A stretch of 64,000 nt of DNA from an archaeon (lineage in GTDB: Archaea; Thermoproteota; Nitrososphaeria; Nitrososphaerales; Gagatemarchaeaceae): the NCBI GenBank assembly GCA_902812495.1, contig CADDZR010000002.1, forward strand, positions 1-64,000. Reading direction: 5' to 3'. Below the pieces are notes generated by a model, which was not told where the DNA came from, searched no databases, and saw nothing but the letters and a program-made list of their open reading frames with translations. Of the stretch, positions 1 through 64,000 are shown in pieces; positions within the stretch are counted from its first letter, which is position 1, and every line of letters begins with the position of its first letter. Both the position numbers and the translations under genes were made by a program.

Positions 1-3000
1 GTTACGTTTGCAACAGAACCTCCCTGCAGAGATACTTGAACGTTGACAGAGCCTGTGATATTTGCACCCTGTGTCGGGTTGAAGAATGTCAGGGAGACTG
101 GTTGGGGAGATATAGATGCAACAGATGAATACTTCGATGATAGAGTGCTTCCTGTAAGAGAGATGCCTTCAACCATCGAGTTCAGGAGATTTATCTTGCT
201 GTTCTGGGCCACTATGGAACCTCCTGTACTCCCCACTAGGTTGAGGGTTGCACCATTAACAATCAAAGTTCCGTTTATTGTAGATGATTGGATTGTAACA
301 CTGCCTCCCTGGATTGTGTTTGTTCCGAGGAAAAAGTCATTCGAGAGCACACCCTTCGATATCATTATTTTGTCATTGGAAAATGCAATGCCAGAAGTCT
401 GTTCGAAAGAGGTTAACGTCTTGCCTGAGATAAACAAGTAGGGCATTATGAAGAACCTCTTCTGCATAGATGACGATACATCAAGGGCGTAGCCGTCAAA
501 GGAGAGCCCTGTAACAAATACATCGTATGGCCCCGAGACCTGCTGTGTCCTTGAAAGTATTGGTGATATCGAGGAAAGGTCGTAAATACTTGGAAGGGTT
601 ACATTTCCAACCCAGAGACCGCTCTTTGGGTCATAGCTCAGTGTTACCAAGGAGCTTGCTACATAGTAATCATGGTTCACGAAGGTGAAGACAGATTCCA
701 GATTTCTTGGATATATGAATGCGTTAAATAGTCCATTCAAAACGTTTGTTCCGTTTGGATATGTTATTTTAGCTCTAACCTGAATATTTTGTCCCATGAA
801 AGTAACTGTGGGTGAGACAGAGAGACTGCTCTTGAGAGTTGAGGAAGTTACATATACCTGCCCAAAGAATGAACCGTACACCGTAGTACCAAGTGTTGTT
901 GAATTGAAAGAAGCGTGCAACATGACAGTGTAAAGGCCTGAAGGTATTCCTGCTGGTATTGTTAGGTAACCGTTTAGAATTACAGGCCTTACCTCGCATA
1001 TTCTTGCAGCCTCCTTACATGACGTAGATATTAGATGTGTTGTGGCTACTGTTTGGCCAGCGGGATTCACTAGGCTTGCGGAGACGTTAGAGGAAGTGGC
1101 TATGTCAATAGATAAAGGATTGCCCGTCTCTAATGACGGAAGGAAAGCAATGTTAAGGGGTGCGATTGGAGACGCAGCAATAAAAAGTGACTGACCCTCA
1201 GCAACAACACCTGGCTCTGCAACAACTTGGGGATACATCCTTGTATTTTGCAGGTCTATCCCGATCATTATCGGGTTATAGCCGAATATACCTCCTCCTA
1301 GGACTATTGTTGCAGGACCTTCTGGTACGCTCCCTTTGATAACGTTGAAGTAAAGTCCGCTTACAGGCACCATGGGATAGTTTGCTTCAAAGCTGTATTT
1401 GTTTTCTAGTATGTTGTAGGAGTAGAGAGAAAAGCTCGGTGAGCTCACAGTAACAGGCTTATCAAAGAGGTCTGTTGCATTGACAATTACCCTTATCCCA
1501 GGCAAGGTAGAATAAGGTGCTGTGGCTATTGGAGAAACAAACGTTCCGAAGTAGCCTGTGAATGTCTCTGCAAAGCCAGAACCTGATAAGCCGCCACTTG
1601 AACCATTGACATTAACAAAGGTTATACCTGATTCACTTCCTACTGTATATGTGCCGACCCATAATCCAAGCGAAGAAGCGTATGCCAGGAGTATCTTTTG
1701 AGAATAACCAGCAAGTGTCTCGATATTGGCTGTAAACTGTCCCGTTGTAACAGAAGTATTTCCCTTTTGAACTTTCGCGAATATCCTGATTATCTGGTTT
1801 GAGGTGTATTCATATTGCCGACCAAATGTTGCGTTGCGAAGGAATACAGTTATACTGAGGCGTGATGCAGTTGGCAGAGGTAGGGAAACCATCTCGCCTA
1901 AGTTTGGAGCACCCCAGCCAGTAACCAAATTGTATTCTGAACTTGCGACCCAGGGCACTATATAACCAAAGTCTACTTTTGTGAATGCTTTCTTGGAAGC
2001 AACAGGATCCTGACCAAAAGCATAGAGTGTTGGATTAATGAGACCAAGCCTACTTCCAGCATGCTGAGCCCAAATTGCAACAAGACCTGCAAGAAGTGGC
2101 GAAGCTTCACTTGTGCCTCCGGAAATCTCTACGTTGCCTGCAATTACAATAAAGCTGCCTGGATAAACACTTGCTTGGAGTGCTATATCAGGATTGAGTC
2201 TGCCATTTGGATAAGTCGCAGGACTTGGAATATTCTGCTGATACCAGGGCTTCGGCTCAATGATGCTCACACCACCTCCTCCGCCACCTGCATTGACAAA
2301 GAAAGGAACGTAGACCAGGTTAGACCAAGCTGTCTGCTTTATTGTGTATCCAGAAGTGCCATTTGAGATGTATGTTGTTGTACCCCCAACAGAAGTCACA
2401 TAAGGCGAGCTCGACGGATAGATAAGGTTGCCTTCAGGACCTGCGCTATATCCGCTTCCGCCAGCATCCCCCGACGAAGCCAGGAATGTTATACCCTCAA
2501 GCGAACCGAGAGCATAATATCTATCCACGAGATACGCGTTGAAGAAAAATGAAAGAGCGTCAAACTGATTAAATAAGTTCTCTGGTATACCAAAACTTTG
2601 GGAAAGTGTTGTTACATTTGCCTTGTCGCTATCTATAAACGCTATGGCATCTGCGAGTGTAAGTGCACCATTTGCAACATAAAGCGTTATATCTGCACCC
2701 GGTGCCATTGCGTTTGCTGATTCAACATCTAGTGCTATCTCTCCATCCCATCCTGTCTCGACACCGAGGTTGGGATCGTAAGCACCTATTGGTACAATCT
2801 TGAAGCTATGAGGAGGCTGTATCCCAAAGATGCTGTCGAACTGTTTCAGGTCTTGCGTAACTGTTGGAGAGCCGTAGAAATCAAGTATGCCCACGTTGAA
2901 ACCTCTGCCGTCAAGCCCCTTCTGGAGTAATGTGGTTGTGTTGTACGCATATCTCAGTAGTTTCATTGAGTAGCCAGATAGAGTAAAAGTGACATTTCCT

Positions 3001-3587
3001 GAGTTAACTGTTCCTTGCTGGAGATTCTTCATTCTGAGTATGTTTGGCTTTAGAAATAGAGAAGTAGCGTTGCTTGAATAAAGCGTAACACCCTGTATCT
3101 TGCTTGTACCTACGCCGTAGTAAAATCTTGCAGTACCGTTTGTATAGAGCCTCTCCTCAAGACCAAGGTAGTTCTTAACTTGTTCAGAAGTTCCTTGAAC
3201 AACAATTATGGAGTCTGATCCATTCATAACAACTTTTAGACCTGTTGACTTGATGTAAGACATCACCCTTGCAAACTCGTCTTCAGGTAGGAACATGCTC
3301 TTAATTTGGTCGTAAGTTAAGAAGTGCCTGTACATTGGGGAGGTGGGATCAGAGATCTGTTGAACAAGCGAATCCATCAGTTCTACGTTCTTGAGAGGTA
3401 TTGCGATGCTTACAGTAACTATAGCATCCGAGGGCATTAAACCAGACTGCCTGAAGCGACTAAAGTTTGGTACCGGTATATTTTGATAGGATGTTTGAAC
3501 TTTTGAAAAAGAGCTTTCAAATGCAAGCGATACAGGAGGAAGGAGAAGTGCTATAGCTATGACCACACTTATAATTTTTCTTGACAT
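1..3587 (-). CDS. Sedolisin-family (S53) secreted serine-carboxyl protease, 3' end outside window
   Basis: The frame is open from the ATG at 3587 to the left edge (at least 1195 residues), so the C-terminus is missing. The N-terminus is a signal peptide (MSRKIISVVIAIALLL). A pro-kumamolisin-type activation domain follows (about residues 35-200), then the catalytic domain. The sedolisin residues are visible: Glu and Asp in EIALDVES near 284-288, the oxyanion Asp in SSGDAGGSG near 372, and the nucleophile Ser in SGGTSEASP near 490. This family of acid proteases acts outside the cell. The catalytic unit ends near residue 560, leaving over 600 residues of beta-rich, Ser/Thr-rich extension, probably Ig-like or adhesion repeats. 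A TATA-like tttaataa-type stretch near 3608-3620 fits a near-leaderless start at 3587. The family call is secure; the role of the tail is unknown. Confidence 0.9.
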   Translation of the reverse strand, partial: MSRKIISVVIAIALLLPPVSLAFESSFSKVQTSYQNIPVPNFSRFRQSGLMPSDAIVTVSIAIPLKNVELMDSLVQQISDPTSPMYRHFLTYDQIKSMFLPEDEFARVMSYIKSTGLKVVMNGSDSIIVVQGTSEQVKNYLGLEERLYTNGTARFYYGVGTSKIQGVTLYSSNATSLFLKPNILRMKNLQQGTVNSGNVTFTLSGYSMKLLRYAYNTTTLLQKGLDGRGFNVGILDFYGSPTVTQDLKQFDSIFGIQPPHSFKIVPIGAYDPNLGVETGWDGEIALDVESANAMAPGADITLYVANGALTLADAIAFIDSDKANVTTLSQSFGIPENLFNQFDALSFFFNAYLVDRYYALGSLEGITFLASSGDAGGSGYSAGPEGNLIYPSSSPYVTSVGGTTTYISNGTSGYTIKQTAWSNLVYVPFFVNAGGGGGGVSIIEPKPWYQQNIPSPATYPNGRLNPDIALQASVYPGSFIVIAGNVEISGGTSEASPLLAGLVAIWAQHAGSRLGLINPTLYAFGQDPVASKKAFTKVDFGYIVPWVASSEYNLVTGWGAPNLGEMVSLPLPTASRLSITVFLRNATFGRQYEYTSNQIIRIFAKVQKGNTSVTTGQFTANIETLAGYSQKILLAYASSLGLWVGTYTVGSESGITFVNVNGSSGGLSGSGFAETFTGYFGTFVSPIATAPYSTLPGIRVIVNATDLFDKPVTVSSPSFSLYSYNILENKYSFEANYPMVPVSGLYFNVIKGSVPEGPATIVLGGGIFGYNPIMIGIDLQNTRMYPQVVAEPGVVAEGQSLFIAASPIAPLNIAFLPSLETGNPLSIDIATSSNVSASLVNPAGQTVATTHLISTSCKEAARICEVRPVILNGYLTIPAGIPSGLYTVMLHASFNSTTLGTTVYGSFFGQVYVTSSTLKSSLSVSPTVTFMGQNIQVRAKITYPNGTNVLNGLFNAFIYPRNLESVFTFVNHDYYVASSLVTLSYDPKSGLWVGNVTLPSIYDLSSISPILSRTQQVSGPYDVFVTGLSFDGYALDVSSSMQKRFFIMPYLFISGKTLTSFEQTSGIAFSNDKIMISKGVLSNDFFLGTNTIQGGSVTIQSSTINGTLIVNGATLNLVGSTGGSIVAQNSKINLLNSMVEGISLTGSTLSSKYSSVASISPQPVSLTFFNPTQGANITGSVNVQVSLQGGSVANV

Positions 3588-3674
3588 GTATCAACCCTTG
3601 AGAAAAAATTACTTAATAACTTTTTCAAGACACACTCTTCATGTCTTAACAAGCAATAGGGTAATTCGCAAATT

Positions 3675-3686
3675 GTTAATTAATAC
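3675..3686 (+). promoter_or_regulatory. TATA box deciding the start of the 3711 gene
   Basis: The AT-rich gttaattaatac is centred about 30 bp before the ATG at 3711, so transcription should begin within a few bases of that codon. This favours the ATG at 3711 over the in-frame TTG at 3699. Confidence 0.5.
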
Positions 3687-3710
3687 AGTAATGGGCGGTT
3701 GAGTGGGAAG

Positions 3711-4238
3711 ATGACAATATACAGGGAACCAAGAACAGCGACGCACCCCTTTGAGTACGTGTTGATAGGTATCATAATTGGGGCTGGTGTTGCATTTGCA
3801 GTTACCTATTATGGAGCCCCATCAAAGACAGTTACAAGTTACTTCACTGTATCCTACACCACAACACAAACTTTTGTTTCGACTGTAACTCAAGGAACAA
3901 CAAGCATAAATGCAATAAAGAACCCTTCCTTTGTTGTTACAGGAATTAACTTGACTGTTGGAAGGGACTCAGCTGCTTTTTTAATAATTATCCAAAATTC
4001 TGGAAACCAGCCCATAGTCTCACTTTCAGCCTACATAAACGTCTCAAAACCTTACAACGTCAGCTTCACAAGGACAATAAACGGCTCAACACCTCTAAAT
4101 CCTGGCGAGGGTGTTATAGGTAACGTGCAAATACCTTCAGCTTTAGTTACATCCTCCAGAGCATACCCTGTTATTGTCATTGCTTTCTTTGCCGACGGTA
4201 GCGAGCAAATACAAAGGTACAACGTACTAGCCTCGTAA
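3711..4238 (+). CDS. Membrane-anchored extracellular protein of unknown function
   Basis: A 175-residue protein with a cytosolic N-terminus of about 15 residues and one hydrophobic segment (about 16-38, FEYVLIGIIIGAGVAFAVTYY). A Thr/Ser/Val-rich linker follows (TTTQTFVSTVTQGTTS), then a beta-rich domain of about 100 residues with several Asn-x-Ser/Thr sites. Archaeal pilin-like and surface proteins often have this layout, but I recognise no family. It is divergent from the sedolisin gene across a roughly 120 bp spacer, so the two may serve the same cell-surface function; that is inference from position only. A TTG four codons upstream (3699) is an alternative start, but the TATA position favours 3711. 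Confidence 0.7.
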   Translation: MTIYREPRTATHPFEYVLIGIIIGAGVAFAVTYYGAPSKTVTSYFTVSYTTTQTFVSTVTQGTTSINAIKNPSFVVTGINLTVGRDSAAFLIIIQNSGNQPIVSLSAYINVSKPYNVSFTRTINGSTPLNPGEGVIGNVQIPSALVTSSRAYPVIVIAFFADGSEQIQRYNVLAS

Positions 4239-4248
4239 CAAACAATAT

Positions 4249-4258
4249 CGCTATATAC
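4249..4258 (+). promoter_or_regulatory. TATA box of the SmAP3-tgtA operon
   Basis: The motif cgctatatac is centred about 30 bp before the ATG at 4285, which predicts a leaderless transcript for the Sm-like gene. Confidence 0.55.
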
Positions 4259-4284
4259 CCATCTTAAAAGTACCAAGATAAAAG

Positions 4285-4707
4285 ATGTCATCTATAGTCT
4301 CAAGGAAGTTTTCAGAGGAGCTTGGTTTCCTGCTCGGGAGATCTGTTTCTATCGAAACAAAGGAAGGCAAGCAATATTCAGGTATACTAGCTGCTATAGA
4401 TGAGAGGCTGAATGTTGTTCTCGAGAAGGTTGCAGGTGCAGGTGAGGGTGTTCATAAGCTTGTAATAAATGGGGATAATGTTAAAGAGATAAAGCTGATG
4501 GAGAAACCTTTTGATCTAAGAGGGCTTGCAGAGAGGCTTAACAGGGTCTTCCCAGATCTGGTCAGGGTTAGGGAAGATATTGGAGCAATAATAGTAATGG
4601 ACAAAATAAAGGTTACAGAAAAAGGTGTAGTTGAAGGATCGGGACTTGCTGCAGAGAGAGTAAAAGCAATATTTGATGAGTTTGTGAGAGAAACAAGGAA
4701 GAGTTAA
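4285..4707 (+). CDS. Sm-like archaeal protein, SmAP3 type
   Basis: A 140-residue protein with an N-terminal Sm fold (about 10-72): the Sm1 segment is around GKQYSGILAAIDERLNVVL and the Sm2 signature is VINGDNVKEI. A C-terminal alpha/beta extension (about 75-140) follows. Plain archaeal Sm proteins are about 75-90 residues; the extra domain is the mark of the SmAP3 type. Sm proteins form rings that bind U-rich RNA and take part in RNA processing. The stop codon directly abuts the ATG of tgtA, so the two genes form a translationally coupled RNA-processing pair under the TATA box at 4249-4258. Confidence 0.85.
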   Translation: MSSIVSRKFSEELGFLLGRSVSIETKEGKQYSGILAAIDERLNVVLEKVAGAGEGVHKLVINGDNVKEIKLMEKPFDLRGLAERLNRVFPDLVRVREDIGAIIVMDKIKVTEKGVVEGSGLAAERVKAIFDEFVRETRKS

Positions 4708-6207
4708 ATGGATTTTGAAGTCCTAGAGACGGACCTGCTGGGAAGGATAGGCAGGCTTGAGGTTAAAGGTAAGAGTATCGAGACGCCTTACTTGTTTCCT
4801 GTCGTTCATCCAATAAAGCAACAGGTTAGCACTAAGAAAATAAGGGAAATTGGATTTAACGGAGTGATGACAAACTCATACATAGCATACAGAAGGGCAA
4901 GGAATGAGTCTGTGGAAAGGGGGATACATGATTTAATTGGATTTGACGGCCTTGTCATGACAGATTCAGGAGGATATCAGGTTCTGGAGTACGGAGAGGT
5001 AGAAATTTCGTACAGGGAAATAGCCGACTTCCAGGCAAAGATAGGAACCGACATTGCTGTAACATTAGACAAGCCTACCGGTGACACATTATCAAGGAAG
5101 AGAGCAGCCGAAACTGTTAGGAAGAGCCTTGTGGATGCAATAAAGACAAAAAAAGAGTTTAGTGGATGCGGAACAGAATGGGTTGGACCTGTCCAGGGCG
5201 GGCTCTTCCCTGACCTCCTAAGGAAGTCGGCAACTGAGCTTGTAAAGGCGGGTTTCAGATTCCTTGCACTTGGGAGTCCTGTCCAGATAATGGAGAACTA
5301 CAGATTTTCAGAGCTGGTTAGAATGATTTCGGAAGTGAGAAACGCAATTCCTTTTTCGATACCCCTTCACCTATTTGGAGCAGGCCATCCGCTTACAATT
5401 GCACTCGCAGTAGCTCTTGGATGCGATACCTTTGACTCAGCAAGCTACATTCTCTTTGCAAGGCAGGGAAGGTACATGACAGAGAGTACTGTTCTATCTA
5501 TAGAGAACATGGAATATTTACCTTGCAGCTGCGAAGTCTGCATTAAGAGAAGCATTTCTGAAATTAGGGAGATGGAAAGGCAGGAAAGGACATCTCTAGT
5601 TGCACTTCACAACCTGTATATTCTTAGAAACGAGCTGCTTAGGACAAAGCAAGCAATAGCCGAAGGGAGGCTCTGGGACCTGTTACATGAGAGGGCATCA
5701 TCCCACCCGAGTCTAATGGATGCTTTCATTTCAGTTGCACTTGGAGCATCTTCGATGGTTGATACAACCCGTGTCGTCAAACAGAGAGGCCTTTTCATTA
5801 GAAGTTCTATAGACTTTCTTAGGCCAGAGATACAATCTTCAAGAAAGATGCTCGAGAGATGTATGAGGGTTGATATGAAGGATGCGGTAATTGTTCCAGA
5901 CGAAGCTACTATGCCGCTTCCACGTTCTATTTATTCACAGCTATCCAAAAAGTTTGATGTGTACAGAATGCATCAGTGCCTTGGCGCATATCCTGCTGAA
6001 CTAGAGTTCACATACCCTTTTACACAAACAGTTGCAGCTTCATCCTACTTTGACATGGAGTTCGTTCTTTCTGAGGCAAGAAAGCTAGTTGGCATGGGTT
6101 ACTCAAACGTATTCCTCCTAGAGAGAAAGGGCAAGGAGTACGTTAAGAAAAGGCTCACGAGTAAACAGGACTTGAAGGTCTTTTCTCCTTCTGCTCTAGT
6201 TCCCTGA
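4708..6207 (+). CDS. tgtA: Archaeosine tRNA-guanine transglycosylase, PUA-less form
   Basis: This enzyme exchanges guanine at position 15 of archaeal tRNA for preQ0, the first step toward archaeosine. In the 499-residue protein the catalytic TIM barrel spans about 1-350. It shows MTDSGGYQVLEYG (catalytic Asp near 90) and FDSASYILFARQGRYMT (second catalytic Asp near 245). The zinc site is CSCEVC plus the His of HNLYILR. C1- and C2-like segments follow to about residue 495. Family members carrying a C-terminal PUA domain run to about 580 residues; that domain is absent here, so a separate PUA protein may complete it. The 3' end overlaps the convergent PAC2 gene by 53 bp. Confidence 0.93.
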   Translation: MDFEVLETDLLGRIGRLEVKGKSIETPYLFPVVHPIKQQVSTKKIREIGFNGVMTNSYIAYRRARNESVERGIHDLIGFDGLVMTDSGGYQVLEYGEVEISYREIADFQAKIGTDIAVTLDKPTGDTLSRKRAAETVRKSLVDAIKTKKEFSGCGTEWVGPVQGGLFPDLLRKSATELVKAGFRFLALGSPVQIMENYRFSELVRMISEVRNAIPFSIPLHLFGAGHPLTIALAVALGCDTFDSASYILFARQGRYMTESTVLSIENMEYLPCSCEVCIKRSISEIREMERQERTSLVALHNLYILRNELLRTKQAIAEGRLWDLLHERASSHPSLMDAFISVALGASSMVDTTRVVKQRGLFIRSSIDFLRPEIQSSRKMLERCMRVDMKDAVIVPDEATMPLPRSIYSQLSKKFDVYRMHQCLGAYPAELEFTYPFTQTVAASSYFDMEFVLSEARKLVGMGYSNVFLLERKGKEYVKKRLTSKQDLKVFSPSALVP

Positions 6208-6850
6208 CCTCGCTCTCGAGCTCCTCTGCGCCCTTAATTAGAGGTGAGACATCTACTGTGAAACCGTACCTTCTTGAAAGAAATTCTACTGCATTTGCAG
6301 CTGCCCTTGGATCTATCCTCTCCGTGCTCGAGTAGGCTAGAACAGCGAAGGCTGGGAAATTTTTCATCTCAAAGAAGTTAAGGAGTGTTGCAACAGGACC
6401 AACAATCATCCTATCATCCTCGAGAAGAGGTTCTTCATTCATCTTTTTTGCCATGATCATCGCAGACGTCATAGCAACCCTGTACTTTGTATCATCTGTT
6501 CTAAGCGACTCGTCAAGTCCCCCTACCAAAGCAACCTCTTCTACTCCAGAGTTAATTACCCACGCTGCGAAAGACCTGTAGAATTCGTTTTCCTTCTCCC
6601 TCGAAGGAAGTATCTCCGACTTAAATAATGATAGCCTTCCAGCAAGATAAATCTCGTATGGTGTAGATATTTTGCCGGAAGAGAGTGATGATATTGCTGG
6701 TGCGTGTTCGTAATCTATAAAGCAGAGCCTCTCGGCCTTAAGCTCCCTTATCAGGAACCTGACAGTCCAGTAGCCTGTGGCACCTATGCCGTGAAACCCA
6801 GCCACAAGAACCTTTCCATCAAGTCTTGTATCCTCAGGTATAACCTTCAA
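6155..6850 (-). CDS. PAC2-family protein (proteasome-assembly-chaperone-like)
   Basis: A 231-residue protein of the archaeal PAC2 family: an N-terminal beta strand into a glycine-rich turn (VLVAGFHGIGATG), the ALVGGLDESLRTDD segment, and MIVGPVATLLNFFEMKNFPAFAVLAYS. The family is related to eukaryotic proteasome assembly chaperone 2, but its archaeal function is not firmly established. The charged C-terminal tail lies in the 53 bp overlap with tgtA. A TATA-like element on the minus strand near 6874-6884 predicts a near-leaderless transcript. It is divergent from aCPSF2. Confidence 0.82.
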   Translation of the reverse strand: MKVIPEDTRLDGKVLVAGFHGIGATGYWTVRFLIRELKAERLCFIDYEHAPAISSLSSGKISTPYEIYLAGRLSLFKSEILPSREKENEFYRSFAAWVINSGVEEVALVGGLDESLRTDDTKYRVAMTSAMIMAKKMNEEPLLEDDRMIVGPVATLLNFFEMKNFPAFAVLAYSSTERIDPRAAANAVEFLSRRYGFTVDVSPLIKGAEELESEVRELEQKEKRPSSPVYS

Positions 6851-6945
6851 CGTTTCCTACCTACATTTAGAGGGGATAAAACAGTATCTATGGCAAAAGG
6901 GAAAAGTTTAAACGTGTTGCAACAGCATAAAACATGTAGCGATTT

Positions 6946-8202
6946 ATGGAAGTTAAGATACTTGGGGCGGCAAGACAGGTTGGCCGCTCTGCTATTTTAG
7001 TAAGTCACAACGGAACAAGGGTCCTGCTTGATTACGGGGCTCTTACAACGAGGATCCCAGGGTTCCCTATGCACGTTCAACCTAGGGAGGTGAGCGGAAT
7101 AGTACTTAGCCATGCACATCTAGATCACTCTGGAGCCCTACCAATATACTTCCTCAGGAAAAAGATAAAACTTCACTGTACTCCTGTGACATCTGAACTT
7201 TCAAACATACTCATACAGGATTTCATAAAGATATCAGGCCAGTACCTTCCCTTCGAGTATGTTGACCTTCTCTCAATGAACTCCAGCACTGTTTTCCATG
7301 ACTACGGAGAAGGCTTCGAGATAGGAAGTATGAGGATAACACTCTACGATGCTGGACACATACCAGGATCATCTATAATTGCTGTTGAAGCTGGGTCAAG
7401 GAGGCTGATATACACTGGAGACATAAACTCAGAGGAGACAAACCTTCTCAAACCAGCGGATAGCAGCGTTGGTGAGGCAGATGTAGTTGTTACAGAGAGC
7501 ACGTACGCGACATCGGATCATCCAGAGAGATTGAAGGTTGAGAAGGAATTTACTGAGTTTGCGAGAAGTGTTGTTGAGAGGGGCGGTGTTCTACTCGTTC
7601 CAGCATTCTCTGTGGGAAGGGCACAGGAGATAGCAATGACACTGTACAAGAATGGTTTCAGGTATCCAATTGCAATGGACGGGATGGCACTGAAGGTAAA
7701 CAATGTGCTATTAAGATATCAGGAGTATCTGAGAGATCCCGAACTGCTTAGGAAGACGATCGAGAACCTGGAAGAAGTTTCAGGGTGGAGCCAGAGAAGG
7801 AAGATAGTTAAAAGGCCTGGGGTAATAATTTCGCCAGCGGGTATGCTTGTTGGTGGTGCCTCAATATTTTACAACGAAAGGATATCCATGGAAGAGAAGA
7901 ACGGAATTGCGATAGTAAGCTTCCAAGTACCAGGAACGCCGGGAAGGACACTTCTTGAGAAAGGTCTTACAGTACACAACGGGAAGACAGCCAAGGTCAA
8001 GGCAGAGCTTAGAAGGTTTGATTTTTCTTCTCATAGTGGGAGAAGTAGGCTTATATCGATGCTCAAATCGATAAAAGGAAACCCAACTTACATTACCGTG
8101 CACGGGGATGAGGAGGCATGTGTCTCGCTTGCTGACCAGCTCAAAACAGATATAGGAGCGTATGCAGTTGCAGCAACTCAAGGGCAAGAACTCTCAATAT
8201 GA
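6946..8202 (+). CDS. Beta-CASP metallo-beta-lactamase ribonuclease, aCPSF2 type
   Basis: A 418-residue RNA nuclease of the CPSF73-like beta-CASP family. The metal motif HAHLDH is at 56-61, further ligands lie in DAGHIPGS and YTGDIN, the ESTYA motif follows, and the beta-CASP insert holds LVPAFSVGRAQE. C-terminal motifs are FSSHSGRSRL and TVHGDEEA. There are no N-terminal KH domains, which separates it from the archaeal termination factor aCPSF1 and matches the shorter aCPSF2 group. A TATA-like sequence near 6903-6912 precedes it. The stop codon overlaps the start of the presenilin-like gene by 4 bp. Confidence 0.88.
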   Translation: MEVKILGAARQVGRSAILVSHNGTRVLLDYGALTTRIPGFPMHVQPREVSGIVLSHAHLDHSGALPIYFLRKKIKLHCTPVTSELSNILIQDFIKISGQYLPFEYVDLLSMNSSTVFHDYGEGFEIGSMRITLYDAGHIPGSSIIAVEAGSRRLIYTGDINSEETNLLKPADSSVGEADVVVTESTYATSDHPERLKVEKEFTEFARSVVERGGVLLVPAFSVGRAQEIAMTLYKNGFRYPIAMDGMALKVNNVLLRYQEYLRDPELLRKTIENLEEVSGWSQRRKIVKRPGVIISPAGMLVGGASIFYNERISMEEKNGIAIVSFQVPGTPGRTLLEKGLTVHNGKTAKVKAELRRFDFSSHSGRSRLISMLKSIKGNPTYITVHGDEEACVSLADQLKTDIGAYAVAATQGQELSI

Positions 8203-9047
8203 GTGAATCAAGGAAGATAAGCACAAAAAGCACACTCTACGCAATATCTTTCATAGCAGCAATACAGCTCTTCTCGTTATACATAACCTTTCAAAACAAG
8301 CCTGTTTATGTGGAGGCTGGCTACAGTTATGCTCCTGCAGGCCCATCTTCCCAGGGGTCGTTTGTGAACGTTCTCCTTCTCTTGCTAACGGTTTTTTCAG
8401 CAACTATGGTTCTTGGATGGTTGATCAGGAAAAGGAAGACAACAACTTTCAGGATGCTCATATTTACAAGCCTTGCTTTCTCTTGCTTTGTCCTTACACT
8501 GATAACGTTAGATAGTATGCTCTCAAAGTTCAGCTTTTACTCTGAATCTTTCTTTCCGTACGAGGTTGTTGCGTCATTGACCCCAGTATTTTTAATAGGG
8601 TATGCAATATTCAAAAGTCGCTCGAGCAAGCTTCTTGGAGTGCTCCTAGGCTTTATTTCAGGCGAGGTTGGAAGTTTTTTCGCTTCCACGCTCCCACTCT
8701 TAACAGCACTCCTTCTTCCCGCAGCGTTTGCTGTATACGATATCTATGCTGTCTTTAGAGGACCTTTGAAACAGCTTATTTCAGCTGCACCGGGGTCAGC
8801 CCTCGAAGGTGTTTCTGTTAAGGTAGGTGACTTTACAATAGGGCTTGGGGATAATGTATTCTACGCAATGCTTCCTTCTCTTGCCCTCTTTTATTCTAAG
8901 CTCGTTTACGCTCTTGTAACGATGGTTGCGGTAGATGCTGGTGTATTGATAACACTTTCACTTCTTTCCAAGAGGAGGATACTCCCTGGCCTTCCTATAC
9001 CCGTTTTCCTAGGTTTACTTGTTCTTCTTTCCTCTAGAATTCTCTAA
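8199..9047 (+). CDS. Presenilin-type intramembrane aspartyl protease
   Basis: A 282-residue polytopic membrane protein with the three signatures of the presenilin / signal-peptide-peptidase family. These are the YD motif in a membrane helix (Y180, D181), the GLGD motif (215-218, IGLGDNVFY) with the second catalytic Asp, and a PAL-like C-terminal motif (LPGLPIP, about 262-268). Such enzymes cleave peptides within membranes. About nine hydrophobic segments are visible. It starts inside the end of aCPSF2 (ATGA overlap) and is probably co-translated with it, although no functional link between the two is known. Its 3' end overlaps the eL38 gene by 14 bp. No other family with paired YD/GxGD motifs fits better. 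Confidence 0.87.
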   Translation: MSESRKISTKSTLYAISFIAAIQLFSLYITFQNKPVYVEAGYSYAPAGPSSQGSFVNVLLLLLTVFSATMVLGWLIRKRKTTTFRMLIFTSLAFSCFVLTLITLDSMLSKFSFYSESFFPYEVVASLTPVFLIGYAIFKSRSSKLLGVLLGFISGEVGSFFASTLPLLTALLLPAAFAVYDIYAVFRGPLKQLISAAPGSALEGVSVKVGDFTIGLGDNVFYAMLPSLALFYSKLVYALVTMVAVDAGVLITLSLLSKRRILPGLPIPVFLGLLVLLSSRIL

Positions 9048-9225
9048 CTTCTCCCTTTAGTGTCTTGAGTAGCTTTTCCATCTCTTCTTCCTTCATCTTT
9101 ATTGTGTATAGCATGCGCTTTGTTCTTATCTTCAGCTTGCTATTTTCACCCCTTCTGACAGCTACAAAATAAACTGCTTTCTCCTTCAATTTATCAAACT
9201 CCTCCAGGCCAACCTCTCTCGGCAT
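9034..9225 (-). CDS. rpl38e: Large ribosomal subunit protein eL38
   Basis: A 63-residue basic protein whose pattern matches eL38: MPRE at the start, a lysine-rich KLKIRTKRMLYTIKM core and an EEEMEKLLKTLKG tail. eL38 is found in eukaryotes and in several TACK lineages and is absent from most Euryarchaeota, so it helps place the organism. A TATA-like element on the minus strand near 9248-9256 predicts a leaderless mRNA. The last 14 bp overlap the convergent presenilin-like gene. Confidence 0.85.
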   Translation of the reverse strand: MPREVGLEEFDKLKEKAVYFVAVRRGENSKLKIRTKRMLYTIKMKEEEMEKLLKTLKGEVREF

Positions 9226-9328
9226 ATTCTTTGCTTAAAGAGTAAGTAGATTTAAGGCTACTGAAAACATAGATTTAATAATAGCTTCGTTTAAGCTAGA
9301 TCAGCGGATTCTCCGAAGACGCTAGGAA

Positions 9329-9604
9329 GTGAAAAAGACGAGTTTCGGACGTGGATACAACCGTGGCCAAGGAGGCTTCAAGTCGTTCAAACCAAAGCCT
9401 GTGGAAGTAGGAAAGGAATACGACGTAACAATAACAGAGGTAAGCAGAAGAGGCGACGGTATAGCAAAGGTAGAAGGCTTTGTTATATTCGTTGCTGGTT
9501 CCAAGCAGGGACAGCAGGCAAGAATAAAGATAACACAGGTAAGTAACAGGTTTGCGACTGCAACACTAGTGGAGCCCTCCCAGAGCACGGAAACTAAAGA
9601 GTAA
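9329..9604 (+). CDS. TRAM-domain RNA-binding protein
   Basis: A 91-residue protein with a GTG start. A basic, glycine- and arginine-rich N-terminus (FGRGYNRGQGGFKSF) precedes one TRAM domain (about 26-84): VGKEYDVTITEVSRRGDGIA, then GFVIFVAGSKQGQQARIKIT. Stand-alone TRAM proteins are abundant in many archaea and act as RNA chaperones. The Arg/Gly-rich N-terminal tail is a plausible extra RNA-binding element. A TATA-like tttaataata at about 9274-9283 lies upstream. Two tandem hairpins and a T tract follow the stop codon. Confidence 0.9.
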   Translation: MKKTSFGRGYNRGQGGFKSFKPKPVEVGKEYDVTITEVSRRGDGIAKVEGFVIFVAGSKQGQQARIKITQVSNRFATATLVEPSQSTETKE

Positions 9605-9605
9605 A

Positions 9606-9668
9606 GATTCCGACCGGAATCTATGAGGACTGCGGCCTCAAAGGCCGCTTCATCTGTTTTTGTTTTTC
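9606..9668 (+). terminator. Two tandem hairpins followed by a T-rich tract
   Basis: Hairpin 1 has the 6-bp arms gattcc/ggaatc with loop gacc (9606-9621). Hairpin 2 has the 7-bp arms gcggcct/aggccgc with loop caa (9632-9648), followed by ctgtttttgttttt (9655-9668). It lies directly after the TRAM stop codon and looks like an intrinsic-type terminator or a stabilising 3' UTR structure. Paired GC-rich hairpins are uncommon at archaeal termini, where U-tracts alone usually suffice. Confidence 0.6.
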
Positions 9669-9737
9669 CAGTTCCTTGATCTTTCTGTCAGATAAACTAA
9701 AAAAGCAGAGATAGTTTATAGGAAAGCGACGTAGGAG

Positions 9738-10166
9738 ATGGTACTTTACGCAAGGGACATAGTCGAGAAGGACTTTATTGTCTTGAATGGAAAGACAAGT
9801 GTATTCGATGCCGCTGTTAAGATGAGGGATGCAAGGCATGGATACGTAATAGTTGGTTCAGCTGATAAACCGGAAGGTATTGTGACAGAGTGGGATATTA
9901 TCTCGAAAGTTGTTGCAGAGAACAAGAATCCTGTAGAGGTAAAACTTGAGGACATAATGACAAGGGAGCTTGTAAGTGTCGATGCTGGAGAGGGTATAGC
10001 AAGGCTTTCTAAGATAATGGCAGAAAAGGGTATCAGGAGGATACTTGTTACAGAAAACGGTAAGCTGATAGGTATTATCTCAGCAAGAACTGTTCTCGCA
10101 AAGCTTGAGGACTACGTCGACAAGATATCCTACCAGATAAGCAGGCTACAGGCTCCGTGGTTCTAA
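9738..10166 (+). CDS. Tandem CBS-domain protein
   Basis: A 142-residue protein made of two CBS domains (about 5-60 and 72-130), with repeated signatures such as DAAVKMRDARHGYVIV...GIVTEWDI and IARLSKIMAEKGIRRILV...GIISARTVL. CBS pairs bind adenine nucleotides and act as energy sensors; the partner cannot be told from the sequence. TATA-like gtttata at 9714-9720 and a purine-rich ggag just upstream support the ATG. The RNase H gene begins 2 bp after its stop, so the two are probably co-transcribed. Confidence 0.88.
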   Translation: MVLYARDIVEKDFIVLNGKTSVFDAAVKMRDARHGYVIVGSADKPEGIVTEWDIISKVVAENKNPVEVKLEDIMTRELVSVDAGEGIARLSKIMAEKGIRRILVTENGKLIGIISARTVLAKLEDYVDKISYQISRLQAPWF

Positions 10167-10168
10167 AA

Positions 10169-10582
10169 ATGGTATTCAGAGTCTTTGTTGACGGGCTAGC
10201 GGAGCCTAAAAATCCGGGTATTGGAACCTACGGCTTTGTGATTTACAGGGACGGAAAGAAGTTTGAAGAGGGAAGAGGTATTGCGGGAAAAATGGTAACA
10301 AACAACTACGCAGAATACGTGGCACTTGTTGAGGCTCTGAACAGGATATCAAACAATAAGGATGAGGAGGTTCTTGTTTTTTCGGATTCCAAGCTTCTAG
10401 TAAGCCAGATGAGAGGCGAATGGAAGTCTAGGAGAGGAATGTACAAAGCAAAGCTAGAGGAAGCTAGGAATATTGCATCAAAGTTCAAAAAAATAGAGTT
10501 TATCTGGATACCAAGGGAAAGGAACAAAGAGGCAGACAAGCTTTCTAGGGAAGCGTACAGCGAATACCTAAGACTTGGTTGA
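10169..10582 (+). CDS. rnhA: Ribonuclease HI-type protein
   Basis: A 137-residue single-domain RNase H that hydrolyses RNA in RNA-DNA hybrids. The four acidic catalytic residues are recognisable: Asp in VFVDGLAEP, Glu in NNYAEYVAL, Asp in VFSDSKLL and Asp in NKEADKLS. The ATG at 10169 sits 2 bp after the CBS gene stop; an in-frame GTG at 10157 would overlap that gene and is less likely. The short form without a hybrid-binding domain is the usual archaeal type. The 3' end overlaps the convergent DUF488 gene by 15 bp. Confidence 0.9.
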
Positions 10583-10918
10583 TAGGTATTCCAGAAGAGC
10601 AGTCGCGTTGTTGTACCTTGTTTCAGCTGTTCCAAATAGAAGTGTTACAGTTCCGTACTTTCTTTCAGCCTCTCTTATTGCCTCCAGGAGTTCAACCTTT
10701 GACTCCAGCTCACTGTAGTATCTTTTCTTGAACTCTTCCCATTTTGTTGGATCGTGCGAGAACCATTTTCTAAGTTCTTTTGTAGGCGCTATATCCTTTA
10801 GCCAGAGGTCTACCTTTGCCCTTTGCTTTGAGATACCACGAGGCCAGAGCCTATCAACAAGTATCCTGAAACCGTCCTCCTTTTCTTCCCTATCGTAGAT
10901 TCTCTTTACCTTTATCAT
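10568..10918 (-). CDS. DUF488-family protein
   Basis: A 116-residue protein with the family's conserved [10 protein letters not shown] (21-30), LWLKDIAPT, the WFSHDP motif and a C-terminal [11 protein letters not shown] strand. The biochemical role of DUF488 is not established. The start codon overlaps the stop of the upstream gene at 10915-10918 (ATGA), so the two are translationally coupled. The 3' end overlaps RNase H by 15 bp. Confidence 0.85.
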
Positions 10919-11250
10919 TTCAGCTTCTCAACTAACTTCATCATTTCATTATAATGATGCTCAATTATCTCCCTTCCTTCATTTCCCATCATTTTCTCAG
11001 CATTTGCCTTGCATTGCTGTATTGCACTAATTATTCCCTCCTTTGTTGGGTTGTCGAAGCTAACACCACAGCTAGAAAAAATAGTCTTTACGAAGTTTAT
11101 AACCTGCTCCCTTAGCTGTGAGTCCGAGACTTTCTGATTCAGAAGCCTTGCGAACTCCTTGTTTGCGCTTTCAAAGCAGAGTAGAAGCTGGTCCCTTACA
11201 AACTGGGGTGTTACCTTATCGTCTGGAACTTCGGGTGCCTTGTATGTCAT
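10915..11250 (-). CDS. Unrecognised small helical protein
   Basis: I do not recognise this 111-residue protein. It is predicted all-helical, with three cysteines and repeated amphipathic helices ([30 protein letters not shown]-like, [20 protein letters not shown]). It has no signal peptide or membrane segment. A TATA-like ctttttata on the minus strand (about 11276-11283) would place the transcript start near 11253, which favours the ATG at 11250 over the ATG five codons upstream (11265). It is coupled to the DUF488 gene by a 4 bp overlap. Confidence 0.65.
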
Positions 11251-11263
11251 GGTCTGTGAACTC

Positions 11264-11277
11264 ATAACATATGTTAT
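11264..11277. promoter_or_regulatory. 14-bp perfect palindrome at a promoter
   Basis: ATAACATATGTTAT is perfectly self-complementary. It lies between the TATA-like element and the predicted transcript start of the 10915-11250 gene, a fitting position for a repressor operator. The short length and AT content make chance occurrence possible. Confidence 0.35.
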
Positions 11278-11375
11278 AAAAAGTTTCCTATGATTTAACG
11301 AACTTTAAGGTTCCGGCTGGAAGCATAATCGAGATATACAGACCATCTCACAACATGTTAAATTAAAGAACGCCA

Positions 11376-11467
11376 TGGGCCGGGGCGGATTTGAACCGCC
11401 GGCCTTCGCTGTGTGAGAGCTTAACGGCCTATGGCTGACGTCCTGAACCAGGCTAGACGACCGGCCC
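11376..11467 (-). tRNA. trnV-CAC: tRNA-Val (CAC) containing a 16-nt intron
   Basis: The acceptor stem GGGCCGG/CCGGCCC, the D arm GTCT...GGAC, the T arm GGCGG-TTCAAAT-CCGCC and discriminator A form a complete cloverleaf, but only after 16 nt (11421-11436) are removed from the 5' strand of the anticodon stem. The spliced stem is TCGCT/AGCGA, with loop CTCACAC and anticodon CAC. The intron follows tRNA position 28, not the canonical 37/38. A textbook bulge-helix-bulge forms: central helix GACG/CGUU, three-base bulges UC|A and AA|G, and inner helix GCC-AUA-GGC. CCA is not encoded. Confidence 0.92.
11421..11436 (-). other. Non-canonical tRNA intron (position 28/29)
   Basis: The 16-nt intron reads AGCCATAGGCCGTTAA on the tRNA strand. 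Its boundaries are unique: no shifted excision restores the 5-bp anticodon stem. It carries both halves of the inner helix and the 3' strand of the central BHB helix, so the tRNA splicing endonuclease should cut after the second base of each bulge. Confidence 0.88.
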
Positions 11468-11507
11468 AGTCCATCCCCATATTGCACATCCTTATAGAAA
11501 ATACGAC

Positions 11508-11675
11508 TTACTTCTTGAGCCCAACGGACCTGTTCTTGAGCCTGAGGTCAGAGGCCCTGCATTTCCTGCACCTTTCAGCAGTTAAAGCATTCCTGGCTCC
11601 ACATCTGAGGCATATCTTGAGAAATAGCCTCCTCTTCTGTGCTATCTGTTTCTTTGTTGCGTCTGTTATGGGCAA
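11508..11675 (-). CDS. rpl40e: Large ribosomal subunit protein eL40
   Basis: A 55-residue protein with a TTG start, below common size cut-offs. It begins MPITDATKKQIAQ, followed by KRRLFLKICLRCGARN. Two CxxC knuckles (C22/C25 and C36/C39) form the zinc ribbon, and the end is ASDLRLKNRS. This is the archaeal eL40 pattern, without the ubiquitin fusion of eukaryotes. It starts 29 bp after the sucD stop on the same strand, so it may be co-transcribed with sucCD. The intron-bearing tRNA-Val lies 40 bp downstream. Confidence 0.88.
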   Translation of the reverse strand: MPITDATKKQIAQKRRLFLKICLRCGARNALTAERCRKCRASDLRLKNRSVGLKK

Positions 11676-11704
11676 GGCTTTTGTATCTTCACATGAGGTG
11701 GTTT

Positions 11705-12577
11705 TTAACCTATCGCTCTTGAGACAAGCGAAGGTATTTCAGAGGGTGTTTTTGCAACCAGTGCCCCTGCATCCTCAAGTGCTTTTATCTTCGATTCCGC
11801 TGTTCCGTAGCTTCCGTATATTATAGCACCTGCATGCCCCATCTTCTTCTCCTTTGGAGCATGCCTCCCAGCTATGTAAGCAACAACTGGCTTCTCGAAT
11901 CTTGTCTCTGATATGTAGCTTGCAGTCCTTTCCTCGGCATCACCTCCTATCTCGCCAACGAGCACAACAGCCTTTGTTGTTTGATCGTTTCTAACAAGCT
12001 CGATACATTCCTGGAGTGTCGTGCAGTTTATTGGGTCTCCTCCTATCCCAAGCGCTAGGGATTGACCAAAGCCTGAGCTTGTAAGCTGGTAGGCAACCTC
12101 ATACATTAGTGTTCCGCTTCTTGAGAATATTGCTATATCCCCCGGAGAGAAAGAGGATGCAGGCATTATTCCAAGCTTCAGCTTTCTCGAAGGAACAATT
12201 AGGCCTGGTGTGTTTGGACCGATTACAGATGCACCTTTTTTCCTTGCTATATCAAGAATTGTTAACGTATCTCTAATGGGTATGTGTTCTGTTATGGCAA
12301 CAAGGAGCTTTATACCAGAATCGATTGCTTCCTTTGCAGCCGAAAGGAAGTTGGGTGCGGGTACAAATAGTACTGATGACCTGCTCCCGCTTTTTTCAAC
12401 CGCCTCCCTAACTGTGTTGTAAACAGGTACTCCCTCGACATTCATCCCCCCCTTTCCAGGCGTGACTCCGGCGGCTATCTTAGTCCCGTACTGGAGCATG
12501 AGCCTAGTGTGGAGACTACCGTACCTTCCAGTTATGCCCTGAACTATTATAGGCTCTTCACTTTCTGGTATTATCAT
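11705..12577 (-). CDS. sucD: Succinyl-CoA synthetase alpha subunit
   Basis: A 290-residue subunit that binds CoA and carries the phosphohistidine of succinyl-CoA synthetase in the citric acid cycle. Visible features are the N-terminal Rossmann segment (IVQGITGRYGSLHTRLMLQYGT), the CoA-binding region with IGPNTPG and LIVPSRKLKLG, and GHAGAIIYG with the phosphorylated His near 252. The length is normal for the family. The start codon overlaps the sucC stop by 4 bp (12574-12577). Confidence 0.95.
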   Translation of the reverse strand: MIIPESEEPIIVQGITGRYGSLHTRLMLQYGTKIAAGVTPGKGGMNVEGVPVYNTVREAVEKSGSRSSVLFVPAPNFLSAAKEAIDSGIKLLVAITEHIPIRDTLTILDIARKKGASVIGPNTPGLIVPSRKLKLGIMPASSFSPGDIAIFSRSGTLMYEVAYQLTSSGFGQSLALGIGGDPINCTTLQECIELVRNDQTTKAVVLVGEIGGDAEERTASYISETRFEKPVVAYIAGRHAPKEKKMGHAGAIIYGSYGTAESKIKALEDAGALVAKTPSEIPSLVSRAIG

Positions 12578-13668
12578 TCTCCACTCACCACTGCCCTGAC
12601 AGCATCTGTTGCTGTGCTGTAAAGCTTGACATCCGTTCCTTCTAGTATTTTCCTTGCTTCTTCTTCCTCTGCACCGCTTATCCTAGCATAAACAGGCTTC
12701 AGATTAACACGTTTTGAGACAGAGAGTATGCCTTCTGCAACGTCAGTTGTCCTGGTTATGCCGCCAAATATGTTAACAAGTATCCTCTCTGCGTTTGGAA
12801 GCCTGTTTACAAGCATGATCGCAGACTCAACCCTTTCCCTCTGTGCACCGCCTCCAAGGTCAAGGAAGCATGCAGGAGAGCCACCTGCATCTGAAACGAG
12901 GTCAAGTGTCGAGAGAACAAGACCCGCTCCATTGCCTACAACCGCTATGTTCCCTTCCAGCCTGACAAATGCGAATCCCTGCCTTGATGCCTCTCCTTCA
13001 AACTCGTCCTCCGGATGCAACTTGGAGAACTCTGGGTGCCTGAAAAGAGCATTGTCGTCTATGCTAATCTTGGCATCAAGAGCAATGAATTCTCCGTCTG
13101 CCATGCACATTGGATTTATCTCTGCAAGCTCGCATTCCTTTTCCCTTTGCATCCTTTCAAGCTTCATGATGATAGTCTCTATCTTCTCTGCCTCTCCTCT
13201 ACTCTCCGAAAGGAAGAGGGCTACCTCTCTGGCTGTTTCCCTATCGATACCCTCAACTTGTATATTCCTAACTATTTTCTTTGTAAGGGACTCGACATCG
13301 ATTCCTCCTTCAGGCGATGCTATCACTGCGAATGACCTCTCCCCCCTGTCGAGTGTTATAGAGATGTAGTATTCCTTCTGATGCGGAACCGCCTTCTCAA
13401 CCAGAACACCAGTAGGTCTTTCCCCTGATATGGTAAGCGAGAGTATTCTTGAGGTCTCTCTGAAGAGTTCCCCTTCATCTCTTACAATTGAGATTCCTCC
13501 TGCCTTTCCTCTCCCTCCTGCAAGAACCTGTGCCTTCACTGCAACAGGATAACCTATCTTTGAAGCAGCATCAAGTGCCTCTCTCTCGTTTCTTGCAAAT
13601 AAGGAAGGAGGAACAGGTATTCCGTATTCTTTCATTAGTGCTTTTGCCTGGTACTCGAAAAGTTTCAC
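12574..13668 (-). CDS. sucC: Succinyl-CoA synthetase beta subunit
   Basis: A 364-residue ATP-grasp subunit that works with SucD. It begins MKLFEYQAKALMKEYGIPVP, typical of the family, and contains the ATP-grasp signature VKAQVLAGGRGKAGG, the metal-binding ECELAEINP and the C-terminal NIFGGITRTTDVAEGI. The GTG at 13668 is chosen because a strong Shine-Dalgarno aggaggtt lies at 13673-13680 and the protein aligns from there. The frame stays open upstream to 13758, but that stretch crosses the promoter region. Confidence 0.94.
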   Translation of the reverse strand: MKLFEYQAKALMKEYGIPVPPSLFARNEREALDAASKIGYPVAVKAQVLAGGRGKAGGISIVRDEGELFRETSRILSLTISGERPTGVLVEKAVPHQKEYYISITLDRGERSFAVIASPEGGIDVESLTKKIVRNIQVEGIDRETAREVALFLSESRGEAEKIETIIMKLERMQREKECELAEINPMCMADGEFIALDAKISIDDNALFRHPEFSKLHPEDEFEGEASRQGFAFVRLEGNIAVVGNGAGLVLSTLDLVSDAGGSPACFLDLGGGAQRERVESAIMLVNRLPNAERILVNIFGGITRTTDVAEGILSVSKRVNLKPVYARISGAEEEEARKILEGTDVKLYSTATDAVRAVVSGE

Positions 13669-13672
13669 AGAG

Positions 13673-13716
13673 AACCTCCTCTTTGGTGTATGAATAAACC
13701 TAACTAAGTTTTTAAG
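13673..13716 (-). promoter_or_regulatory. sucC ribosome-binding site and TATA-like element
   Basis: A Shine-Dalgarno aggaggtt (13673-13680) lies four bases before the GTG start. A TATA-like cttaaaaac on the minus strand is at about 13707-13716. This is one of the few clear Shine-Dalgarno sites in a window dominated by near-leaderless starts. Confidence 0.6.
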
Positions 13717-13733
13717 GTGAGGAACTAAACAGT

Positions 13734-13743
13734 AAATATAAAT
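13734..13743 (+). promoter_or_regulatory. TATA box of the Alba gene
   Basis: The motif aaatataaat is centred about 31 bp before the ATG at 13770, giving a predicted 5' leader of about five bases. It is the closest match to an archaeal consensus TATA box in the window, consistent with strong expression of a chromatin protein. Confidence 0.65.
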
Positions 13744-13769
13744 AGTGGTCTGGGACAAAGAGCTAAACC

Positions 13770-14069
13770 ATGGCTACATCAGCGAATACACAGCAAAGAG
13801 ACCCGAACACTGTGTTAGTAGGCAAGAAGCCTGTAATGAACTATGTTCTTGCCTGCCTAACATTGCTCCAGAATGGAAACTCTGGTGTGACAATAAAGGC
13901 ACGCGGGAGAGCAATATCAAAGGCAGTCGACGTGGCTCAGATACTCACAAAGAGGTTCGCAACAGACGTTACAGTAAAGAAGATATCCATAGACACAGAG
14001 CAGGTCAAGAGCCCAGAAACAGGAACGACAAGCAACGTCTCATCCATAGAGATAAAGCTAGAGAAGTAA
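13770..14069 (+). CDS. albA: Alba DNA/RNA-binding chromatin protein
   Basis: A 99-residue Alba-family dimer that coats DNA and RNA. Landmarks are [19 protein letters not shown], the [18 protein letters not shown] segment with its nucleic-acid-contacting lysines/arginines, and the [11 protein letters not shown] strand. The N-terminal tail (about 15 residues) is somewhat longer than in Sulfolobus Alba. It has its own strong TATA box and a T-rich terminator, so it is monocistronic. It coexists with a histone in this window (52411-52638), so this organism has two chromatin systems. Confidence 0.95.
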
Positions 14070-14083
14070 AACCGCGTAGCCTG

Positions 14084-14099
14084 TTTATTTTTTATTTTT
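14084..14099 (+). terminator. T-rich terminator after Alba
   Basis: The T-rich run gtttattttttattttt begins about 14 bp after the Alba stop codon with no hairpin before it. This is the usual archaeal U-tract terminator. Confidence 0.55.
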
Positions 14100-14146
14100 A
14101 AAAGCGAAAAAATCTTATTTGGGTACGGGAAAGGTTATGCTATATC

Positions 14147-14677
14147 TTGCCCTTAAAAATACCGATATGCAATTTTGACGCTAAAACAGGGATACTTTGC
14201 ACGAGATGTGAGCAGAAATTAAAGTCTGGGCAGATAACAGAAGCAGACGTCTCTGTTTCAAGGGCCCTTGTTCAGCTTGCCGAGACAAATCAGGAGCTTA
14301 ACAAGATCTCCCTTCTTAAAAGTTATGCGGTTGACGGAGACTATGTACTGGAGGTTGACCAGCATGGTCTTGCCACATTCAGAAACAACGAGAAGCTCAA
14401 GACAATGCTTGAGGAAAAACTGTCTGCAAGGGTCTGGATTGTTTCTTCATCTAACTCAGAAAGGAGGTACCTTGAGGACCTTTTCTTCCCGACGAGGGTA
14501 CTTGCAGTAAATACTGTCTGGCTCCCTGACGGAGCAAAGCTGACAAAGGTTATAGTTCCTTTCAGAAAGATGAGGAATACGAACGATATAGAGAGGATAA
14601 AGAGGATTGTAAGGGAAACAAGGGGAATTGAACTTATGGTTGAGAACGAGAGGGACGCAAGGTTCAGAAGGAGCTAG
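14147..14677 (+). CDS. NusA-like KH-domain protein (archaeal)
   Basis: A 176-residue protein from a TTG start. The N-terminus carries a small zinc-knuckle-like segment (CNFDAKTGILCTRCEQKLKSG), and the C-terminal half resembles the KH-type RNA-binding folds of archaeal NusA-related proteins. Archaeal proteins with this cysteine segment followed by a KH fold are usually annotated as NusA-like transcription factors; the biochemical role is not settled. The GxxG loop typical of KH domains is not obvious, so RNA binding is inferred. It ends 1 bp before the convergent aspS stop. Confidence 0.72.
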   Translation: MPLKIPICNFDAKTGILCTRCEQKLKSGQITEADVSVSRALVQLAETNQELNKISLLKSYAVDGDYVLEVDQHGLATFRNNEKLKTMLEEKLSARVWIVSSSNSERRYLEDLFFPTRVLAVNTVWLPDGAKLTKVIVPFRKMRNTNDIERIKRIVRETRGIELMVENERDARFRRS

Positions 14678-14678
14678 C

Positions 14679-15989
14679 TCACGGAAGTAACCTTTCTGGA
14701 TCCCTTGGGAAGAGTGATGCTTCCTTCACACTTTCAAGGTTGAGTATAGATGCAACAAATCTCTCTATCCCAAAGGAGTACCCTCCATGCGGTGGAACGC
14801 CGTACCTGAAAGGTTCTGTGAACCATTTCAGAGATTTTTCATCTATCCCCTTTTCCCTTATTTGCTGAATTATCCTTTCATATCTGTGTTCCCTCTGTCC
14901 TCCTGAAGAAAGTTCTGTAGACCCGAACATTAAGTCAACAGACCTTGCATAATCAGGCTGAGAATCAACCCTCATGACGTAAAAGGGCTTGACAGAGTAA
15001 GGAAACCTGTTAACAAAGAAAAAGTCTGAACCATACTCCTTTTTTACGTAAGAGGAGAGAAGCTTCAACGACTCAGAATCTAGGTCCTCATTCCTTGCAA
15101 GCTTCTTCCCCATCGACTCCAGTATGTCATAGATTTCTGGGAATCTAAGTTCCGGGAATGGCTTGCTTGGTTCCTCGATCTTTACATTTAGAGCCGAGAG
15201 TTGCCTTCCGCATTTTTCAAGTATGGATGAGATTGCATGGCAGACCATCCCTTCCTCAACCCTCATTATGTCAAGCTCGTCATCTATGAAGGCCATCTCG
15301 GGTGCGATCGTTCTGTGCTCGCATAGATGCCTAGGTGTGTGGCTCAACTCTGCCCTCCAGTTTGTTCCTAGGTCGTATATCCTCTCAAAGCCACCTGCTA
15401 TCGTAAGCTGTCTGTGGAGCTGCGGATCCTGCCTTAGAAATGCTGGCATGCCAAAATAGTCTATCTTGAATACCTCTGCGCCCCCTTCAGATATACCGCC
15501 TATTATCGAAGGTGTGAATACCCTGATGAAACCCATTTGCTGGAGGTATTCTTCCATTGCTCCTACAGCAACATTTGTTATTTGGAAGACAGCATGCATC
15601 CTCTCAGTTCTTAGGTCTATAGACCTCCACTCGAACCTTGTGTCTATGTGTGCTTGGACGACACCCCTTGGGTCAAGGGGAAGTGGTGCCTCTGCCCTCG
15701 AGAGAATTTCTATCTGCTCAGGTATTATCTCAAAGCCGTTCCTTGCAACACCGCTACCTCTAACCTTACCCTTACAGAGTATAACATCTTCCTGCCTTAA
15801 CTTTCCTGCTTTATCAGCTAGCTCAGACGACACATCCTTCTTTACCGTTAGCTGTACTATCCCTTTTGAGTTCCTTAGGAGTATGAAAGTTATGCCTCCA
15901 AGCCTCCTAACATCATGAACCCATCCTTGGACCTCAACCTCCCTATCAACCATTGAGAGAAGTTCTTCTGGGCTGTATATTTTTAGCAT
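14679..15989 (-). CDS. aspS: Aspartyl-tRNA synthetase
   Basis: A 436-residue class IIb synthetase that charges tRNA-Asp. The N-terminal OB fold (about 15-105) binds the anticodon; the catalytic core contains GGAEVFKIDYFG, a motif 2 region NWRAELSHTPRHL, SSGGQREHRYERI and motif 3 GGYSFGIERF. The length is normal for the archaeal type. His25 in QGWVHDVRR occupies the place where discriminating archaeal enzymes have Trp, so the enzyme may be non-discriminating and also charge tRNA-Asn; that rests on remembered family comparisons. Motif 2 differs noticeably from the usual FRAE..DT.RHLNE pattern. Confidence 0.92.
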   Translation of the reverse strand: MLKIYSPEELLSMVDREVEVQGWVHDVRRLGGITFILLRNSKGIVQLTVKKDVSSELADKAGKLRQEDVILCKGKVRGSGVARNGFEIIPEQIEILSRAEAPLPLDPRGVVQAHIDTRFEWRSIDLRTERMHAVFQITNVAVGAMEEYLQQMGFIRVFTPSIIGGISEGGAEVFKIDYFGMPAFLRQDPQLHRQLTIAGGFERIYDLGTNWRAELSHTPRHLCEHRTIAPEMAFIDDELDIMRVEEGMVCHAISSILEKCGRQLSALNVKIEEPSKPFPELRFPEIYDILESMGKKLARNEDLDSESLKLLSSYVKKEYGSDFFFVNRFPYSVKPFYVMRVDSQPDYARSVDLMFGSTELSSGGQREHRYERIIQQIREKGIDEKSLKWFTEPFRYGVPPHGGYSFGIERFVASILNLESVKEASLFPRDPERLLP

Positions 15990-16030
15990 TACACTGGCTC
16001 AGAGTTTCTTCATTAAAAGCATTCATGTAG

Positions 16031-17230
16031 CTAAAGTGCCTTAAAGCTCTCTGTCCATTCTGCATATGCACGTATCATTTGGGGTGAGACGCTTGGCTTC
16101 CTGTTCCTCATTATTTCCTTGAAGTCCGAGAGTGTTATAGGTCTTGGCTGGGACTCCCTGTCGAGTGCCTTACCGCTTGCAAAAAGCTCTCTTACAACCC
16201 TGAGCTGCGCAGCCTGGCATATGTCTCTTATATCCGAGCCCGAGTAGCCTTCTGTAAGCTTTGCAAGTGTCTCGAGGCTAACATCTTCAGCAAGTGTGAG
16301 AGGTGCTGTGTAGAGCTTGAATTGTGCTATCCTAGCCTGTGTGTCAGGTAGTGGAACGTATATCCTCTTCTGAAACCTTCTAAGGAATGGGGGGTCAAGT
16401 GCCCAAGGCTTGTTTGTTGCACCTATAATGTAGAGGTGTATGTTCTTACCTTTATCGTTTATACCATCTGTCTCCCTTAGGAACTGGTCCCTCACCCTAA
16501 CCTCACCTCCAACCTCCTGACTTCTTGTTCCAAGGAGTGAATCTATCTCGTCAACAAATATGATGACAGGCTTGTTATCTGCAAGCATCTTCCTTGCTGT
16601 CGCAAATAGCTTTGAAACATTCTTCTCCCCTTCTCCAAGCCACTTGCTCATTATCGATGCAGCATCGACCGAGATAAAGTAGCCGTCTATCTCTGCCGCT
16701 GTTGCTGCAGCTAGCATTGTCTTACCGCATCCCGGCGGACCATAGAGGAGTATGCCCCTTGGCCATCCAAGCTTGAATAAATCGGGCCTTAGAAAGGGAA
16801 AGACAATAGATTCCCTTATTGCCTGCTTGCACTCTTCAAGGCCGATGACGTCATCCCACTTTACCTCAGGCTTCTCCTTTACTACAAGCTCGCTAAAAGA
16901 GGCCTTAAGCTGCTGTACAACTTGTGGTGAGTTCTGCCTATCTTCAGCCTTCTCCCCCGTCTGAATATCTTCCTGCTGCTCGTCATGCGGAAGGAGACCA
17001 TGTGCTTGCTGTATTGCCTTGACCCTCTCCTGGTAGGCTGCAGCTCTCTCCATGTAGTGCTTGTTGAGTCTATAGTCAGGATACAAGTGAACAAGCTTTA
17101 TCAGAGTCGATATTGCTTTCTGGTACATCTGTATTGCCATCCCGTGTGCCCCTTGAGAATCTAGCCTTATTGCCTCACTTGCGTACCTCTTTGCATCCTC
17201 TTCAAGCTCTCTAGCTGCTATAACACTCAT
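16031..17230 (-). CDS. cdvC: CdvC, Vps4-type AAA+ ATPase
   Basis: A 399-residue ATPase that remodels ESCRT-III filaments during archaeal cell division. An N-terminal MIT domain (about 1-75, three helices) binds ESCRT-III tails, and a charged linker follows (78-115). In the AAA domain Walker A is GPPGCGKT (164-171), Walker B is IIFVDEID (223-230), the sensor is IIGATNKP and the arginine finger is in PFLRRFQKRI. The C-terminal Vps4 helix region is present. Its start overlaps the end of cdvB by 4 bp, so the two are co-translated. cdvA is not in the window. Confidence 0.95.
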   Translation of the reverse strand: MSVIAARELEEDAKRYASEAIRLDSQGAHGMAIQMYQKAISTLIKLVHLYPDYRLNKHYMERAAAYQERVKAIQQAHGLLPHDEQQEDIQTGEKAEDRQNSPQVVQQLKASFSELVVKEKPEVKWDDVIGLEECKQAIRESIVFPFLRPDLFKLGWPRGILLYGPPGCGKTMLAAATAAEIDGYFISVDAASIMSKWLGEGEKNVSKLFATARKMLADNKPVIIFVDEIDSLLGTRSQEVGGEVRVRDQFLRETDGINDKGKNIHLYIIGATNKPWALDPPFLRRFQKRIYVPLPDTQARIAQFKLYTAPLTLAEDVSLETLAKLTEGYSGSDIRDICQAAQLRVVRELFASGKALDRESQPRPITLSDFKEIMRNRKPSVSPQMIRAYAEWTESFKAL

Positions 17231-18060
17231 TGCTTATCTTCCTCTCTTCTTACTTTTCCCTCTGACAGCAGCTTCAGGACAGCTTTCTCTACTTCATCAG
17301 GCGGAAGATTTAGAACATTTGACGCATCTGTCACATCAATGTTACCATCGTGAATCGAAGCATACTTCAGGACCTGCTCCTCTGCATTTTTTGGAGTGCT
17401 GTAGACGTATCCAAGTATACCCTCTTCCTCCTCCTCACCTGTCTCGAGAAGCTCAACCTTGCCTTCTGCTATATCGTCTACTGATGAGAGTGGAGACGAG
17501 ATAACTTTTCTTAGGTTATCTGCCTTCTCCTCCGCATACTTCCTTGCCTGCTCAACAAGCTCTTCCGCACTCTCATTGTTAACGTTAATCGATATGGTTG
17601 GGCTTATAGTACCCATCTGCACCATTGTTTCCGAGAGTGTGTTTGTTATCTCGCTCGAGGCCTGGTCAAGGGAGGGAACAAGTCCACTAACTGTCTTGCT
17701 AACTTTCCTGAGTATCTTGAAGGCTGTAGTTAGATGAAGCATCACGTCGCCCACATCAACTATGCTCTCAAGCCTAAGAATAACCTGGGTTAGAGCAAGC
17801 TCGCTTGCGTAGACAACCTTCACAACCTTCCTGAGCTCGCTCCACTCGTTAGCATAGACAGATGCCTTCGACCTGTCGTTATTGCTGTAAGCCTTAACTG
17901 CGGTGTCGTAGAGCATCTTCCTCCTTTGCTCCAGCCTTTGTCTCAAATTTTCAAGCTCCCTTCTGTGAAGCTCTATCTCCTTGACAGCTGTGCTTATCTT
18001 CTGCTTTAAATTATCGTCTCTCCCAACACCAACAAGCTTAATCGGGTTCAAAGGGGGCAA
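17227..18060 (-). CDS. cdvB: CdvB, ESCRT-III protein with C-terminal winged helix
   Basis: A 277-residue ESCRT-III homologue. The Snf7-like helical core (about 14-190) has a basic first hairpin rich in Arg/Lys and the family pattern ANEWSELRKVVKVVYASELALTQVILRLESI. After an acidic linker (TGEEEEEG), a winged-helix domain occupies about 222-277 (EEQVLKYASIHDG...PPDEVEKAVLKLLSEGKV). In Sulfolobus CdvB this wing binds CdvA, so a CdvA partner is expected elsewhere in the genome. It lies in an operon with cdvC (ATGA overlap) and is separated from the upstream paralogue by a terminator hairpin. Confidence 0.92.
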   Translation of the reverse strand: MPPLNPIKLVGVGRDDNLKQKISTAVKEIELHRRELENLRQRLEQRRKMLYDTAVKAYSNNDRSKASVYANEWSELRKVVKVVYASELALTQVILRLESIVDVGDVMLHLTTAFKILRKVSKTVSGLVPSLDQASSEITNTLSETMVQMGTISPTISINVNNESAEELVEQARKYAEEKADNLRKVISSPLSSVDDIAEGKVELLETGEEEEEGILGYVYSTPKNAEEQVLKYASIHDGNIDVTDASNVLNLPPDEVEKAVLKLLSEGKVRREEDKQ

Positions 18061-18114
18061 CCTTTCCTATTCAAAGGTGTCCAGTATTGATAGGCTTGGT
18101 CAAGAAAATCAATA

Positions 18115-18182
18115 CAAAAAAGTGAAGAAAATGAAAACAAAAAGGGTGGGAGCCTGAACGCCTCTCGGCGCCCAAAGGTCCC
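18115..18182 (-). terminator. Bulged hairpin plus T tract between the two ESCRT-III genes
   Basis: On the minus strand the upstream paralogue's stop is followed by a 12-bp bulged hairpin. Stem segments on the plus-strand coordinates are 18148-18151/18179-18182, 18153-18155/18176-18178 and 18158-18162/18167-18171, closed by a GAGA tetraloop. A long T-rich tract follows (about 18147 down to 18115). It separates transcription of the paralogue from cdvBC, or allows partial read-through to set their ratio. Confidence 0.65.
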
Positions 18183-18190
18183 GCCAAGGC

Positions 18191-18841
18191 CTAGAAGGAG
18201 CTTCCTTCTGAGCTTTGTTCTGTTGATGGGAGGGATGTTGGTATCTCTGGGAACTTTTCCTTCATTCTCTGCTCTGCTACCGCGGATGCCTCCGCAAGTA
18301 TTCTCTCTGCGTCCTCGTTTGCTGCCTCGAAGTTCAGTGAGTACCCGCCAACCGTGCCCGCATCCACAAGGATGCTGCTCAGCAAGCCTGATATCTCGCC
18401 AATCTCGCTCTCCGCCTCAGGAAGCACGCCGGAAAGACCCTGCTTAACGTTCCTTATCACAGCCATCGCTGGTGTTAATGTCACTACTATGTCGCCGAGT
18501 TCAGTTATCGTGTTCAGTCTCAGGACAATTTGTTCGAGCGCTAGCTTTGCCTGTGTTACCATCTTGTTCATCTTTCTTATCTCTGCCAGCTCGTTGGCAA
18601 AGACAGATGCGTGCTGTGTGTCGTGCTTCTGGAGTGAGTTGACAACCTTGTTGAATATCTGTGTGTCTCTTTCTCTAAGCTTTGCAGACGTTGCGTCCAG
18701 CTTTGCTATCTGGACCTGTATTTGCCTTATTGCTAGGTCAAGCCTAGGTTTAAGGGGACCAGGATTTCTCACAGACTCCCTTACCCTATCGGCGAAACCT
18801 TGGCCTTGTTGCTTTTCCCATTTTCCTGCGAATGTTGACAT
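18191..18841 (-). CDS. CdvB paralogue (ESCRT-III without winged helix, MIM2-like tail)
   Basis: A 216-residue ESCRT-III protein resembling CdvB1/CdvB2 of other archaea. The core (about 28-190) shares the pattern of the neighbouring CdvB, for example ANELAEIRKMNKMVTQAKLALEQIVLRLNTITELGD. The winged helix is absent. Instead the tail holds KFPEIPTSLPS (196-206), which fits the MIM2 consensus bound by the MIT domain of Vps4. Terminators and an independent promoter separate it from cdvBC, so its level may be set apart, as for contractile-ring paralogues in Sulfolobus. The family call is firm; the subtype is inference. Confidence 0.9.
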   Translation of the reverse strand: MSTFAGKWEKQQGQGFADRVRESVRNPGPLKPRLDLAIRQIQVQIAKLDATSAKLRERDTQIFNKVVNSLQKHDTQHASVFANELAEIRKMNKMVTQAKLALEQIVLRLNTITELGDIVVTLTPAMAVIRNVKQGLSGVLPEAESEIGEISGLLSSILVDAGTVGGYSLNFEAANEDAERILAEASAVAEQRMKEKFPEIPTSLPSTEQSSEGSSF

Positions 18842-18933
18842 TCTTAGCTTCGGTGAAAACCTTCTCTACTGTAGAGTTAATTGGGGTAGTATAACTTTCT
18901 TCACAAGAGAATAAACAAATATTTTATTTCAAT

Positions 18934-18952
18934 GCTTGTTTCAAGAACAAGC
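18934..18952. promoter_or_regulatory. Inverted repeat between divergent ESCRT-III and ileS promoters
   Basis: The 7-bp arms gcttgtt/aacaagc are separated by tcaag. The repeat sits in the 157-bp divergent region, between AT-rich promoter-like elements of the ESCRT-III paralogue and ileS. It may be an operator; the regulator is unknown. Confidence 0.4.
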
Positions 18953-18998
18953 CAACAATAACGTTAAAAGAATATGCAGAAGGATGCTTTGCGCTTGA

Positions 18999-21900
18999 GT
19001 GATCATAAAATTAGAAGCTGAGAAAATGTATCTGCCGCAGCAGTACAATCCAAGTCTTGTTGAAGAGAGAGTAAGGAACTTTTATGAGAGGCTAGACCTG
19101 AACAAGTTTGTCTTTGAATCGATGGAAGGGAAGCAGAAGTACGGATTTGTTGAGGGACCTCCAACACTGAACAACCAGCCACACGTCGGGCATATGAGAG
19201 GTAGAATAATGAAAGATATCTGGTACAGATACAGCACAATATCAGGTAAAAGGGTTGTATTCAGGGGAGGATGGGATACGCAGGGCTTGCCAGTTGAGCT
19301 TGAGGCGGAGAAGGAGCTAGGGCTTACAGGTAACAAATGGGAGAACCTGAAGAAGATAGGAGAGGAGAAGCTTGTAAGTGCATGTAAGGAGCTTGTTGAG
19401 AAGTACAAAGGTTACTGGCTAGAGGCGGACAGGCTTCTCGGACTTTACATGGATCAAGAGAGAGCGTACACAACATACAAGGACAGCTACATAGAGAGGG
19501 AATGGAAGTATCTGGAGGTTGCATGGAGGGAAGGACTCCTTGGTGAGGGTTTCAAGGTTGTCCCATACTGCCCGAGCTGCCAGACAGCCCTAAGTCACGC
19601 GGAGTTAAACCTAGGCGGCTACGAGAAGCTTGAGGACCCAAGCCTTTACTACAAGGTTGAGTGCGAGGATGGCTCGTTTCTTGTTGTTTGGACGACAATG
19701 CCTTTTACTGTTGTAACGGATGAGATGATAGGCGTCAAGCCTGATGCTGAGTATGCATACGTTAAGATGGATGGGGAAAGGTGGGTTATAGCAAGGTCGA
19801 GGATAGAGGAGGTTGAGAAGGAGACAGGTGTTAAGTTTTCTGGTGTTGAAAAGATAGTTAGAGGGAAGGACCTTGAAGGAAAGAGATACAGACACCCACT
19901 GCTTGAGCTTATACCTGGACTGAAGAAAATCTCAGCTGAAGGCAAGGTTCATTTTGTTGTTGCAGAGGATTTTGTGGATATCACGACTGGTTCCGGTCTT
20001 GTACATCTCGCTCCAGCAAACGGAGAGGAGGATTTTACAGTTGCAACAAGGAGGAAGGTGCCTGTCTTTGCTCCTTTTGATGAACAGGTTAGATTTACTG
20101 AAGAGGCAGGTTACTTTAGTGGAAAGTTTGCAAGGGATGCAGATCAGTATGTTGTGGAGCTTCTGAGAGAAAAGGGCTTTCTTGTGCATGCAGGTAAGAT
20201 AGTACATGATTACCCAGTGTGCTGGAGGTCTGGGCATAGAATTGTTTGGCTTGCGAGGAAGGAGTACTTTTACTGGATAGACAGGATAAGGGAGAAGCTA
20301 ATAAAAGCAGCGGAGGATGTTGAATACTTCTTTGAAGCACCAAGGAACAGGTTCCTAGAGTTCATAAGGGAATCTCCACCATGGTGTATATCCAGAGAGA
20401 GGGTATGGGGGACACCACTTCCGATATGGGTCTGCTCAAAATGTGGGGAGAAGAACTGTCTCTTCTCTAGAAAAGAGATAGTTGAAAACGCTGTCGAGCT
20501 TCCCGACGGAGAGAACTTTGAGCTCCACAGGCCATGGATAGACAGGGTTGTTGTGAGATGCAAGAAATGTGGAGGAAAAGCTTACAGGGAGCCTTTTGTG
20601 CTAGATACATGGCACAACAGTGGTTCCGCACCTTTTGCATCCATGACATCAGAGGAATATGAAGAGCTTGTACCAGTGCCCTATCTAACAGAGGGAATAG
20701 ACCAGACAAGGGGCTGGGCATACACACTTCTTGTTCTCAACGTGCTAATGAAGGGTAAGCCAGAGGCACCTTACAGGTCATTTCTCTTCCAGGGGCACGT
20801 TCTTGATACACAGGGAAGGAAGATGAGTAAGAGCCTTGGGAACGTTGTCTGGGCACTTGAGCTTTTAAGGGAAAACTCAGCTGACCTTCTTAGATTTTAC
20901 TTGATTTGGAAGAGCTCCCCTGAGGATGCGCTTACACTGGATGTAAGCGAAATGGCGTCAAGACCATACCAGGTGCTAAATACACTTTACCATCTTCACG
21001 TATACTTCCAGCTTAACAGTGCTCTTGACATGTATGATGTAAGGAAGCACACATTACAGTGGGCTTTTGAAACGGGGAAGATGATGGCGCACGAAAGATG
21101 GTTATTGAACAAGCTCAGGAAGGTTGAATCAAGGGTCAGGGATGCGTACGAGAGGATGAGGTTAAACGAGGCATGCAGGGAGATAGAGAGATTTGTCATA
21201 GATATCCTGAGCCAGGGCTATGTTAGGATGGTTAGGCCTGAGCTCTGGAGCGAGGAGGCTGAAGGGGCTGAGAGAAGGCTTGTTATATACTCAGTGCTTG
21301 GAGAAGCCCTCAGGAGGACATGTTACCTCCTCCATCCTGTTTCCCCATTTGTGACTGAGTATCTTTACCAGAACCTCTTTGCTGTGGAGCCATGGAAGAA
21401 ACCAATGATGGTTGAGGTTATAGCTGATAAAATCATTGAAGATTACGTTCACGATGAAGAGGTTGTTGACTCCTGCCTTCTGGTGGAGGAAGCATGCAAC
21501 ATGGCTAGGAGTAGGGCAAGGCTCAAAAGGAGATGGCCTCTTAGAGAGATACATATATTCAAGCCGGGTACCTCTGAAGTGGGTGTAGCCGAATACCTTA
21601 TCTCCTCTCTGTGCAACGTCAAGGAGGTTAGAGTATACAACTCACCAGATGAGTTCCCAGCGAACTTCAGGCTTGTTCCAAACGCTGCAAGGATAGGTTC
21701 TCTATTCAAGGAAAAGACAAAGAAAATATTAAGCAATCTTGATGCATTAAAAGGAAAGGAGGCCATTTATGTATACTCAGAAAGCAAGAAGGTGCAACTT
21801 AACCTAGAAGGAAAAGAGATAGAGATTCCCCTCTCATGCTTTGACTTGTTTGTTGAACCAAAGGAAGGCTACGAGGTTGCAGAGAATTCTGGATTTTTTG

Positions 21901-22196
21901 TTGCAATTAGGAAAGAAAGGGACAAAGAGCTTGTAGCAGAAGGTCTTGTGAGGGATATAGCGAGGAGGTTGCAGGCGCTTAGGAAGGAGAAGGGCTATCC
22001 CCCAACTGCTGTTATATCTCTTGCGAGGGTTTACGGGCTTGAGGAGGAGGACAGGGAGATGCTTGCTTGCCTTACAGAGAAGCTTTCCTTTCTCGTCAGG
22101 GCAAAAAAGGTTGAACTTGTAAATGAAAAGCTAGAAGGTGAGTGGAAAAGGGATGAGCTTGACGGGAAGGAGATATGGCTCCAGGTTGTCATGTGA
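18999..22196 (+). CDS. ileS: Isoleucyl-tRNA synthetase
   Basis: A 1065-residue class Ia synthetase of archaeal/eukaryotic size. The HIGH motif is PHVGH (about 62-66), the KMSKS motif lies in GRKMSKSLGN (about 607), and GGWDTQGLPVE precedes the editing (CP1) domain. Zinc-type cysteine pairs lie in CSKCGEKNC and CKKCGG. The GTG at 18999 is supported by a TATA-like element near 18962-18972; an in-frame ATG nine codons later (19026) is the alternative. The last 8 bp overlap the convergent flippase gene. Confidence 0.96.
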   Translation: MIIKLEAEKMYLPQQYNPSLVEERVRNFYERLDLNKFVFESMEGKQKYGFVEGPPTLNNQPHVGHMRGRIMKDIWYRYSTISGKRVVFRGGWDTQGLPVELEAEKELGLTGNKWENLKKIGEEKLVSACKELVEKYKGYWLEADRLLGLYMDQERAYTTYKDSYIEREWKYLEVAWREGLLGEGFKVVPYCPSCQTALSHAELNLGGYEKLEDPSLYYKVECEDGSFLVVWTTMPFTVVTDEMIGVKPDAEYAYVKMDGERWVIARSRIEEVEKETGVKFSGVEKIVRGKDLEGKRYRHPLLELIPGLKKISAEGKVHFVVAEDFVDITTGSGLVHLAPANGEEDFTVATRRKVPVFAPFDEQVRFTEEAGYFSGKFARDADQYVVELLREKGFLVHAGKIVHDYPVCWRSGHRIVWLARKEYFYWIDRIREKLIKAAEDVEYFFEAPRNRFLEFIRESPPWCISRERVWGTPLPIWVCSKCGEKNCLFSRKEIVENAVELPDGENFELHRPWIDRVVVRCKKCGGKAYREPFVLDTWHNSGSAPFASMTSEEYEELVPVPYLTEGIDQTRGWAYTLLVLNVLMKGKPEAPYRSFLFQGHVLDTQGRKMSKSLGNVVWALELLRENSADLLRFYLIWKSSPEDALTLDVSEMASRPYQVLNTLYHLHVYFQLNSALDMYDVRKHTLQWAFETGKMMAHERWLLNKLRKVESRVRDAYERMRLNEACREIERFVIDILSQGYVRMVRPELWSEEAEGAERRLVIYSVLGEALRRTCYLLHPVSPFVTEYLYQNLFAVEPWKKPMMVEVIADKIIEDYVHDEEVVDSCLLVEEACNMARSRARLKRRWPLREIHIFKPGTSEVGVAEYLISSLCNVKEVRVYNSPDEFPANFRLVPNAARIGSLFKEKTKKILSNLDALKGKEAIYVYSESKKVQLNLEGKEIEIPLSCFDLFVEPKEGYEVAENSGFFVAIRKERDKELVAEGLVRDIARRLQALRKEKGYPPTAVISLARVYGLEEEDREMLACLTEKLSFLVRAKKVELVNEKLEGEWKRDELDGKEIWLQVVM

Positions 22197-23745
22197 ATTT
22201 CTTGACTAGACTTGCAATCAATTCAAATCTTTCTGGAAGTATCCTTCTAAGAAACTCTACATCCTCTTCACTTAGTATCCTCATTAACTTTAGCTCAGTA
22301 AGGTAAATTAAAAGGCCAAGGAACACATAGAGAATGGATAATAGTGCAACAACAATTCTTGGAAATGAGAAGTATGTGAAGGACAGATAGGCCATTAAGA
22401 ATATAACAAGGCCCATTGCAGCTGAAGCAAGAATAGTTTTAACGAAAGTGTTCCAGTCAGCTAGGCCAAGACACATCTTCCTTGCAAAGTAGTAAGTTGC
22501 AAAGAAGGATACGCAGAGCATTAAAACCCTTCCGAGAGCAACACCAGATATACCTAGAAAAGGAAGAGTTAGGTAGGATGAGAAGATAAGTGTTACAACA
22601 CCAAAGACGTTTGAAAGTGTGAAGAGATGGGAAGCGTCACTCACAAGAAGCCCTGAGGCGAAGACTGAGGATATCGAGGTTGCGGAGAGCGCAATAGCTA
22701 CTGAAGCAAGTACTGGAGCACCTTGGGAATACTGTGAACCAAATATTGTAAGAAGGTAAGGAGAGACAGAAGCAAGGCAGAATCCTAGAGGAGATGCAAG
22801 TATTGAAACATACCTGGTGTATGCCTTCATAAGGTTTGGTATTTCATGCTTTTCGTACACAGGCATGTAACTAACAAGTGCGTTTATTATTGCTGAGGGT
22901 GCAAACGAGACAACAGAAGCACCTATCACAGCAATGTTGTAAACCCCGAGGCTCTCAAGTCCCTTTCCAAGATAGGCAAGTATCTTGTCTAGCTGCGTTA
23001 CAGCTAGACCTGTTAGGGATACACCAAAGACAGAGAGAGAATAGTAAGCTATTCTTGAGGTTCTAATTTTAGTGTACCTTGAGCCCACCGAACCTCGAAG
23101 TGAGATAAATAGACTTGACAGGGCAAGGACAAAATCCCCTGCAATAAAACCAGCAAATATACCCTGTAAGCCAAAGCCAGTAACGACGAGAGATAGAGAG
23201 CTGATATATCTTATTGCATTCGATACTATTATTACCTTGCTAGAGGCTGTTGCCTTACCTATTCCAATTAGTGTATAAGCGCCTATCTGCGCCAGGGAGT
23301 ATGCTATACAGTCAAGAGATGCAAGGAATAGCACCTGTCTTTGATTGGCAGGAGCTATGAGGGATGAAAGGCCTGTGAAGTAAATTGCTGAAGCTGAGAG
23401 AGAAGATACAACAAGGGAAACTGAAAATGAAAATATTATAAGCCTTTTTGCTGAAGAAGGATAAAGCCTTAGGTCAGGAAGGAATCTTGTAACAGCTGGA
23501 GGTGTTCCTATTATCGAGCCACCTGTTACAGGGAGTGCAAATACAGAGAATGTTGATACAATTATGATAACTATGTTTAGAAGAGAGAACAGGCCAACCT
23601 GTTCAAGAGGAAGGAAGTTTGCTATTAGAACTATAAATGCAGTGTTCAGGATAAGTGTTACTAAGTTGGAGGCATAGAGTGAAGCTGCAGCAGTTGCAAC
23701 CTTTGTATCCCTTTCCATGCTTAGCTCCAACTTTGACTTCCTCAA
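22189..23745 (-). CDS. Polysaccharide flippase, MOP/MATE-like superfamily
   Basis: A 518-residue membrane protein with about 12-14 hydrophobic helices and few charged residues, in the pattern of Wzx/RfbX-type flippases. These move lipid-linked oligosaccharides across the membrane for surface polysaccharide or protein glycosylation. There is no signal peptide; the N-terminus is cytosolic (KLELSMERDTKVA). The start overlaps the stop of the nuclease gene upstream by 4 bp. No glycosyltransferases are adjacent, so the cargo is unknown. Confidence 0.82.
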   Translation of the reverse strand: MRKSKLELSMERDTKVATAAASLYASNLVTLILNTAFIVLIANFLPLEQVGLFSLLNIVIIIVSTFSVFALPVTGGSIIGTPPAVTRFLPDLRLYPSSAKRLIIFSFSVSLVVSSLSASAIYFTGLSSLIAPANQRQVLFLASLDCIAYSLAQIGAYTLIGIGKATASSKVIIVSNAIRYISSLSLVVTGFGLQGIFAGFIAGDFVLALSSLFISLRGSVGSRYTKIRTSRIAYYSLSVFGVSLTGLAVTQLDKILAYLGKGLESLGVYNIAVIGASVVSFAPSAIINALVSYMPVYEKHEIPNLMKAYTRYVSILASPLGFCLASVSPYLLTIFGSQYSQGAPVLASVAIALSATSISSVFASGLLVSDASHLFTLSNVFGVVTLIFSSYLTLPFLGISGVALGRVLMLCVSFFATYYFARKMCLGLADWNTFVKTILASAAMGLVIFLMAYLSFTYFSFPRIVVALLSILYVFLGLLIYLTELKLMRILSEEDVEFLRRILPERFELIASLVKKFT

Positions 23746-24758
23746 TCCTCTGTCAGATGATCGTGCAGTGTGCTCTGGTAGCTCTCCACTGGTTTCGAGT
23801 CGAAGCCCTCCTTCTTAAGTATCCTGGAGAATCTTTCAGAAAAACCATGTGTTGTGTACACCACGTCAGGCGAAACATCCCCAACTATCTGGAGCAGTTC
23901 TCTAAAGTCTGAATGGTCGCTAATTGGAAAGCCATAATCCGCCCCAACGCTTTTCACGTACTCCCTGCTTATCGCCCATCCGCTAAAGAGTACAGTTACA
24001 GCATTGTACTTCTTCTTAAGTACTTTTACTTGGGTGCTCTTGCTGTTCATCACAGGGCTTATCATAAGCCACGGACCTTCTGGAAGTGATTCAATCTCGC
24101 TATTCCTGACTGTTATTCCATTTTGGATGTTTATACCGTTCTTCCTGTATATTGCGTTTATCTTCTCCACTGATTCGTGAAAGAAGATGGGCTTCCACGA
24201 GGAAAACATGTAGGAGAGTAGCTGTGCCTTTCCAAGCGTGTAGCCCATAAGCACAACAGGCATGCCCTTGTCGTAGCAGGACGAGATAAGAGAGTTTACC
24301 TGCTTTATGACTGAAGCTGTCGGTGGAAAGACGTATTCAGGACTGCCGTAAGTTGTTTCCATTATAAGCACTCTAGCATGCTTAAGCCTGCATCTCTTCA
24401 TAAAAGCCCTTTCCCTTCCAGCTATGTCTCCTGTGTAAATGACTTCGTCCTCTATGTTTATGCTTCTGGAGCCAAGTATGTGCCCCGAGTCAAGAAGCTC
24501 CACACCTTCAACTTCCTCTGGCTCCTTCATCTTGAAACCCCTTTCAGAAGCAAGCTGAACTGTTTCCCTCGACGATATTATCCTTTCCTTCTCCGACACA
24601 ATGTGAAGGTGGTCTGAGTGTGCATGAGAGACAAATGTGTAGTCAGCATTTTCACTACTTTTAGGATCCATTGAGAATGTCCTCCTTCCATACCTAACTA
24701 GGATGCCACCAGTACTTGAAAGAGAGACTGTTACCAACTTCCCGCCACCTCCTCGCAT
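23742..24758 (-). CDS. MBL-fold exonuclease (YSH1/Artemis-like)
   Basis: A 338-residue metallo-beta-lactamase-fold nuclease. Metal motifs are VSHAHSDH (HxHxDH), LDSGHILGS, IYTGDIAG and the late SDHSDF and TTHGFS. METTYGSPEY and LMGYTLGKAQ place it in the family annotated as mRNA 3'-end-processing factor-like or DNA-ligase-associated exonuclease. The substrate (RNA or DNA ends) cannot be decided here. No DNA ligase is adjacent; it is coupled by a 4 bp overlap to the flippase gene. Confidence 0.82.
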   Translation of the reverse strand: MRGGGGKLVTVSLSSTGGILVRYGRRTFSMDPKSSENADYTFVSHAHSDHLHIVSEKERIISSRETVQLASERGFKMKEPEEVEGVELLDSGHILGSRSINIEDEVIYTGDIAGRERAFMKRCRLKHARVLIMETTYGSPEYVFPPTASVIKQVNSLISSCYDKGMPVVLMGYTLGKAQLLSYMFSSWKPIFFHESVEKINAIYRKNGINIQNGITVRNSEIESLPEGPWLMISPVMNSKSTQVKVLKKKYNAVTVLFSGWAISREYVKSVGADYGFPISDHSDFRELLQIVGDVSPDVVYTTHGFSERFSRILKKEGFDSKPVESYQSTLHDHLTED

Positions 24759-24836
24759 TTATAATGGAAGCTCCCCCGAGAGAAAAGGGGCATACCATGC
24801 CTTGAATGCCATTCTCTTATGAACGTTAGTTTACTT

Positions 24837-27086
24837 TCAAAGCTGCCTTATTCTTGCAAGGACCCATGGCGCACTGTTAGAATCAAAGTTTACCCTTATA
24901 CTGCTTGAAAGACTAAGTTTCTTAACCTCGTACCAGGAAGATCTTTCAGGGTCAAGAAATTCAAGGCATAGCTTTCCTACGCCTATGAGCGAAGAATCAA
25001 GGAGGCTGAGCTCGCATTCAGTATTTATCCTCTTACCTTCCCTACTTGCAGCAAAGAGAACCTGCCCATTACCATAAAAAGAACCTGCTACGACAGATGC
25101 ATCATTCCTTTCAATTTTACACTGACTGTATACCTTGCCGTCAAATGACTGAGCACTCCCTGCAACAACGAAGTAGCACTTCGACCCGTACCTTGATAGA
25201 AAGATTGAGCTGCAGAATTCATCTTTAAGGCCATCCACAAGCATCCATTCCACCTTTGACTTTTCAGGCGGTCTTGGCTGTCCATGCTGTAGGCCGAGTT
25301 CACACAAAAGAACTGCTTCTATCAACCTTGCCGCTGCAACCGGGTCTGTTCCCTCACCAATTACATTTTTCGACTCGAAGTCAATGGCATAGGGTATCTC
25401 ACCAACATTTCCTCCAAAGCCCGTAACCTCCCTCGAGACCATCCTTGATATCGAAAGAAGTTCACTGCTCGAGACCCAAGAGAGGCCTAGTTTGTAGCCA
25501 AGGATACAGTGAGCAAGTGCAGCTCTTGTCCAGTAGCCACCTATCTGACCTAAAGCAGCAGAGGGATGGAAGTAAGACTTGTTGGATGTTGGTACGGTTC
25601 TTGGTCCAAATCCTGTCTCGAAGTCCTCAGATGTGGCTCGCGTAAATGCATACGAACAAACCTTAGAGTTAACTAAATTTCTGTAACATGCAACAGATTG
25701 ATCTATTGTTTCGTCCCAATGCCTTTCCTCTTCCTTGCTGATAAAGAGAGGTATCCTTCCTGATTCGTCTGCTGATTCCAACACTTTCTGCGCGATTAAC
25801 TTGGAGTGCTCCATAAATAAAGCGGAGTCTTCAGGCTTACCCACCCTCATGAGCAGGTTTGAAAAGGAGCTTAAGGCAGAAGATGCTGCAAGAAGAACCT
25901 CCGGCACTATTCTTGAAGGAAGGCCGTATCTAAGTGCCCTTCTCCATCCCTGCGGAAGCTCGTTTCCAATAAGTGAGCTTTCCGTATTTTTGGAGAGAAA
26001 GAGAGCCAGGCTCTTCAGCCACTTTAAATGCTTCCTGATTTGTCTTTTATCCTTCGCCTGCAGAAAATTGCAAACAGACCCAAGTACAAGTGAGGTTTCG
26101 AGAATACCGGGATATCTGGAATCGAGTGAATGAGGAATGTAACCTTCCTTTGCTGTTATCGACTTCAAGTATTCGATTAGATTCTCGGATTCTTCTGGCT
26201 CCAGATTTAGCTTGACCGAGAGGCACTCCGCCAATTCAAGACTATCTCTAAAGAATTGTTGGCCCTCAAGCCTCGCTACCGCGTAGTTAAACGAATCCTC
26301 CAACTCCTTCTGGGAGCAGAAGAACTTCATGTGACACTCGTACGGCTGGTCTGCAAATGATGAGGCATACTTTGCGAGTGCGTCTTCGATTCCAGAAGGA
26401 CTGTAAACCAGGGAATATACAATATCCTCGGAAGAGTATGGTCTTACCTCGAGGCTGTTTTCAAATATTACAATTGGCTGAGATGATATCCCTACAGTTG
26501 AGTCTGGGACAGAAGCTGTGCTTACTATTTTTTTAAGCACCTGTTTGTCGTTTGTCATGTAGATACGCGACGGTACTTTAGATGAACCTGCTACCCTCAC
26601 GGACCCTGAAAAGACTTCGTCCATCACAACATGCGTTCCCCTGTTGAAAGCATTAACCCCTACTGCACCACTTTCATCTTTACTACCTGAAAAGTGGACA
26701 GAGCATGGGTCGAAGTAAAAAAGAGCTTTAACTAGAACTGAGCTCTCTGAGCCGTTGGAAAAAGTTAGCCTTCTTACAAGCGAGCCTGAACGGGAGATGT
26801 ACAACTTCTGTTTTACACGATAAATTTCATCTGAGGACGATTCCAAAGATACGTTTGAAGGGTTGAGCTCGATAAATGAAAGACCTGGTCTGATAGGTAT
26901 TGCAACACCTGCCTTTATCTTGAACAGGAGAAGAAAGCTCTGACCGAAGACATTCCTCTCTTCCTTCTTTGAGTAGAGGTAGAGGCATTTACCCGAGCTT
27001 TCAAGCTTCGCTCTGAAATGTTTTGACTCGACAGTAAAATCCCTCACGCTTATATTTTTCTTCGTGCCTTGGAGGGCTGCATGCAT
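24837..27086 (-). CDS. Large glycoside-hydrolase-like (alpha/alpha)6-barrel protein
   Basis: I recognise only the general fold of this 749-residue protein. The N-terminal third (about 1-270) is beta-rich, like the sandwich domain of glucan debranching and GH15-type enzymes. The region from about 290 to 620 is helical and toroid-like, with TVPTSNKSYFHPSAALGQIG then GGYWTRAALA (about 513-522), a pattern typical of six-hairpin glycosidases. A beta-rich C-terminal part (640-749) follows. Without a signal peptide it should be cytosolic, perhaps acting on storage or nucleotide-linked glycans. The catalytic acids cannot be assigned. Confidence 0.6.
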   Translation of the reverse strand: MHAALQGTKKNISVRDFTVESKHFRAKLESSGKCLYLYSKKEERNVFGQSFLLLFKIKAGVAIPIRPGLSFIELNPSNVSLESSSDEIYRVKQKLYISRSGSLVRRLTFSNGSESSVLVKALFYFDPCSVHFSGSKDESGAVGVNAFNRGTHVVMDEVFSGSVRVAGSSKVPSRIYMTNDKQVLKKIVSTASVPDSTVGISSQPIVIFENSLEVRPYSSEDIVYSLVYSPSGIEDALAKYASSFADQPYECHMKFFCSQKELEDSFNYAVARLEGQQFFRDSLELAECLSVKLNLEPEESENLIEYLKSITAKEGYIPHSLDSRYPGILETSLVLGSVCNFLQAKDKRQIRKHLKWLKSLALFLSKNTESSLIGNELPQGWRRALRYGLPSRIVPEVLLAASSALSSFSNLLMRVGKPEDSALFMEHSKLIAQKVLESADESGRIPLFISKEEERHWDETIDQSVACYRNLVNSKVCSYAFTRATSEDFETGFGPRTVPTSNKSYFHPSAALGQIGGYWTRAALAHCILGYKLGLSWVSSSELLSISRMVSREVTGFGGNVGEIPYAIDFESKNVIGEGTDPVAAARLIEAVLLCELGLQHGQPRPPEKSKVEWMLVDGLKDEFCSSIFLSRYGSKCYFVVAGSAQSFDGKVYSQCKIERNDASVVAGSFYGNGQVLFAASREGKRINTECELSLLDSSLIGVGKLCLEFLDPERSSWYEVKKLSLSSSIRVNFDSNSAPWVLARIRQL

Positions 27087-27125
27087 CGGGAAGCATTTCC
27101 TTCCTCATGAATATAGGATGGAGGT

Positions 27126-28553
27126 TCATTTTGTTTGCGCAGAAATGTTCTCTTTTTTTGACCTCAGCTTCCATACAGTTCCTGTTTGTGTATCTTCCAG
27201 AACCACACCAAGCTCAAGAAGCTCCTCTCTTATCCTGTCAGCTAAATCATATTTTCCTTCTCTTCTTGCTCTTTCTCTCTCCCTTATCTTTACCATTATG
27301 CTTTCAGGGAGCTTTTCTGGCCAGCTTCCTATTACTCCGAGAACTGAATCAATCTTCCTCACAGCACCGAGAATGAGATCTGATTCCTCCCTTCCGACCT
27401 CCCCCCTATCTATCATTGTGTTAACTTCCCTCACAAAGGAGAAGAGGGATGAAAGAGCCTTCGGAACGTTTAGGTCTGAGTCCATTGCTTTCTCAAATTC
27501 TTTTAAGAGTCTTGAAACAAGTTTGTTTATGTTTGGATTTCCTTTCTCCGCACTGATTGATGATAACCTGAAGACAAAATCAAGAAGCCTTTTCCTTGAG
27601 CTTTCTGCCTGCTTTAGAGCATTTTCTGTCAGGTTTAGAGGATCCCTGTAATGAGAGGATATCAGGAAATATCTTATGGTTAAAGGGTCCCAGCCCTCCT
27701 TTAACTTGTCCCTGAGTGTTACATAGTTGCCCTTTGATTTGTGCATCTCCTCGCCAGCTATATGGAGGAATTCAGTGTGAAGCCAGAACCTTACAAACTT
27801 TTTTCCTGTTGCAGCTTCAGACTGTGCTATCTCGTTCTCGTGGTGAGGAAATCTCAGGTCCTTGCCTCCTGCATGTATGTCTAGTGTCGGGCCAAGATAC
27901 TTCATTGACATTGCAGAGCACTCGATGTGCCAGCCTGGCCTTCCCCTCCCAAGTTCTGTATCCCAGTAAATCTCGCCATCCTTCTCGTCCCATGCCTTCC
28001 AGAGAGCAAAGTCCTTAACGTCCTCCTTCTCGTAGTGGTCAAGAGAAACTCTCGCACCTGTCTTAAGCTCGGCTGGTCTCACGCCTGAGAGCATTCCGTA
28101 CCTCTTGAATTTGCTAACGTTGAAATAAATCGAACCGTCCGGAGCCTTGTAGGCGTATCCCTTCTTCATAAGCTTCTTTATTAACTCAACAATATCTCCT
28201 ATGTGCTCTGTAGCTCTTGGATAGTATTCAAACTTCTCGACGTTTAAAGAATCAAGGTCTGCCATGAGCTCTTTTTCGTAAAAAGAAGTTAGCTCTTTTA
28301 ATTTCTTTCCTGTACTTCTTACAGCTTCTATTATTCTATCCTCAACATCCGTTATGTTCATTACGTGGATTACAGTGTATCCTTTGTATTTTAGGTATCT
28401 TCTCAAAATATCGTAGAAAACAAAAGTCCTCAAATTACCGAGGTGTGCGTAGTTCCATACAGTTGGACCGCATGTGTACATCTTCACCTTTTTGTTCTCT
28501 TGCGGGTAGAATCTCATGATCCTCCTTCCGAGACTGTTATAGAGAAAGAGCAA
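27126..28553 (-). CDS. cysS: Cysteinyl-tRNA synthetase
   Basis: A 475-residue class Ia synthetase. It begins MLFLYNSLGRRI, the usual family start, followed by the zinc/HIGH region TCGPTVWNYAHLGNLRTF, HVMNITDVEDRI, the zinc ligands in WHIECSAM and FPHHENEIAQ, and the KMSKS equivalent EMHKSKGNYV. Its presence shows direct charging of tRNA-Cys (the tRNA-Cys gene is at 35291-35362). The C-terminal anticodon-binding region is complete. Confidence 0.95.
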   Translation of the reverse strand: MLFLYNSLGRRIMRFYPQENKKVKMYTCGPTVWNYAHLGNLRTFVFYDILRRYLKYKGYTVIHVMNITDVEDRIIEAVRSTGKKLKELTSFYEKELMADLDSLNVEKFEYYPRATEHIGDIVELIKKLMKKGYAYKAPDGSIYFNVSKFKRYGMLSGVRPAELKTGARVSLDHYEKEDVKDFALWKAWDEKDGEIYWDTELGRGRPGWHIECSAMSMKYLGPTLDIHAGGKDLRFPHHENEIAQSEAATGKKFVRFWLHTEFLHIAGEEMHKSKGNYVTLRDKLKEGWDPLTIRYFLISSHYRDPLNLTENALKQAESSRKRLLDFVFRLSSISAEKGNPNINKLVSRLLKEFEKAMDSDLNVPKALSSLFSFVREVNTMIDRGEVGREESDLILGAVRKIDSVLGVIGSWPEKLPESIMVKIRERERARREGKYDLADRIREELLELGVVLEDTQTGTVWKLRSKKENISAQTK

Positions 28554-28602
28554 TACCGCACACTTCCAGAACTGCTAAATAAAAAATTGTGGGAGATATA
28601 TT

Positions 28603-28752
28603 TTACTTTAGTTTACCTATTTTGAATATTGTTTTCCCGCAGGAGGCGCAAGTACCCTTTATCGCGTACCTCCCATTTTTCATTTTTATCTGTTTTGGAT
28701 TCTTTATCTCCCTGTTCTTCTTTTTTTCATAGACGCAGTATCCTGTTACCAA
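28603..28752 (-). CDS. Small zinc-ribbon-like protein, DUF5679 type, first knuckle degenerate
   Basis: A 49-residue protein from the TTG at 28752. The pattern REIKNPKQIKMKNGRYAIKGTCASCGKTIFKIGK is DUF5679-like (residues about 15-48), a family of small archaeal zinc ribbons of unknown function. The usual first YCVKC knuckle reads YCVYE, so one of the four cysteines is missing. The start is decided by the TATA box at 28786-28795: a longer frame to 28854 would begin upstream of the promoter. Confidence 0.65.
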   Translation of the reverse strand: MVTGYCVYEKKKNREIKNPKQIKMKNGRYAIKGTCASCGKTIFKIGKLK

Positions 28753-28785
28753 AGTTTGCTTCCTCACACAGGATAAGCAATAATT

Positions 28786-28795
28786 GATATATAAA
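28786..28795 (-). promoter_or_regulatory. TATA box of the DUF5679-type gene
   Basis: On the minus strand gtttatatatc is centred near 28791, placing the transcript start near 28765, 13 bases before the TTG at 28752. The element is nearly symmetrical and could also fire rightward. Confidence 0.5.
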
Positions 28796-28865
28796 CTTAA
28801 GCCGGAGGGCTGAAAAATCGGTCTTTGGAGCTTTATCTGTCTTTTTTGGCTCATAAAGATGCAAT

Positions 28866-29042
28866 ATGGTTACTTGCTCTCTACAGGGTTTGCCAAAAAA
28901 ACAAGAACTTTTCCTGAAGCGGTTAGGCGAGCTTTCTTTCCTGTATCAGATTGGCCTAATTAACCAGAAATTCAACGCTAAACAGTTTCCTCCAATTTTA
29001 GAGCCGGAAAAAGCTCCATCTTCATTTAAAAACGGGGGCTAA
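28866..29042 (+). CDS. Possible small protein of 58 residues, unrecognised
   Basis: ATG at 28866 to TAA at 29042 encodes MVTCSLQGLPKKQELFLKRL and on to a C-terminus of SSFKNGG. The mixed hydrophobic/charged make-up (KKQELFLKRLGELSFLYQIG could form an amphipathic helix) looks protein-like. A ctttatct element at 28831-28838, like the one before the TatD gene, lies about 30 bp upstream. It ends 17 bp before the MFS transporter gene on the same strand. I recognise no family. It could instead be a leader region of the transporter gene. Confidence 0.4.
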   Translation: MVTCSLQGLPKKQELFLKRLGELSFLYQIGLINQKFNAKQFPPILEPEKAPSSFKNGG

Positions 29043-29059
29043 ATGACCAGTGCGCATCA

Positions 29060-30211
29060 ATGGAAGGTAGAAATGGAAGTGGTTTCGTTGCCCTAATTGT
29101 GATGAGAATTATCTATGCAATAAACTGGCTAAATATTGGCTCAATATTCCAGCAGATAGCACTTGATTTCAAGTCAGATGTCTCTGCCCTTGGTTCGCTT
29201 ACCTCAAGCTTTTACCTTGGTATCGGTATCTTTCAAGTACCGGGCGGAATCTTTGCTGCAAGATACGGAGCCAAGAAAGCGATCGTAATTGGAAACTTTA
29301 TTTCATCTCTTGCTGCTTTATTATGTTCATTTGCAAAAGGTATTTCCGAGCTCCTAGTTCTTAGGTTCGTTGTCGGGGCAGGGATGGCCTTTGTCTTCAG
29401 TCCTGGTGTTGCTATAGTTGCAAGCTACTTCAGCAGAGAGAAAAAAGGATACAGTGTTGGCCTTTACAACTCTGCCTATGATATAGGAGGCGTTTTTGCA
29501 CTTTTCCTATGGGGTTTAATAGCTGCACATCTTGGATGGAGGATTAGCCTCGATATTTCAGGCGGTCTTGGGATCGGAGCAACAGTTGCAGGAGTACTCT
29601 TAATTAGAGAAGAGAAAAAAACACAAAGGCGTGTAGACTTTGGCGAAATCAAGAAGATATTCCTTGACAGAGAGTTATTCTACCTTAGCATAGGAGTTCT
29701 TTCTGTCGGAACAGGGAATGCCCTTCTTAGCAGCTTCCTCATTTACAACCTTGAAGCAACATATGGATATAGCGAGGCAATTGCGGGTTTGATTGGTTCC
29801 CTCATTGTTGTGTTACCCATTTTCTCCTCACCTCTCAGCGGAAGGCTTTACGACAGGACAAGGAATGCGAGGATACTTACATTCTTCTCCGGTCTGATTA
29901 TGTCAGTTGCTGTTGGTGTTGTTCCAGTGCTTGACGGAATATCATCTGCAGTTGCAACTATTCTTGGAGGAGTGGCTGTTGGCTTCGGGATAACTGTTGG
30001 ATTCGCTGCAGCAAGGGAGATAAGCAAGGCATCCAGAGAGTATGAACCACTTGCAGTAGGCTGGGTTAACTTCATATCCCTGTTCGGTGTTTTTGTGCCA
30101 CCGCTAATATTTTCGCAGATAGCGAATTCATACGGATATGGCAGCGCTTGGTTATTCGGCGCCTTGATTACTCTGCTTCTTTCTGTTCCTGTGCTAAAGA
30201 TGAACAGCTAG
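29060..30211 (+). CDS. Major facilitator superfamily transporter
   Basis: A 383-residue membrane protein with 12 predicted helices in two halves. The MFS loop signature after helix 2 is present in the form GIFAARYGAKKAIVIG, and a related SGRLYDRTRNARI loop lies in the second half. The substrate cannot be read from the sequence. It overlaps the convergent diiron-protein gene by 4 bp at the 3' end. A small ORF precedes it by 17 bp. Confidence 0.88.
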   Translation: MEGRNGSGFVALIVMRIIYAINWLNIGSIFQQIALDFKSDVSALGSLTSSFYLGIGIFQVPGGIFAARYGAKKAIVIGNFISSLAALLCSFAKGISELLVLRFVVGAGMAFVFSPGVAIVASYFSREKKGYSVGLYNSAYDIGGVFALFLWGLIAAHLGWRISLDISGGLGIGATVAGVLLIREEKKTQRRVDFGEIKKIFLDRELFYLSIGVLSVGTGNALLSSFLIYNLEATYGYSEAIAGLIGSLIVVLPIFSSPLSGRLYDRTRNARILTFFSGLIMSVAVGVVPVLDGISSAVATILGGVAVGFGITVGFAAAREISKASREYEPLAVGWVNFISLFGVFVPPLIFSQIANSYGYGSAWLFGALITLLLSVPVLKMNS

Positions 30212-31188
30212 AGTGGCGTTGCTATTATATCTTCCCCCTTCTTTACATTAATTTTAACGCCTTCAACACCTATCTCCTCTATCTCAGGTACCGGAATGCC
30301 GAGATCCTCTATCTTTGACCTGTGTCTTTCTATTGCCTTCATCCAAGCCTCCCTTCTATCCTCCACCTTAGGTATTCCAAGTCCCGCCTTGTATGCTATT
30401 TCCTCAAGTTTCTGGTCATAATAAAAGAAATCTTCAGGCAACTTCCAGAAGACATCTATTGGCTTAAAGAGCAGAGGTGAGAGATAGATAAAGCCGTGCT
30501 TCATCTGCCTCGTTATCATAAGCTTTTCCTTATCGTTCATTTCATTCGATAGCCTCTCCATCATTGCAAGCGTTCCAGTTAGGTGCCTTGACTCATCCCT
30601 AGTTATATTCCTGAAGGCTGTGGAGAAAACAACGTTCCTTGACCTCTCCCCAACCTCCCTGAAGATAAGCTGTGCACCTATCTCTGCAAAGAAAAAACTA
30701 GAAAAAATAAGTTCGAGAGGATATTTATCCCAAGCAGACTCAAAAGCAGACCAGTAGCGTTTACCGTTTTCGTACATTGCCATTATGTTGTTCAACGCCT
30801 TGACCTCGAGCTCTGTCTCAGGCTTGAACCTGTAAGGAAAGCCAGGGCACAGCCTCCCGCACGCCCTCCTACATATCTCGTCGTGTCTGCACTCATCAAA
30901 CGCGACAGCTGTCAGAAACTTTTTTGTTGGATCTTCCATATTGTGTGTTGCTGCCTTAAGGGCAGCGGAGCCAAAAGCACCTATGCCTGATTTCTCGAAG
31001 AGTGCAAGCTTTGACATCCAGTATGACTGTGCAACGCATTCCTCTCTAGTGAAGTTCTTACTGTCGCACTCGTCCCATGGAAGGTCCGCTGGACTCCAGT
31101 TCTGTGGGAACCAGAGTTCGTATGTTTTGAGAAGTGTTTCTGTAATAACATCCCAGTTGCCTGGAAATATGTTTGGTTTCTCGCTCAC
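30208..31188 (-). CDS. Ferritin-like diiron protein (R2/R2lox-like superfamily)
   Basis: A 326-residue helical protein with a complete set of likely carboxylate-bridged diiron ligands: E65 (ALFEKSG), E99xxH102 (DECRHDE), E169 (FFAEIGAQ) and E199xxH202 (DESRHLTG). This E, ExxH, E, ExxH order is that of ribonucleotide reductase R2, R2-like ligand-binding oxidases and related oxygenases. The length is close to R2lox. The loop after helix 2 adds cysteines (ICRRACGRLCPG). It lies 25 bp after the cupredoxin gene at the end of the oxidase operon, suggesting an O2-linked role. Subfamily and substrate are uncertain. Confidence 0.78.
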   Translation of the reverse strand: MSEKPNIFPGNWDVITETLLKTYELWFPQNWSPADLPWDECDSKNFTREECVAQSYWMSKLALFEKSGIGAFGSAALKAATHNMEDPTKKFLTAVAFDECRHDEICRRACGRLCPGFPYRFKPETELEVKALNNIMAMYENGKRYWSAFESAWDKYPLELIFSSFFFAEIGAQLIFREVGERSRNVVFSTAFRNITRDESRHLTGTLAMMERLSNEMNDKEKLMITRQMKHGFIYLSPLLFKPIDVFWKLPEDFFYYDQKLEEIAYKAGLGIPKVEDRREAWMKAIERHRSKIEDLGIPVPEIEEIGVEGVKINVKKGEDIIATPL

Positions 31189-31213
31189 GTTAAAGACTTT
31201 GCAGGTAAGCTAA

Positions 31214-31936
31214 TTAGGGTTTACTCTTGACAACTACTACACCCCGCATCCACGTATGGTAAATGCAGTAGTACGTGTAGACGCCAGGCTTTGTAAATGT
31301 ATAGCTCCAGCTTGAACCTGCAAGTATATCTCCGGAGTTAAAGAGGTTTGAGTTGGATGTTACTGTATGCTTTACGCTGTCCTGGTTAACCCATACAACG
31401 GTGTTATTCACACCTAGCACAACTGTTATGTTAGCAGGTTGGTAGTTTAGCTTTGTGTTTGTGCCGATACCTTGGGGAATGACGACCTGTACCTGCTTTA
31501 CTGAAGATTGCTTCACGACAACTGTTCCCTTCATCCATGCAGCATGGTAGATACAGTAGTAATCATACTTTCCTGGCTTTGTAAATGTATAGTTCCAAGA
31601 AGCCCCTGCCTTTATATCTCCTGAATCAAAACTCTTGTCTGTTGCTGTTACAGTGTGAATAACATTGTCCAGATTCCTCCAAACAACTGTGGAGTTAACC
31701 CCTAAAACAACTGTTATGTTAGCAGGTTCGTAGTTGAGCTTCAGATTCTGACCAACACCAGGAGGCATATCTACATATACGACGCCCTGGACCTGCGGCG
31801 TTGTTGTACTAGTGCCTTGTGTCAGAGGTGGCTGGAGAGGTATTGCCAAATAGGCTGCTATAAGCAACCCTATTATGATGCCAAGTATACCTACAGCAAG
31901 AAGGAAACCCCTTGGAGGTGATTCTGACCTAATCAT
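31214..31936 (-). CDS. Membrane-anchored tandem cupredoxin
   Basis: A 240-residue protein with an N-terminal membrane anchor (about 10-33) and a Thr-rich linker (40-50). Two plastocyanin/amicyanin-like domains follow. Domain 1 copper ligands are H94, C128, H131 and M135; domain 2 ligands are H190, C224, H227 and M230. Domain 2 has one residue fewer between its last His and Met. The domains are clearly a duplication (both contain the stretch NYxPANITVVLGVN). It ends the cox operon six bases after the subunit IV gene and is the likely electron donor to the CuA centre, outside the cell. Confidence 0.9.
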   Translation of the reverse strand: MIRSESPPRGFLLAVGILGIIIGLLIAAYLAIPLQPPLTQGTSTTTPQVQGVVYVDMPPGVGQNLKLNYEPANITVVLGVNSTVVWRNLDNVIHTVTATDKSFDSGDIKAGASWNYTFTKPGKYDYYCIYHAAWMKGTVVVKQSSVKQVQVVIPQGIGTNTKLNYQPANITVVLGVNNTVVWVNQDSVKHTVTSNSNLFNSGDILAGSSWSYTFTKPGVYTYYCIYHTWMRGVVVVKSKP

Positions 31937-31942
31937 CTATTT

Positions 31943-32206
31943 TCACCCTAGTGTTGCTATCATAGCCGCAAGCAATGCAGCAAGGAACATAAGTGCAATA
32001 ACTGCAAATAGCCTTATAGAGTTTGGTTCTTCCTTAAGCTGCATGTAGAAAAGGACGACAGCTGTAGCCTGGCTCGTAGCTAGAAGAGAGATTGCAGTGT
32101 AACCTGAAGCACTGCTTCTCATATAGGCTGAGATATAGACCTCTGCCATTACTGCCGCAACAATGTAAGCCCAGACGTAAAGTGTCGAGAGTTTCACCAT
32201 CCTCAC
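31943..32206 (-). CDS. Cytochrome c oxidase subunit IV-type small membrane protein
   Basis: An 87-residue protein with three hydrophobic helices and the FYMQLKEEPNSIRL loop typical of prokaryotic oxidase subunit IV (CtaF/CyoD-like). It assists assembly of the haem-copper oxidase. It lies 1 bp after the subunit I-III gene and 6 bp before the cupredoxin gene, inside the oxidase operon. Confidence 0.83.
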   Translation of the reverse strand: MRMVKLSTLYVWAYIVAAVMAEVYISAYMRSSASGYTAISLLATSQATAVVLFYMQLKEEPNSIRLFAVIALMFLAALLAAMIATLG

Positions 32207-32207
32207 C

Positions 32208-34574
32208 TCACATAAGGTAGAACAGGGGGAAGAGGAAGCACCATATTACGTCGACAAAGGCCCAGTAAAGTGCAAAGTTCTCTATACCCCTGTGCTCTTC
32301 CTTTGTGTACTGGCCGTTTATTGTTTTTTTCATGAGGTATATCATCACTATGAGACCTGCTGTGACGTGAGCACCGTGGAGCCCAACGAGGAAGTAGTAG
32401 GAGCTTGCTGCAATCGATATAACTTGATTTTGTGACGATATAAGGAATCCTTTTGAAGCAAGGTCTGCCCATTCTGATACCTTTATACCCATGAATGCAG
32501 AACCAAGCAAGAAAGTTATTCCAAGGAATGCGAGAAGGTTTCTCTGATTTCCTTCTCTTATTGATTCTAGTGCAAGGGCCATCGTTAAGCCACTTGTTAC
32601 AAGTAGAATTGTATTCAAGGCTCCTATTGGTATACTGTGCACAGAGCCAACAGCTATCCAAGACGGAGATGCAGCTCTTATGTAGAGGTATGCACCGATA
32701 AAAGTTCCAAAGAATATTATCTCAGATGAGAGAAATGTCCACATCCCAAGCTTAAGTTTTGAAACAAGGTGGAAAGGCCATCTTTCCCCCGCTTCGCTGT
32801 CCTGGACAACAAACCTCTCCTTCAGGTCATCCATTGCCCATCCAATTACTGAATAAGCAAGGATGAGCAACCCAATTAAAATTGTTGCAATGCCAAGAGA
32901 AGAACTATAATAGGGAACTCCTAGAAGTGCAACGAAAATACCTGCTGTTAAAAGAATTGGTCTGCTACTAAGGTTGTCATGCAGTTTTTCTTTTCCGACG
33001 TTCTCTGTATTCAGCTCACCAATCCACCCGCCTTGGGGCGCTTCTTGACCTACTACAGGTGTCTGGACCTGTGGCCACTCTAGTGTTGCCGCACCCCAGG
33101 GGTTTGGAGGAGAGGGCGGACCTCTGAACCAGGTGTTAAGAACCTGGTAGGCAAGTGCTATTTGGGCAAGTGCAAATATATAAGCGCCGATACTCGCTAC
33201 ACCGTTCAGCAGAGGCCAATCCCCTATGCTCTGATATGTAAATATCCTCCTTGGCATGTCTGTTAGGAGGTTCATAGGGAAGTAGAGAACGTTAAAGCCG
33301 ATGAAGGAAACGATAAAGTGTATCTTGGCAAGCCCCTCATTATACATTCTTCCTGTCATCCTAGGAAGCCAGTAGTATATCCCAGCTATCAAACCAAAGA
33401 TTGCAGCACCAACCATGACATAGTGGAAATGGCCAACGACAAAGTACGAACCCCTAAAAACCCTGTCTAGAACAGGAGAGGATAGGAAGACACCTGTTAT
33501 TCCACCTATTATGAAAAGAACTATTCCTCCGAGTGCAAAGAGCATGGGTGCGTTCAACCTGATATTGCCGTGGAGGAGTGTTTCAATGAAAGCAAGTGTA
33601 ATTAGGTCAAATGGAAGCGATATAGCTATAGTGCTAATGCTGAAGACATTCTGAAGGGCGAGTGGGACACCTGTAACAAACATGTGGTGCATCCAGACAC
33701 CAAAGCTAAGAGGTAAAACTATTATTGCTGTAGATATCAATATTACATTCTTTGCAGCTAGAGGCCTGCCTGAGAAGACCTGTAGAACCTCCGCAATAAC
33801 ACCAAATGCAGGCAACAGGACAATGTAGACCTCAGGATGGCCGAAGAACCAGAAGAGATTATCCCACAGAATTGAGGGCTGGATGCTCGCTAGAGAGAAG
33901 AAAACAGTTCCAAGTACCCTGTCTGATACAAGTAAGACCAGCGCAGCAATAAGTGCGGGGAAGGAAAAGAGCATTGCAACTATCGTGAAGAACATAAACC
34001 ATGTGAACATTGGTATCCTTGATATTGTTACCCCAGGAGCTCTCATCCAGAATATTGTTGTTATGAAGTTAACACTTCCAAGTGTGACGGAGACCGTAAG
34101 CAATATCCACCCAATGAAGACAAGGGTTGGTCCCGCTCCAGGCGAGAACTGACTTGTCCCGAGAGGTTGATATGTTGTCCATCCCCCGTTTGCTGAGCCA
34201 CCTGGGACAAAGAAGCTAATTATCTCAAAAATGCCTCCTGCCAGGTAGAGCCAGTAGCTTAGCGCGTTGAGCCTTGGGAACGCTAGGTCTTCTGCACCTA
34301 TCTGGAGAGGTACAAAGTAGTTGGCAAAGCCTATTGCAAGGGGGGAGAGGAACCAGAATATCATTATTACACCGTGCATTGTTACAGCCTGGTTGTAGAA
34401 GTTACCTGTTAGAAAGTTATTATCCGGTACGGATAGCTGTGTCCTCATTAAAAGTGCAAGCACTGCACCAACAAAACCAAAATAGCAAGATGTGAATATG
34501 TAAAGTATACCTACCTTCTTATGATTTGTTGTAAAAAGCCAGCCTTTGAGCCAGTTTATTGCCTGCTCCATCAT
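32208..34574 (-). CDS. coxAC: Haem-copper oxidase subunit I-III fusion
   Basis: A 788-residue fusion. Subunit I (about 1-510) is A-type. Haem a ligands are H67 and H384, the haem a3 ligand is H382, and the CuB ligands are H246, H296 and H297, with Y250 of HPEVY available for the His-Tyr crosslink. E248 and N84/D96/N103 outline the D channel. The K-channel Lys of A1 oxidases aligns with Ile325 in LPFDLITL. Subunit III (about 590-788) shows FLSSEIIFFG, FLVGLHGAHVTAGL and YWAFVDVIW. The enzyme reduces O2 to water and pumps protons. The start overlaps the coxB stop (34571-34574). Confidence 0.95.
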   Translation of the reverse strand: MMEQAINWLKGWLFTTNHKKVGILYIFTSCYFGFVGAVLALLMRTQLSVPDNNFLTGNFYNQAVTMHGVIMIFWFLSPLAIGFANYFVPLQIGAEDLAFPRLNALSYWLYLAGGIFEIISFFVPGGSANGGWTTYQPLGTSQFSPGAGPTLVFIGWILLTVSVTLGSVNFITTIFWMRAPGVTISRIPMFTWFMFFTIVAMLFSFPALIAALVLLVSDRVLGTVFFSLASIQPSILWDNLFWFFGHPEVYIVLLPAFGVIAEVLQVFSGRPLAAKNVILISTAIIVLPLSFGVWMHHMFVTGVPLALQNVFSISTIAISLPFDLITLAFIETLLHGNIRLNAPMLFALGGIVLFIIGGITGVFLSSPVLDRVFRGSYFVVGHFHYVMVGAAIFGLIAGIYYWLPRMTGRMYNEGLAKIHFIVSFIGFNVLYFPMNLLTDMPRRIFTYQSIGDWPLLNGVASIGAYIFALAQIALAYQVLNTWFRGPPSPPNPWGAATLEWPQVQTPVVGQEAPQGGWIGELNTENVGKEKLHDNLSSRPILLTAGIFVALLGVPYYSSSLGIATILIGLLILAYSVIGWAMDDLKERFVVQDSEAGERWPFHLVSKLKLGMWTFLSSEIIFFGTFIGAYLYIRAASPSWIAVGSVHSIPIGALNTILLVTSGLTMALALESIREGNQRNLLAFLGITFLLGSAFMGIKVSEWADLASKGFLISSQNQVISIAASSYYFLVGLHGAHVTAGLIVMIYLMKKTINGQYTKEEHRGIENFALYWAFVDVIWCFLFPLFYLM

Positions 34575-35209
34575 GAGCTAATCCACCTTTGCCAGCTCTG
34601 CTGGCTGACAACTGTAAGGTTTGCTATCATCAGTGCATGGCCAGCGCCGCAGAGCTCGTAGCATCTTATTGCATCCCTGTAAACACCCGTTTGAAGCGGT
34701 GCTTGGAACCACATTGTGTTAACCTTTCCAGGTATCGCATCCATCTTTTCAGCTAGCATTGGTATTCCGAACGAGTGAAATACATCCCTACTAGTTATGT
34801 TAAGTATGATTACAGCGCCTGCGGGCACTGTCAGGTTGTTTAGTGTTGTCTTTCCGTTTGGATAAGTGAAACTCCACCCCCACTGGAACCCGAGAACTTT
34901 AATGTGGATTGCATTTGTGTCGTTTGGAATTGTTATGTTTGATTCGCTTGCAATTGTCTGGTATTCAGCTGTAACAAGGACGGATAATGTTATCATAGCT
35001 GTGATTAGGGCAACCTTCCATCCTGGCACAGGATACTTGGATGGATCATGCCCATCCCTAGCCCTGTACCTTATTACAAAAAAGACTAATAGACTAATAA
35101 CAATTACAGCCGCAGCTGTCCCGAATGCAAGGTAAAGGTTGAACAGCTGGCTGAATGTCTCTGCAGTCTGGGGTTGAGCTGCAAGTACCATGCTTAACAA
35201 CCCGAACAC
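34571..35209 (-). CDS. coxB: Haem-copper oxidase subunit II (CuA)
   Basis: This subunit passes electrons through the dinuclear CuA centre to subunit I. Two hydrophobic helices (about 28-55 and 72-88) precede a cupredoxin domain with intact CuA ligands: the His of VFHSFG and the RCYELCGAGHALM block, giving C, E, C, H, M. The GTG at 35209 is preferred because a TATA-like element on the minus strand (35230-35238) overlaps the alternative TTG start at 35230; an ATG at 35191 is also possible. It is the first gene of the operon coxB-coxAC-subunit IV-cupredoxin. Confidence 0.9.
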   Translation of the reverse strand: MFGLLSMVLAAQPQTAETFSQLFNLYLAFGTAAAVIVISLLVFFVIRYRARDGHDPSKYPVPGWKVALITAMITLSVLVTAEYQTIASESNITIPNDTNAIHIKVLGFQWGWSFTYPNGKTTLNNLTVPAGAVIILNITSRDVFHSFGIPMLAEKMDAIPGKVNTMWFQAPLQTGVYRDAIRCYELCGAGHALMIANLTVVSQQSWQRWISS

Positions 35210-35290
35210 ATAGCGCCCTCCGAGAGACAAATTTAATCTTTGGGATTGAGAAAAGACTTTAACGGGTATGAAAGCAAAGACAGAGTCAGC

Positions 35291-35362
35291 GGTGGGGTGG
35301 CGGAGCGGTTACGCGTGCGCCTGCAGAGCGCATTAACGTGGGTTCAAATCCCACCCCCACCT
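35291..35362 (+). tRNA. trnC-GCA: tRNA-Cys (GCA)
   Basis: Acceptor GGTGGGG/CCCCACC, anticodon stem TGCGC/GCGCA with loop CTGCAGA (anticodon GCA), T arm GTGGG-TTCAAAT-CCCAC and discriminator U73, the cysteine identity base. No intron and no encoded CCA. Confidence 0.96.
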
Positions 35363-35529
35363 TCTGTGCCAAATGGTTGTGTTTCAGACAAAATTTCTTT
35401 GGAATCCGACTTGGCCTGTGCAACATGGAGAATAGAAATGAACCTTCCCGTTTGAAGATGATATTCTCTTTAAGTTTTTTCATTTATGAATTTACAATAC
35501 ATACACATAAATACGTACTTCACATTCCT

Positions 35530-35538
35530 TTTATATTA
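35530..35538 (+). promoter_or_regulatory. TATA box deciding the start of the secreted protein gene
   Basis: The motif tttatatta is centred about 24 bp before the ATG at 35558, which therefore should be the first codon of a leaderless mRNA. The upstream in-frame ATG at 35486 lies before the promoter. Confidence 0.6.
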
Positions 35539-35557
35539 TACAGAAATAAACACAAAT

Positions 35558-36262
35558 ATGAAAATATCTACTTCGCTGAGCATAGCAATGATAACAGCTT
35601 TGCTTGCATTTTCCCTAATCAGCATAAAAGCAGTGAATGCAACTCCTTCTACACCGTTCAAACAATGCCCTCCCGTTGGACAAAATACAGGTTGTGCAAT
35701 CCTGATATGGATAGATTCAAACGGATCAGTTACCATATTAAGCGACAACTCTCAGGGGCCTTATGACGGAGTAGAGGATACTCTAGTGGGTGTTCAGGAC
35801 GATTGCACAAAATGCGGTGTTATAACAAGCATTGTTATATCTGCAACTAGTGGCACTTACCCCCCAATCTTCTATTTAGACGTTGACGGAGCCTGCTCTG
35901 GTATTTATTCACCCAATCCTCCACAAGCATCTTGCCCTGGTGGAGCATTCGCAACAGCCGACCCGCAGGATTACGAGTCAAACAACGTGACATTCTCTGG
36001 TATATCGTCTGATCAAAACACAGGAACTTTGAACTTCAATCCTGGTCTGACGGGCGGTACTCACGCATGGTTCAGTCTAGAGAACAGTCTTAGCTCAACC
36101 CAGCTTAATATACAAACGATTAGTACAACTGCTACAACACAAACAACAGGTGTTCCAGAGTTTCCAGCAAGCACATTGCTCATGATAGGACCTCTAGCTT
36201 TAATGTTGGCCGTCCTCATTAGGATGAGGAAGGAAAGGGCGGCAACAAAGTTAGAGGCCTGA
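35558..36262 (+). CDS. Secreted surface protein with PEF-type C-terminal sorting signal
   Basis: A 234-residue protein with a clear signal peptide from the ATG at 35558 (MKISTSLSIAMITALLAFSL, cleavage near VNA). A beta-rich domain of about 160 residues follows, with six cysteines near two Gly/Pro-rich stretches (CTKCG, CSG, SCPGG), then a Ser/Thr-rich linker. The C-terminus VPEFPASTLLMIGPLALML plus basic tail (RMRKER) has the tripartite form of archaeosortase substrates: short Pro-Glu-Phe motif, membrane helix, basic end. Function unknown; no archaeosortase gene is in the window. The gene is monocistronic. Confidence 0.75.
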   Translation: MKISTSLSIAMITALLAFSLISIKAVNATPSTPFKQCPPVGQNTGCAILIWIDSNGSVTILSDNSQGPYDGVEDTLVGVQDDCTKCGVITSIVISATSGTYPPIFYLDVDGACSGIYSPNPPQASCPGGAFATADPQDYESNNVTFSGISSDQNTGTLNFNPGLTGGTHAWFSLENSLSSTQLNIQTISTTATTQTTGVPEFPASTLLMIGPLALMLAVLIRMRKERAATKLEA

Positions 36263-36307
36263 AAATTTTTAGTGTCTGTCTGAACGGAAATACTTTCTCC
36301 ATTCAAC

Positions 36308-38482
36308 CTACACAAGTATTGCAAATACGACTATAGCGGATATAAACACTATCGATATTGTATTCAGCACTTTTATCAAAGAATTTATTGAAGGACCTGC
36401 CGTATCTTTAAACGGGTCACCAACCGTATCACCCATTACTGCGGCTGCGTGTGTCTGCGTTCCCTTGCCTCCGAAGTTACCAAGCTCGATGTACTTCTTT
36501 GCATTGTCCCAGGCAGCGCCACCATTTGTCATCAGGAAAGCAAGGAAGACACCTGAAACAACACTTCCAATTAGAAGTCCTCCTAAAGCAAGAGGACCTA
36601 GAAGGAATCCAACCGCAAGGGGTGTTACTATTGCTAAGGCTCCAGGAGCAATGAGCTCCCTCAAGGCCGCTGATGTGCTTATCTCAACGCATCTGGCATA
36701 GTCAGGCTTCGCCTTTCCCTCCATTATGCCTGGAATTTCCCTGAACTGTCTTCTCACTTCGTTTACCATCTGGAATGCTGCTCTCCCAACAGCCCTTATC
36801 AGGAAGCTAGAGAAGTAAAAAGGAAGTAAGCCCCCTATAAAGAGGCCTATGACAACATGTGGATCCGTTAGGGTAAAGCTGATAGTTCCGTTTAATGGCA
36901 AGTGGTACTTTCCAAAGAGGTTGTTTATTGCTATCTGTCTGTTGACCTCGCTCTGGAACGCTTCGAATATTGAAACAGCGGCAAGTGCTGCGCTCATAAC
37001 AGCAAAGGCTTTTGTTGTAGCCTTTGTAGTGTTTCCAACAGCGTCCAGCTCATCCGTAACCTTCCTTATCTCGGGCTCCAAACCAGCCATCTCAACTATT
37101 CCGTTTGCATTATCAGTTATAGGCCCAAAAGAATCGATTGACATAACTATCCCTGTTAGAGAAAGCATCGACATAGTTGCAATTGCTGTAGCATAAACTC
37201 CAACTAAGCTACTGCCACCCGAGCCGTAGTATCCCAAATAATATGAAATTAAAACAGCTGCTACGAGAACAAGGGCTGAAGGCGCAGTGCTCTGGAGCCC
37301 AGTGGAAAAACCAGCAAGGAAGTTTGTTGCTGCGCTTGTCTGGCTCGACTCTGCTATCTGTCTTACTGGACTGTACCTGTACGAAGTGAAGTAATCCGCT
37401 ACCTTTTCAATTAGAAGCACGACAACTATCCCAACGATTGCGCTTCCAAAGAGGGAATAGCTAAGTGAATTGGGGCCGAGAAGATAGTAGCCTAAAACAA
37501 AGTCTAAGATTATCGTTATTGCTGCCGCAATAAAGAGAGAGACATTAAGGGAGCCCATCGGATTCGACTTGATAGATGGCCTGATGTAAAAACCACCAAC
37601 TATTGAGCCGATTATTCCAGAAGCTCCGAGAAGGAATGGGTAGAGTACAAGCCTATTATCTGAGATAACTGATGCTATTGAAGCAGGGAGGTTCAGGGTA
37701 GAGAGATTTAACGATATTAATACACCAAGTATTATCGCAGCTATGGCTGTTACAACATATGACTCGTAGACGTCCGCACCCATCCCAGCGCAGTCACCAA
37801 CGTTATCTCCAACGTTATCTGCAATTACAGCAGGATTCCTTGGGTCGTCCTCAGGTATACCTGCCTCAACCTTCCCAACTATGTCCGCCCCTAGGTCTGC
37901 AGACTTTGTATATATACCTCCTGAAACCCTCATGAACATAGCTATTAGCGAGGCACCAAAGCCAAGGCCTGCTATAGTTGCAGGGTTAGTCAAGACCTTG
38001 TCCCCAAATATGATGTAAAATACTGAGAGGCCTAACAGGTCAAAGCCTACAACTGCCATGCCCATCACACTCCCTCCCCTAAAAGAAATTGTAAGTGCTT
38101 TCCCAAGACCTTCCCTTGCTGCCTGTGCTGCCCTTGAGCTTGTTCTAACAGTTACTGCCATGCCTATGTACCCTGCTGTGGCTGAGAGGAAGGAACCGAG
38201 AAGAAAACCTAAGACTGTAGCACCGCCTGTTGAGTTTGGCATATCTATCATGACATAGATGAGAATTGCAAGAACTATTGCGATTGGAGCTATAACAGCA
38301 TACTCCCTCCTTAGGAATGCTACCGCACCTTCCCTTACTGCATCAGCTATCTCAACCATCTTCTTGTTTCCCCTGTCCTTTCTACTTAGGTAGAGTATCA
38401 ACATCAGAGCGTAGAGTAGTGCTACCAAGGAAACAGCAAGCGAGAGAATTATGAAACCAGATACCATTGCCACAGATGGCAA
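36308..38482 (-). CDS. hppA: Membrane-bound proton-translocating pyrophosphatase, K+-independent type
   Basis: A 724-residue protein with about 16 membrane helices that couples pyrophosphate hydrolysis to proton transport. The substrate-binding blocks are intact: GGGIYTKSADLGADIVGK, DDPRNPAVIADNVGDNVGDC and the C-terminal GDTVGDPFKDTAGPS. The potassium-dependence region reads GNTTKATTKAF (around residue 480): Lys at this position, followed by Thr three later, marks the K+-independent class. It would recover energy from PPi made by biosynthesis and aminoacylation. The convergent neighbour ends 45 bp away, one of the few convergent pairs here that do not overlap. Confidence 0.95.
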   Translation of the reverse strand: MPSVAMVSGFIILSLAVSLVALLYALMLILYLSRKDRGNKKMVEIADAVREGAVAFLRREYAVIAPIAIVLAILIYVMIDMPNSTGGATVLGFLLGSFLSATAGYIGMAVTVRTSSRAAQAAREGLGKALTISFRGGSVMGMAVVGFDLLGLSVFYIIFGDKVLTNPATIAGLGFGASLIAMFMRVSGGIYTKSADLGADIVGKVEAGIPEDDPRNPAVIADNVGDNVGDCAGMGADVYESYVVTAIAAIILGVLISLNLSTLNLPASIASVISDNRLVLYPFLLGASGIIGSIVGGFYIRPSIKSNPMGSLNVSLFIAAAITIILDFVLGYYLLGPNSLSYSLFGSAIVGIVVVLLIEKVADYFTSYRYSPVRQIAESSQTSAATNFLAGFSTGLQSTAPSALVLVAAVLISYYLGYYGSGGSSLVGVYATAIATMSMLSLTGIVMSIDSFGPITDNANGIVEMAGLEPEIRKVTDELDAVGNTTKATTKAFAVMSAALAAVSIFEAFQSEVNRQIAINNLFGKYHLPLNGTISFTLTDPHVVIGLFIGGLLPFYFSSFLIRAVGRAAFQMVNEVRRQFREIPGIMEGKAKPDYARCVEISTSAALRELIAPGALAIVTPLAVGFLLGPLALGGLLIGSVVSGVFLAFLMTNGGAAWDNAKKYIELGNFGGKGTQTHAAAVMGDTVGDPFKDTAGPSINSLIKVLNTISIVFISAIVVFAILV

Positions 38483-38510
38483 AATTCTTTTGTTTATAAG
38501 TGCTAATAAT

Positions 38511-39455
38511 TTAGTTGTGCATGGATCTTGCTTGTCTTGATACTATGGCTCTAAATATCTCACCAAACTGTTCCCTGACAGTGTACTCTGCAACATTAAC
38601 TGAAAGGGCAACATCCCTCTGCGTAATAAGCTTCTTTCTATTCTCAATTTCAGAGAGTATGCACTCTGCAGCGTAAACTGCCGTTGCAGCAACAGCACAT
38701 GGATTGTGACCCCTCGTACCATCGCCCCTTACTTTCTCTATGAGTTCTAGTGCTTTGCTGTAAAGCCTCCTGAAATAAGGTAACTTTGATTGTCCTGAAG
38801 AGATTATGCTTCTCTCAATATCTTGATTTGATGAAAGTCTTGATATAACCCTTGCAACGTAATCTGAAGGGTTTCTTGGCATTTGCTTTACTGGAGAATC
38901 AATATATAGCTTCACAAGCGAGGAGACCTTGACCCTCTTTCCAAGTGCCTTGTGTGCATCCACTATTTCCTTCATGCCAACACTTGTTACATTCTCAATC
39001 TTGCATGCAGCAATTATTGAATAGGCAGATATAGCTGCTACATTTACAGCACATTCCTTTGAAGATAGTATTTTCCTAGATATCATGATTGCATTTCCCA
39101 TTACAAACTTTGGAAGGAGGAGTTTCTCACATACCCTTTCTATTAACTTTACACAGGAATAAAGTGAGCCGCTTTCCCTCCCAGTAAAATCGGAGACTGT
39201 TTTCAGGTACCTGAAGCTTGATGAGATTTTTGAGAAGCCGTGGGAAAATATCTCTTCGTAGCTGTAGTCAATTGGTCCAAGATAACCACCAAGAGAATTT
39301 TGTATATAGTCTATTGCTTTAACGCTATTCTCTGACCTTGGTTCCACAACTTCCTTACCAAATACAATCCCGCAAGAACGGCACACAAGCTCGTCTCCTG
39401 CGTCTATTATCCTACCCGAACATTCAGGACAGACCTCTACACTTGTTATCATCAT
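38511..39455 (-). CDS. tfb: Divergent transcription factor B (TFIIB-like)
   Basis: A TFB paralogue of about 314 residues. The N-terminal zinc ribbon is CPEC...CRSCG. Two cyclin folds (about 85-180 and 190-310) include the ACKIENV and AVAATAVYAAECI segments, the latter typical of TFB repeats. The linker between ribbon and cyclins is short (about 30 residues) and lacks the usual DDSPEWR-type B-reader; only GGYLGPIDYS resembles the G-x-x-x-G-P motif. It may therefore set the start site differently or act as an alternative TFB. The ATG at 39455 is chosen because the ribbon begins just after it; the frame is open to 39509. Confidence 0.85.
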   Translation of the reverse strand: MMITSVEVCPECSGRIIDAGDELVCRSCGIVFGKEVVEPRSENSVKAIDYIQNSLGGYLGPIDYSYEEIFSHGFSKISSSFRYLKTVSDFTGRESGSLYSCVKLIERVCEKLLLPKFVMGNAIMISRKILSSKECAVNVAAISAYSIIAACKIENVTSVGMKEIVDAHKALGKRVKVSSLVKLYIDSPVKQMPRNPSDYVARVISRLSSNQDIERSIISSGQSKLPYFRRLYSKALELIEKVRGDGTRGHNPCAVAATAVYAAECILSEIENRKKLITQRDVALSVNVAEYTVREQFGEIFRAIVSRQARSMHN

Positions 39456-39534
39456 TGGGAAATGCAAACAAAAAACATGTAATCGTTCATTTACTGCATT
39501 ACAGAACATCAGAGTTATCTAGAACGTTGCTTGA

Positions 39535-40548
39535 ATGCATTCCAATGTAGCAGGGAGGGTGAGATGCATGAAAATGTTCCAAGAGTTAAAAAATACACCC
39601 AATGAGGCAAAAGATATGAAACTAAGGAAGGTAACTGACATGCATCTCAAAGGCTCTAAAGAAATTTTTGATATGGTAGAAAAGATGAGAAATGCAGGTG
39701 GTTTTATGGGAAGAAACCTTGCTGAAGCAGCAATAATATTCTCTATCATGGTAAGGGACAAGAAATGCACTAAGATGCTTTCATTCCCTGCAGATATAGT
39801 TGCAACAGGGCTTAGAGGCGTGCTGATAGATATTGTAAAACATCGTATGGTAGACGCAATAATAACCACATGTGGCACGATAGACCATGACATAGCAAGA
39901 ACATACTCGAACTACTTCCACGGCAGCTTCTATTTGGACGATGAAGAAGTAAGGAAAATGGGATACCATAGGCTGGGCAATATACTGATACCCAAGGATG
40001 CATACGGTCCTAAGATAGAGGAAAAAGTCCAGCCGATTTTGGAGGAGTTTTACACATCCTCTGAAAAAAGGATAAGCCCTTCTAAGCTATGCAGCATCAT
40101 AGGAAAGAAGCTCGGGAAGAGTTCCCTCCTGTATTGGTGTGATAAGATGGATGTGCCCGTCTTCGTACCAGGCATAGTCGACGGTGCTGTTGGAAGCCAG
40201 ATATGGCTATTCTGCGAGAGGAGGAGGGACTTCCAGATTGATGTTATAGGGGATGAGAGGAGGCTTGCTGATATGATATTCACCTCTGAAAGGAGGGGAG
40301 GACTTGCCATTGGTGGAGGTATATCGAAGCACCACCTTATCTGGTGGAGTCAGTTCAAGGGTGGATTGGATTATGCATGCTACGTCACAACTGCCGTTGA
40401 GTACGATGGTTCTCTTAGCGGAGCACATGTACGGGAAGCTGTTTCGTGGGGCAAGGTCAAGCCAAATGCAAGAAAAGTAACAGTTTTTTCAGATGCGACT
40501 GTTGCGCTGCCTTTAATATATGCATATGTTGTCTCTTCAAAGCGGTAG
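39535..40548 (+). CDS. dys: Deoxyhypusine synthase
   Basis: A 337-residue enzyme that transfers the aminobutyl group of spermidine to a lysine of aIF5A. Conserved parts are AGGFMGRNLAEAA, the NAD-contacting TTCGTIDHDIAR, PVFVPGIVDGAVGSQ, GGGISKHH, GGLDYACYVTTAVEYDGSLS and the catalytic Lys307 in EAVSWGKVKP. The first 11 residues before MKMFQEL are weakly supported; the ATG at 39568 is an alternative start. The gene is divergent from tfb, and its last 12 bp overlap the pilin-like operon on the other strand. Confidence 0.93.
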   Translation: MHSNVAGRVRCMKMFQELKNTPNEAKDMKLRKVTDMHLKGSKEIFDMVEKMRNAGGFMGRNLAEAAIIFSIMVRDKKCTKMLSFPADIVATGLRGVLIDIVKHRMVDAIITTCGTIDHDIARTYSNYFHGSFYLDDEEVRKMGYHRLGNILIPKDAYGPKIEEKVQPILEEFYTSSEKRISPSKLCSIIGKKLGKSSLLYWCDKMDVPVFVPGIVDGAVGSQIWLFCERRRDFQIDVIGDERRLADMIFTSERRGGLAIGGGISKHHLIWWSQFKGGLDYACYVTTAVEYDGSLSGAHVREAVSWGKVKPNARKVTVFSDATVALPLIYAYVVSSKR

Positions 40549-41307
40549 GATGTTTGAACGGTAGACAGAGGAGGAGAAAGTTCCAAACGGGCCATCTATT
40601 TCGTTCTGGATTATAGTCAGTGTATACTCCAGATAGCCGCATCCTTTTCCGTCTAAAAATTTGTAGTGCAATGCGGAATCAAAACCGTGAAGTAGAGCCT
40701 CTGTCTTTATCTCAAAACTCAGAAACGAAACGGCTTTAGAAACTATTGTTTTGTTGCATACACCTCTGAGTGAAGAAATAACTTTATCGATAATGCGCGA
40801 AGAAACAAGACAGAAATTGCTTGCCTCACCTATACGGAAATCCAAGTGCAAGAAATATCTTCCCTGCCTTTCTATCTTTACCAATCCATTGTTTGTAAAT
40901 GATGAGAAGTGGTACTGGACTATGAAGTTTGTCCCGTCAGTTGAAGTACCTGAAAATGTTCCAAATATCCCTTCCTGTTGATCAGAGTACCCCATGAATG
41001 GTACTATGTACTCTTCAAGGGAAAAGTTCTCCCCTCCTTCATTCAAATCCATCCTTGGAATTGAAGAAAGCCCGGAAGAGCAGGAAATTGAATGGTTGGA
41101 AAGGAAGGACTGCTCTCCATAAAGCAACCTGTATGCAGCTGAGGCTGTGTGCATAAGTCTATCTGTATCGAGGGCAATCTCTGCATTTAAGTATTCTTCA
41201 TAAACCATTTTCTCTTTTAACGAGGATGCAACTAGGTAGCTTGAAGAGAGAAGCGATACAAACAGAATTGCGGAGACAAGAGTTGCTGCTACTGCTCTTC
41301 TCTGCAT
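40537..41307 (-). CDS. Pseudopilin-like secreted protein (last gene of the pilin-like operon)
   Basis: A 256-residue protein with a short basic N-terminus (MQRRAVAATL), one hydrophobic helix (about 7-30) and a large extracellular domain with six cysteines and an NHS glycosylation-type site. No family recognised. The layout (N-terminal helix plus globular beta domain) and its place as the last of five similar genes suggest a minor pilin or pilus-tip protein. The start overlaps the end of the previous gene by 19 bp, so expression is coupled. Confidence 0.65.
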   Translation of the reverse strand: MQRRAVAATLVSAILFVSLLSSSYLVASSLKEKMVYEEYLNAEIALDTDRLMHTASAAYRLLYGEQSFLSNHSISCSSGLSSIPRMDLNEGGENFSLEEYIVPFMGYSDQQEGIFGTFSGTSTDGTNFIVQYHFSSFTNNGLVKIERQGRYFLHLDFRIGEASNFCLVSSRIIDKVISSLRGVCNKTIVSKAVSFLSFEIKTEALLHGFDSALHYKFLDGKGCGYLEYTLTIIQNEIDGPFGTFSSSVYRSNILPL

Positions 41308-41645
41308 GCTGAAGCATACACTCTCCTGCTAACAAGCTGCAGTGAAATGTAAATACAGTCTGCAGGTAGTTCTACATGAACGCATCCATCACCGTACAAT
41401 GAGAAATTTATCTTGAGAGAAATGTTTGAGCTTAAAAGGGAGAGTAAACAAAGCTGCTCGCTACTTGCACTCTGGAAAAAATGCAGGCCTCTTCCGTAGA
41501 CAATATTTAGGAGGTAATTCCTGAGTGATATTTCATGCTGAATTCTACTTGAATCTTCGATATAGCCCGACGGATTTGTAAATGCTATCAGAATTACACA
41601 GATTATACCCACGGCAGAGGCTGAAGCTATGTCTAGTGTTCTCAA
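41289..41645 (-). CDS. Pseudopilin-like protein
   Basis: A 118-residue protein from a TTG that overlaps the stop of the 34-residue peptide gene (TTGA). One N-terminal hydrophobic helix (about 5-22, ASASAVGIICVILIAF) is followed by an extracellular domain with four cysteines and NIS/NFS sites. No family recognised; it is grouped with the minor pilins by layout and operon position. It overlaps the next gene by 19 bp. Confidence 0.6.
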   Translation of the reverse strand: MRTLDIASASAVGIICVILIAFTNPSGYIEDSSRIQHEISLRNYLLNIVYGRGLHFFQSASSEQLCLLSLLSSNISLKINFSLYGDGCVHVELPADCIYISLQLVSRRVYASACREEQ

Positions 41646-41746
41646 CCAAGAAGCCTACCTGAGATTATTGAAAGAGAAACCGCAATAAGGATTAACATAA
41701 TAGCAATAAATATAGCAACATCCAAGTAAGTTTCTATCTCAAACAT
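41642..41746 (-). CDS. 34-residue single-helix membrane peptide in the pilin-like operon
   Basis: ATG at 41746 to TGA at 41642 encodes MFEIETYLDVAIFIAIMLIL followed by a short tail ending SGRLLG. It is almost entirely one membrane helix with an acidic N-terminus; the ETY segment recalls the E-Y motif of Flp/Tad pilins. It overlaps the previous gene by 8 bp and its TGA overlaps the next gene's TTG. Such double translational coupling is strong evidence that it is translated. It could be a minimal pilin, an assembly chaperone or a regulator of the ATPase. No family recognised. Confidence 0.68.
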   Translation of the reverse strand: MFEIETYLDVAIFIAIMLILIAVSLSIISGRLLG

Positions 41747-42101
41747 TTTTTATCGTAACATATCCTTCCAAGTTTGTAGCATTGTAGTTCCCATCTCCAG
41801 AAAAGTTAAAACTGTTCGTTCTCACTTTCAACATGTAAACGAAACTGTACTGACCCGATGCTATAACAGCTGTCCCATTTACTTTTAGCTCGGACCCTGT
41901 AAAAGGCACCGAAAAAATGATACTTTCCCCTGGTTTAAGATTGTCGAGCATCTTCCCAATACCTTCAACAACGGAGGAAACAAGATATTTCTTTGAAAGA
42001 ACAGAAACGCTCGTGACTGAGGGATATGAGAAAAAGTAAAGAGAGAAACATGCAATAAAATAGATTGCAAGGGAGATGTATGATTCGAAGGAAGAAACCA
42101 T
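41739..42101 (-). CDS. Pseudopilin-like protein
   Basis: A 120-residue protein: short N-terminus with FESYISLA (E-x-Y as in pilins), hydrophobic helix (about 8-26), then an extracellular beta-rich domain with no cysteines and several NFS/NAT-type sites. The start overlaps the previous gene by one base and the stop overlaps the 34-residue peptide gene. No family recognised; minor pilin by layout. Confidence 0.62.
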   Translation of the reverse strand: MVSSFESYISLAIYFIACFSLYFFSYPSVTSVSVLSKKYLVSSVVEGIGKMLDNLKPGESIIFSVPFTGSELKVNGTAVIASGQYSFVYMLKVRTNSFNFSGDGNYNATNLEGYVTIKNV

Positions 42102-42460
42102 TACCTGAACACCGCCTTTAGTTCCTTGCTTTCAAAATAAAAAATAACTCTGCCATCACCATTTATTTTAAAATTGAAAGAGCATATGAAAGGTATTGTT
42201 GCGTTAAGCTTTTCGTTTGAGTATGCAAGGTAAAATGTATTGTTTGAACATGAAAGGACCTCCCCAGCCCTCCCTGCCTTTACCGACCAGTAGCCATGAT
42301 TTGCTGCGTTGTAAATACCTCCTAGGTAGGCTGAGAGGTCTGCCTTGAGCTGTGCCGACGATGCATGGGAAATAAAAGAATTTAATACAGTAATAGAGAG
42401 CAAGGAAAAGATTAGGCTTGCTGTCAAGGCAAGTACGTACTCCACTATCTGAGCCAACAT
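42101..42460 (-). CDS. Pilin-like protein, first gene of the minus-strand operon
   Basis: A 119-residue protein whose N-terminus MLAQIVEYVLALTASLIF resembles the mature end of the Flp-like pilin at 45261 (AQLIEEALLLSVALV), with Glu at position five of the shared AQ..E segment and a following Tyr. A hydrophobic helix (about 5-28) precedes a small domain with two cysteines. It lacks the basic leader expected for prepilin peptidase. A minus-strand TATA box at 42478-42487 predicts a leaderless mRNA for the whole five-gene operon. Confidence 0.65.
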   Translation of the reverse strand: MLAQIVEYVLALTASLIFSLLSITVLNSFISHASSAQLKADLSAYLGGIYNAANHGYWSVKAGRAGEVLSCSNNTFYLAYSNEKLNATIPFICSFNFKINGDGRVIFYFESKELKAVFR

Positions 42461-42477
42461 TTAAAAAAACAAACAGA

Positions 42478-42508
42478 GAATATAAGCAACAACGTGGCTC
42501 TTTTAATG
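42478..42508. promoter_or_regulatory. Divergent TATA boxes of the two pilus operons
   Basis: Minus strand: gcttatattc (42478-42487) is about 23-28 bp before the ATG at 42460. Plus strand: ctcttttaat (42499-42508) is about 24 bp before the GTG at 42528. Both transcripts should be leaderless, and the 67-bp spacer leaves room for shared regulation. Confidence 0.55.
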
Positions 42509-42527
42509 AAGTATACATTTTCTGCAT

Positions 42528-43943
42528 GTGTTCACGGAAAGGCTTTTCAGGTTAGTTTCAAAGAAAAGAACAAAAGGAAGAAAAGATCCTCTCCTTATTG
42601 AGCTCTTCCCAAGGGAGAAGTTTTGCAATCACACCACACTCCTCAGGAAAGTTGAGCAAAAAGAGTGTTTTAACCTCTACAGGGTTTTCCTCTGCCTCTC
42701 TGACGAGGAAATGTCACTCGTAAGAAAGTCTGTTTCAATTGTCTCTGACACATTAGACCCTGAACTAGTTAAACCCCTTACATTTGAAAGACTGGTTGAA
42801 GTTATAATGCAAGAGGTTTCACCTTTGCTATCGCAAATACAGGATATGAAAAGGTTGAGAGAGGTTTCAGAACTTGTAGCCTACGAATGTATTGGACTTT
42901 CAAGGTTCTATGCCCTTGCAACAGATAACATGGTGACAGAGTTTTTTTGTGACTCCAAGTTCACACCAATTTATCTCGACCACATGAGCTTCGGCAGATG
43001 TGAAACGGAGATATTTCTAACAGAGAGGGAGAGGGATGCAATAGAGACGCATCTAGACACTTTTGGTGGTTACAGCCTTGACTTTAGGACACCTTCCTTG
43101 AAACATGACATTGAAGTCTCTGGAAAGAGGCTTAGAGTCTCGCTCGACCTTGAGCCTCTAGCAGTATACGGATTTTCTCTTGACGTAAGGAGGCTCGACC
43201 CCTCAGGGTTGAGAATAGGGCAGCTTATCTCAATGAGAACTTTAACTGCAGAGGCAGCATCATTCCTAATTGCATGGGCAGAACTTGGAGGTAATATTTG
43301 CATAGTTGGTGAGACAGGCTCGGGCAAAACAACTCTGATGAACGCAATAGACAGGGAACTCAATCCGAAATTAAGAAGGGTTTACATTGAGGACGCGGTT
43401 GAGACTCCAGACCTTCTCAAGGAGGGATACCATCAGCTGAAACTCCGTGTTGAGCCCTACGACAAAGCAAGGAACATCAGGACAAAGGAGTTCGAGTCTG
43501 TTAAGATGCTACACAGGTCACCTGATATGATGATCCTGAGCGAGATACAGTCTGAGGAGCATAGTAAGGCACTCTTCAGTTCCCTTGAGTCAGGTATAAG
43601 GGGTCTGCAGACTTTTCATGGAAGCTCACCTGAACAGGCGCTGAGAAGATGGAGGCTGCTACACGGTATATCCGAGATAGCACTTCAAGATCTTGGTTTG
43701 CTAGTGCAGATGTCACGGCCGGATAGGTTAAAGCCCACGAGACTAGTCTCAAGGATATCTCAGGTATCACTGCAGGATGGAGAACCGTCATTGGTTGATA
43801 TTTTTCAGATCTCAGGTGGGAAACTCACTAGAAACATAGCTGCAAAAATAGTTCCTCCTCCAGGTAAGACGGCAGAAGAATTTTACTCCAGGGTTGATGA
43901 GAAAATGAGGGAATTCGAGATAGATGAAATACGAAATTCTTGA
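42528..43943 (+). CDS. Type II/IV secretion ATPase (TadA/GspE-like)
   Basis: A 471-residue hexameric-type ATPase that powers pilus assembly. The N-terminal part (about 1-225) matches archaeal pilus ATPases. Walker A is GETGSGKTT (261-269), the Asp box lies around VYIEDAVETPD, Walker B is MMILSEIQSEEH (334-345) and the His box is TFHG (362-365). The GTG start agrees with the TATA box at 42499-42508. The gene for the first membrane platform subunit starts 20 bp inside its 3' end, so they are co-translated. Confidence 0.92.
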   Translation: MFTERLFRLVSKKRTKGRKDPLLIELFPREKFCNHTTLLRKVEQKECFNLYRVFLCLSDEEMSLVRKSVSIVSDTLDPELVKPLTFERLVEVIMQEVSPLLSQIQDMKRLREVSELVAYECIGLSRFYALATDNMVTEFFCDSKFTPIYLDHMSFGRCETEIFLTERERDAIETHLDTFGGYSLDFRTPSLKHDIEVSGKRLRVSLDLEPLAVYGFSLDVRRLDPSGLRIGQLISMRTLTAEAASFLIAWAELGGNICIVGETGSGKTTLMNAIDRELNPKLRRVYIEDAVETPDLLKEGYHQLKLRVEPYDKARNIRTKEFESVKMLHRSPDMMILSEIQSEEHSKALFSSLESGIRGLQTFHGSSPEQALRRWRLLHGISEIALQDLGLLVQMSRPDRLKPTRLVSRISQVSLQDGEPSLVDIFQISGGKLTRNIAAKIVPPPGKTAEEFYSRVDEKMREFEIDEIRNS

Positions 43944-44625
43944 GATTTATGGGATAGATAAGGTAAGGTTTGTAGCCTTAGTAACAGCTTTCTCTATCTC
44001 CGTCTTTATAGTATCACTTTTCCTAACTCTCAGACTTATTGGGACTACAGGTATTGCTTTCGCAGTCATTCTCGGGATTGTTTCAGGGTACATTTTGTTT
44101 ACCGAACCCTTGAGGGTTGCGAGGTACTCGTCTCTAATACAGTCAGAGGAAGCATCCACTTTCTTTTCTTTCATAAGTACAGCACATTCTGTAACAGGAT
44201 CAAGGACAAGGCCAATAATGCTTCTTGAACCAAGGGATTTTTCTTTCTCCAATGCTATAGTTAAGATGAAAAGGTCGATACTTCTTGGGAGAGATCTGGA
44301 AGGGACAATTCAAATCCTTGAAAGAGAAAGCTTCTCCTCAACTTTGTCTTCAGCCTTGAGCGCGTACAAGTCAAGAAGCGGATGGAAGAGAATTGAGTGG
44401 GAAGAAGAGTACAGCGCAAGCATATCTACATCGCTGCTGACACACGAGACTAAGGTTCCTCTATTCATTGCAGCTGTCTTCTTCTCTCCAATACTCCTTA
44501 CATTTCTCTCAATAACTTCACATCTCTATTCCTCTTCCCACCTTCTCTACATTTTCCTGTTCAACCTTGTTCTCGTAGACCTTGCTTACTTCTACTCGTC
44601 ATCCGAAAGGAGAATTCTTGAATGA
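43924..44625 (+). CDS. Pilus membrane platform protein, N-terminal half (TadB/ArlJ-like)
   Basis: A 233-residue protein with two hydrophobic helices near the N-terminus (about 14-60) and two near the C-terminus (175-220) around a cytosolic helical domain, the layout of one type II secretion system F domain. Archaeal platform proteins (ArlJ/PilC type) usually carry two such domains in about 500-550 residues. Here the platform is divided between this gene and the next (4 bp overlap), as in the bacterial TadB/TadC pair. Assignment is by topology and context. Confidence 0.7.
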   Translation: MKYEILEIYGIDKVRFVALVTAFSISVFIVSLFLTLRLIGTTGIAFAVILGIVSGYILFTEPLRVARYSSLIQSEEASTFFSFISTAHSVTGSRTRPIMLLEPRDFSFSNAIVKMKRSILLGRDLEGTIQILERESFSSTLSSALSAYKSRSGWKRIEWEEEYSASISTSLLTHETKVPLFIAAVFFSPILLTFLSITSHLYSSSHLLYIFLFNLVLVDLAYFYSSSERRILE

Positions 44626-45245
44626 AGAGAAGTAACCTCGATACACTTAGGGTTCTCTTCAAACTTCTCTCGATGGGAGAGAGTCTTTGCTATTCTCTTG
44701 TCAAGAGTATGCGTGTTTCCGAGCCCGATTCAAGTGTCGTTAGGGCTGTCTTCATGGGCCACCATCCTAGGAAGGTAATAGGTCTCTTTAAGGCAGAAAC
44801 AAAGGAGCAGAAGCTGCTCATAGCAATGGTGAAGAATGCAAGGATATCGGACACAGTGTTAGTGGGAAGACATGGGAGCAGGCTTCTAACCACATTTGAG
44901 AGATGGGAGAGGATGAGGGAATCCAGAAAGGGCATCTCGAAGGTCATGGCATTCAGGGGGTATATCATCTCTTCAATCCTTGGGTGCGTTCTTGCTGTAG
45001 TCTCAGGTATAGCACCAGTAGTTCTCTCCTTTTCGCTAAATGGCCAGTTAAGGATAGATCCATTTCCAATAGAGCTTTTCTCTCTAGCAATGGGTTTAAC
45101 TTCATCCATAACCATAGGCTTGTTCTTCGGTACAAGGAGGTTTTACGTCAACCCACTCTTAACTTTCTTCCTCTTCATCCTTGTGTACAGCTCCTTTTCT
45201 TCCATTGCAAATCTAGGTAGCTATGGTGGGCTCTTAAATAAATAG
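44622..45245 (+). CDS. Pilus membrane platform protein, C-terminal half (TadC-like)
   Basis: A 207-residue protein: a cytosolic helical domain (about 1-105, with KGISKVMAFRGYIISSILG before the first membrane helix) followed by three hydrophobic segments (about 108-130, 140-165, 172-192). With the preceding gene it makes the equivalent of a two-domain platform protein. The start overlaps the preceding stop by 4 bp; the pilin gene follows after 15 bp. Confidence 0.7.
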   Translation: MKRSNLDTLRVLFKLLSMGESLCYSLVKSMRVSEPDSSVVRAVFMGHHPRKVIGLFKAETKEQKLLIAMVKNARISDTVLVGRHGSRLLTTFERWERMRESRKGISKVMAFRGYIISSILGCVLAVVSGIAPVVLSFSLNGQLRIDPFPIELFSLAMGLTSSITIGLFFGTRRFYVNPLLTFFLFILVYSSFSSIANLGSYGGLLNK

Positions 45246-45260
45246 CAACGTTCATTTTAT

Positions 45261-45464
45261 ATGAAAGGAAAAATTGTTCAGGAAAGGAAGGCTGCACAGT
45301 TAATAGAGGAAGCACTTCTTCTCTCTGTCGCACTTGTAGCCCTCTCGATGCTCGTTGGAGGGATAGAATCAATACTAAAGGAAAGCGCTAGCTACACTTC
45401 AAACATATGGAACAGCATAGTTTCGGCAATCAACGGCGTCCTTGGATCCCTCTTTCACTGGTGA
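45261..45464 (+). CDS. Flp-like major pilin precursor
   Basis: A 67-residue prepilin. A basic leader (MKGKIVQERKA) ends in K-A, the archaeal class III signal pattern, with predicted cleavage after Ala11. The mature protein begins AQLIEEALLLSVAL, so Glu is at position +5 as in type IV pilins. The mature 56 residues are one hydrophobic helix with a short amphipathic end (SIVSAINGVLGSLFHW), close to Tad/Flp pilins. It is the best candidate for the structural subunit of the filament made by this locus. Confidence 0.78.
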   Translation: MKGKIVQERKAAQLIEEALLLSVALVALSMLVGGIESILKESASYTSNIWNSIVSAINGVLGSLFHW

Positions 45465-45608
45465 GTTTAACTGGAGTCTTTCCTCTCGAGGCTTAGATGG
45501 TCTCTTTCTAGACACGAAATTCTTCAGAGAGACAGTATAAGGATTGTTGACACAAAATACCTGACTGTAAGGAAGGGTAGCAGGCACAGGTCCTTTGCTT
45601 TCATCAGA

Positions 45609-47177
45609 GTGTATCTAGAGCAGCAAGAAGACGAAAGGACTGAGTTTTCTTCGAGTGTTAGAGCTGCGGTGCAGAGTCAGAGGATAAGGGGTCTCTTCCA
45701 GGGGCTCAGGAAGTCAGAGATACCATATCTATACATCAACGCAATGATACCTGAGAAAAACGAGGAGCACGAGGTCTTTGAGTTTGACCTAGCTGTAGGA
45801 ACATGGGTTGACGGTGAGGAGAAGGGCATAGAAAAGGACCTTGCGGAACTTGAGCAGAGAGCAAGCATACTTGCTGCAAGCCTCTCTGTTGCAATGCCTG
45901 AAGCCTCTATCAGGAGGCTCTCAAGGAACGAGCTCTCCTCCTTTATTTCTTCAATACTCTTTCCATCCGATAGGGAGATGCCTCAAAGAGCTGACCCTTC
46001 CTCAATAAGTACTGTTCAGAGCTTTGGTAGCGATAACCCGAGCAAAAACCGTGTTTCTGTAGCTCCTTCATTTTACGTTCCGAACATATCCGAATCTTCA
46101 GGCAAGATTATTCTTGGAAACATACTTTCCGGAGAAAAGGAAGTACACCAGCTTAAGATAAGGTTTGAGGACATGAGAAGGCATGTCACAATCCTTGGCA
46201 TGACAGGAAGCGGCAAGACAACTACATCCATATCCATAATGTCTCAGGTTGCTTCTACTGGCCTTCCTGTTCTTATACTTGACTGGCACAACGAGTACAG
46301 GAGGAGCATAACCTCACTGGGAGGCAGGGTTTTTTCCCCAGGAATTGACGATTTTGTACTCAACCCTCTTAGCACATACTCCTCAGAGATAACTGAGCAT
46401 GTTGCAATAGTGACAGACATATTTTCAGACATATACCACTTTACTCATCCGCAGGCGTACATGTTTAGGAACGCTCTACAGAGATGTATCTCAGAAGCAA
46501 AAGACGAACCGATACTGGAAGATCTTGTCAGGGTAATAGAGTCTTTTCCCCTAAGGTCTGCTTACGATAACGAAACAAAGGTTGCTCTTCTAAGAAGGCT
46601 TGTGCCGCTAACACAGGGCCAGGTAGGGAAGGCAATGAATGGCCACTCCTCAATTAGCTTGGATGAGCTACTTGCCTCAGTCGCATGCCTTGAGCTTGGA
46701 CATATGAGAGACGTACAGTCGAGGAGCATATTCACAGAGATAGCCCTGAAGATGCTCTACGAATTCAGGACAGGTAACACGGATAATGTTGAGCACTTAA
46801 CTGTTGTTGAGGAAGCAAGGAATATTGCACCAGCTAGGAGGGATGAAGATCCACCAAGTGTGGGGGAAAGGATTGTTTCCGAGTTAAGAAAGTTTGGCGA
46901 ATCGATGGTCTTTGTTGCGCAGTTCCCCACGCAGCTTGCGTCTGAGATAGTGAAGAACTCGGCTGTTAGAATTGTGCACAGGATAGCGTGGCACGAGGAC
47001 ATGGATATAGTCGCTAACTCTCTTGGCCTTAACCAGCAACAGAAGGAATATCTTGGGATGCTTGAGGTTGGGGATGCGGTTGTTAGCCTTGCAAGACTAC
47101 CCAAGCCGATACTTGTTAGAGTAAAACAGCAGGGCTACGAAGAGAACAGGAGAGTGAATTTTTCCTCTGTGCCGTAG
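45609..47177 (+). CDS. HerA/VirB4-like hexameric ATPase linked to the pilus locus
   Basis: Residues are numbered from the GTG at 45609 (522 in total). The HerA/FtsK-type core has Walker A GMTGSGKTTT (197-206), LILDWHNEYR, a Walker B-like LTVVEEARNI and the C-terminal FVAQFPTQLASEIVKN. HerA-family motors pump DNA; VirB4/CedB relatives serve DNA transfer. The frame stays open and protein-like back to 45471 (for example RDSIRIVDTKYLTVRKG) but has no ATG, GTG or TTG there, so the true N-terminus probably lies up to 46 codons upstream. It overlaps the convergent AK6-like gene by 43 bp. Confidence 0.85.
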   Translation: MYLEQQEDERTEFSSSVRAAVQSQRIRGLFQGLRKSEIPYLYINAMIPEKNEEHEVFEFDLAVGTWVDGEEKGIEKDLAELEQRASILAASLSVAMPEASIRRLSRNELSSFISSILFPSDREMPQRADPSSISTVQSFGSDNPSKNRVSVAPSFYVPNISESSGKIILGNILSGEKEVHQLKIRFEDMRRHVTILGMTGSGKTTTSISIMSQVASTGLPVLILDWHNEYRRSITSLGGRVFSPGIDDFVLNPLSTYSSEITEHVAIVTDIFSDIYHFTHPQAYMFRNALQRCISEAKDEPILEDLVRVIESFPLRSAYDNETKVALLRRLVPLTQGQVGKAMNGHSSISLDELLASVACLELGHMRDVQSRSIFTEIALKMLYEFRTGNTDNVEHLTVVEEARNIAPARRDEDPPSVGERIVSELRKFGESMVFVAQFPTQLASEIVKNSAVRIVHRIAWHEDMDIVANSLGLNQQQKEYLGMLEVGDAVVSLARLPKPILVRVKQQGYEENRRVNFSSVP

Positions 47178-47674
47178 GTGAGGGACCAGTCTACCTGTCC
47201 TGTCTTCTTTTTCCCTAGCATTATCCTAGCTATATCCCTCGAGGCTCTTTCAGGGTCTGAGAAGGTTGTGTCGTATTCGCTGACTTTCTCTTTACCAAAT
47301 TTTTCGTAGCACTGGTATGCAATAAGTCCTATTAGTTCAGCTTCCACATTTTCCCTTATCTTTTTACTGCTGTATTTTCTTGAGGCAAGTCTATGCTTTA
47401 AAACAATCGGGTCGCACCGAAGTACAACAACATGCTTAACATCCTCCTTATCAACTACATGTGGTATCAGATGGCCGTAAATGAGTGATTGTTCCCTTAT
47501 TTCTTTTAGAACCTTTGCAAGAGAAACTGTGTCTACATACCCTTTGCTCGAAGCACCTGATTTGGATGCAATCGAATTTATTGAAACAGGATTTAGCTTC
47601 AGTATCTTGCAAAGAATAGGTGCTATAGTTTTCTTACCTGTACCAGGCGTTCCAGTAAGGCAGTAAAACCTCAT
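47135..47674 (-). CDS. Adenylate kinase 6 / Fap7-like NTPase
   Basis: A 179-residue P-loop kinase. The P-loop is GTPGTGKKT (8-16), where the usual final KT/KS is extended as KKT. The family core shows YVDTVSLAKVL, HVVVLRCDPIVLKHRL and SSKKIRENVEAELIGL. Fap7/AK6 acts in maturation of the small ribosomal subunit and has adenylate kinase activity. The C-terminal tail overlaps the HerA-like gene by 43 bp. A small membrane-protein gene ends one base before its start. Confidence 0.85.
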   Translation of the reverse strand: MRFYCLTGTPGTGKKTIAPILCKILKLNPVSINSIASKSGASSKGYVDTVSLAKVLKEIREQSLIYGHLIPHVVDKEDVKHVVVLRCDPIVLKHRLASRKYSSKKIRENVEAELIGLIAYQCYEKFGKEKVSEYDTTFSDPERASRDIARIMLGKKKTGQVDWSLTYGTEEKFTLLFSS

Positions 47675-47675
47675 C

Positions 47676-47873
47676 CTAGATAACCGAGAAAAGGAAGAAG
47701 TATATCGGTATAAGTATCAAAGGAAGGAAAAGGAGTATCCAGAAGACAAGCCTCAGGATCTTCTTTACGTATACCTCTGTTCTGTTGCTGTTCAGAAAAG
47801 AATCCAGAAGTTCGAGCAACTTTAAAAGCATCGCACATTCTACCACAATGCTACTGTTTAACTTTTTCTCCAA
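47676..47873 (-). CDS. Small hypothetical membrane protein
   Basis: A 65-residue protein: amphipathic N-terminal half ([15 protein letters not shown]), basic stretch (VYVKKILR) and a C-terminal membrane helix ([18 protein letters not shown]). It overlaps the end of msrA by 23 bp and ends 1 bp before the AK6-like gene, which supports it as a true member of an msrA operon. No family recognised. An ATG 13 codons in is an alternative start. Confidence 0.5.
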
Positions 47874-48378
47874 AGGAATGGAGAAGCTTCCTTACCTTTG
47901 GCCCTATGACAAACACACAGTAAGGCTTCTCTCTGTTTCTTTCGTAGTACTCCCTATGGTAATCCTCAGCAGGATAGAATACATCGTAAGGCTTCAGCTC
48001 TGTAACAACCTCCCTACCAAGTTCCCTGCTTATCCTTTCAATCATCTCCTCTGCAACCTTCTTCTGTTCCTCATTGTGATACAGTATTATCGAACGGTAC
48101 TGTGAGCCAACGTCATTACCCTGCCTGTTCCTTGTTGTTGGGTCATGTAACGCAAAGAAAATTTCAAGTATCTCTCTGTACGAGATTTTTTCAGAGTCAA
48201 ATGTCAGATGGATTACTTCGGCATGCCCTGTAGTGTCACTACAGACCATCTCGTATGTTGGGTTGGGTACGTAACCACCTGCATAACCGGGCTGAACATC
48301 AATCACACCCTTTATCCTTCTGAAGATTGCTTCCGAGCACCAGAAGCAACCCATGCCAAGAGTTGCTTTTGCTTCCAC
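47851..48378 (-). CDS. msrA: Peptide methionine-S-sulfoxide reductase
   Basis: A 175-residue MsrA that repairs oxidised methionine. The catalytic motif GCFWC is at 10-14 (Cys11 nucleophile), followed by [46 protein letters not shown] and the C-terminal AEDYHREYY. Length and motifs are standard for the single-domain form. It fits an oxygen-exposed lifestyle, in line with the terminal oxidase. Confidence 0.95.
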
Positions 48379-48420
48379 TTTTTACGGATCTGCAAGAACA
48401 ACAGATAAATCCTTCTGAAA

Positions 48421-49086
48421 GTGGGCTTCAAAGGCATGGTATCCGACCCTGTTGTAATAGTTGGCTCCTTTTTGCTTGCTTTCAAAGCAGTTTTGCTCGA
48501 GGGAAGCGAGGTTGCCATACTATCCCTTGCTACAGTGAATCAGATAGGTAGAAGGAATGTTTTGACAGGCATAATGCTGGGGCTTGTTGCATCTATTCTA
48601 ATTTTTCTAGCTGTAAGACAGGTATTCCTGTATTTACCAACAGTTATGATTGACTTTGTTACTGCTGGTGTGATACTTTACTTTTCTTCAAAATTTCTGA
48701 GAGGTTTTGTGGGCTACTATTTTGAGAAGAAATCGTTTCAATTCAAGATGAACGACATGGAAAAAGAGCTTGTTTCGAAGGCGAAGATAAACGATACATA
48801 TGGGAATATACCTTTCTCTCTCTTAAACTCTCTACCAGTCTTTACCATAACATTAACAGAGGGTTTTGAAGCAAGTTTAGTACTAGCGGCTGCGGGTTCC
48901 TTCAACCTATTCTGGACTGTTATCGGAGCTTCAATAAGCATACTTGTTATAACATCGATATCCATTGTATCCTACCAGTACCTGGTAAACTTCCCGAGAT
49001 GGCTTCTTGACCTTCTAGCAGGGTTGATCCTTCTAACTTTTGGCATCATATTCCTTCTTTCCGGTATCCTGGAGGTAGCTGCCTAA
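48421..49086 (+). CDS. FTR1/COG4280-like membrane protein
   Basis: A 221-residue membrane protein with about six or seven helices. Two acidic motifs in helices, LLEGSEVA (E27, E30) and LTEGFEAS (E147, E150), recall the REGxE motifs of FTR1 iron permeases, and related archaeal proteins are annotated as predicted permeases. Iron or other metal uptake is thus a guess. The start is GTG at 48421 with an ATG five codons later. The next gene starts 1 bp after its stop. Confidence 0.68.
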   Translation: MGFKGMVSDPVVIVGSFLLAFKAVLLEGSEVAILSLATVNQIGRRNVLTGIMLGLVASILIFLAVRQVFLYLPTVMIDFVTAGVILYFSSKFLRGFVGYYFEKKSFQFKMNDMEKELVSKAKINDTYGNIPFSLLNSLPVFTITLTEGFEASLVLAAAGSFNLFWTVIGASISILVITSISIVSYQYLVNFPRWLLDLLAGLILLTFGIIFLLSGILEVAA

Positions 49087-49087
49087 A

Positions 49088-49312
49088 ATGAAGAAAGGAA
49101 AGCTCAAGGAAATAATAAGCAGGGCTCTTTATGCTGATATTACAGAGAAATACACAGTAATCTACAGGGATATGAACATGTATCCGGAGGTTGCGCTATC
49201 CGAGTTCCTGAGCAGCGGGGAGATACCCTTTTCTAGGATAGTCGAAATCAGGAGGGATGGCATCGTTGTGTGGAAGAAGTCAGGTAGCAACAATTTTTAT
49301 ACCTCAGACTGA
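49088..49312 (+). CDS. UPF0248 / DUF504-like protein
   Basis: A 74-residue protein with the family pattern YTVIYRDMNMYPEVALSEF then IPFSRIVEIRRDGIVVWKK. The family is archaeal and of unknown function, often found near RNA-related genes. It lies between two membrane-protein genes in the same run. Confidence 0.72.
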   Translation: MKKGKLKEIISRALYADITEKYTVIYRDMNMYPEVALSEFLSSGEIPFSRIVEIRRDGIVVWKKSGSNNFYTSD

Positions 49313-49326
49313 GATCCGCTTGGTAC

Positions 49327-49767
49327 ATGGCCCTGGATATTCCAAGGCTATACATACCAATTAGCCAGAACGTTGCAACAGGTATATTCATAGGTTATAC
49401 GCTTGTCCTTTTCATAGCACTTGCCCTCAACAAGTTTGGAGATATGATGTTCAGGAAGGGTTTTGCAAAACCATTTTACATAAGAGGGCGTAGAATACAC
49501 CACAGGGATGTACTTCTATTTGTCCTTCCCTTAATTTATACAGTTATTGTTTCCCTAATTATAGTTGGAGCAATTGGTGTTGTTTGGAACTACTTCTGGG
49601 ATGGGATAGAGACAATATCCATACTTGCTGCTTTCTGTCTTGCACTGGACCTCCTCTTTGATAGGTATTCCTCAAGACTCAAAAGGATAGTTTCAATACC
49701 TCACGAAATACTCTACCTATCTCTGCCTCTTTACGCATTTACACATTTCCTCGTCATATTAGTTTAA
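49327..49767 (+). CDS. Hypothetical four-helix membrane protein
   Basis: A 146-residue protein with about four hydrophobic segments (15-35, 60-85, 90-112, 125-145) and a basic cytosolic loop with histidines (YIRGRRIHHRDVLL). No family recognised. It precedes the homoserine dehydrogenase gene by 10 bp and is likely in the same transcript. Confidence 0.6.
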   Translation: MALDIPRLYIPISQNVATGIFIGYTLVLFIALALNKFGDMMFRKGFAKPFYIRGRRIHHRDVLLFVLPLIYTVIVSLIIVGAIGVVWNYFWDGIETISILAAFCLALDLLFDRYSSRLKRIVSIPHEILYLSLPLYAFTHFLVILV

Positions 49768-49777
49768 AAGATAGTTT

Positions 49778-50752
49778 TTGAGACTTTTAATAGTTGGATT
49801 TGGGAATGTGGGTAGGAGCCTTGCGAGGTTAATTTCGAAAGAGGAGGAGTATTCAGGTAAGATAAGGGTTGTCTGTATTGCTGACAGCAAGACGCAGATT
49901 GTAAGCAACTCTGGTCTGGATTTGGCGGATGTTATCCGTAGAAAGGAGGAACGTGGTACCGTGGGTGATGAGAGAAGGGTGGAGCTAAAGGAACTAATAG
50001 AGAGGTGTGACCCCGATACAGTTGTGGAACTTACAAATACAAACCCTGTTGATGGAGAACCCGGGTTTTCCCACATAAGGGATGCAATTGTTTCAGGTAG
50101 AGATGTTGTGACAGCAAACAAAGGACCAATAGCAATTGGATTCCACGCATTAAGAGAGCTCGCTCTAAGGAACAGGGTCCAGCTAAGATACAGCGGAACA
50201 GTCGGTGCAGGTACACCAATTCTTGACTTTGGAAAGACATGCAGTAGAGGAGACAAGATTATGTCTATCAAGGGGATACTAAATTCAACGTCAAACTACG
50301 TTCTTTCTCTGATGGAGAGTAAAGGCGTGAATATGAGGGAAGCAATCGATGCTGCAAGAAAGGAGGGATATGCGGAAGCGGATGTAACGATGGACATTAG
50401 TGGTAGGGACAGCGCCCTGAAGCTTGTGATAATTGCTAACCATCTTCTTGGAACAAGAATAACTCCCGAGGAAGTAAAAACAACAGGTATAGAGCACATC
50501 GAGCTCAATGCAATAAGAAAAGCACTGAAGAAAGGTAAGAGGATAAGACTTGTTGCAAACGCAGGAAGCGATTACACTGTCTCTCCTCAAGAGCTTGATG
50601 AATCAGATCCACTCTGTGTTTCCGGACCAATGAACTCATTTTGCATAAAATGCAAATATTCAGGGGAAAAATACGTCATTGGCAAGGGGGCAGGTGGCAT
50701 GGAGACAGCTGTCGCAGTTCTTAGGGATATTCTTTCGATCGGTGGAAGATGA
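49778..50752 (+). CDS. hom: Homoserine dehydrogenase
   Basis: A 324-residue NAD(P)-dependent enzyme reducing aspartate semialdehyde to homoserine in the threonine/methionine pathway. The N-terminal Rossmann motif is GFGNVGRSLARL, followed by VVTANKGPIA, RYSGTVGAGTPI, GILNSTSNYVLS and EGYAEADVTMDISGRDSALKL, all family signatures. The start is TTG. There is no C-terminal ACT domain. It overlaps the aspartokinase gene by 4 bp, so consecutive pathway enzymes are co-translated. Confidence 0.94.
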   Translation: MRLLIVGFGNVGRSLARLISKEEEYSGKIRVVCIADSKTQIVSNSGLDLADVIRRKEERGTVGDERRVELKELIERCDPDTVVELTNTNPVDGEPGFSHIRDAIVSGRDVVTANKGPIAIGFHALRELALRNRVQLRYSGTVGAGTPILDFGKTCSRGDKIMSIKGILNSTSNYVLSLMESKGVNMREAIDAARKEGYAEADVTMDISGRDSALKLVIIANHLLGTRITPEEVKTTGIEHIELNAIRKALKKGKRIRLVANAGSDYTVSPQELDESDPLCVSGPMNSFCIKCKYSGEKYVIGKGAGGMETAVAVLRDILSIGGR

Positions 50753-52140
50753 TGCTTTACGTTTACAAGTTTGGCGGCACGTCCATATCAGATGCCTCAA
50801 GAATAAAGCATGTTGCTAAAATAGCAACCGACAAAAGGAAGAAGATTGTAGTATGCTCGGCTCTTGACGGAGTTACGGAAAAACTCATACATCTTGCTGA
50901 GCTTGCATCTAGAGGTAGGGAGACAGATGTAACCCATCTTATTGGAGAAGTTAATTCCCTTCACTCAACACTGTTGGATGGTGCCATAGCAAGCAAAGAA
51001 GCGAGGGAGGAAGCAAGCAAACGGATTAAGGAAGTTGTCGAACATCTCACTGTTATCTCAACAGCATGCGCAAGAGTTAGGGAGGTAACACCAAAGGAGA
51101 GGGATGCAATACTTTCGTGTGGTGAGATGCTATCTTCCCCGATATTGAGTGCAGCAATAACAGAGAGGGGGGCTGATTCTCTCTATATGACTGGGGGCGA
51201 GGCAGGAATTGTTACAGACGATAACTTTGGCGACGCAGTCCCAATCTTTGAGATGACATACCATAACATAAAGAGGAAAGTGCTTCCTTTGGTCGAATCA
51301 GGAAAAATACCTGTTGTTGCAGGATACACAGCTAAAACACAGCACGGCGATATATCGACTCTTGGAAGGGGAGGCTCGGACTACACAGCAACACTGATAG
51401 GTGCTGCTGTAAGAGCTGAAGAGGTAATACTCTGGAGCGACGTAGATGGTCTGATGACAGCTGACCCAAGGATAGTAAACGAGGCGAGGGTGATAGATGA
51501 GGTGTCGTACGCAGAGGCAAGAGAGATGGCAATGTTTGGAGCCAAATCAATGCACCCCAGGTGTCTCGACCCTGCGGAAGAATTTGGAATAAAGGTCAGG
51601 TTCAAGAACACATTTAAGCCAGAGGGCAGTGGAACTCTCGTAAAGAAAAGTGCGAAGATAAGCGGAGCGGTGAGGGCTGTGCTTCTTGTCAGGGATGCTT
51701 CTGCAATTACAGTAAAGGGAACTAGCATGGTCGGGAAGCCGGGAAGTGCTGCTTCTATCTTTAATCAGGTTGCAAAGACAGGCACAAACATAATGATGAT
51801 ATCTCAAAGTGTTTCAGAATCAAACATAAGCTTTGTCGTTAGGAGAGATGGTGCAAGAAGGGCTGCAAGGGCGCTCGAAAGGACAATGTTGTCATCTGGG
51901 GAGCTTGCCTCAATATCTGTTGAGGACGATATTTCTGTAGTTGCAACGATAGGAGAGAATATGAAGGGGACACCTGGAATAGCGGCCATACTGTTTAGAG
52001 CACTTGCTGATAGAGGTATCAACGTCAAGATGATAGCTCAGGGTTCGTCTGAAATGAATATCTCGATAGTCGTCGACGAAATAGATGGTATCGAAGCTGT
52101 TAGAGCAATTCACAAGGCTTTTGGTCTCGATCTCTTATAA
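50749..52140 (+). CDS. lysC: Aspartate kinase
   Basis: A 463-residue enzyme that starts the aspartate amino-acid family. KFGGTSISD at the N-terminus, AGYTAKTQHGDISTLGRGGSDYTA and LWSDVDGLMTADPRIV are the catalytic signatures. Two ACT domains (about 310-463) suggest feedback control, probably by threonine or lysine. It is co-translated with hom. A hairpin and T tract follow the stop codon. Confidence 0.94.
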   Translation: MMLYVYKFGGTSISDASRIKHVAKIATDKRKKIVVCSALDGVTEKLIHLAELASRGRETDVTHLIGEVNSLHSTLLDGAIASKEAREEASKRIKEVVEHLTVISTACARVREVTPKERDAILSCGEMLSSPILSAAITERGADSLYMTGGEAGIVTDDNFGDAVPIFEMTYHNIKRKVLPLVESGKIPVVAGYTAKTQHGDISTLGRGGSDYTATLIGAAVRAEEVILWSDVDGLMTADPRIVNEARVIDEVSYAEAREMAMFGAKSMHPRCLDPAEEFGIKVRFKNTFKPEGSGTLVKKSAKISGAVRAVLLVRDASAITVKGTSMVGKPGSAASIFNQVAKTGTNIMMISQSVSESNISFVVRRDGARRAARALERTMLSSGELASISVEDDISVVATIGENMKGTPGIAAILFRALADRGINVKMIAQGSSEMNISIVVDEIDGIEAVRAIHKAFGLDLL

Positions 52141-52148
52141 ATTTAATT

Positions 52149-52191
52149 GAGTAACTTTCGAAAGTACCTCATGGGGTTTAGATTATTTTTT
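52149..52191 (+). terminator. Hairpin and T tract after lysC
   Basis: The 12-nt palindrome ACTTTCGAAAGT (52154-52165), flanked by GAG (52149-52151) and CTC (52168-52170), is followed by a T-rich stretch ending in tattttttt-like sequence near 52184-52191. Position and structure fit a terminator for the hom-lysC transcript. Confidence 0.5.
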
Positions 52192-52250
52192 GCTTAAAGG
52201 CACTGATTTTCAATTAAAGTAGCAATTGCGAATTTAACAATATCATCTAG

Positions 52251-52325
52251 TGCCCCGGGCGGGATTTGAACCCACGTCGCGAGCTCGAGAGGCTCGTATG
52301 CTTGACCGGGCTACACCACCGGGGC
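52251..52325 (-). tRNA. trnE-CTC: tRNA-Glu (CTC)
   Basis: Acceptor GCCCCGG/CCGGGGC, anticodon stem CGAGC/GCTCG with loop CTCTCGA (anticodon CTC), T arm GTGGG-TTCAAAT-CCCGC with one G-U pair, discriminator A. No intron and no encoded CCA. Confidence 0.94.
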
Positions 52326-52410
52326 ATCAGTATTACACGCACCCTGCAAAAATGTCGAGTATTTGATTATGACGATAATACTAGCAGAATGCAGAGTGAT
52401 ACAATTAAAC

Positions 52411-52638
52411 CTACACGTTCTGCTTCAAGACTGCCTTAACTGCGAGCTTGATATCTGATGGCTTCACTGTCTTCCTTCCAGCATGAGCTGCAAATTCCAC
52501 GGCCTGCTTTGCTATCTGTAGCCCTATAGACTCAAGCTCTGTCCTTAGCTCTATAGCTGCATCATCCCCGACCCTTTCTGCTCCTGCTTTTTTTATAAGC
52601 CTATACACGGCAGCCAGCCCGAATTCAGCATCTGCCAT
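52411..52638 (-). CDS. Archaeal histone
   Basis: A 75-residue histone-fold protein: [45 protein letters not shown] (helices 1-2) and [16 protein letters not shown] (helix 3). The Arg and Lys residues that contact DNA and the RKTVKPSD loop are typical. It forms dimers that wrap DNA. Coexistence with Alba and Cdv proteins supports a thaumarchaeal/aigarchaeal placement. The minus-strand TATA at 52660-52670 predicts a leaderless mRNA. Confidence 0.95.
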
Positions 52639-52659
52639 GTTTTTTATTTTAAAAAAAGA

Positions 52660-52670
52660 CTTAATTAAAC
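52660..52670 (-). promoter_or_regulatory. TATA box of the histone gene
   Basis: On the minus strand gtttaattaag is centred near 52665, about 27 bp before the ATG at 52638, so the transcript should begin at the start codon. Confidence 0.55.
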
Positions 52671-52706
52671 TTTTCTTGTCCGTCTAGGGTTGTTTTAACA
52701 AGAAAA
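52671..52706. promoter_or_regulatory. Spaced inverted repeat upstream of the histone TATA box
   Basis: The 9-bp arms ttttcttgt (52671-52679) and acaagaaaa (52698-52706) lie immediately upstream of the histone TATA box, where the BRE and activator sites are found. The 18-bp spacer puts the arm centres about 27 bp apart. It is a candidate regulator site; A/T richness reduces its significance. Confidence 0.35.
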
Positions 52707-52787
52707 AGCAGTAAGACGTGATTTTTTGAATAAACGCGTGTATAATCGAGAAACTTTTATCTGCATTGTGTTCTTGGACCAGATACA

Positions 52788-53522
52788 ATGGAATTCATTG
52801 ACGTGCACTCACATTTCGAAAGCATTGGAAGCGAGATTGAGAAACTTTTATCCTCAGTCCGAATAAGAGTTGTTTGCGTTGCCACAGATAAGGAGAGTTC
52901 TTTAAATATAATTCAGAACGGCTTGCCTTACGCTTTTGTAGGGGTTCATCCATCATGCGCCGGTTCTGATGAAGATATCTCGTGGTTGAACGAGATTGCT
53001 GCAGTAGCTTTTGGTATTGGCGAGACAGGATTGGACCCGAAGTATGGGCCGCTCGAGCCTCAGGAGAAGATTTTTATGAAACAGCTTGATATTGCTGAAA
53101 AACTTCAAAAACCCGTGCAGGTCCACTCCAGAAATGCTGCAAAGAAATGTCTGGAGATACTCGGTAGCTATAAATTATCTAGAGTTCTGATGCACTGGTT
53201 TGATCAAGAGGAACTAACTAAGGAAGTAAATTCCATGGGCTACTTTGCTTCCTTTGGACCTGCCTTGCTTTATTCAAAAAAGCTTGAAAGAATAGTCGAA
53301 AAGATAGACACAAGCTTAATACTTACGGAAAGCGACTATCCCATACAATACACTCCACTCCGTGGCATGTCCGGACCCGTCCTTATCCCAAGTGTCGTCT
53401 TCAAGGTATCTCAGATATTGGGGTACAAATTCGGCGATATGGCAGAACTAATAGCCGATAATGCAGAAAGGTTTCTGGGAAGAGTTAATTCTACCAATGC
53501 TCCCACACCCAGTAAAGCTTAA
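52788..53522 (+). CDS. TatD-family metal-dependent hydrolase
   Basis: A 244-residue TIM-barrel hydrolase. Metal ligands are visible: HSH (H7, H9) at the N-terminus, Glu in GIGETGLDP, His in VQVHSRNA, His in LMHWFDQ and Asp in TESDYP. TatD proteins are often 3'-5' exonucleases or deoxyribonucleases; the exact substrate here is unknown. A cttttatct element near 52754 predicts a leaderless start. Confidence 0.88.
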   Translation: MEFIDVHSHFESIGSEIEKLLSSVRIRVVCVATDKESSLNIIQNGLPYAFVGVHPSCAGSDEDISWLNEIAAVAFGIGETGLDPKYGPLEPQEKIFMKQLDIAEKLQKPVQVHSRNAAKKCLEILGSYKLSRVLMHWFDQEELTKEVNSMGYFASFGPALLYSKKLERIVEKIDTSLILTESDYPIQYTPLRGMSGPVLIPSVVFKVSQILGYKFGDMAELIADNAERFLGRVNSTNAPTPSKA

Positions 53523-53551
53523 CCATACCCATTAAAGAGCTTGGAGGGCAA

Positions 53552-53770
53552 ATGGACAGGATCAGGAGGTACGCACAACTACTCTTGGAGAAGTACCCCA
53601 ACCTATTCACACATGACTACGAAGAGAACAAGAAGGCAATTGACAAGGTTGCAATTGTCAGTTCAAAGCAGCTGAGAAATGAGCTCGCAGGTTATATAAC
53701 AAGGTACATAAGGGAATCCCAAGATAAGAAAGGAATAATAGAAGAAGTTGAAGCAAAGGAAGCGGGTTGA
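53552..53770 (+). CDS. rps17e: Small ribosomal subunit protein eS17
   Basis: A 72-residue basic protein with the eS17 pattern: RRYAQLLLEKYPNLFTHDYEENKKAIDKVAIV then SKQLRNELAGYITRYIRE. The length is normal for archaea. Its stop overlaps the TTG of the SerK-like gene, opening a tightly packed run eS17-SerK-like-MoaD-Cgi121. Confidence 0.9.
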   Translation: MDRIRRYAQLLLEKYPNLFTHDYEENKKAIDKVAIVSSKQLRNELAGYITRYIRESQDKKGIIEEVEAKEAG

Positions 53771-54561
53771 ACTTTGACCCAAAGAACATAAGGATCCTTC
53801 CATTAAACTCACTCTTACCACACGAAAAGGCTATCGAGGAAAGTGTGGAAAAACTTAAGAATGAAATTTTATCAGATGGAATACAGAAGGACCCAATAAT
53901 AGTTGAGAAGGATACTTTTGTTGTTCTCGACGGTACACACAGGCTGAACGCATTTAAAAGGATTGGAATCGAGTATGCTGTCTGCTATCTAGTGCCGTAT
54001 AGCTTTGAGGGGATAAAAGTTGAGAGGTGGACAAGGGTAGTTTCACACGAAAAGAAGATAACGTCCCATCTGCTTGACGCACTTGGTCTGAGGCAAAGCA
54101 TACCTGTTGAGAAGGCCTTCCAACTTTCGGAGAAAAAGGGTGTCTTATTTTTTGCAGGTGGGTCATGCTATGGAAAGGAGTTTTCATCCATTCTTGAAGC
54201 GTACTCCTTTGTTGAGAAGATAGACAAGACGTCAAAGATTATGGGGTGGAAGGTTGAGTACCTTCCTGAAGATGAGGTAGATATAGCTATGAGAAAGGGA
54301 AGGCTCGTTATCCTTGGCCCAAGGTTAAGGAAGCAGGATGTTGTGGAGCTAGCAAGGAAAGGAATGCTTCTTCCACCAAAGACAACGCACCACATAATAG
54401 ACCCACGACCTGTTTCAATAAGGTATCCAGTTGAAAAGCTTAGAGGCTGGAGGGAAGAACCTGACAAACTAATAAACCAAGAACCGAAAATCCTGCCTCC
54501 CGAGAGCATCTACGAAGGAAGAAGATATAAGGAGAGCCTCATCGTTCTAAACGAGAGATGA
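53767..54561 (+). CDS. ParB/SerK-like kinase (probable free L-serine kinase)
   Basis: A 264-residue protein with a ParB/sulfiredoxin-type fold at the N-terminus: LLPHEKAIEES (His19-Glu20) and VVLDGTHRLNAFKRIG (Asp55, His58, Arg59). ADP-dependent serine kinase SerK of Thermococcus uses this fold and the D-G-x-H-R motif to make O-phosphoserine for cysteine synthesis. The rest (about 90-264) is also archaea-specific, with LPPKTTHHIIDPRP. A DNA-binding ParB role is unlikely because the helix-turn-helix is missing. The start TTG overlaps the eS17 stop. Confidence 0.75.
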   Translation: MNFDPKNIRILPLNSLLPHEKAIEESVEKLKNEILSDGIQKDPIIVEKDTFVVLDGTHRLNAFKRIGIEYAVCYLVPYSFEGIKVERWTRVVSHEKKITSHLLDALGLRQSIPVEKAFQLSEKKGVLFFAGGSCYGKEFSSILEAYSFVEKIDKTSKIMGWKVEYLPEDEVDIAMRKGRLVILGPRLRKQDVVELARKGMLLPPKTTHHIIDPRPVSIRYPVEKLRGWREEPDKLINQEPKILPPESIYEGRRYKESLIVLNER

Positions 54562-54812
54562 TAAAGGTAAGGCTACTTGGTCACATAAGGAGCTCCGTGG
54601 GGAAAGAGGAAGTTGAGATAGACAGGGATGAGATAGATTCAGCAGAACTTGTTGAACTTATTAGAAGCATGTCAAAAGAGAAAAACCCAGGCTTTAACAT
54701 TTACAACACACTTATTCTTGTTGACGGAGGGGAGGCGTTCCTGCCTGCGGGTGGAAGGAAGATAAAAGCAGGTGGATCAGTTGTGCTTATACCTTTTTCT
54801 CACGGTGGTTAG
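54558..54812 (+). CDS. MoaD/ThiS-type ubiquitin-like protein
   Basis: An 84-residue beta-grasp protein ending in the diglycine needed for adenylation or conjugation (FSHGG). The N-terminal strand MIKVRLLGHIRSSVGKEEVE and the central LVDG turn match MoaD/SAMP-like sulfur carriers. It could serve molybdopterin synthesis, tRNA thiolation or protein modification; no partner E1 gene is in the window. It overlaps the SerK-like gene by 4 bp and abuts the Cgi121 gene. Confidence 0.82.
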   Translation: MIKVRLLGHIRSSVGKEEVEIDRDEIDSAELVELIRSMSKEKNPGFNIYNTLILVDGGEAFLPAGGRKIKAGGSVVLIPFSHGG

Positions 54813-55274
54813 ATGGCTCCTGGCGTCTTGTGCTTCATTATAAAGAGAAAAGAAGATCTAAAAAAGCTTAGCGATAGTATGTGTGAGGGGGTATACTTCC
54901 AGGCTGTGAGAGAGAATAACTCAACTAACTGTTGTTTCTTTTCTATGATAGCATGCCAGACATTGGAAGCAATGGAAAATGGAAGCATGATTGCAAGGAA
55001 GCCTGAGATCGACATACTTCTGAGACTTGCAGGTACAACACAGATAAATGAAGCAATAAGAGAAAAGGGTTTCAAAGGTGGAAGGGACAACGTGCTTATT
55101 CTGTTTGGGAAAAGTGCCAACGTACGAAAGGCTGCGAAGCGAATGAAGATGAAGAAACTAAGAAGGAAGAGGCTGAAAGAGAGTGAACTTGAGAGAATAG
55201 AGAGGGCAGCGCTGCTTTCAGGGGAGAGGTTTCAGGCATCAGCCATCAAGGCTGAATCAAACGCCTCTCTTTAG
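54813..55274 (+). CDS. KEOPS complex subunit Cgi121
   Basis: A 153-residue protein with the Cgi121/TPRKB pattern: EIDILLRLAGTTQINEAIREKGFKGGRDNVLILFG in the C-terminal half, where the family binds Bud32 and the tRNA 3' end. KEOPS makes the t6A modification at position 37 of ANN-decoding tRNAs. The basic tail (KMKKLRRKRLKES) may contact tRNA. It starts directly after the MoaD-like stop and overlaps the convergent THUMP gene by 18 bp. Confidence 0.83.
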   Translation: MAPGVLCFIIKRKEDLKKLSDSMCEGVYFQAVRENNSTNCCFFSMIACQTLEAMENGSMIARKPEIDILLRLAGTTQINEAIREKGFKGGRDNVLILFGKSANVRKAAKRMKMKKLRRKRLKESELERIERAALLSGERFQASAIKAESNASL

Positions 55275-55769
55275 CTTCTGCACGCTCAGTATCTCCTGTG
55301 GACGGAGCACAGATATGCAAGTATATTCTCCAAAGATCTGGAGCAGAACTACCTTGTCTGGCGACTCGAGGTTTACTTTCCTCTCTATCAGTTCTGCTAT
55401 GCTTTCTATGAGTTCTCTGCTTGTATAGGGGGAGTCCCTTGCCTCAACCGTTATCCTGAATGTCTCACCTGGAAGTATAGAGCTTGAAAGCTCTTTGACT
55501 GCATTTTTTATCTCCTCTAGTTTCGTGTCAACCACCCTGTCTACAGGTATAACTCTCTGAATGAAGTTTATCTTGAAAGGGTCGAGCCTTATCAGGTCTG
55601 CGAGAAAGGCAACAAGAGCCCTGGGATTCTCTACCTCCACTTCAAGTATGCCGTCGTAAGGCGACCTCTCTATGGAGATTTTCCTTGTACCAGACTGGAG
55701 TATGATCTCCTTTAGCTCCGCAGAGGCTCTTGCCTCAAGGCCTCTTGGTGTTGTTACAACGAGGTTCAT
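55257..55769 (-). CDS. THUMP-domain protein (Tan1-like)
   Basis: A 170-residue protein: N-terminal MNLVVTTPRGLEARASAELKEI typical of THUMP proteins, then the THUMP core (about 60-165) with VIPVDRVVDTKLEEIKNAV and GETFRITVEARDSP, ending QIFGEYTCISVL. With no methyltransferase or thiI domain it resembles Tan1, the adaptor for tRNA C12 acetylation. A minus-strand TATA (about 55817-55826) lies upstream. It overlaps cgi121 by 18 bp at the 3' end. Confidence 0.85.
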   Translation of the reverse strand: MNLVVTTPRGLEARASAELKEIILQSGTRKISIERSPYDGILEVEVENPRALVAFLADLIRLDPFKINFIQRVIPVDRVVDTKLEEIKNAVKELSSSILPGETFRITVEARDSPYTSRELIESIAELIERKVNLESPDKVVLLQIFGEYTCISVLRPQEILSVQKLKRGV

Positions 55770-55894
55770 CTGTATTCCTCCGCCACCTGGCTTGCACCCG
55801 CTTCAATGGAGAGTAAAATTATATAAAAGTGCATGGGTTGCGAGCTGGAGAATCGAAGCATGGGAAGCAGATACAGCAAAAATAGATGAGCAAG

Positions 55895-55904
55895 GTTTAA
55901 TAAT
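55895..55904 (+). promoter_or_regulatory. TATA box of the 30-residue acidic ORF
   Basis: The motif gtttaataat is centred about 33 bp before the TTG at 55933, placing the transcript start about seven bases before that codon. It is the main evidence that the small ORF is expressed. Confidence 0.5.
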
Positions 55905-55932
55905 CTACTAGAAATCTGCCACACGATAAAAA

Positions 55933-56025
55933 TTGTCAGAGGAAGATGAGGAATTCGAGGACGAAGACTTGGAGGAACTTGAGGACGACGGCTGGGAAGA
56001 GGAGACAGACGAAGAGGAGTACTAA
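55933..56025 (+). CDS. Possible 30-residue highly acidic protein
   Basis: TTG at 55933 to TAA at 56025 encodes MSEEDEEFEDEDLEELEDDG, then a tail with one Trp and a C-terminal Tyr. Twenty-one of 30 residues are Glu or Asp. An in-frame stop lies one codon before the TTG, so it is not the end of a longer gene. A TATA box fits. It sits in the 309-bp gap between the THUMP gene start and tpiA, which otherwise holds only promoter-like sequence. An acidic mini-protein could bind basic RNA- or DNA-binding partners. No family recognised; repetitive gag/gac composition could also be fortuitous. Confidence 0.5.
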   Translation: MSEEDEEFEDEDLEELEDDGWEEETDEEEY

Positions 56026-56078
56026 CCCTGCCTAGTCCTAAGAAGCCGTCCATATTTTATAGCTTTTTCTCTTGACCT

Positions 56079-56753
56079 TTGGTATTGAAGAGATTGTTCA
56101 TAATTAACTTTAAAAATTATCCTGAAGTTTCGGGGAAGAGGTCTGTCGAACTAGCAAAAATAGCAGAAAAAGTAGCAAGAAAGCTTGGAATTGATATTGT
56201 TGTCTGTCCACCACATCCCATGATTGCAGCAGTTTCATGGGAGGTTGGAATAGAGGTCTTTAGCCAGAGCTTAGATGCAAGGCTGCCTGGACAGAGCACA
56301 GGGTATGTAGTTGCTGAAATTGTGAGGGATGCAGGTGCAACGGGTACTCTTCTAAACCACAGTGAACACTCTCTAAAGAGAAGAGAGGTTGAGGATTCGT
56401 CGAAGAGAGCAAGGGAAGCTGGACTGAAGGTCTGCCTCTGTATTCCTGGTTCGTCAAAGGTTAAGTACGCTATGGCGACAAGGCCCGAATTTGTTGCAAT
56501 TGAACCCCCAGAGTTGATTGGGACAGGGATCTCTGTCTCAAGATCCAAGCCAGCAGTACTTGTTAATTGTGCTAAGAAGCTAAGGGAGGGAGGCTACAGT
56601 GGGAGAATACTTTGTGGTGCAGGCATAACTTATGGAGAAGATGTTAAGAGGGCAGTCGAGCTTGGAATGGAAGGTATCCTTGTCTCAAGCGCAGTTGTCA
56701 AAGCGAGAAGATGGGAGGAGAAGATTGAAGAACTTGGAAAGCAACTCCTTTAG
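56079..56753 (+). CDS. tpiA: Triosephosphate isomerase
   Basis: A 224-residue archaeal-length TIM barrel interconverting dihydroxyacetone phosphate and glyceraldehyde 3-phosphate. Catalytic residues are Asn/Lys in INFKNYPE, His in LNHSEHSLK and Glu in VAIEPPELIGTG; the phosphate loop is CGAGIT and GILVSSAVVKA. The TTG at 56079 is used; a TTG two codons later is equivalent. A TATA-like ccatattttatagc lies about 25 bp upstream. Confidence 0.95.
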   Translation: MVLKRLFIINFKNYPEVSGKRSVELAKIAEKVARKLGIDIVVCPPHPMIAAVSWEVGIEVFSQSLDARLPGQSTGYVVAEIVRDAGATGTLLNHSEHSLKRREVEDSSKRAREAGLKVCLCIPGSSKVKYAMATRPEFVAIEPPELIGTGISVSRSKPAVLVNCAKKLREGGYSGRILCGAGITYGEDVKRAVELGMEGILVSSAVVKARRWEEKIEELGKQLL

Positions 56754-56789
56754 AAAGATGTAAATAAGGTACAAGTTTGCAGTCGAAAC

Positions 56790-58040
56790 ATGAGTTCTTT
56801 GCCAGACCCGTTCGAGAATGCTCTAAAGCAGCTTGAAATTGCTTCAGATTACCTGAAGTTGGATAACGGGATGAAGGAAATACTCTCAAATCCAAAGAGA
56901 ATACTAACTGTTTCCCTTCCAGTAAGAATGGACAACGGCGAGGTAAAGGTCTTCACTGGATACAGGGTACAATACAACGATGCAAGGGGACCTGCAAAGG
57001 GAGGGATAAGGTACCACCCAGCCGTAACCCTTAATGAAGTCAAGGCACTTGCATGCTGGATGACCTGGAAATGCGCTGTCGTAGATATACCTTTTGGAGG
57101 TGCAAAGGGAGGCGTTGTTTGCGACCCCAAGACTATGTCTGCTGGGGAACTCGAAAGGATGACAAGGAGGTACACAGCTGCAATAGCTGATTTCATTGGT
57201 CCGTACAGAGATATACCTGCACCAGACGTATACACAAACAGCCAAGTGATGGCTTGGATTGTCGATACTTACAGTCAGTTAAAAGGCTATATGATTCCTG
57301 AGGTAGTAACAGGAAAGCCCGTTTCACTTGGTGGGTCTTTAGGGAGGGATACTGCAACAGGAAGAGGAGTGGCATTCTGTACAAGGGAAGCGGCAAAAGT
57401 TAACGGGTTAAATCTTAAGGAAGCTACATTCGCAGTACAAGGATACGGAAACGTTGGCTCAAACTACGCAATCCTATTACAGGAGCTTGGCCCGAAGCTT
57501 GTTGCAGCAAGCGATTCAAGTGGTGCAGTATACAGCAAAAAAGGGATAGATGCTAAGCAGCTTCTAGAATACAAGGAGAAAACAGGCTCTGTGGTTGGCT
57601 TTCCTGGTACGGAAAAGATAAGCGATAAGGAGCTTTTGCAGCTTGATGTCGATATACTCTGCCCTGCAGCACTTGAGAATACAATAACAAAAGAAGTTGC
57701 AGAGGGTGTAAGGGCAAAAATGATAGTTGAGGGTGCAAACGGACCGACAACACCAGAAGCTGACAAAGTTCTCGAGGAAAAGGGTGTTTTTGTTGTGCCA
57801 GATATACTTGCAAACTCAGGAGGAGTGATAGTGAGCTATCTTGAGTGGGTCCAGAACCTGAACAGGATGAGGTGGAGCGAGGAAGAGGTTAATACTAGAC
57901 TAGAAAAGAAGATAACAGATGCTTTCCACGCCGTATACAAAGAATCGAAAGAAAGGAAACTTTACACAAGAACAGCAGCACTTGTGCTTGCTGTGGGTAG
58001 GGTTGCGGACGCAATAAGAACTCTAGGTATATTCCCGTGA
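56790..58040 (+). CDS. gdhA: Glutamate dehydrogenase
   Basis: A 416-residue hexameric-type enzyme linking 2-oxoglutarate and glutamate. Substrate residues lie in GPAKGGIRYHP and the catalytic-Lys region FGGAKGGVVCDP; the Rossmann motif is VQGYGNVGSNYA, and NSGGVIVSYLEWVQN is the C-terminal signature. It starts 36 bp after tpiA and may share its transcript. The last 18 bp overlap the FBPase gene. Confidence 0.95.
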   Translation: MSSLPDPFENALKQLEIASDYLKLDNGMKEILSNPKRILTVSLPVRMDNGEVKVFTGYRVQYNDARGPAKGGIRYHPAVTLNEVKALACWMTWKCAVVDIPFGGAKGGVVCDPKTMSAGELERMTRRYTAAIADFIGPYRDIPAPDVYTNSQVMAWIVDTYSQLKGYMIPEVVTGKPVSLGGSLGRDTATGRGVAFCTREAAKVNGLNLKEATFAVQGYGNVGSNYAILLQELGPKLVAASDSSGAVYSKKGIDAKQLLEYKEKTGSVVGFPGTEKISDKELLQLDVDILCPAALENTITKEVAEGVRAKMIVEGANGPTTPEADKVLEEKGVFVVPDILANSGGVIVSYLEWVQNLNRMRWSEEEVNTRLEKKITDAFHAVYKESKERKLYTRTAALVLAVGRVADAIRTLGIFP

Positions 58041-58919
58041 GATGGTTGATTCCAGCTCCTTGACAAGTGCTTTGGAACCCACGTAGATCGGTGTTGTTTC
58101 CTCAAGTGAGGAAGGCTCTAGGGACAATATATCATTCTTTCCATTACTGGAGTAGCCTGAAGCAGCCCTAGCTATGAATGAGATTGGTAGAACCTCATAA
58201 ATAACCCTGAGCTTTCCTCTCGGCTTTGATTTTGTGGCAGGATAACCAAATATTCCTCCGTACTTCAGGATCTGGTTAAAGTCCCCGACAAATGTGCCAC
58301 AGTACCTCAGCTTCATCCCCCTATCCTCAAGCTTCTCAACATACCTCAGCACCGGTTCTATCCATTCTCTTCTCTGTGCTCCGAAGCTGTAAATCTCGCC
58401 TTCCTCCTTTATTTTTAAAGACTCTTCTGCCAGAGTAAATATATAGCCACCTTCACGCTTTGAAACAACGAACCTGCAAACCTGTTTGCCAGATGATAAA
58501 GTTAATGTTAACATTGGACCATATGTGAAGTAAAATGCAGATGAAATGTATTTTGCTGGGCACGGCAATCTTTCAGTGAAAAGACAGAATATGCTTCCAA
58601 CAGGATTATTTGTGTCTATGTTTGACGAGCCATCAAGGGGGTCCATTGCAACGTGGACTTTTCCCTTTGAATGGGTCGGTGGGGACTCTTCTGAAACAAC
58701 CTCCGCCGCCTCTCCTGTCTCGAGTATTCTCTTTCTAAAGAGGTTGTCTGAAAGGACATCTAGCTCAGCCTGCTTCTCTCCGTATGGATTTGTGGTCGAG
58801 AGCACAGCTTTTCTTCTTGGCATTTCTTCCCATATTTTCAAGGAGACCTCGGCACACGCAGAAACAACACTTGCTTCATCAGATGGTAAAAGTGAACGAA
58901 TGTATTCCTCCAGCATCAT
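58023..58919 (-). CDS. fbp: Fructose-1,6-bisphosphatase, class I type
   Basis: A 299-residue phosphatase of gluconeogenesis. The class I metal site DPLDGSSNID is intact, with SEESPP (second metal Glu) before it and the substrate region LRYCGTFVGDFNQ and GGIFGYPA after it. The ATG at 58919 is chosen from the family start and a minus-strand TATA at 58951-58959; the frame is open to 59024, which would run into the aldolase gene. Most archaea use the bifunctional aldolase/phosphatase instead, so this bacterial/eukaryotic-type enzyme is notable. Confidence 0.92.
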   Translation of the reverse strand: MMLEEYIRSLLPSDEASVVSACAEVSLKIWEEMPRRKAVLSTTNPYGEKQAELDVLSDNLFRKRILETGEAAEVVSEESPPTHSKGKVHVAMDPLDGSSNIDTNNPVGSIFCLFTERLPCPAKYISSAFYFTYGPMLTLTLSSGKQVCRFVVSKREGGYIFTLAEESLKIKEEGEIYSFGAQRREWIEPVLRYVEKLEDRGMKLRYCGTFVGDFNQILKYGGIFGYPATKSKPRGKLRVIYEVLPISFIARAASGYSSNGKNDILSLEPSSLEETTPIYVGSKALVKELESTISREYT

Positions 58920-58941
58920 CTCATCCTTAACCTGAATAATA

Positions 58942-58959
58942 GAGTTAAATAAGATAAGT
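58942..58959. promoter_or_regulatory. Overlapping divergent promoters of fbp and aldolase
   Basis: The plus-strand TATA gagttaaata (58942-58951) is 26-28 bp before the aldolase ATG (58975). The minus-strand TATA cttatctta (58951-58959) is about 33 bp before the fbp ATG (58919). The two elements touch, so TBP/TFB could bind only one direction at a time. Confidence 0.5.
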
Positions 58960-58974
58960 GGAAAAACCTGTGCT

Positions 58975-59769
58975 ATGAAGGCAAAGGACTTGATGGAACC
59001 GTTCATGCATGAAGGAAAGAGCATACTCCTAGCTTATGACCAGGGATTTGAACATGGGCCGTCTGCTGACTTTAACGAGAAAAATGTGGACCCAGAGTAT
59101 GTTCTTGATATAGCAAAGAAAGGCGGTTTTAACGGTATAATACTGCACAAAGGCATAGCTGAGAAGTACTATGAGGGAAAGCCCCCACTTATCTTAAAAC
59201 TGAATGGAAAGACAAACGTACCTAAGATAGAACCAATTTCAAGACAGGTATGCTCGGTTGAGTATGCCCTTTCTCTTGAAGCAAAGGCTGTTGGCTACAC
59301 AATATACCTGGGAAGTGAATACGAGCATGAGATGCTTTCAGAGTTTGGCAGGATACAGGAAGAGGCACACGAGAAAGGCTTGGCTGCAATAGCTTGGGTC
59401 TATCCGAGAGGTAGCGCTGTTCAGAATGACACAACAAGAGAAATAGTTTCATATGCTGCAAGGCTTGCACTTGAGGTTGGTGCGGATGCTGTAAAGGTAA
59501 AATATACAGGAGACAGTGAAAGTTTCAGATGGGTCGTTAGGGCTGCAGGGAGGGTCAGAGTTTTCATGTCTGGGGGTCCGAAAGCACCAACTGAGGAATC
59601 ATTCCTACAGCAGGTTAGGGGTGCAATGGACGCTGGTGCGGCAGGGCTTGCAGTTGGAAGAAACGTTTGGCAGCATGAGGACCCTATGCGAATGGCTTCT
59701 TATTTAAAAGAAATAATATTTAAAAACAGAAAAGTAGAAGAATTAACATCAAAAATAAGAATACAGTAA
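58975..59769 (+). CDS. fba: Fructose-bisphosphate aldolase, archaeal class I (DhnA/FbaB type)
   Basis: A 264-residue Schiff-base aldolase. It opens with LLAYDQGFEHGP, the family start; the Schiff-base Lys is in DAVKVKYTGD, and the phosphate loop is SGGPKAP...GLAVGRNVWQ. It forms fructose 1,6-bisphosphate from triose phosphates, upstream of the FBPase next door. The gene is monocistronic and predicted leaderless. Confidence 0.94.
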   Translation: MKAKDLMEPFMHEGKSILLAYDQGFEHGPSADFNEKNVDPEYVLDIAKKGGFNGIILHKGIAEKYYEGKPPLILKLNGKTNVPKIEPISRQVCSVEYALSLEAKAVGYTIYLGSEYEHEMLSEFGRIQEEAHEKGLAAIAWVYPRGSAVQNDTTREIVSYAARLALEVGADAVKVKYTGDSESFRWVVRAAGRVRVFMSGGPKAPTEESFLQQVRGAMDAGAAGLAVGRNVWQHEDPMRMASYLKEIIFKNRKVEELTSKIRIQ

Positions 59770-59779
59770 ACTTAAGTAA

Positions 59780-59805
59780 ATTATGTTTTATGGTTAAAAC
59801 ATAAT
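59780..59805. promoter_or_regulatory. 26-nt perfect inverted repeat at the ppsA start codon
   Basis: The 11-bp arms attatgtttta (59780-59790) and taaaacataat (59795-59805) flank the loop tggt. The right arm includes the first two bases of the ATG at 59804. It could be an operator just downstream of the promoter or an mRNA hairpin that hides the start codon. Confidence 0.6.
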
Positions 59806-62095
59806 GAATAGTAGCTACATCAAATTCCTAGACGACATAACAAAGCATGATGTTCCCTTTGCAGGGGGAAAGGGGGCAAACCTGGGTGAGATGTACAGAA
59901 AAGGTCTACCTGTACCGCCTGCATTTGTACTCACAACAAAGGCATATGAAGAATTTCTAGATAAAAATAAGATAACTTCCGAGATAGAGAGAAGGCTAAG
60001 AGGAATAAATTTTGAAAATGTTGAGGAACTTGAGAAGAATGTTTCCGAGATACAGCAGCTTATCATATCTTCCAGAATCCCAGCTAACGTAAGGGAGGAA
60101 ATTTTAAGAGGCTATAGGGAGCTCTGCGTGAGAACTGGAAAAAATAACCTACCCGTTGCTGTGAGGAGCTCTGCAACCATGGAGGACTTAAGGGAGGCAA
60201 GCTTTGCAGGGCAGCAGCTGACAATACTAAACGTGAGGGGGGAGAGGGAGCTACTTTCTGCAGTAAAGAGGTGCTGGGCATCTGTCTACACGCCAAGGGC
60301 AACAGCCTACAGGTACAGGAAGGGTTTCGGGTATAAGCCAATACCGACTGCAGTTGTAGTACAGAAGCAGATAATGAGCGAAAAGTCCGGAGTTGGCTTT
60401 ACACTCCATCCAACCACGGGAGACAGAGAAAAGGTTGTGATAGAGGCAGGCTTCGGACAGGGTGAGTACATTGTTTCTGGAAGCTCGACACCAGACACTT
60501 ATGTTATTGATAAGAAGACAGGAAAGGTTGTTGAAAAGAGGATAAGTAACAAGAGCTACATGCTTGTCGCCAGTCCGGAAGGAGGCTTAAAGAAAGTAAA
60601 GCTACCCAATAACTATAGGAGTAGGCAGGTACTTGATGAAAAGGAACTGGGTGAGCTACTGAAGCTTGCTTTGTCTCTTGAGAGGTACTACAACTACCCT
60701 CAGGACTTTGAGTGGGCAATACAGGACGGAAGGATATACCTTGTTCAGACTAGGGCAGTGACAGTACTCCCAAAGGAGCAGAAGGTAACTCTTGAGAAAG
60801 ATACACCTATTCTCTCAGGCCTTGGGGCTTCTCCAGGCATTGGGTCAGGGACAGTCAAGGTAGTGCTTGACGTTGAAAAGCTCTCAAAGGTACAGAAGGG
60901 CGATGTTCTCGTAACCAGGATGACGACACCTGATTTTGTGCCTGCAATGATAAAAGCAGCGGGAATAGTTACAGACGAGGGAGGCATGACAAGCCATGCA
61001 GCAATAGTTAGCAGGGAACTAGGTGTGCCATGCATTGTTGGAACAAAAGAGGCAACAAGCCTTCTCAAGGATGGGGAGAAAGTAACAGTTGACGGGTCAA
61101 GAGGTTTAGTTTTCAGGGGAGAGCTAAAGATAAGGGAGAAAAAAGAGGAGATCGAAGAATCCGTTCTGAAGCTTAAAACTAAAACAAAAGTATACATGAA
61201 CCTAGGTGTTCCTGAGAAGATATACGAATATGAAAGGATACCTTTTGACGGAATAGGGCTGATGAGGGTAGAGTTCATAATTGCAAGCTATGTTGGGGAG
61301 CACCCGCTCCACCTGATAGAGACAGGCAGGGAGAGGATGTTTATTGAGAGGCTTGCCGAGGGTATTTCTCTTGTTGCAAAGAAGATACACCCAAGGCCTG
61401 TAGTTGTTAGGTTCTCTGATTTCAAGACAAACGAGTACAGAGAACTCGAGGGAGGGGAGAAGTTTGAGGAGATAGAAGCAAATCCGATGATTGGATGGAG
61501 GGGTGTTTCCAGGTATATCTCGGAGGAGTATAGGAAGGCATTTGAGCTGGAGGTCAAGGCAATCAAGAAGGTAAGGGATGAGGGATGCGACAACGTATGG
61601 GTAATGCTTCCTTTTGTTAGGACAACATGGGAAGTTGAAAAATGTCTTAAGATATTGGAAGAACATGGCCTCGAAAGAGGGAATAACTTCAAGGTATGGA
61701 TAATGGCAGAGGTTCCGTCTGTTGTTTTCCTAGCAGAGGAATTCGCTGAGCTATGCGACGGATTTAGCATAGGTTCAAACGACCTTACCCAACTTATTCT
61801 TGGAATTGACAGGGATTCTACAAGACTTGCGAACCTTGGATACTTTGACGAGAGAGATGAGGCAGTTAAGAGGGCTGTTAAGAGGCTTATAGATGCGGCA
61901 CATAGTAGGGGAAAGACAATATCGATATGTGGCCAAGCACCCTCCGTCTATCCAGAGCTGACAGAGTTTCTGGTTAGAAGTGGGATAGACTCCGTTTCTG
62001 TTAACCCAGATACAGTAGTAAAGACAAGAAAGCTTGTGTATGAGGTTGAAAACTCACTTGGTAAGAAATCTCCAGGACATTATAATTCCAATTGA
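59804..62095 (+). CDS. ppsA: Phosphoenolpyruvate synthase
   Basis: A 763-residue enzyme converting pyruvate to phosphoenolpyruvate with ATP, the entry step of gluconeogenesis. The N-terminal ATP-grasp domain begins FAGGKGANLGEMYRKG; the phosphohistidine is in GGMTSHAAIVSRELG (about residue 398). The C-terminal barrel has GIGLMRVEF, EANPMIGWRG, SNDLTQLILGIDRD and CGQAPS with the catalytic Cys. The perfect inverted repeat at the start codon suggests tight control. The last 42 bp overlap the convergent ABC permease gene. Confidence 0.96.
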   Translation: MNSSYIKFLDDITKHDVPFAGGKGANLGEMYRKGLPVPPAFVLTTKAYEEFLDKNKITSEIERRLRGINFENVEELEKNVSEIQQLIISSRIPANVREEILRGYRELCVRTGKNNLPVAVRSSATMEDLREASFAGQQLTILNVRGERELLSAVKRCWASVYTPRATAYRYRKGFGYKPIPTAVVVQKQIMSEKSGVGFTLHPTTGDREKVVIEAGFGQGEYIVSGSSTPDTYVIDKKTGKVVEKRISNKSYMLVASPEGGLKKVKLPNNYRSRQVLDEKELGELLKLALSLERYYNYPQDFEWAIQDGRIYLVQTRAVTVLPKEQKVTLEKDTPILSGLGASPGIGSGTVKVVLDVEKLSKVQKGDVLVTRMTTPDFVPAMIKAAGIVTDEGGMTSHAAIVSRELGVPCIVGTKEATSLLKDGEKVTVDGSRGLVFRGELKIREKKEEIEESVLKLKTKTKVYMNLGVPEKIYEYERIPFDGIGLMRVEFIIASYVGEHPLHLIETGRERMFIERLAEGISLVAKKIHPRPVVVRFSDFKTNEYRELEGGEKFEEIEANPMIGWRGVSRYISEEYRKAFELEVKAIKKVRDEGCDNVWVMLPFVRTTWEVEKCLKILEEHGLERGNNFKVWIMAEVPSVVFLAEEFAELCDGFSIGSNDLTQLILGIDRDSTRLANLGYFDERDEAVKRAVKRLIDAAHSRGKTISICGQAPSVYPELTEFLVRSGIDSVSVNPDTVVKTRKLVYEVENSLGKKSPGHYNSN

Positions 62096-62935
62096 TGCGA
62101 AGACAAAAGCGAACACTGCTAGATAAAGAAAGTCAAAGCCAAGTGGTGCAAAGCCAGGGGAGCCGAGCAGTAGCTGCCTTCCAATATCCGTTCCGTATGT
62201 TATTGGATTGATTGAAACAAAAGTTTGCAACCAGTTTGGCATGAATTTTGAAGGAAAGAGCGCATTACTTCCAAACAATAATGGGAGGTTTATCAAGTTC
62301 ATTATAGCGACCTGTGATTGCCAGTCTGTGGCTCTTAGGGCAAGCATCAGGAAAAAGGCAGAGAGGCCAAAGGTCATTAGAAAGAGACCTGCAAACGTTC
62401 CAGCTATGCCCAAAGCCGTGATGCTACCGTAATTCATGCCAAGAAGTATAGCAACCACAAGTATAATCGCTGCCTGGAGCAGAGACCTGAAGACGCTTGA
62501 CAGAACCTTGCCAATTACAATGACAGATCTTGAAACAGGAGTGCTCAGGACCTTGTCAAGGAAGCCGAACCTTCTATCCCAGACTATAGACATTCCGCTG
62601 AACATTGCTGTGAATACAATTACAAATGAAAGCATACCTACAGAAAGGAAGGAGAAGTAGTCTGAAGTTCCGAAAGTGTTCTGCATTATCTGCTCTGATA
62701 TCTTGTTGAGAACATCCTTCGGTATCGAGAGGCCTGGGATGTTGAACGAGTTGGCAGAAAATATTGCACTGAAGTTCATGGCCTTGCCAAATAAGCCAAG
62801 CCATATTACTGGCTGTATCAAAGAAAGGAAGATAATGAAAGGTGCCTTGTACCATTTCATGAGCTCCCTGTTCGTGAGTGACCACAGACCATGCAGTTTT
62901 CCTGTGTTTACTCTTTCTTCAACAGACCAGCTCAT
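62054..62935 (-). CDS. ABC-2 type transporter permease
   Basis: A 293-residue permease with six predicted helices and the ABC-2 layout of DrrB-like exporters. Recognisable parts are FIIFLSLIQPVIWLGLFG, the large loop with GLSIPKDVLNKISEQ, DRRFGFLDKVLSTPVSRS and LPLLFGSNALFPSKFMP, FVSINPITYGTDIGRQ. It exports an unknown substrate, powered by the adjacent ATPase. The start overlaps the ATPase stop by 4 bp; the 3' end overlaps ppsA by 42 bp. Confidence 0.9.
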   Translation of the reverse strand: MSWSVEERVNTGKLHGLWSLTNRELMKWYKAPFIIFLSLIQPVIWLGLFGKAMNFSAIFSANSFNIPGLSIPKDVLNKISEQIMQNTFGTSDYFSFLSVGMLSFVIVFTAMFSGMSIVWDRRFGFLDKVLSTPVSRSVIVIGKVLSSVFRSLLQAAIILVVAILLGMNYGSITALGIAGTFAGLFLMTFGLSAFFLMLALRATDWQSQVAIMNLINLPLLFGSNALFPSKFMPNWLQTFVSINPITYGTDIGRQLLLGSPGFAPLGFDFLYLAVFAFVFASIGIIMSWRFLTK

Positions 62936-63942
62936 GCCCTTGCCCTCCTCAAAGTAAAACGCTGAGCCAAGATATCCGATGAATCAGCTTGCTCGTCCCT
63001 AAGATTCCTACCTGTGTACTCTAGGTAAACCTGGTCTAGGCTTGGTTTTGAAAGAGATATCCTCGTTACGTGGTACCCTCTCGACCTTATCAAGTCTATT
63101 ATTGCAGGTGCGGCCTGCTCTCCGGAGTCAGACTTTATCCTGTAGTAGCCGTCGAGCCTCTTTACCTCCTTTACGTATGAAATGTTCATTATCATTTGTG
63201 AGAGGTCAGGCTCTTTCTCCAGTACACCTACCTCTATAACATCACCCCCTATGCTCGACTTCAGCTCTTGCGGGGTACCGACCTTGATTATCTTCCCATG
63301 GTCAATAATTGCAATCCTGTCGCATATGCTGTCAGCTTCTTCAAGGTAGTGCGTTGTCATGAAAAGTGTCATGCCGTAATCGTTCTTTAGCTTCCTAATA
63401 TATTCCCAGACTGCGGCCCTTGTCTGTACATCGAGGCCAAGTGTCGGCTCATCCAAAAAAAGAAGCCTCGGATGGTTTATTAACCCGCATGCTAACTCGA
63501 GCCTTCTCCTCATACCTCCCGAGTAGTTCATTACCTTCTTGTTTGCTGAATCTTTCAAGCCAACTAGCTGGAGCAACTCATCTGCCCTCCTTTTTGCCAC
63601 ATCCTTCGGTATACCGTAGAGAGATGCACAGAACATTATATTCTCGTACCCAGTCATATCCTCATCGGCTGTGTATTCCTGCGGCACAACACCAATTGAC
63701 GCTCTAACCTTGTTTGCCTGTTTAGCTATGTCGAAGCCACAGACAGTTGCTGTACCTGAGGTTGGCTTGAGCAATGTTGTTAGCATCTTTATTGTTGTTG
63801 TCTTGCCTGCACCATTCGGGCCAAGGAAGCCAAAGACCTCCCCTTCGTAAACATCGAAAGTAACATTATCTACAGCCTTGAGCCTATCGTTAAAGACCTT
63901 TGTTAGGCCCTTTACCTCAATTATCTTTCTCATCTCATCCAC
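62932..63942 (-). CDS. ABC transporter ATP-binding protein (DrrA-like)
   Basis: A 336-residue ATPase. Walker A GPNGAGKTTT (about 39-48), Q-loop VVPQEY, signature NYSGGMRRRLELA, Walker B LLFLDEPTLGLD and the H-loop MTTHYLEE are all intact. A C-terminal domain of about 90 residues is typical of DrrA/CcmA-type exporters. The GTG at 63942 overlaps the end of an upstream gene; an ATG three codons later is possible. Confidence 0.93.
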   Translation of the reverse strand: MDEMRKIIEVKGLTKVFNDRLKAVDNVTFDVYEGEVFGFLGPNGAGKTTTIKMLTTLLKPTSGTATVCGFDIAKQANKVRASIGVVPQEYTADEDMTGYENIMFCASLYGIPKDVAKRRADELLQLVGLKDSANKKVMNYSGGMRRRLELACGLINHPRLLFLDEPTLGLDVQTRAAVWEYIRKLKNDYGMTLFMTTHYLEEADSICDRIAIIDHGKIIKVGTPQELKSSIGGDVIEVGVLEKEPDLSQMIMNISYVKEVKRLDGYYRIKSDSGEQAAPAIIDLIRSRGYHVTRISLSKPSLDQVYLEYTGRNLRDEQADSSDILAQRFTLRRARA

Positions 63943-64000
63943 CAGATATAATAGCCTCCAGCCTACTCGAGAGCTCCGCGAATTTATTCTTATTCTTTAG
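63935..64000 (-). CDS. C-terminal fragment of an upstream gene cut by the window
   Basis: The frame open to the right edge ends KNKNKFAELSSRLEAIISGG and a TGA at 63935-63937, overlapping the ABC ATPase start by 8 bp. Only 21 residues are visible, so no family can be named. In similar exporter operons a small transcription regulator often stands here. Confidence 0.55.
   Translation of the reverse strand, partial: LKNKNKFAELSSRLEAIISGG

Follow-up and report, generated by a model that had tools for sequence, protein, structure and literature searches.

Ups pili of Sulfolobales are used together with the Ced import system, and the Ups and Ced genes are unlinked. DNA import in Saccharolobus islandicus depends on the Ced component CedD, the deletion of which in Saccharolobus abolishes import but not export (PMC11868833). 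The T4SS-derived Ted and Ced importers contain a VirB2-like pilin and a VirB6-like channel (PMC9905601), and Micrococcus luteus has a Flp-dependent competence pilus (PMC4322843). Beyond Sulfolobales and a few euryarchaea, DNA uptake and exchange in archaea are largely uncharacterised, and the role of CedD beside CedB is unexplained. The gene combination presented here was not found described in the literature searched, which spans few subscription journals, and a route for DNA movement with a pilus-linked motor has probably not been described in these archaea before.

The locus lies on contig CADDZR010000002.1 of the archaeal assembly GCA_902812495.1, within the 64,000-nucleotide stretch that was analysed (the window), and comprises two divergent operons, the Flp/motor side on the forward strand and the small-protein side on the reverse strand (Table 1). 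A first-pass annotation, made from the sequence alone, had described such a divergent pair with a 67-bp spacer, and the open frames are located where it placed them. The five small proteins with an N-terminal helix that it assigned to the left operon correspond to five ORFs that overlap in succession, all of which encode a hydrophobic helix at the N-terminus. In the right operon the ATPase, Flp-like and HerA-like frames that it listed are present, but its split platform was recovered as two membrane halves and not as a family match, and the motor, which it had described as fused to the pilus locus, is a separate gene. In nearly all family sequences p1 displays E-x-x-E-Y at its extreme N-terminus (AQIVEY in the window), while relatives of p5 carry an (R/K)R(A/G)V-type motif ahead of the hydrophobic helix. 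Counterparts of p3 of like place and size occur at loci L079 and L155 (43 residues in each); that of L156 has 102 residues.

Table 1. Features of the pilus and motor locus, in window coordinates
Feature	Coordinates	Strand	Basis
TFB-like transcription factor, divergent, likely dedicated regulator	38511..39509	-	TFIIB repeat 3.7e-06
p5, minor prepilin-like, 256 aa, N-terminus M-QRRAVAATLVSAILF	40537..41307	-	present in family loci
p4, small protein with N-terminal helix, TTG start	41289..41645	-	orthologs in family loci
p3, 34-aa ORF, MFEIETYLDVAIFIAIMLIL...	about 41642..41746	-	N-terminal hydrophobic helix
p2, small protein with N-terminal helix	41739..42101	-	ORF and family-locus comparison
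p1, leaderless pilin-like protein	42101..42460	-	ExxEY-type motif near N-terminus
Spacer between divergent operons	42461..42527	.	67 bp
Pilus assembly ATPase, TadA/FlaI/BasE type, GTG start	42528..43943	+	T2SSE 3.4e-17
First platform-like membrane half, putatively TadB-like	43924..44625	+	position, membrane segments, 24-30% identity in relatives
Second platform-like membrane half, putatively TadC-like	44622..45245	+	position, membrane segments, 24-36% identity in relatives
Flp-like major prepilin, family consensus RRGAQLIEEALLLSVALVALSLLVGG..., C-terminal Trp	45261..45464	+	prepilin motif, conservation
CedD-like (HerA/VirB4 clade) DNA-translocating ATPase, predicted	45471..47177	+	CedD NF053655 match, tree, N-terminal conservation
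Small nucleotide kinase, PRK03839 type, convergent	47135..47674	-	NF003012 8.7e-28

The pilus ATPase matches the NCBIfam models for BasE (2e-19), FlaI (5e-18) and TadA (TIGR03819, 1.2e-15), BasE and FlaI scoring slightly above TadA. The enzyme was rejected as an ortholog of its Ups, archaellum or Aap counterparts as the profile scores are alike (UpsE 134.7, ArlI 137.9 and AapE 133.7 bits); the gene order at the locus also differs from upsX-E-F-A-B. Neither platform half, nor the Flp-like gene, has a trustworthy Pfam or NCBIfam match, and the names given to them follow from gene position and conservation, together with membrane segments and the prepilin motif. Conservation within the gene set is highest for the Flp-like prepilin, with 59-81% identity across 16 relatives and 25 invariant positions, the last residue among them.

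The motor contains a Walker A motif, GMTGSGKT, and a Walker B motif, VVEEARN. Its frame is open from 45471, with homology to relatives beginning at residues 2-6 of that frame; the GTG selected by the ORF-caller, at 45609, is about 46 codons downstream of this point, and the sequence comparison places the true start near 45471, not at 45609. In several relatives the start is a GTG that overlaps the Flp stop, while no in-frame ATG, GTG or TTG is present at 45471 in the window, which leaves room for a CTG start or for a single-base error in the assembly. The best curated match of the motor is CedD (NF053655, E 1.6e-56), although at 192 bits it is far below the equivalog cut-off of 600 bits, which, like the absence of a membrane hairpin described below, counts against a DNA-import pilus. 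In a tree of the ATPase domain, the final version of which was built without the very long branches of the first, the pilus-linked motors fall together with all CedD proteins (98/95), separate from NurA-partner HerA and CedB, in a clade that is set against long-branched outgroups and within which the split among CedD lineages is not resolved. The motor gene is apparently the same gene as Sulfolobus cedD. The first-pass annotation, which saw no match to Ced, missed the link to this Ced component, through which the set does have a connection with the Ced system; grouping with NurA-partner HerA, which it had named as evidence against its proposal, is not seen in the tree. There is no nurA beside the motor gene at the locus, the NurA matches being at C13 and C19, and the genome has separate HerA/NurA pairs elsewhere. 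An anti-phage HerA system was also rejected, as the PADLOC matches are generic for the HerA clade and no Sir2, DUF4297 or nuclease partner is present.

The N-terminal domain of the motor matches the Sulfolobales CedD N-terminus in a profile comparison (E 1.8e-5, probability 78). The structure prediction of this region proposed in the first-pass annotation revealed a likeness to VirB4, as the best fold matches of the AF2 model are VirB4/TrwK, but these matches are weak (E 2e-3, TM at most 0.45). HerA is not among the first 50 fold matches, which speaks against a HerA-type (HAS-barrel) N-terminal domain. In the full-length AF2 model (pLDDT 70) E-values do not separate HerA from VirB4, while TM-scores favour VirB4 (0.47-0.54 vs 0.37-0.47 for HerA). 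Tree, neighbours and N-terminal domain together rule out a NurA-partner HerA. An N-terminal membrane hairpin is found in CedD and in pilus-linked relatives from Methanomethylicia and other lineages outside Nitrososphaeria; it is absent from the motor of the window and of the window's class. HerA/FtsK-clade pumps work in either direction, depending on the system. A VirB4-like domain alongside a pilus would also fit a conjugation-like machine that reaches the partner cell with its pilus and drives DNA out of the donor by means of the motor. Such export is improbable: CedD deletion leaves export intact in Saccharolobus (PMC11868833), neither a relaxase nor a coupling protein is seen in the locus, and the cluster lies in the chromosome, in synteny with housekeeping genes, rather than on a mobile element.

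The order pilus ATPase, first platform half, second platform half, Flp and motor is repeated in all 19 same-family contigs of sufficient length and is also found in many other families, indicating that the arrangement is beyond chance. The cluster is kept far beyond the window's family, in Nitrososphaeria, Brockarchaeota, Methanomethylicia and other lineages. Among 200 genomes sampled from the phylum, 32 outside the Sulfolobus class have a CedD-like gene, and every one of these also encodes an ortholog of the pilus ATPase, the two genes being at most 5 kb apart in 28 and on different contigs in 4; motor relatives lying mostly apart from pilus genes, the other observation that would have told against the original proposal, were thus not found outside this class. 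The Sulfolobus class itself lacks this pilus ATPase in every genome sampled. Flp directly precedes the motor gene in every pilus-bearing locus that has the motor (20/20 loci examined in which the pilus ATPase and motor are linked), often with overlapping stop and start. This intimate association with the best-conserved protein of the set, together with the VirB4-like N-terminal domain, could mean that the CedD-like ATPase acts on Flp as VirB4 does on VirB2, extracting the pilin or disassembling the filament as a substitute for PilT, which is absent from archaea, and that DNA is not the cargo. Such a pilus-biogenesis or retraction motor is unlikely, however, as CedD is retained in crenarchaea that have neither this Flp nor this pilus ATPase, and functions there in DNA import (PMC11868833), an XPD/Rad3-type DNA helicase directly follows the motor gene in two lineages, and in two lineages the pilus core (ATPase, platform and Flp) is retained without a motor gene at the locus. 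The motor therefore looks dispensable for the filament, although it should be noted that these two lineages also lack the left operon, and hence their pilus may have changed function. The motor gene is split by integrases in several genomes; bacterial competence genes are likewise disrupted (PMC12637031), but such disruption is not specific, as any gene can be hit. Remnants of the locus were sought in one genome (G014) and none were found.

Crenarchaeal cedD has the same flanking genes as the pilus-linked loci, Sm-like/TGT/PAC2/RPG and kinase/thermosome/S17e, without the pilus block, and by virtue of these shared neighbours cedD and the locus motor look orthologous by position. The PRK03839-type kinase, which also adjoins the CedD-like gene in several crenarchaeal families, is probably a housekeeping enzyme. 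The TFB-like gene is not among the matches of a genome-wide PF00382 search, whose three canonical TFBs lie elsewhere; it adjoins the pilus block in most families and occupies the position at which Sulfolobales carry a short TFB beside RPG/Sm. A tentative extension of these data is that the locus represents an old DNA-import pilus, fixed in the chromosome, of the phylum Thermoproteota, and that cedD, and perhaps the damage regulator TFB3, were left in crenarchaea once the pilus block that lay between Sm/RPG and cedD had been lost; if so, the two-part Ups-plus-Ced arrangement would replace an older single machine. As synteny can last without functional coupling, the conserved housekeeping surroundings could hold a DNA-repair HerA beside an adhesion pilus, but this is quite improbable given the tight coupling of Flp and motor across pilus-bearing families, the genome's own HerA/NurA pairs, and the tree and N-terminal domain, which exclude the NurA-partner type.

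Computation thus provides the gene set, its conservation, the relationship of the motor and its positional orthology with crenarchaeal cedD. We favour, with moderate confidence, a type IV (Tad/archaellum-like) pilus machine that has a DNA motor of the CedD type for its own use and would serve DNA uptake or exchange. The first-pass proposal of a pilus-coupled system for DNA transfer or uptake is partly supported, in that neither of the two observations that it had named against itself was borne out. We infer DNA as the cargo, import as the direction, and the following order of steps and mode of regulation. The TadA/FlaI-type ATPase and the putative split platform would build a thin filament of Flp-like type, in which the left-operon proteins would be minor pilins; extracellular DNA, or that of a neighbouring cell, would be captured and brought to the membrane, where a CedD-like hexamer, docked by its VirB4-like N-terminal domain, may pull it into the cytoplasm, the machine acting as a competence-like or exchange pilus. 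Control of the operons, and so of the machine, would probably lie with the adjacent TFB-like factor. No membrane channel gene was recognised in the locus, and ComEC is not found above the cut-off in this genome or in 24 relatives, which also counts against this function. The operon is a candidate DNA uptake or exchange system in many uncultured lineages, including Nitrososphaeria, Brockarchaeota and Methanomethylicia; it would physically link type IV pili with a DNA motor in archaea, and gives CedD a testable partner and origin.

Among known systems, the locus motor shares with CedD of the crenarchaeal Ced import system (PMC11868833) its best curated match, clade, a probably related N-terminal domain and chromosomal neighbourhood, but differs in being part of a type IV pilus operon, in its sub-equivalog score and in lacking the hairpin; neither a CedA/TedA channel nor a CedA1/TedC pilin was recognised in the locus. 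The Ted/Ced importers (PMC9905601) likewise pair a VirB4/HerA-clade motor with a pilus, although neither their type of pilin nor their type of channel was recognised here. With HerA of the HerA-NurA pair the motor shares the DUF87 HerA-clade ATPase core, differing in its neighbours, N-terminal domain and tree branch. The bacterial competence pilus (ComG/ComEC) also has an ATPase, a platform, a major pilin and several minor pilins, but in the archaeal locus a CedD-like motor is in the place of ComEC. The Tad/Flp pilus similarly has a TadA-type ATPase, a very short Flp-like prepilin and extra pilin-like genes, and its split platform has putative counterparts in the two membrane halves; unlike it, the locus is archaeal, has a CedD-like DNA motor at the operon end, and has neither secretin nor TadZ among its ORFs. 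Ups pili of Sulfolobales are type IV pili tied to DNA exchange, as is proposed for this locus, in which, unlike Ups plus Ced, pilus and motor form one operon.

Inspection of the open frames in the sequence confirmed the extent of the locus in the first-pass annotation, 40537-47177. The left operon comprises five small, overlapping genes (p1-p5), each with an N-terminal helix and one of them just 34 aa long. An ExxEY-type motif stands at the extreme N-terminus of p1, and in p5 the helix is preceded by a short (R/K)R(A/G)V leader. The right operon encodes a T2SSE-type ATPase (top NCBIfam matches BasE, FlaI and TadA), two membrane halves, a 67-aa Flp-like prepilin and a HerA-like ATPase, the motor. 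The prepilin (consensus RRGAQLIEEALLLSVALVALSLLVGGIES) displays 59-81% identity across the family and ends in Trp in all members. The first 46 codons of the motor frame are kept in relatives, indicating that the gene starts at, or just past, the Flp stop. In two lineages a type IV prepilin peptidase gene (PF01478) lies inside the locus or close by, which supports processing of the prepilins. The C-terminus of a secreted protein from the window consists of VPEFPAST followed by a hydrophobic helix and then RMRKER, and resembles an archaeosortase sorting signal. The window's genome has a second type IV pilus ATPase elsewhere, grouped with an A24-type peptidase-like gene and a platform-like protein encoded by one gene.

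Positions of features in the window and in comparison loci (L, fetched locus; G, genome, G000 being the window's own; C, contig)
Feature	Location	Remark
Pilus ATPase	42528-43943 (+)	window
Motor	45471-47177 (+)	window; frame open from 45471
Secreted protein	35486-36262	window
Sm	4282-4704	window, upstream of locus
TGT	4708-6204	window, upstream of locus
PAC2	6158-6856	window, upstream of locus
S17e	53516-53767	window
Split of motor gene	G016:C3:467714-559176	L051/L052
XPD/Rad3-family helicase	L250:11312-13099; L251:12518-14305	directly 3' of CedD-like gene
CedD-like gene as two ORFs	L156:6981-8812; L157:7736-9558	one family
PF01478 peptidase	L156:2409-2972; L258:2478-3053	two lineages
Second pilus ATPase set	G000:C6:30000-43000	L223

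The motor is most similar to CedD, which ranks first in NCBIfam (1.6e-56), followed by HerA (1e-19), TraC/VirB4 (about 3e-9 to 6e-8) and CedB (8e-7). When 57 ATPase domains were analysed with IQ-TREE, the pilus-linked proteins formed a single clade (98/97), inside which two family paralogs also fall, and, together with Sulfolobales and other crenarchaeal CedD, a larger one (98/95) separate from HerA and CedB, whose long branches may attract each other (a tool warning); the tree does not resolve the branching order among the CedD lineages. By profile comparison, the N-terminal domain is a match for its Sulfolobales CedD counterpart (E 1.8e-5, probability 78). The best, and sole coherent large, fold match of its AF2 model (pLDDT 79, pTM 0.70) is VirB4/TrwK (TM <=0.45, E about 2e-3), HerA being absent from the first 50. 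Pilus-linked proteins from Methanomethylicia and other families have an N-terminal membrane hairpin, as CedD does; those from Nitrososphaeria, including the window's motor, lack it. In one family the N-terminal and ATPase domains are encoded by adjoining ORFs. Some crenarchaeal CedD-like proteins (L130, L131, L132, L134 and L138) are ~370 aa without the N-terminal domain. The window's genome (1.34 Mb, 64 contigs, ~95% complete; window on C2) has separate HerA-NurA or HerA-NurA-like sets: HerA-NurA-Mre11 on C13, a HerA-like gene adjoining a NurA match on C19 (L002) and perhaps one adjoining a NurA-like ORF on C12 (L004).

The order PilATPase-plN-plC-Flp-CedD, plN and plC being the platform-like halves, is retained in 19/19 same-family contigs of sufficient length; the relatives that carry names, Ca. 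Gagatemarchaeum among them, are metagenome-assembled genomes of Nitrososphaerales/Thaumarchaeota. When 40 relatives were searched separately, motor and ATPase occurred in the same genomes except G004 (ATPase match only) and G013 (a motor fragment at a contig end). Across a sample of 200 phylum genomes, mostly metagenome assemblies, the ATPase profile cleanly separated 41 genomes scoring >=345 bits from the rest (<=225), and CedD-family genes (E <=1e-40) were found in 55. Outside the Sulfolobus class all 32 CedD-containing genomes hold the ATPase ortholog, within 5 kb in 28 and on separate contigs in four (G044, G130, G184 and G226); within that class it is present in 0/23 CedD-containing genomes. 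Nine genomes contain the ATPase without CedD at this threshold. Seven, from lineages f41 and f49, have no CedD-like gene at the locus, and complete views show Flp followed directly by the kinase; such loci (L252-L257, L259) keep the pilus core (ATPase, platform, Flp) and lack both motor and left operon. The other two, from two distant lineages (f44, f51), have a CedD-like gene that is divergent and has an XPD/Rad3-family helicase gene directly behind it. As the mapping profiles were trained iteratively on these same loci, the independent evidence comprises NCBIfam, the tree and the neighbour profiles.

Independent neighbour profiles were used to build a synteny map. Several crenarchaeal families display the order PAC2, TGT, Sm, RPG (a protein of about 120 aa), CedD, kinase, thermosome, S17e; many other families keep this frame, and there TFB and the pilus block lie between Sm/RPG and CedD. 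From these shared flanks, crenarchaeal cedD and the pilus-linked motor genes look orthologous by position. The TFB at the locus is a divergent one; the window's genome has three canonical TFBs at other places. In Sulfolobales, cedD is convergent with thermosome, beyond whose other side lies a short TFB. That of G120, which we take to be S. acidocaldarius DSM 639, would presumably be TFB3. It matches the locus TFB only weakly (E 2e-4 to 4e-3), so the tie to TFB3 is one of position. TFB3 is Saci_0665 (PMC6934391) and activates ups and ced genes (PMC9905601).

The motor gene is disrupted in several relatives. In G016 it is split by ~91.5 kb, with a copy of TTCTCC at each junction and a fragment of a tyrosine recombinase at one; L085 is interrupted at the same site, at which the G013 contig (L084) begins exactly. 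L080 has a break elsewhere in the gene, with an integrase ORF right beside it.

Prepilins are polymerised by TadA/FlaI-type ATPases together with the platform. That two lineages pair the motor with a helicase, and two others have a motor-less pilus, argues that DNA, rather than pilins, is the motor substrate, although the argument is weakened by the absence of the left operon from the motor-less lineages. ComEC was not found above cut-off in the window's genome or 24 relatives. Probably, DNA would be captured by the pilus and its entry driven by the CedD-like motor. Flp pili are used for transformation by Micrococcus luteus (PMC4322843), and CedD is needed for DNA import, not for export (PMC11868833). 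The integrase-linked breaks in the motor gene may, suggestively, parallel the disruption of competence genes by prophages in pneumococcus (PMC12637031).
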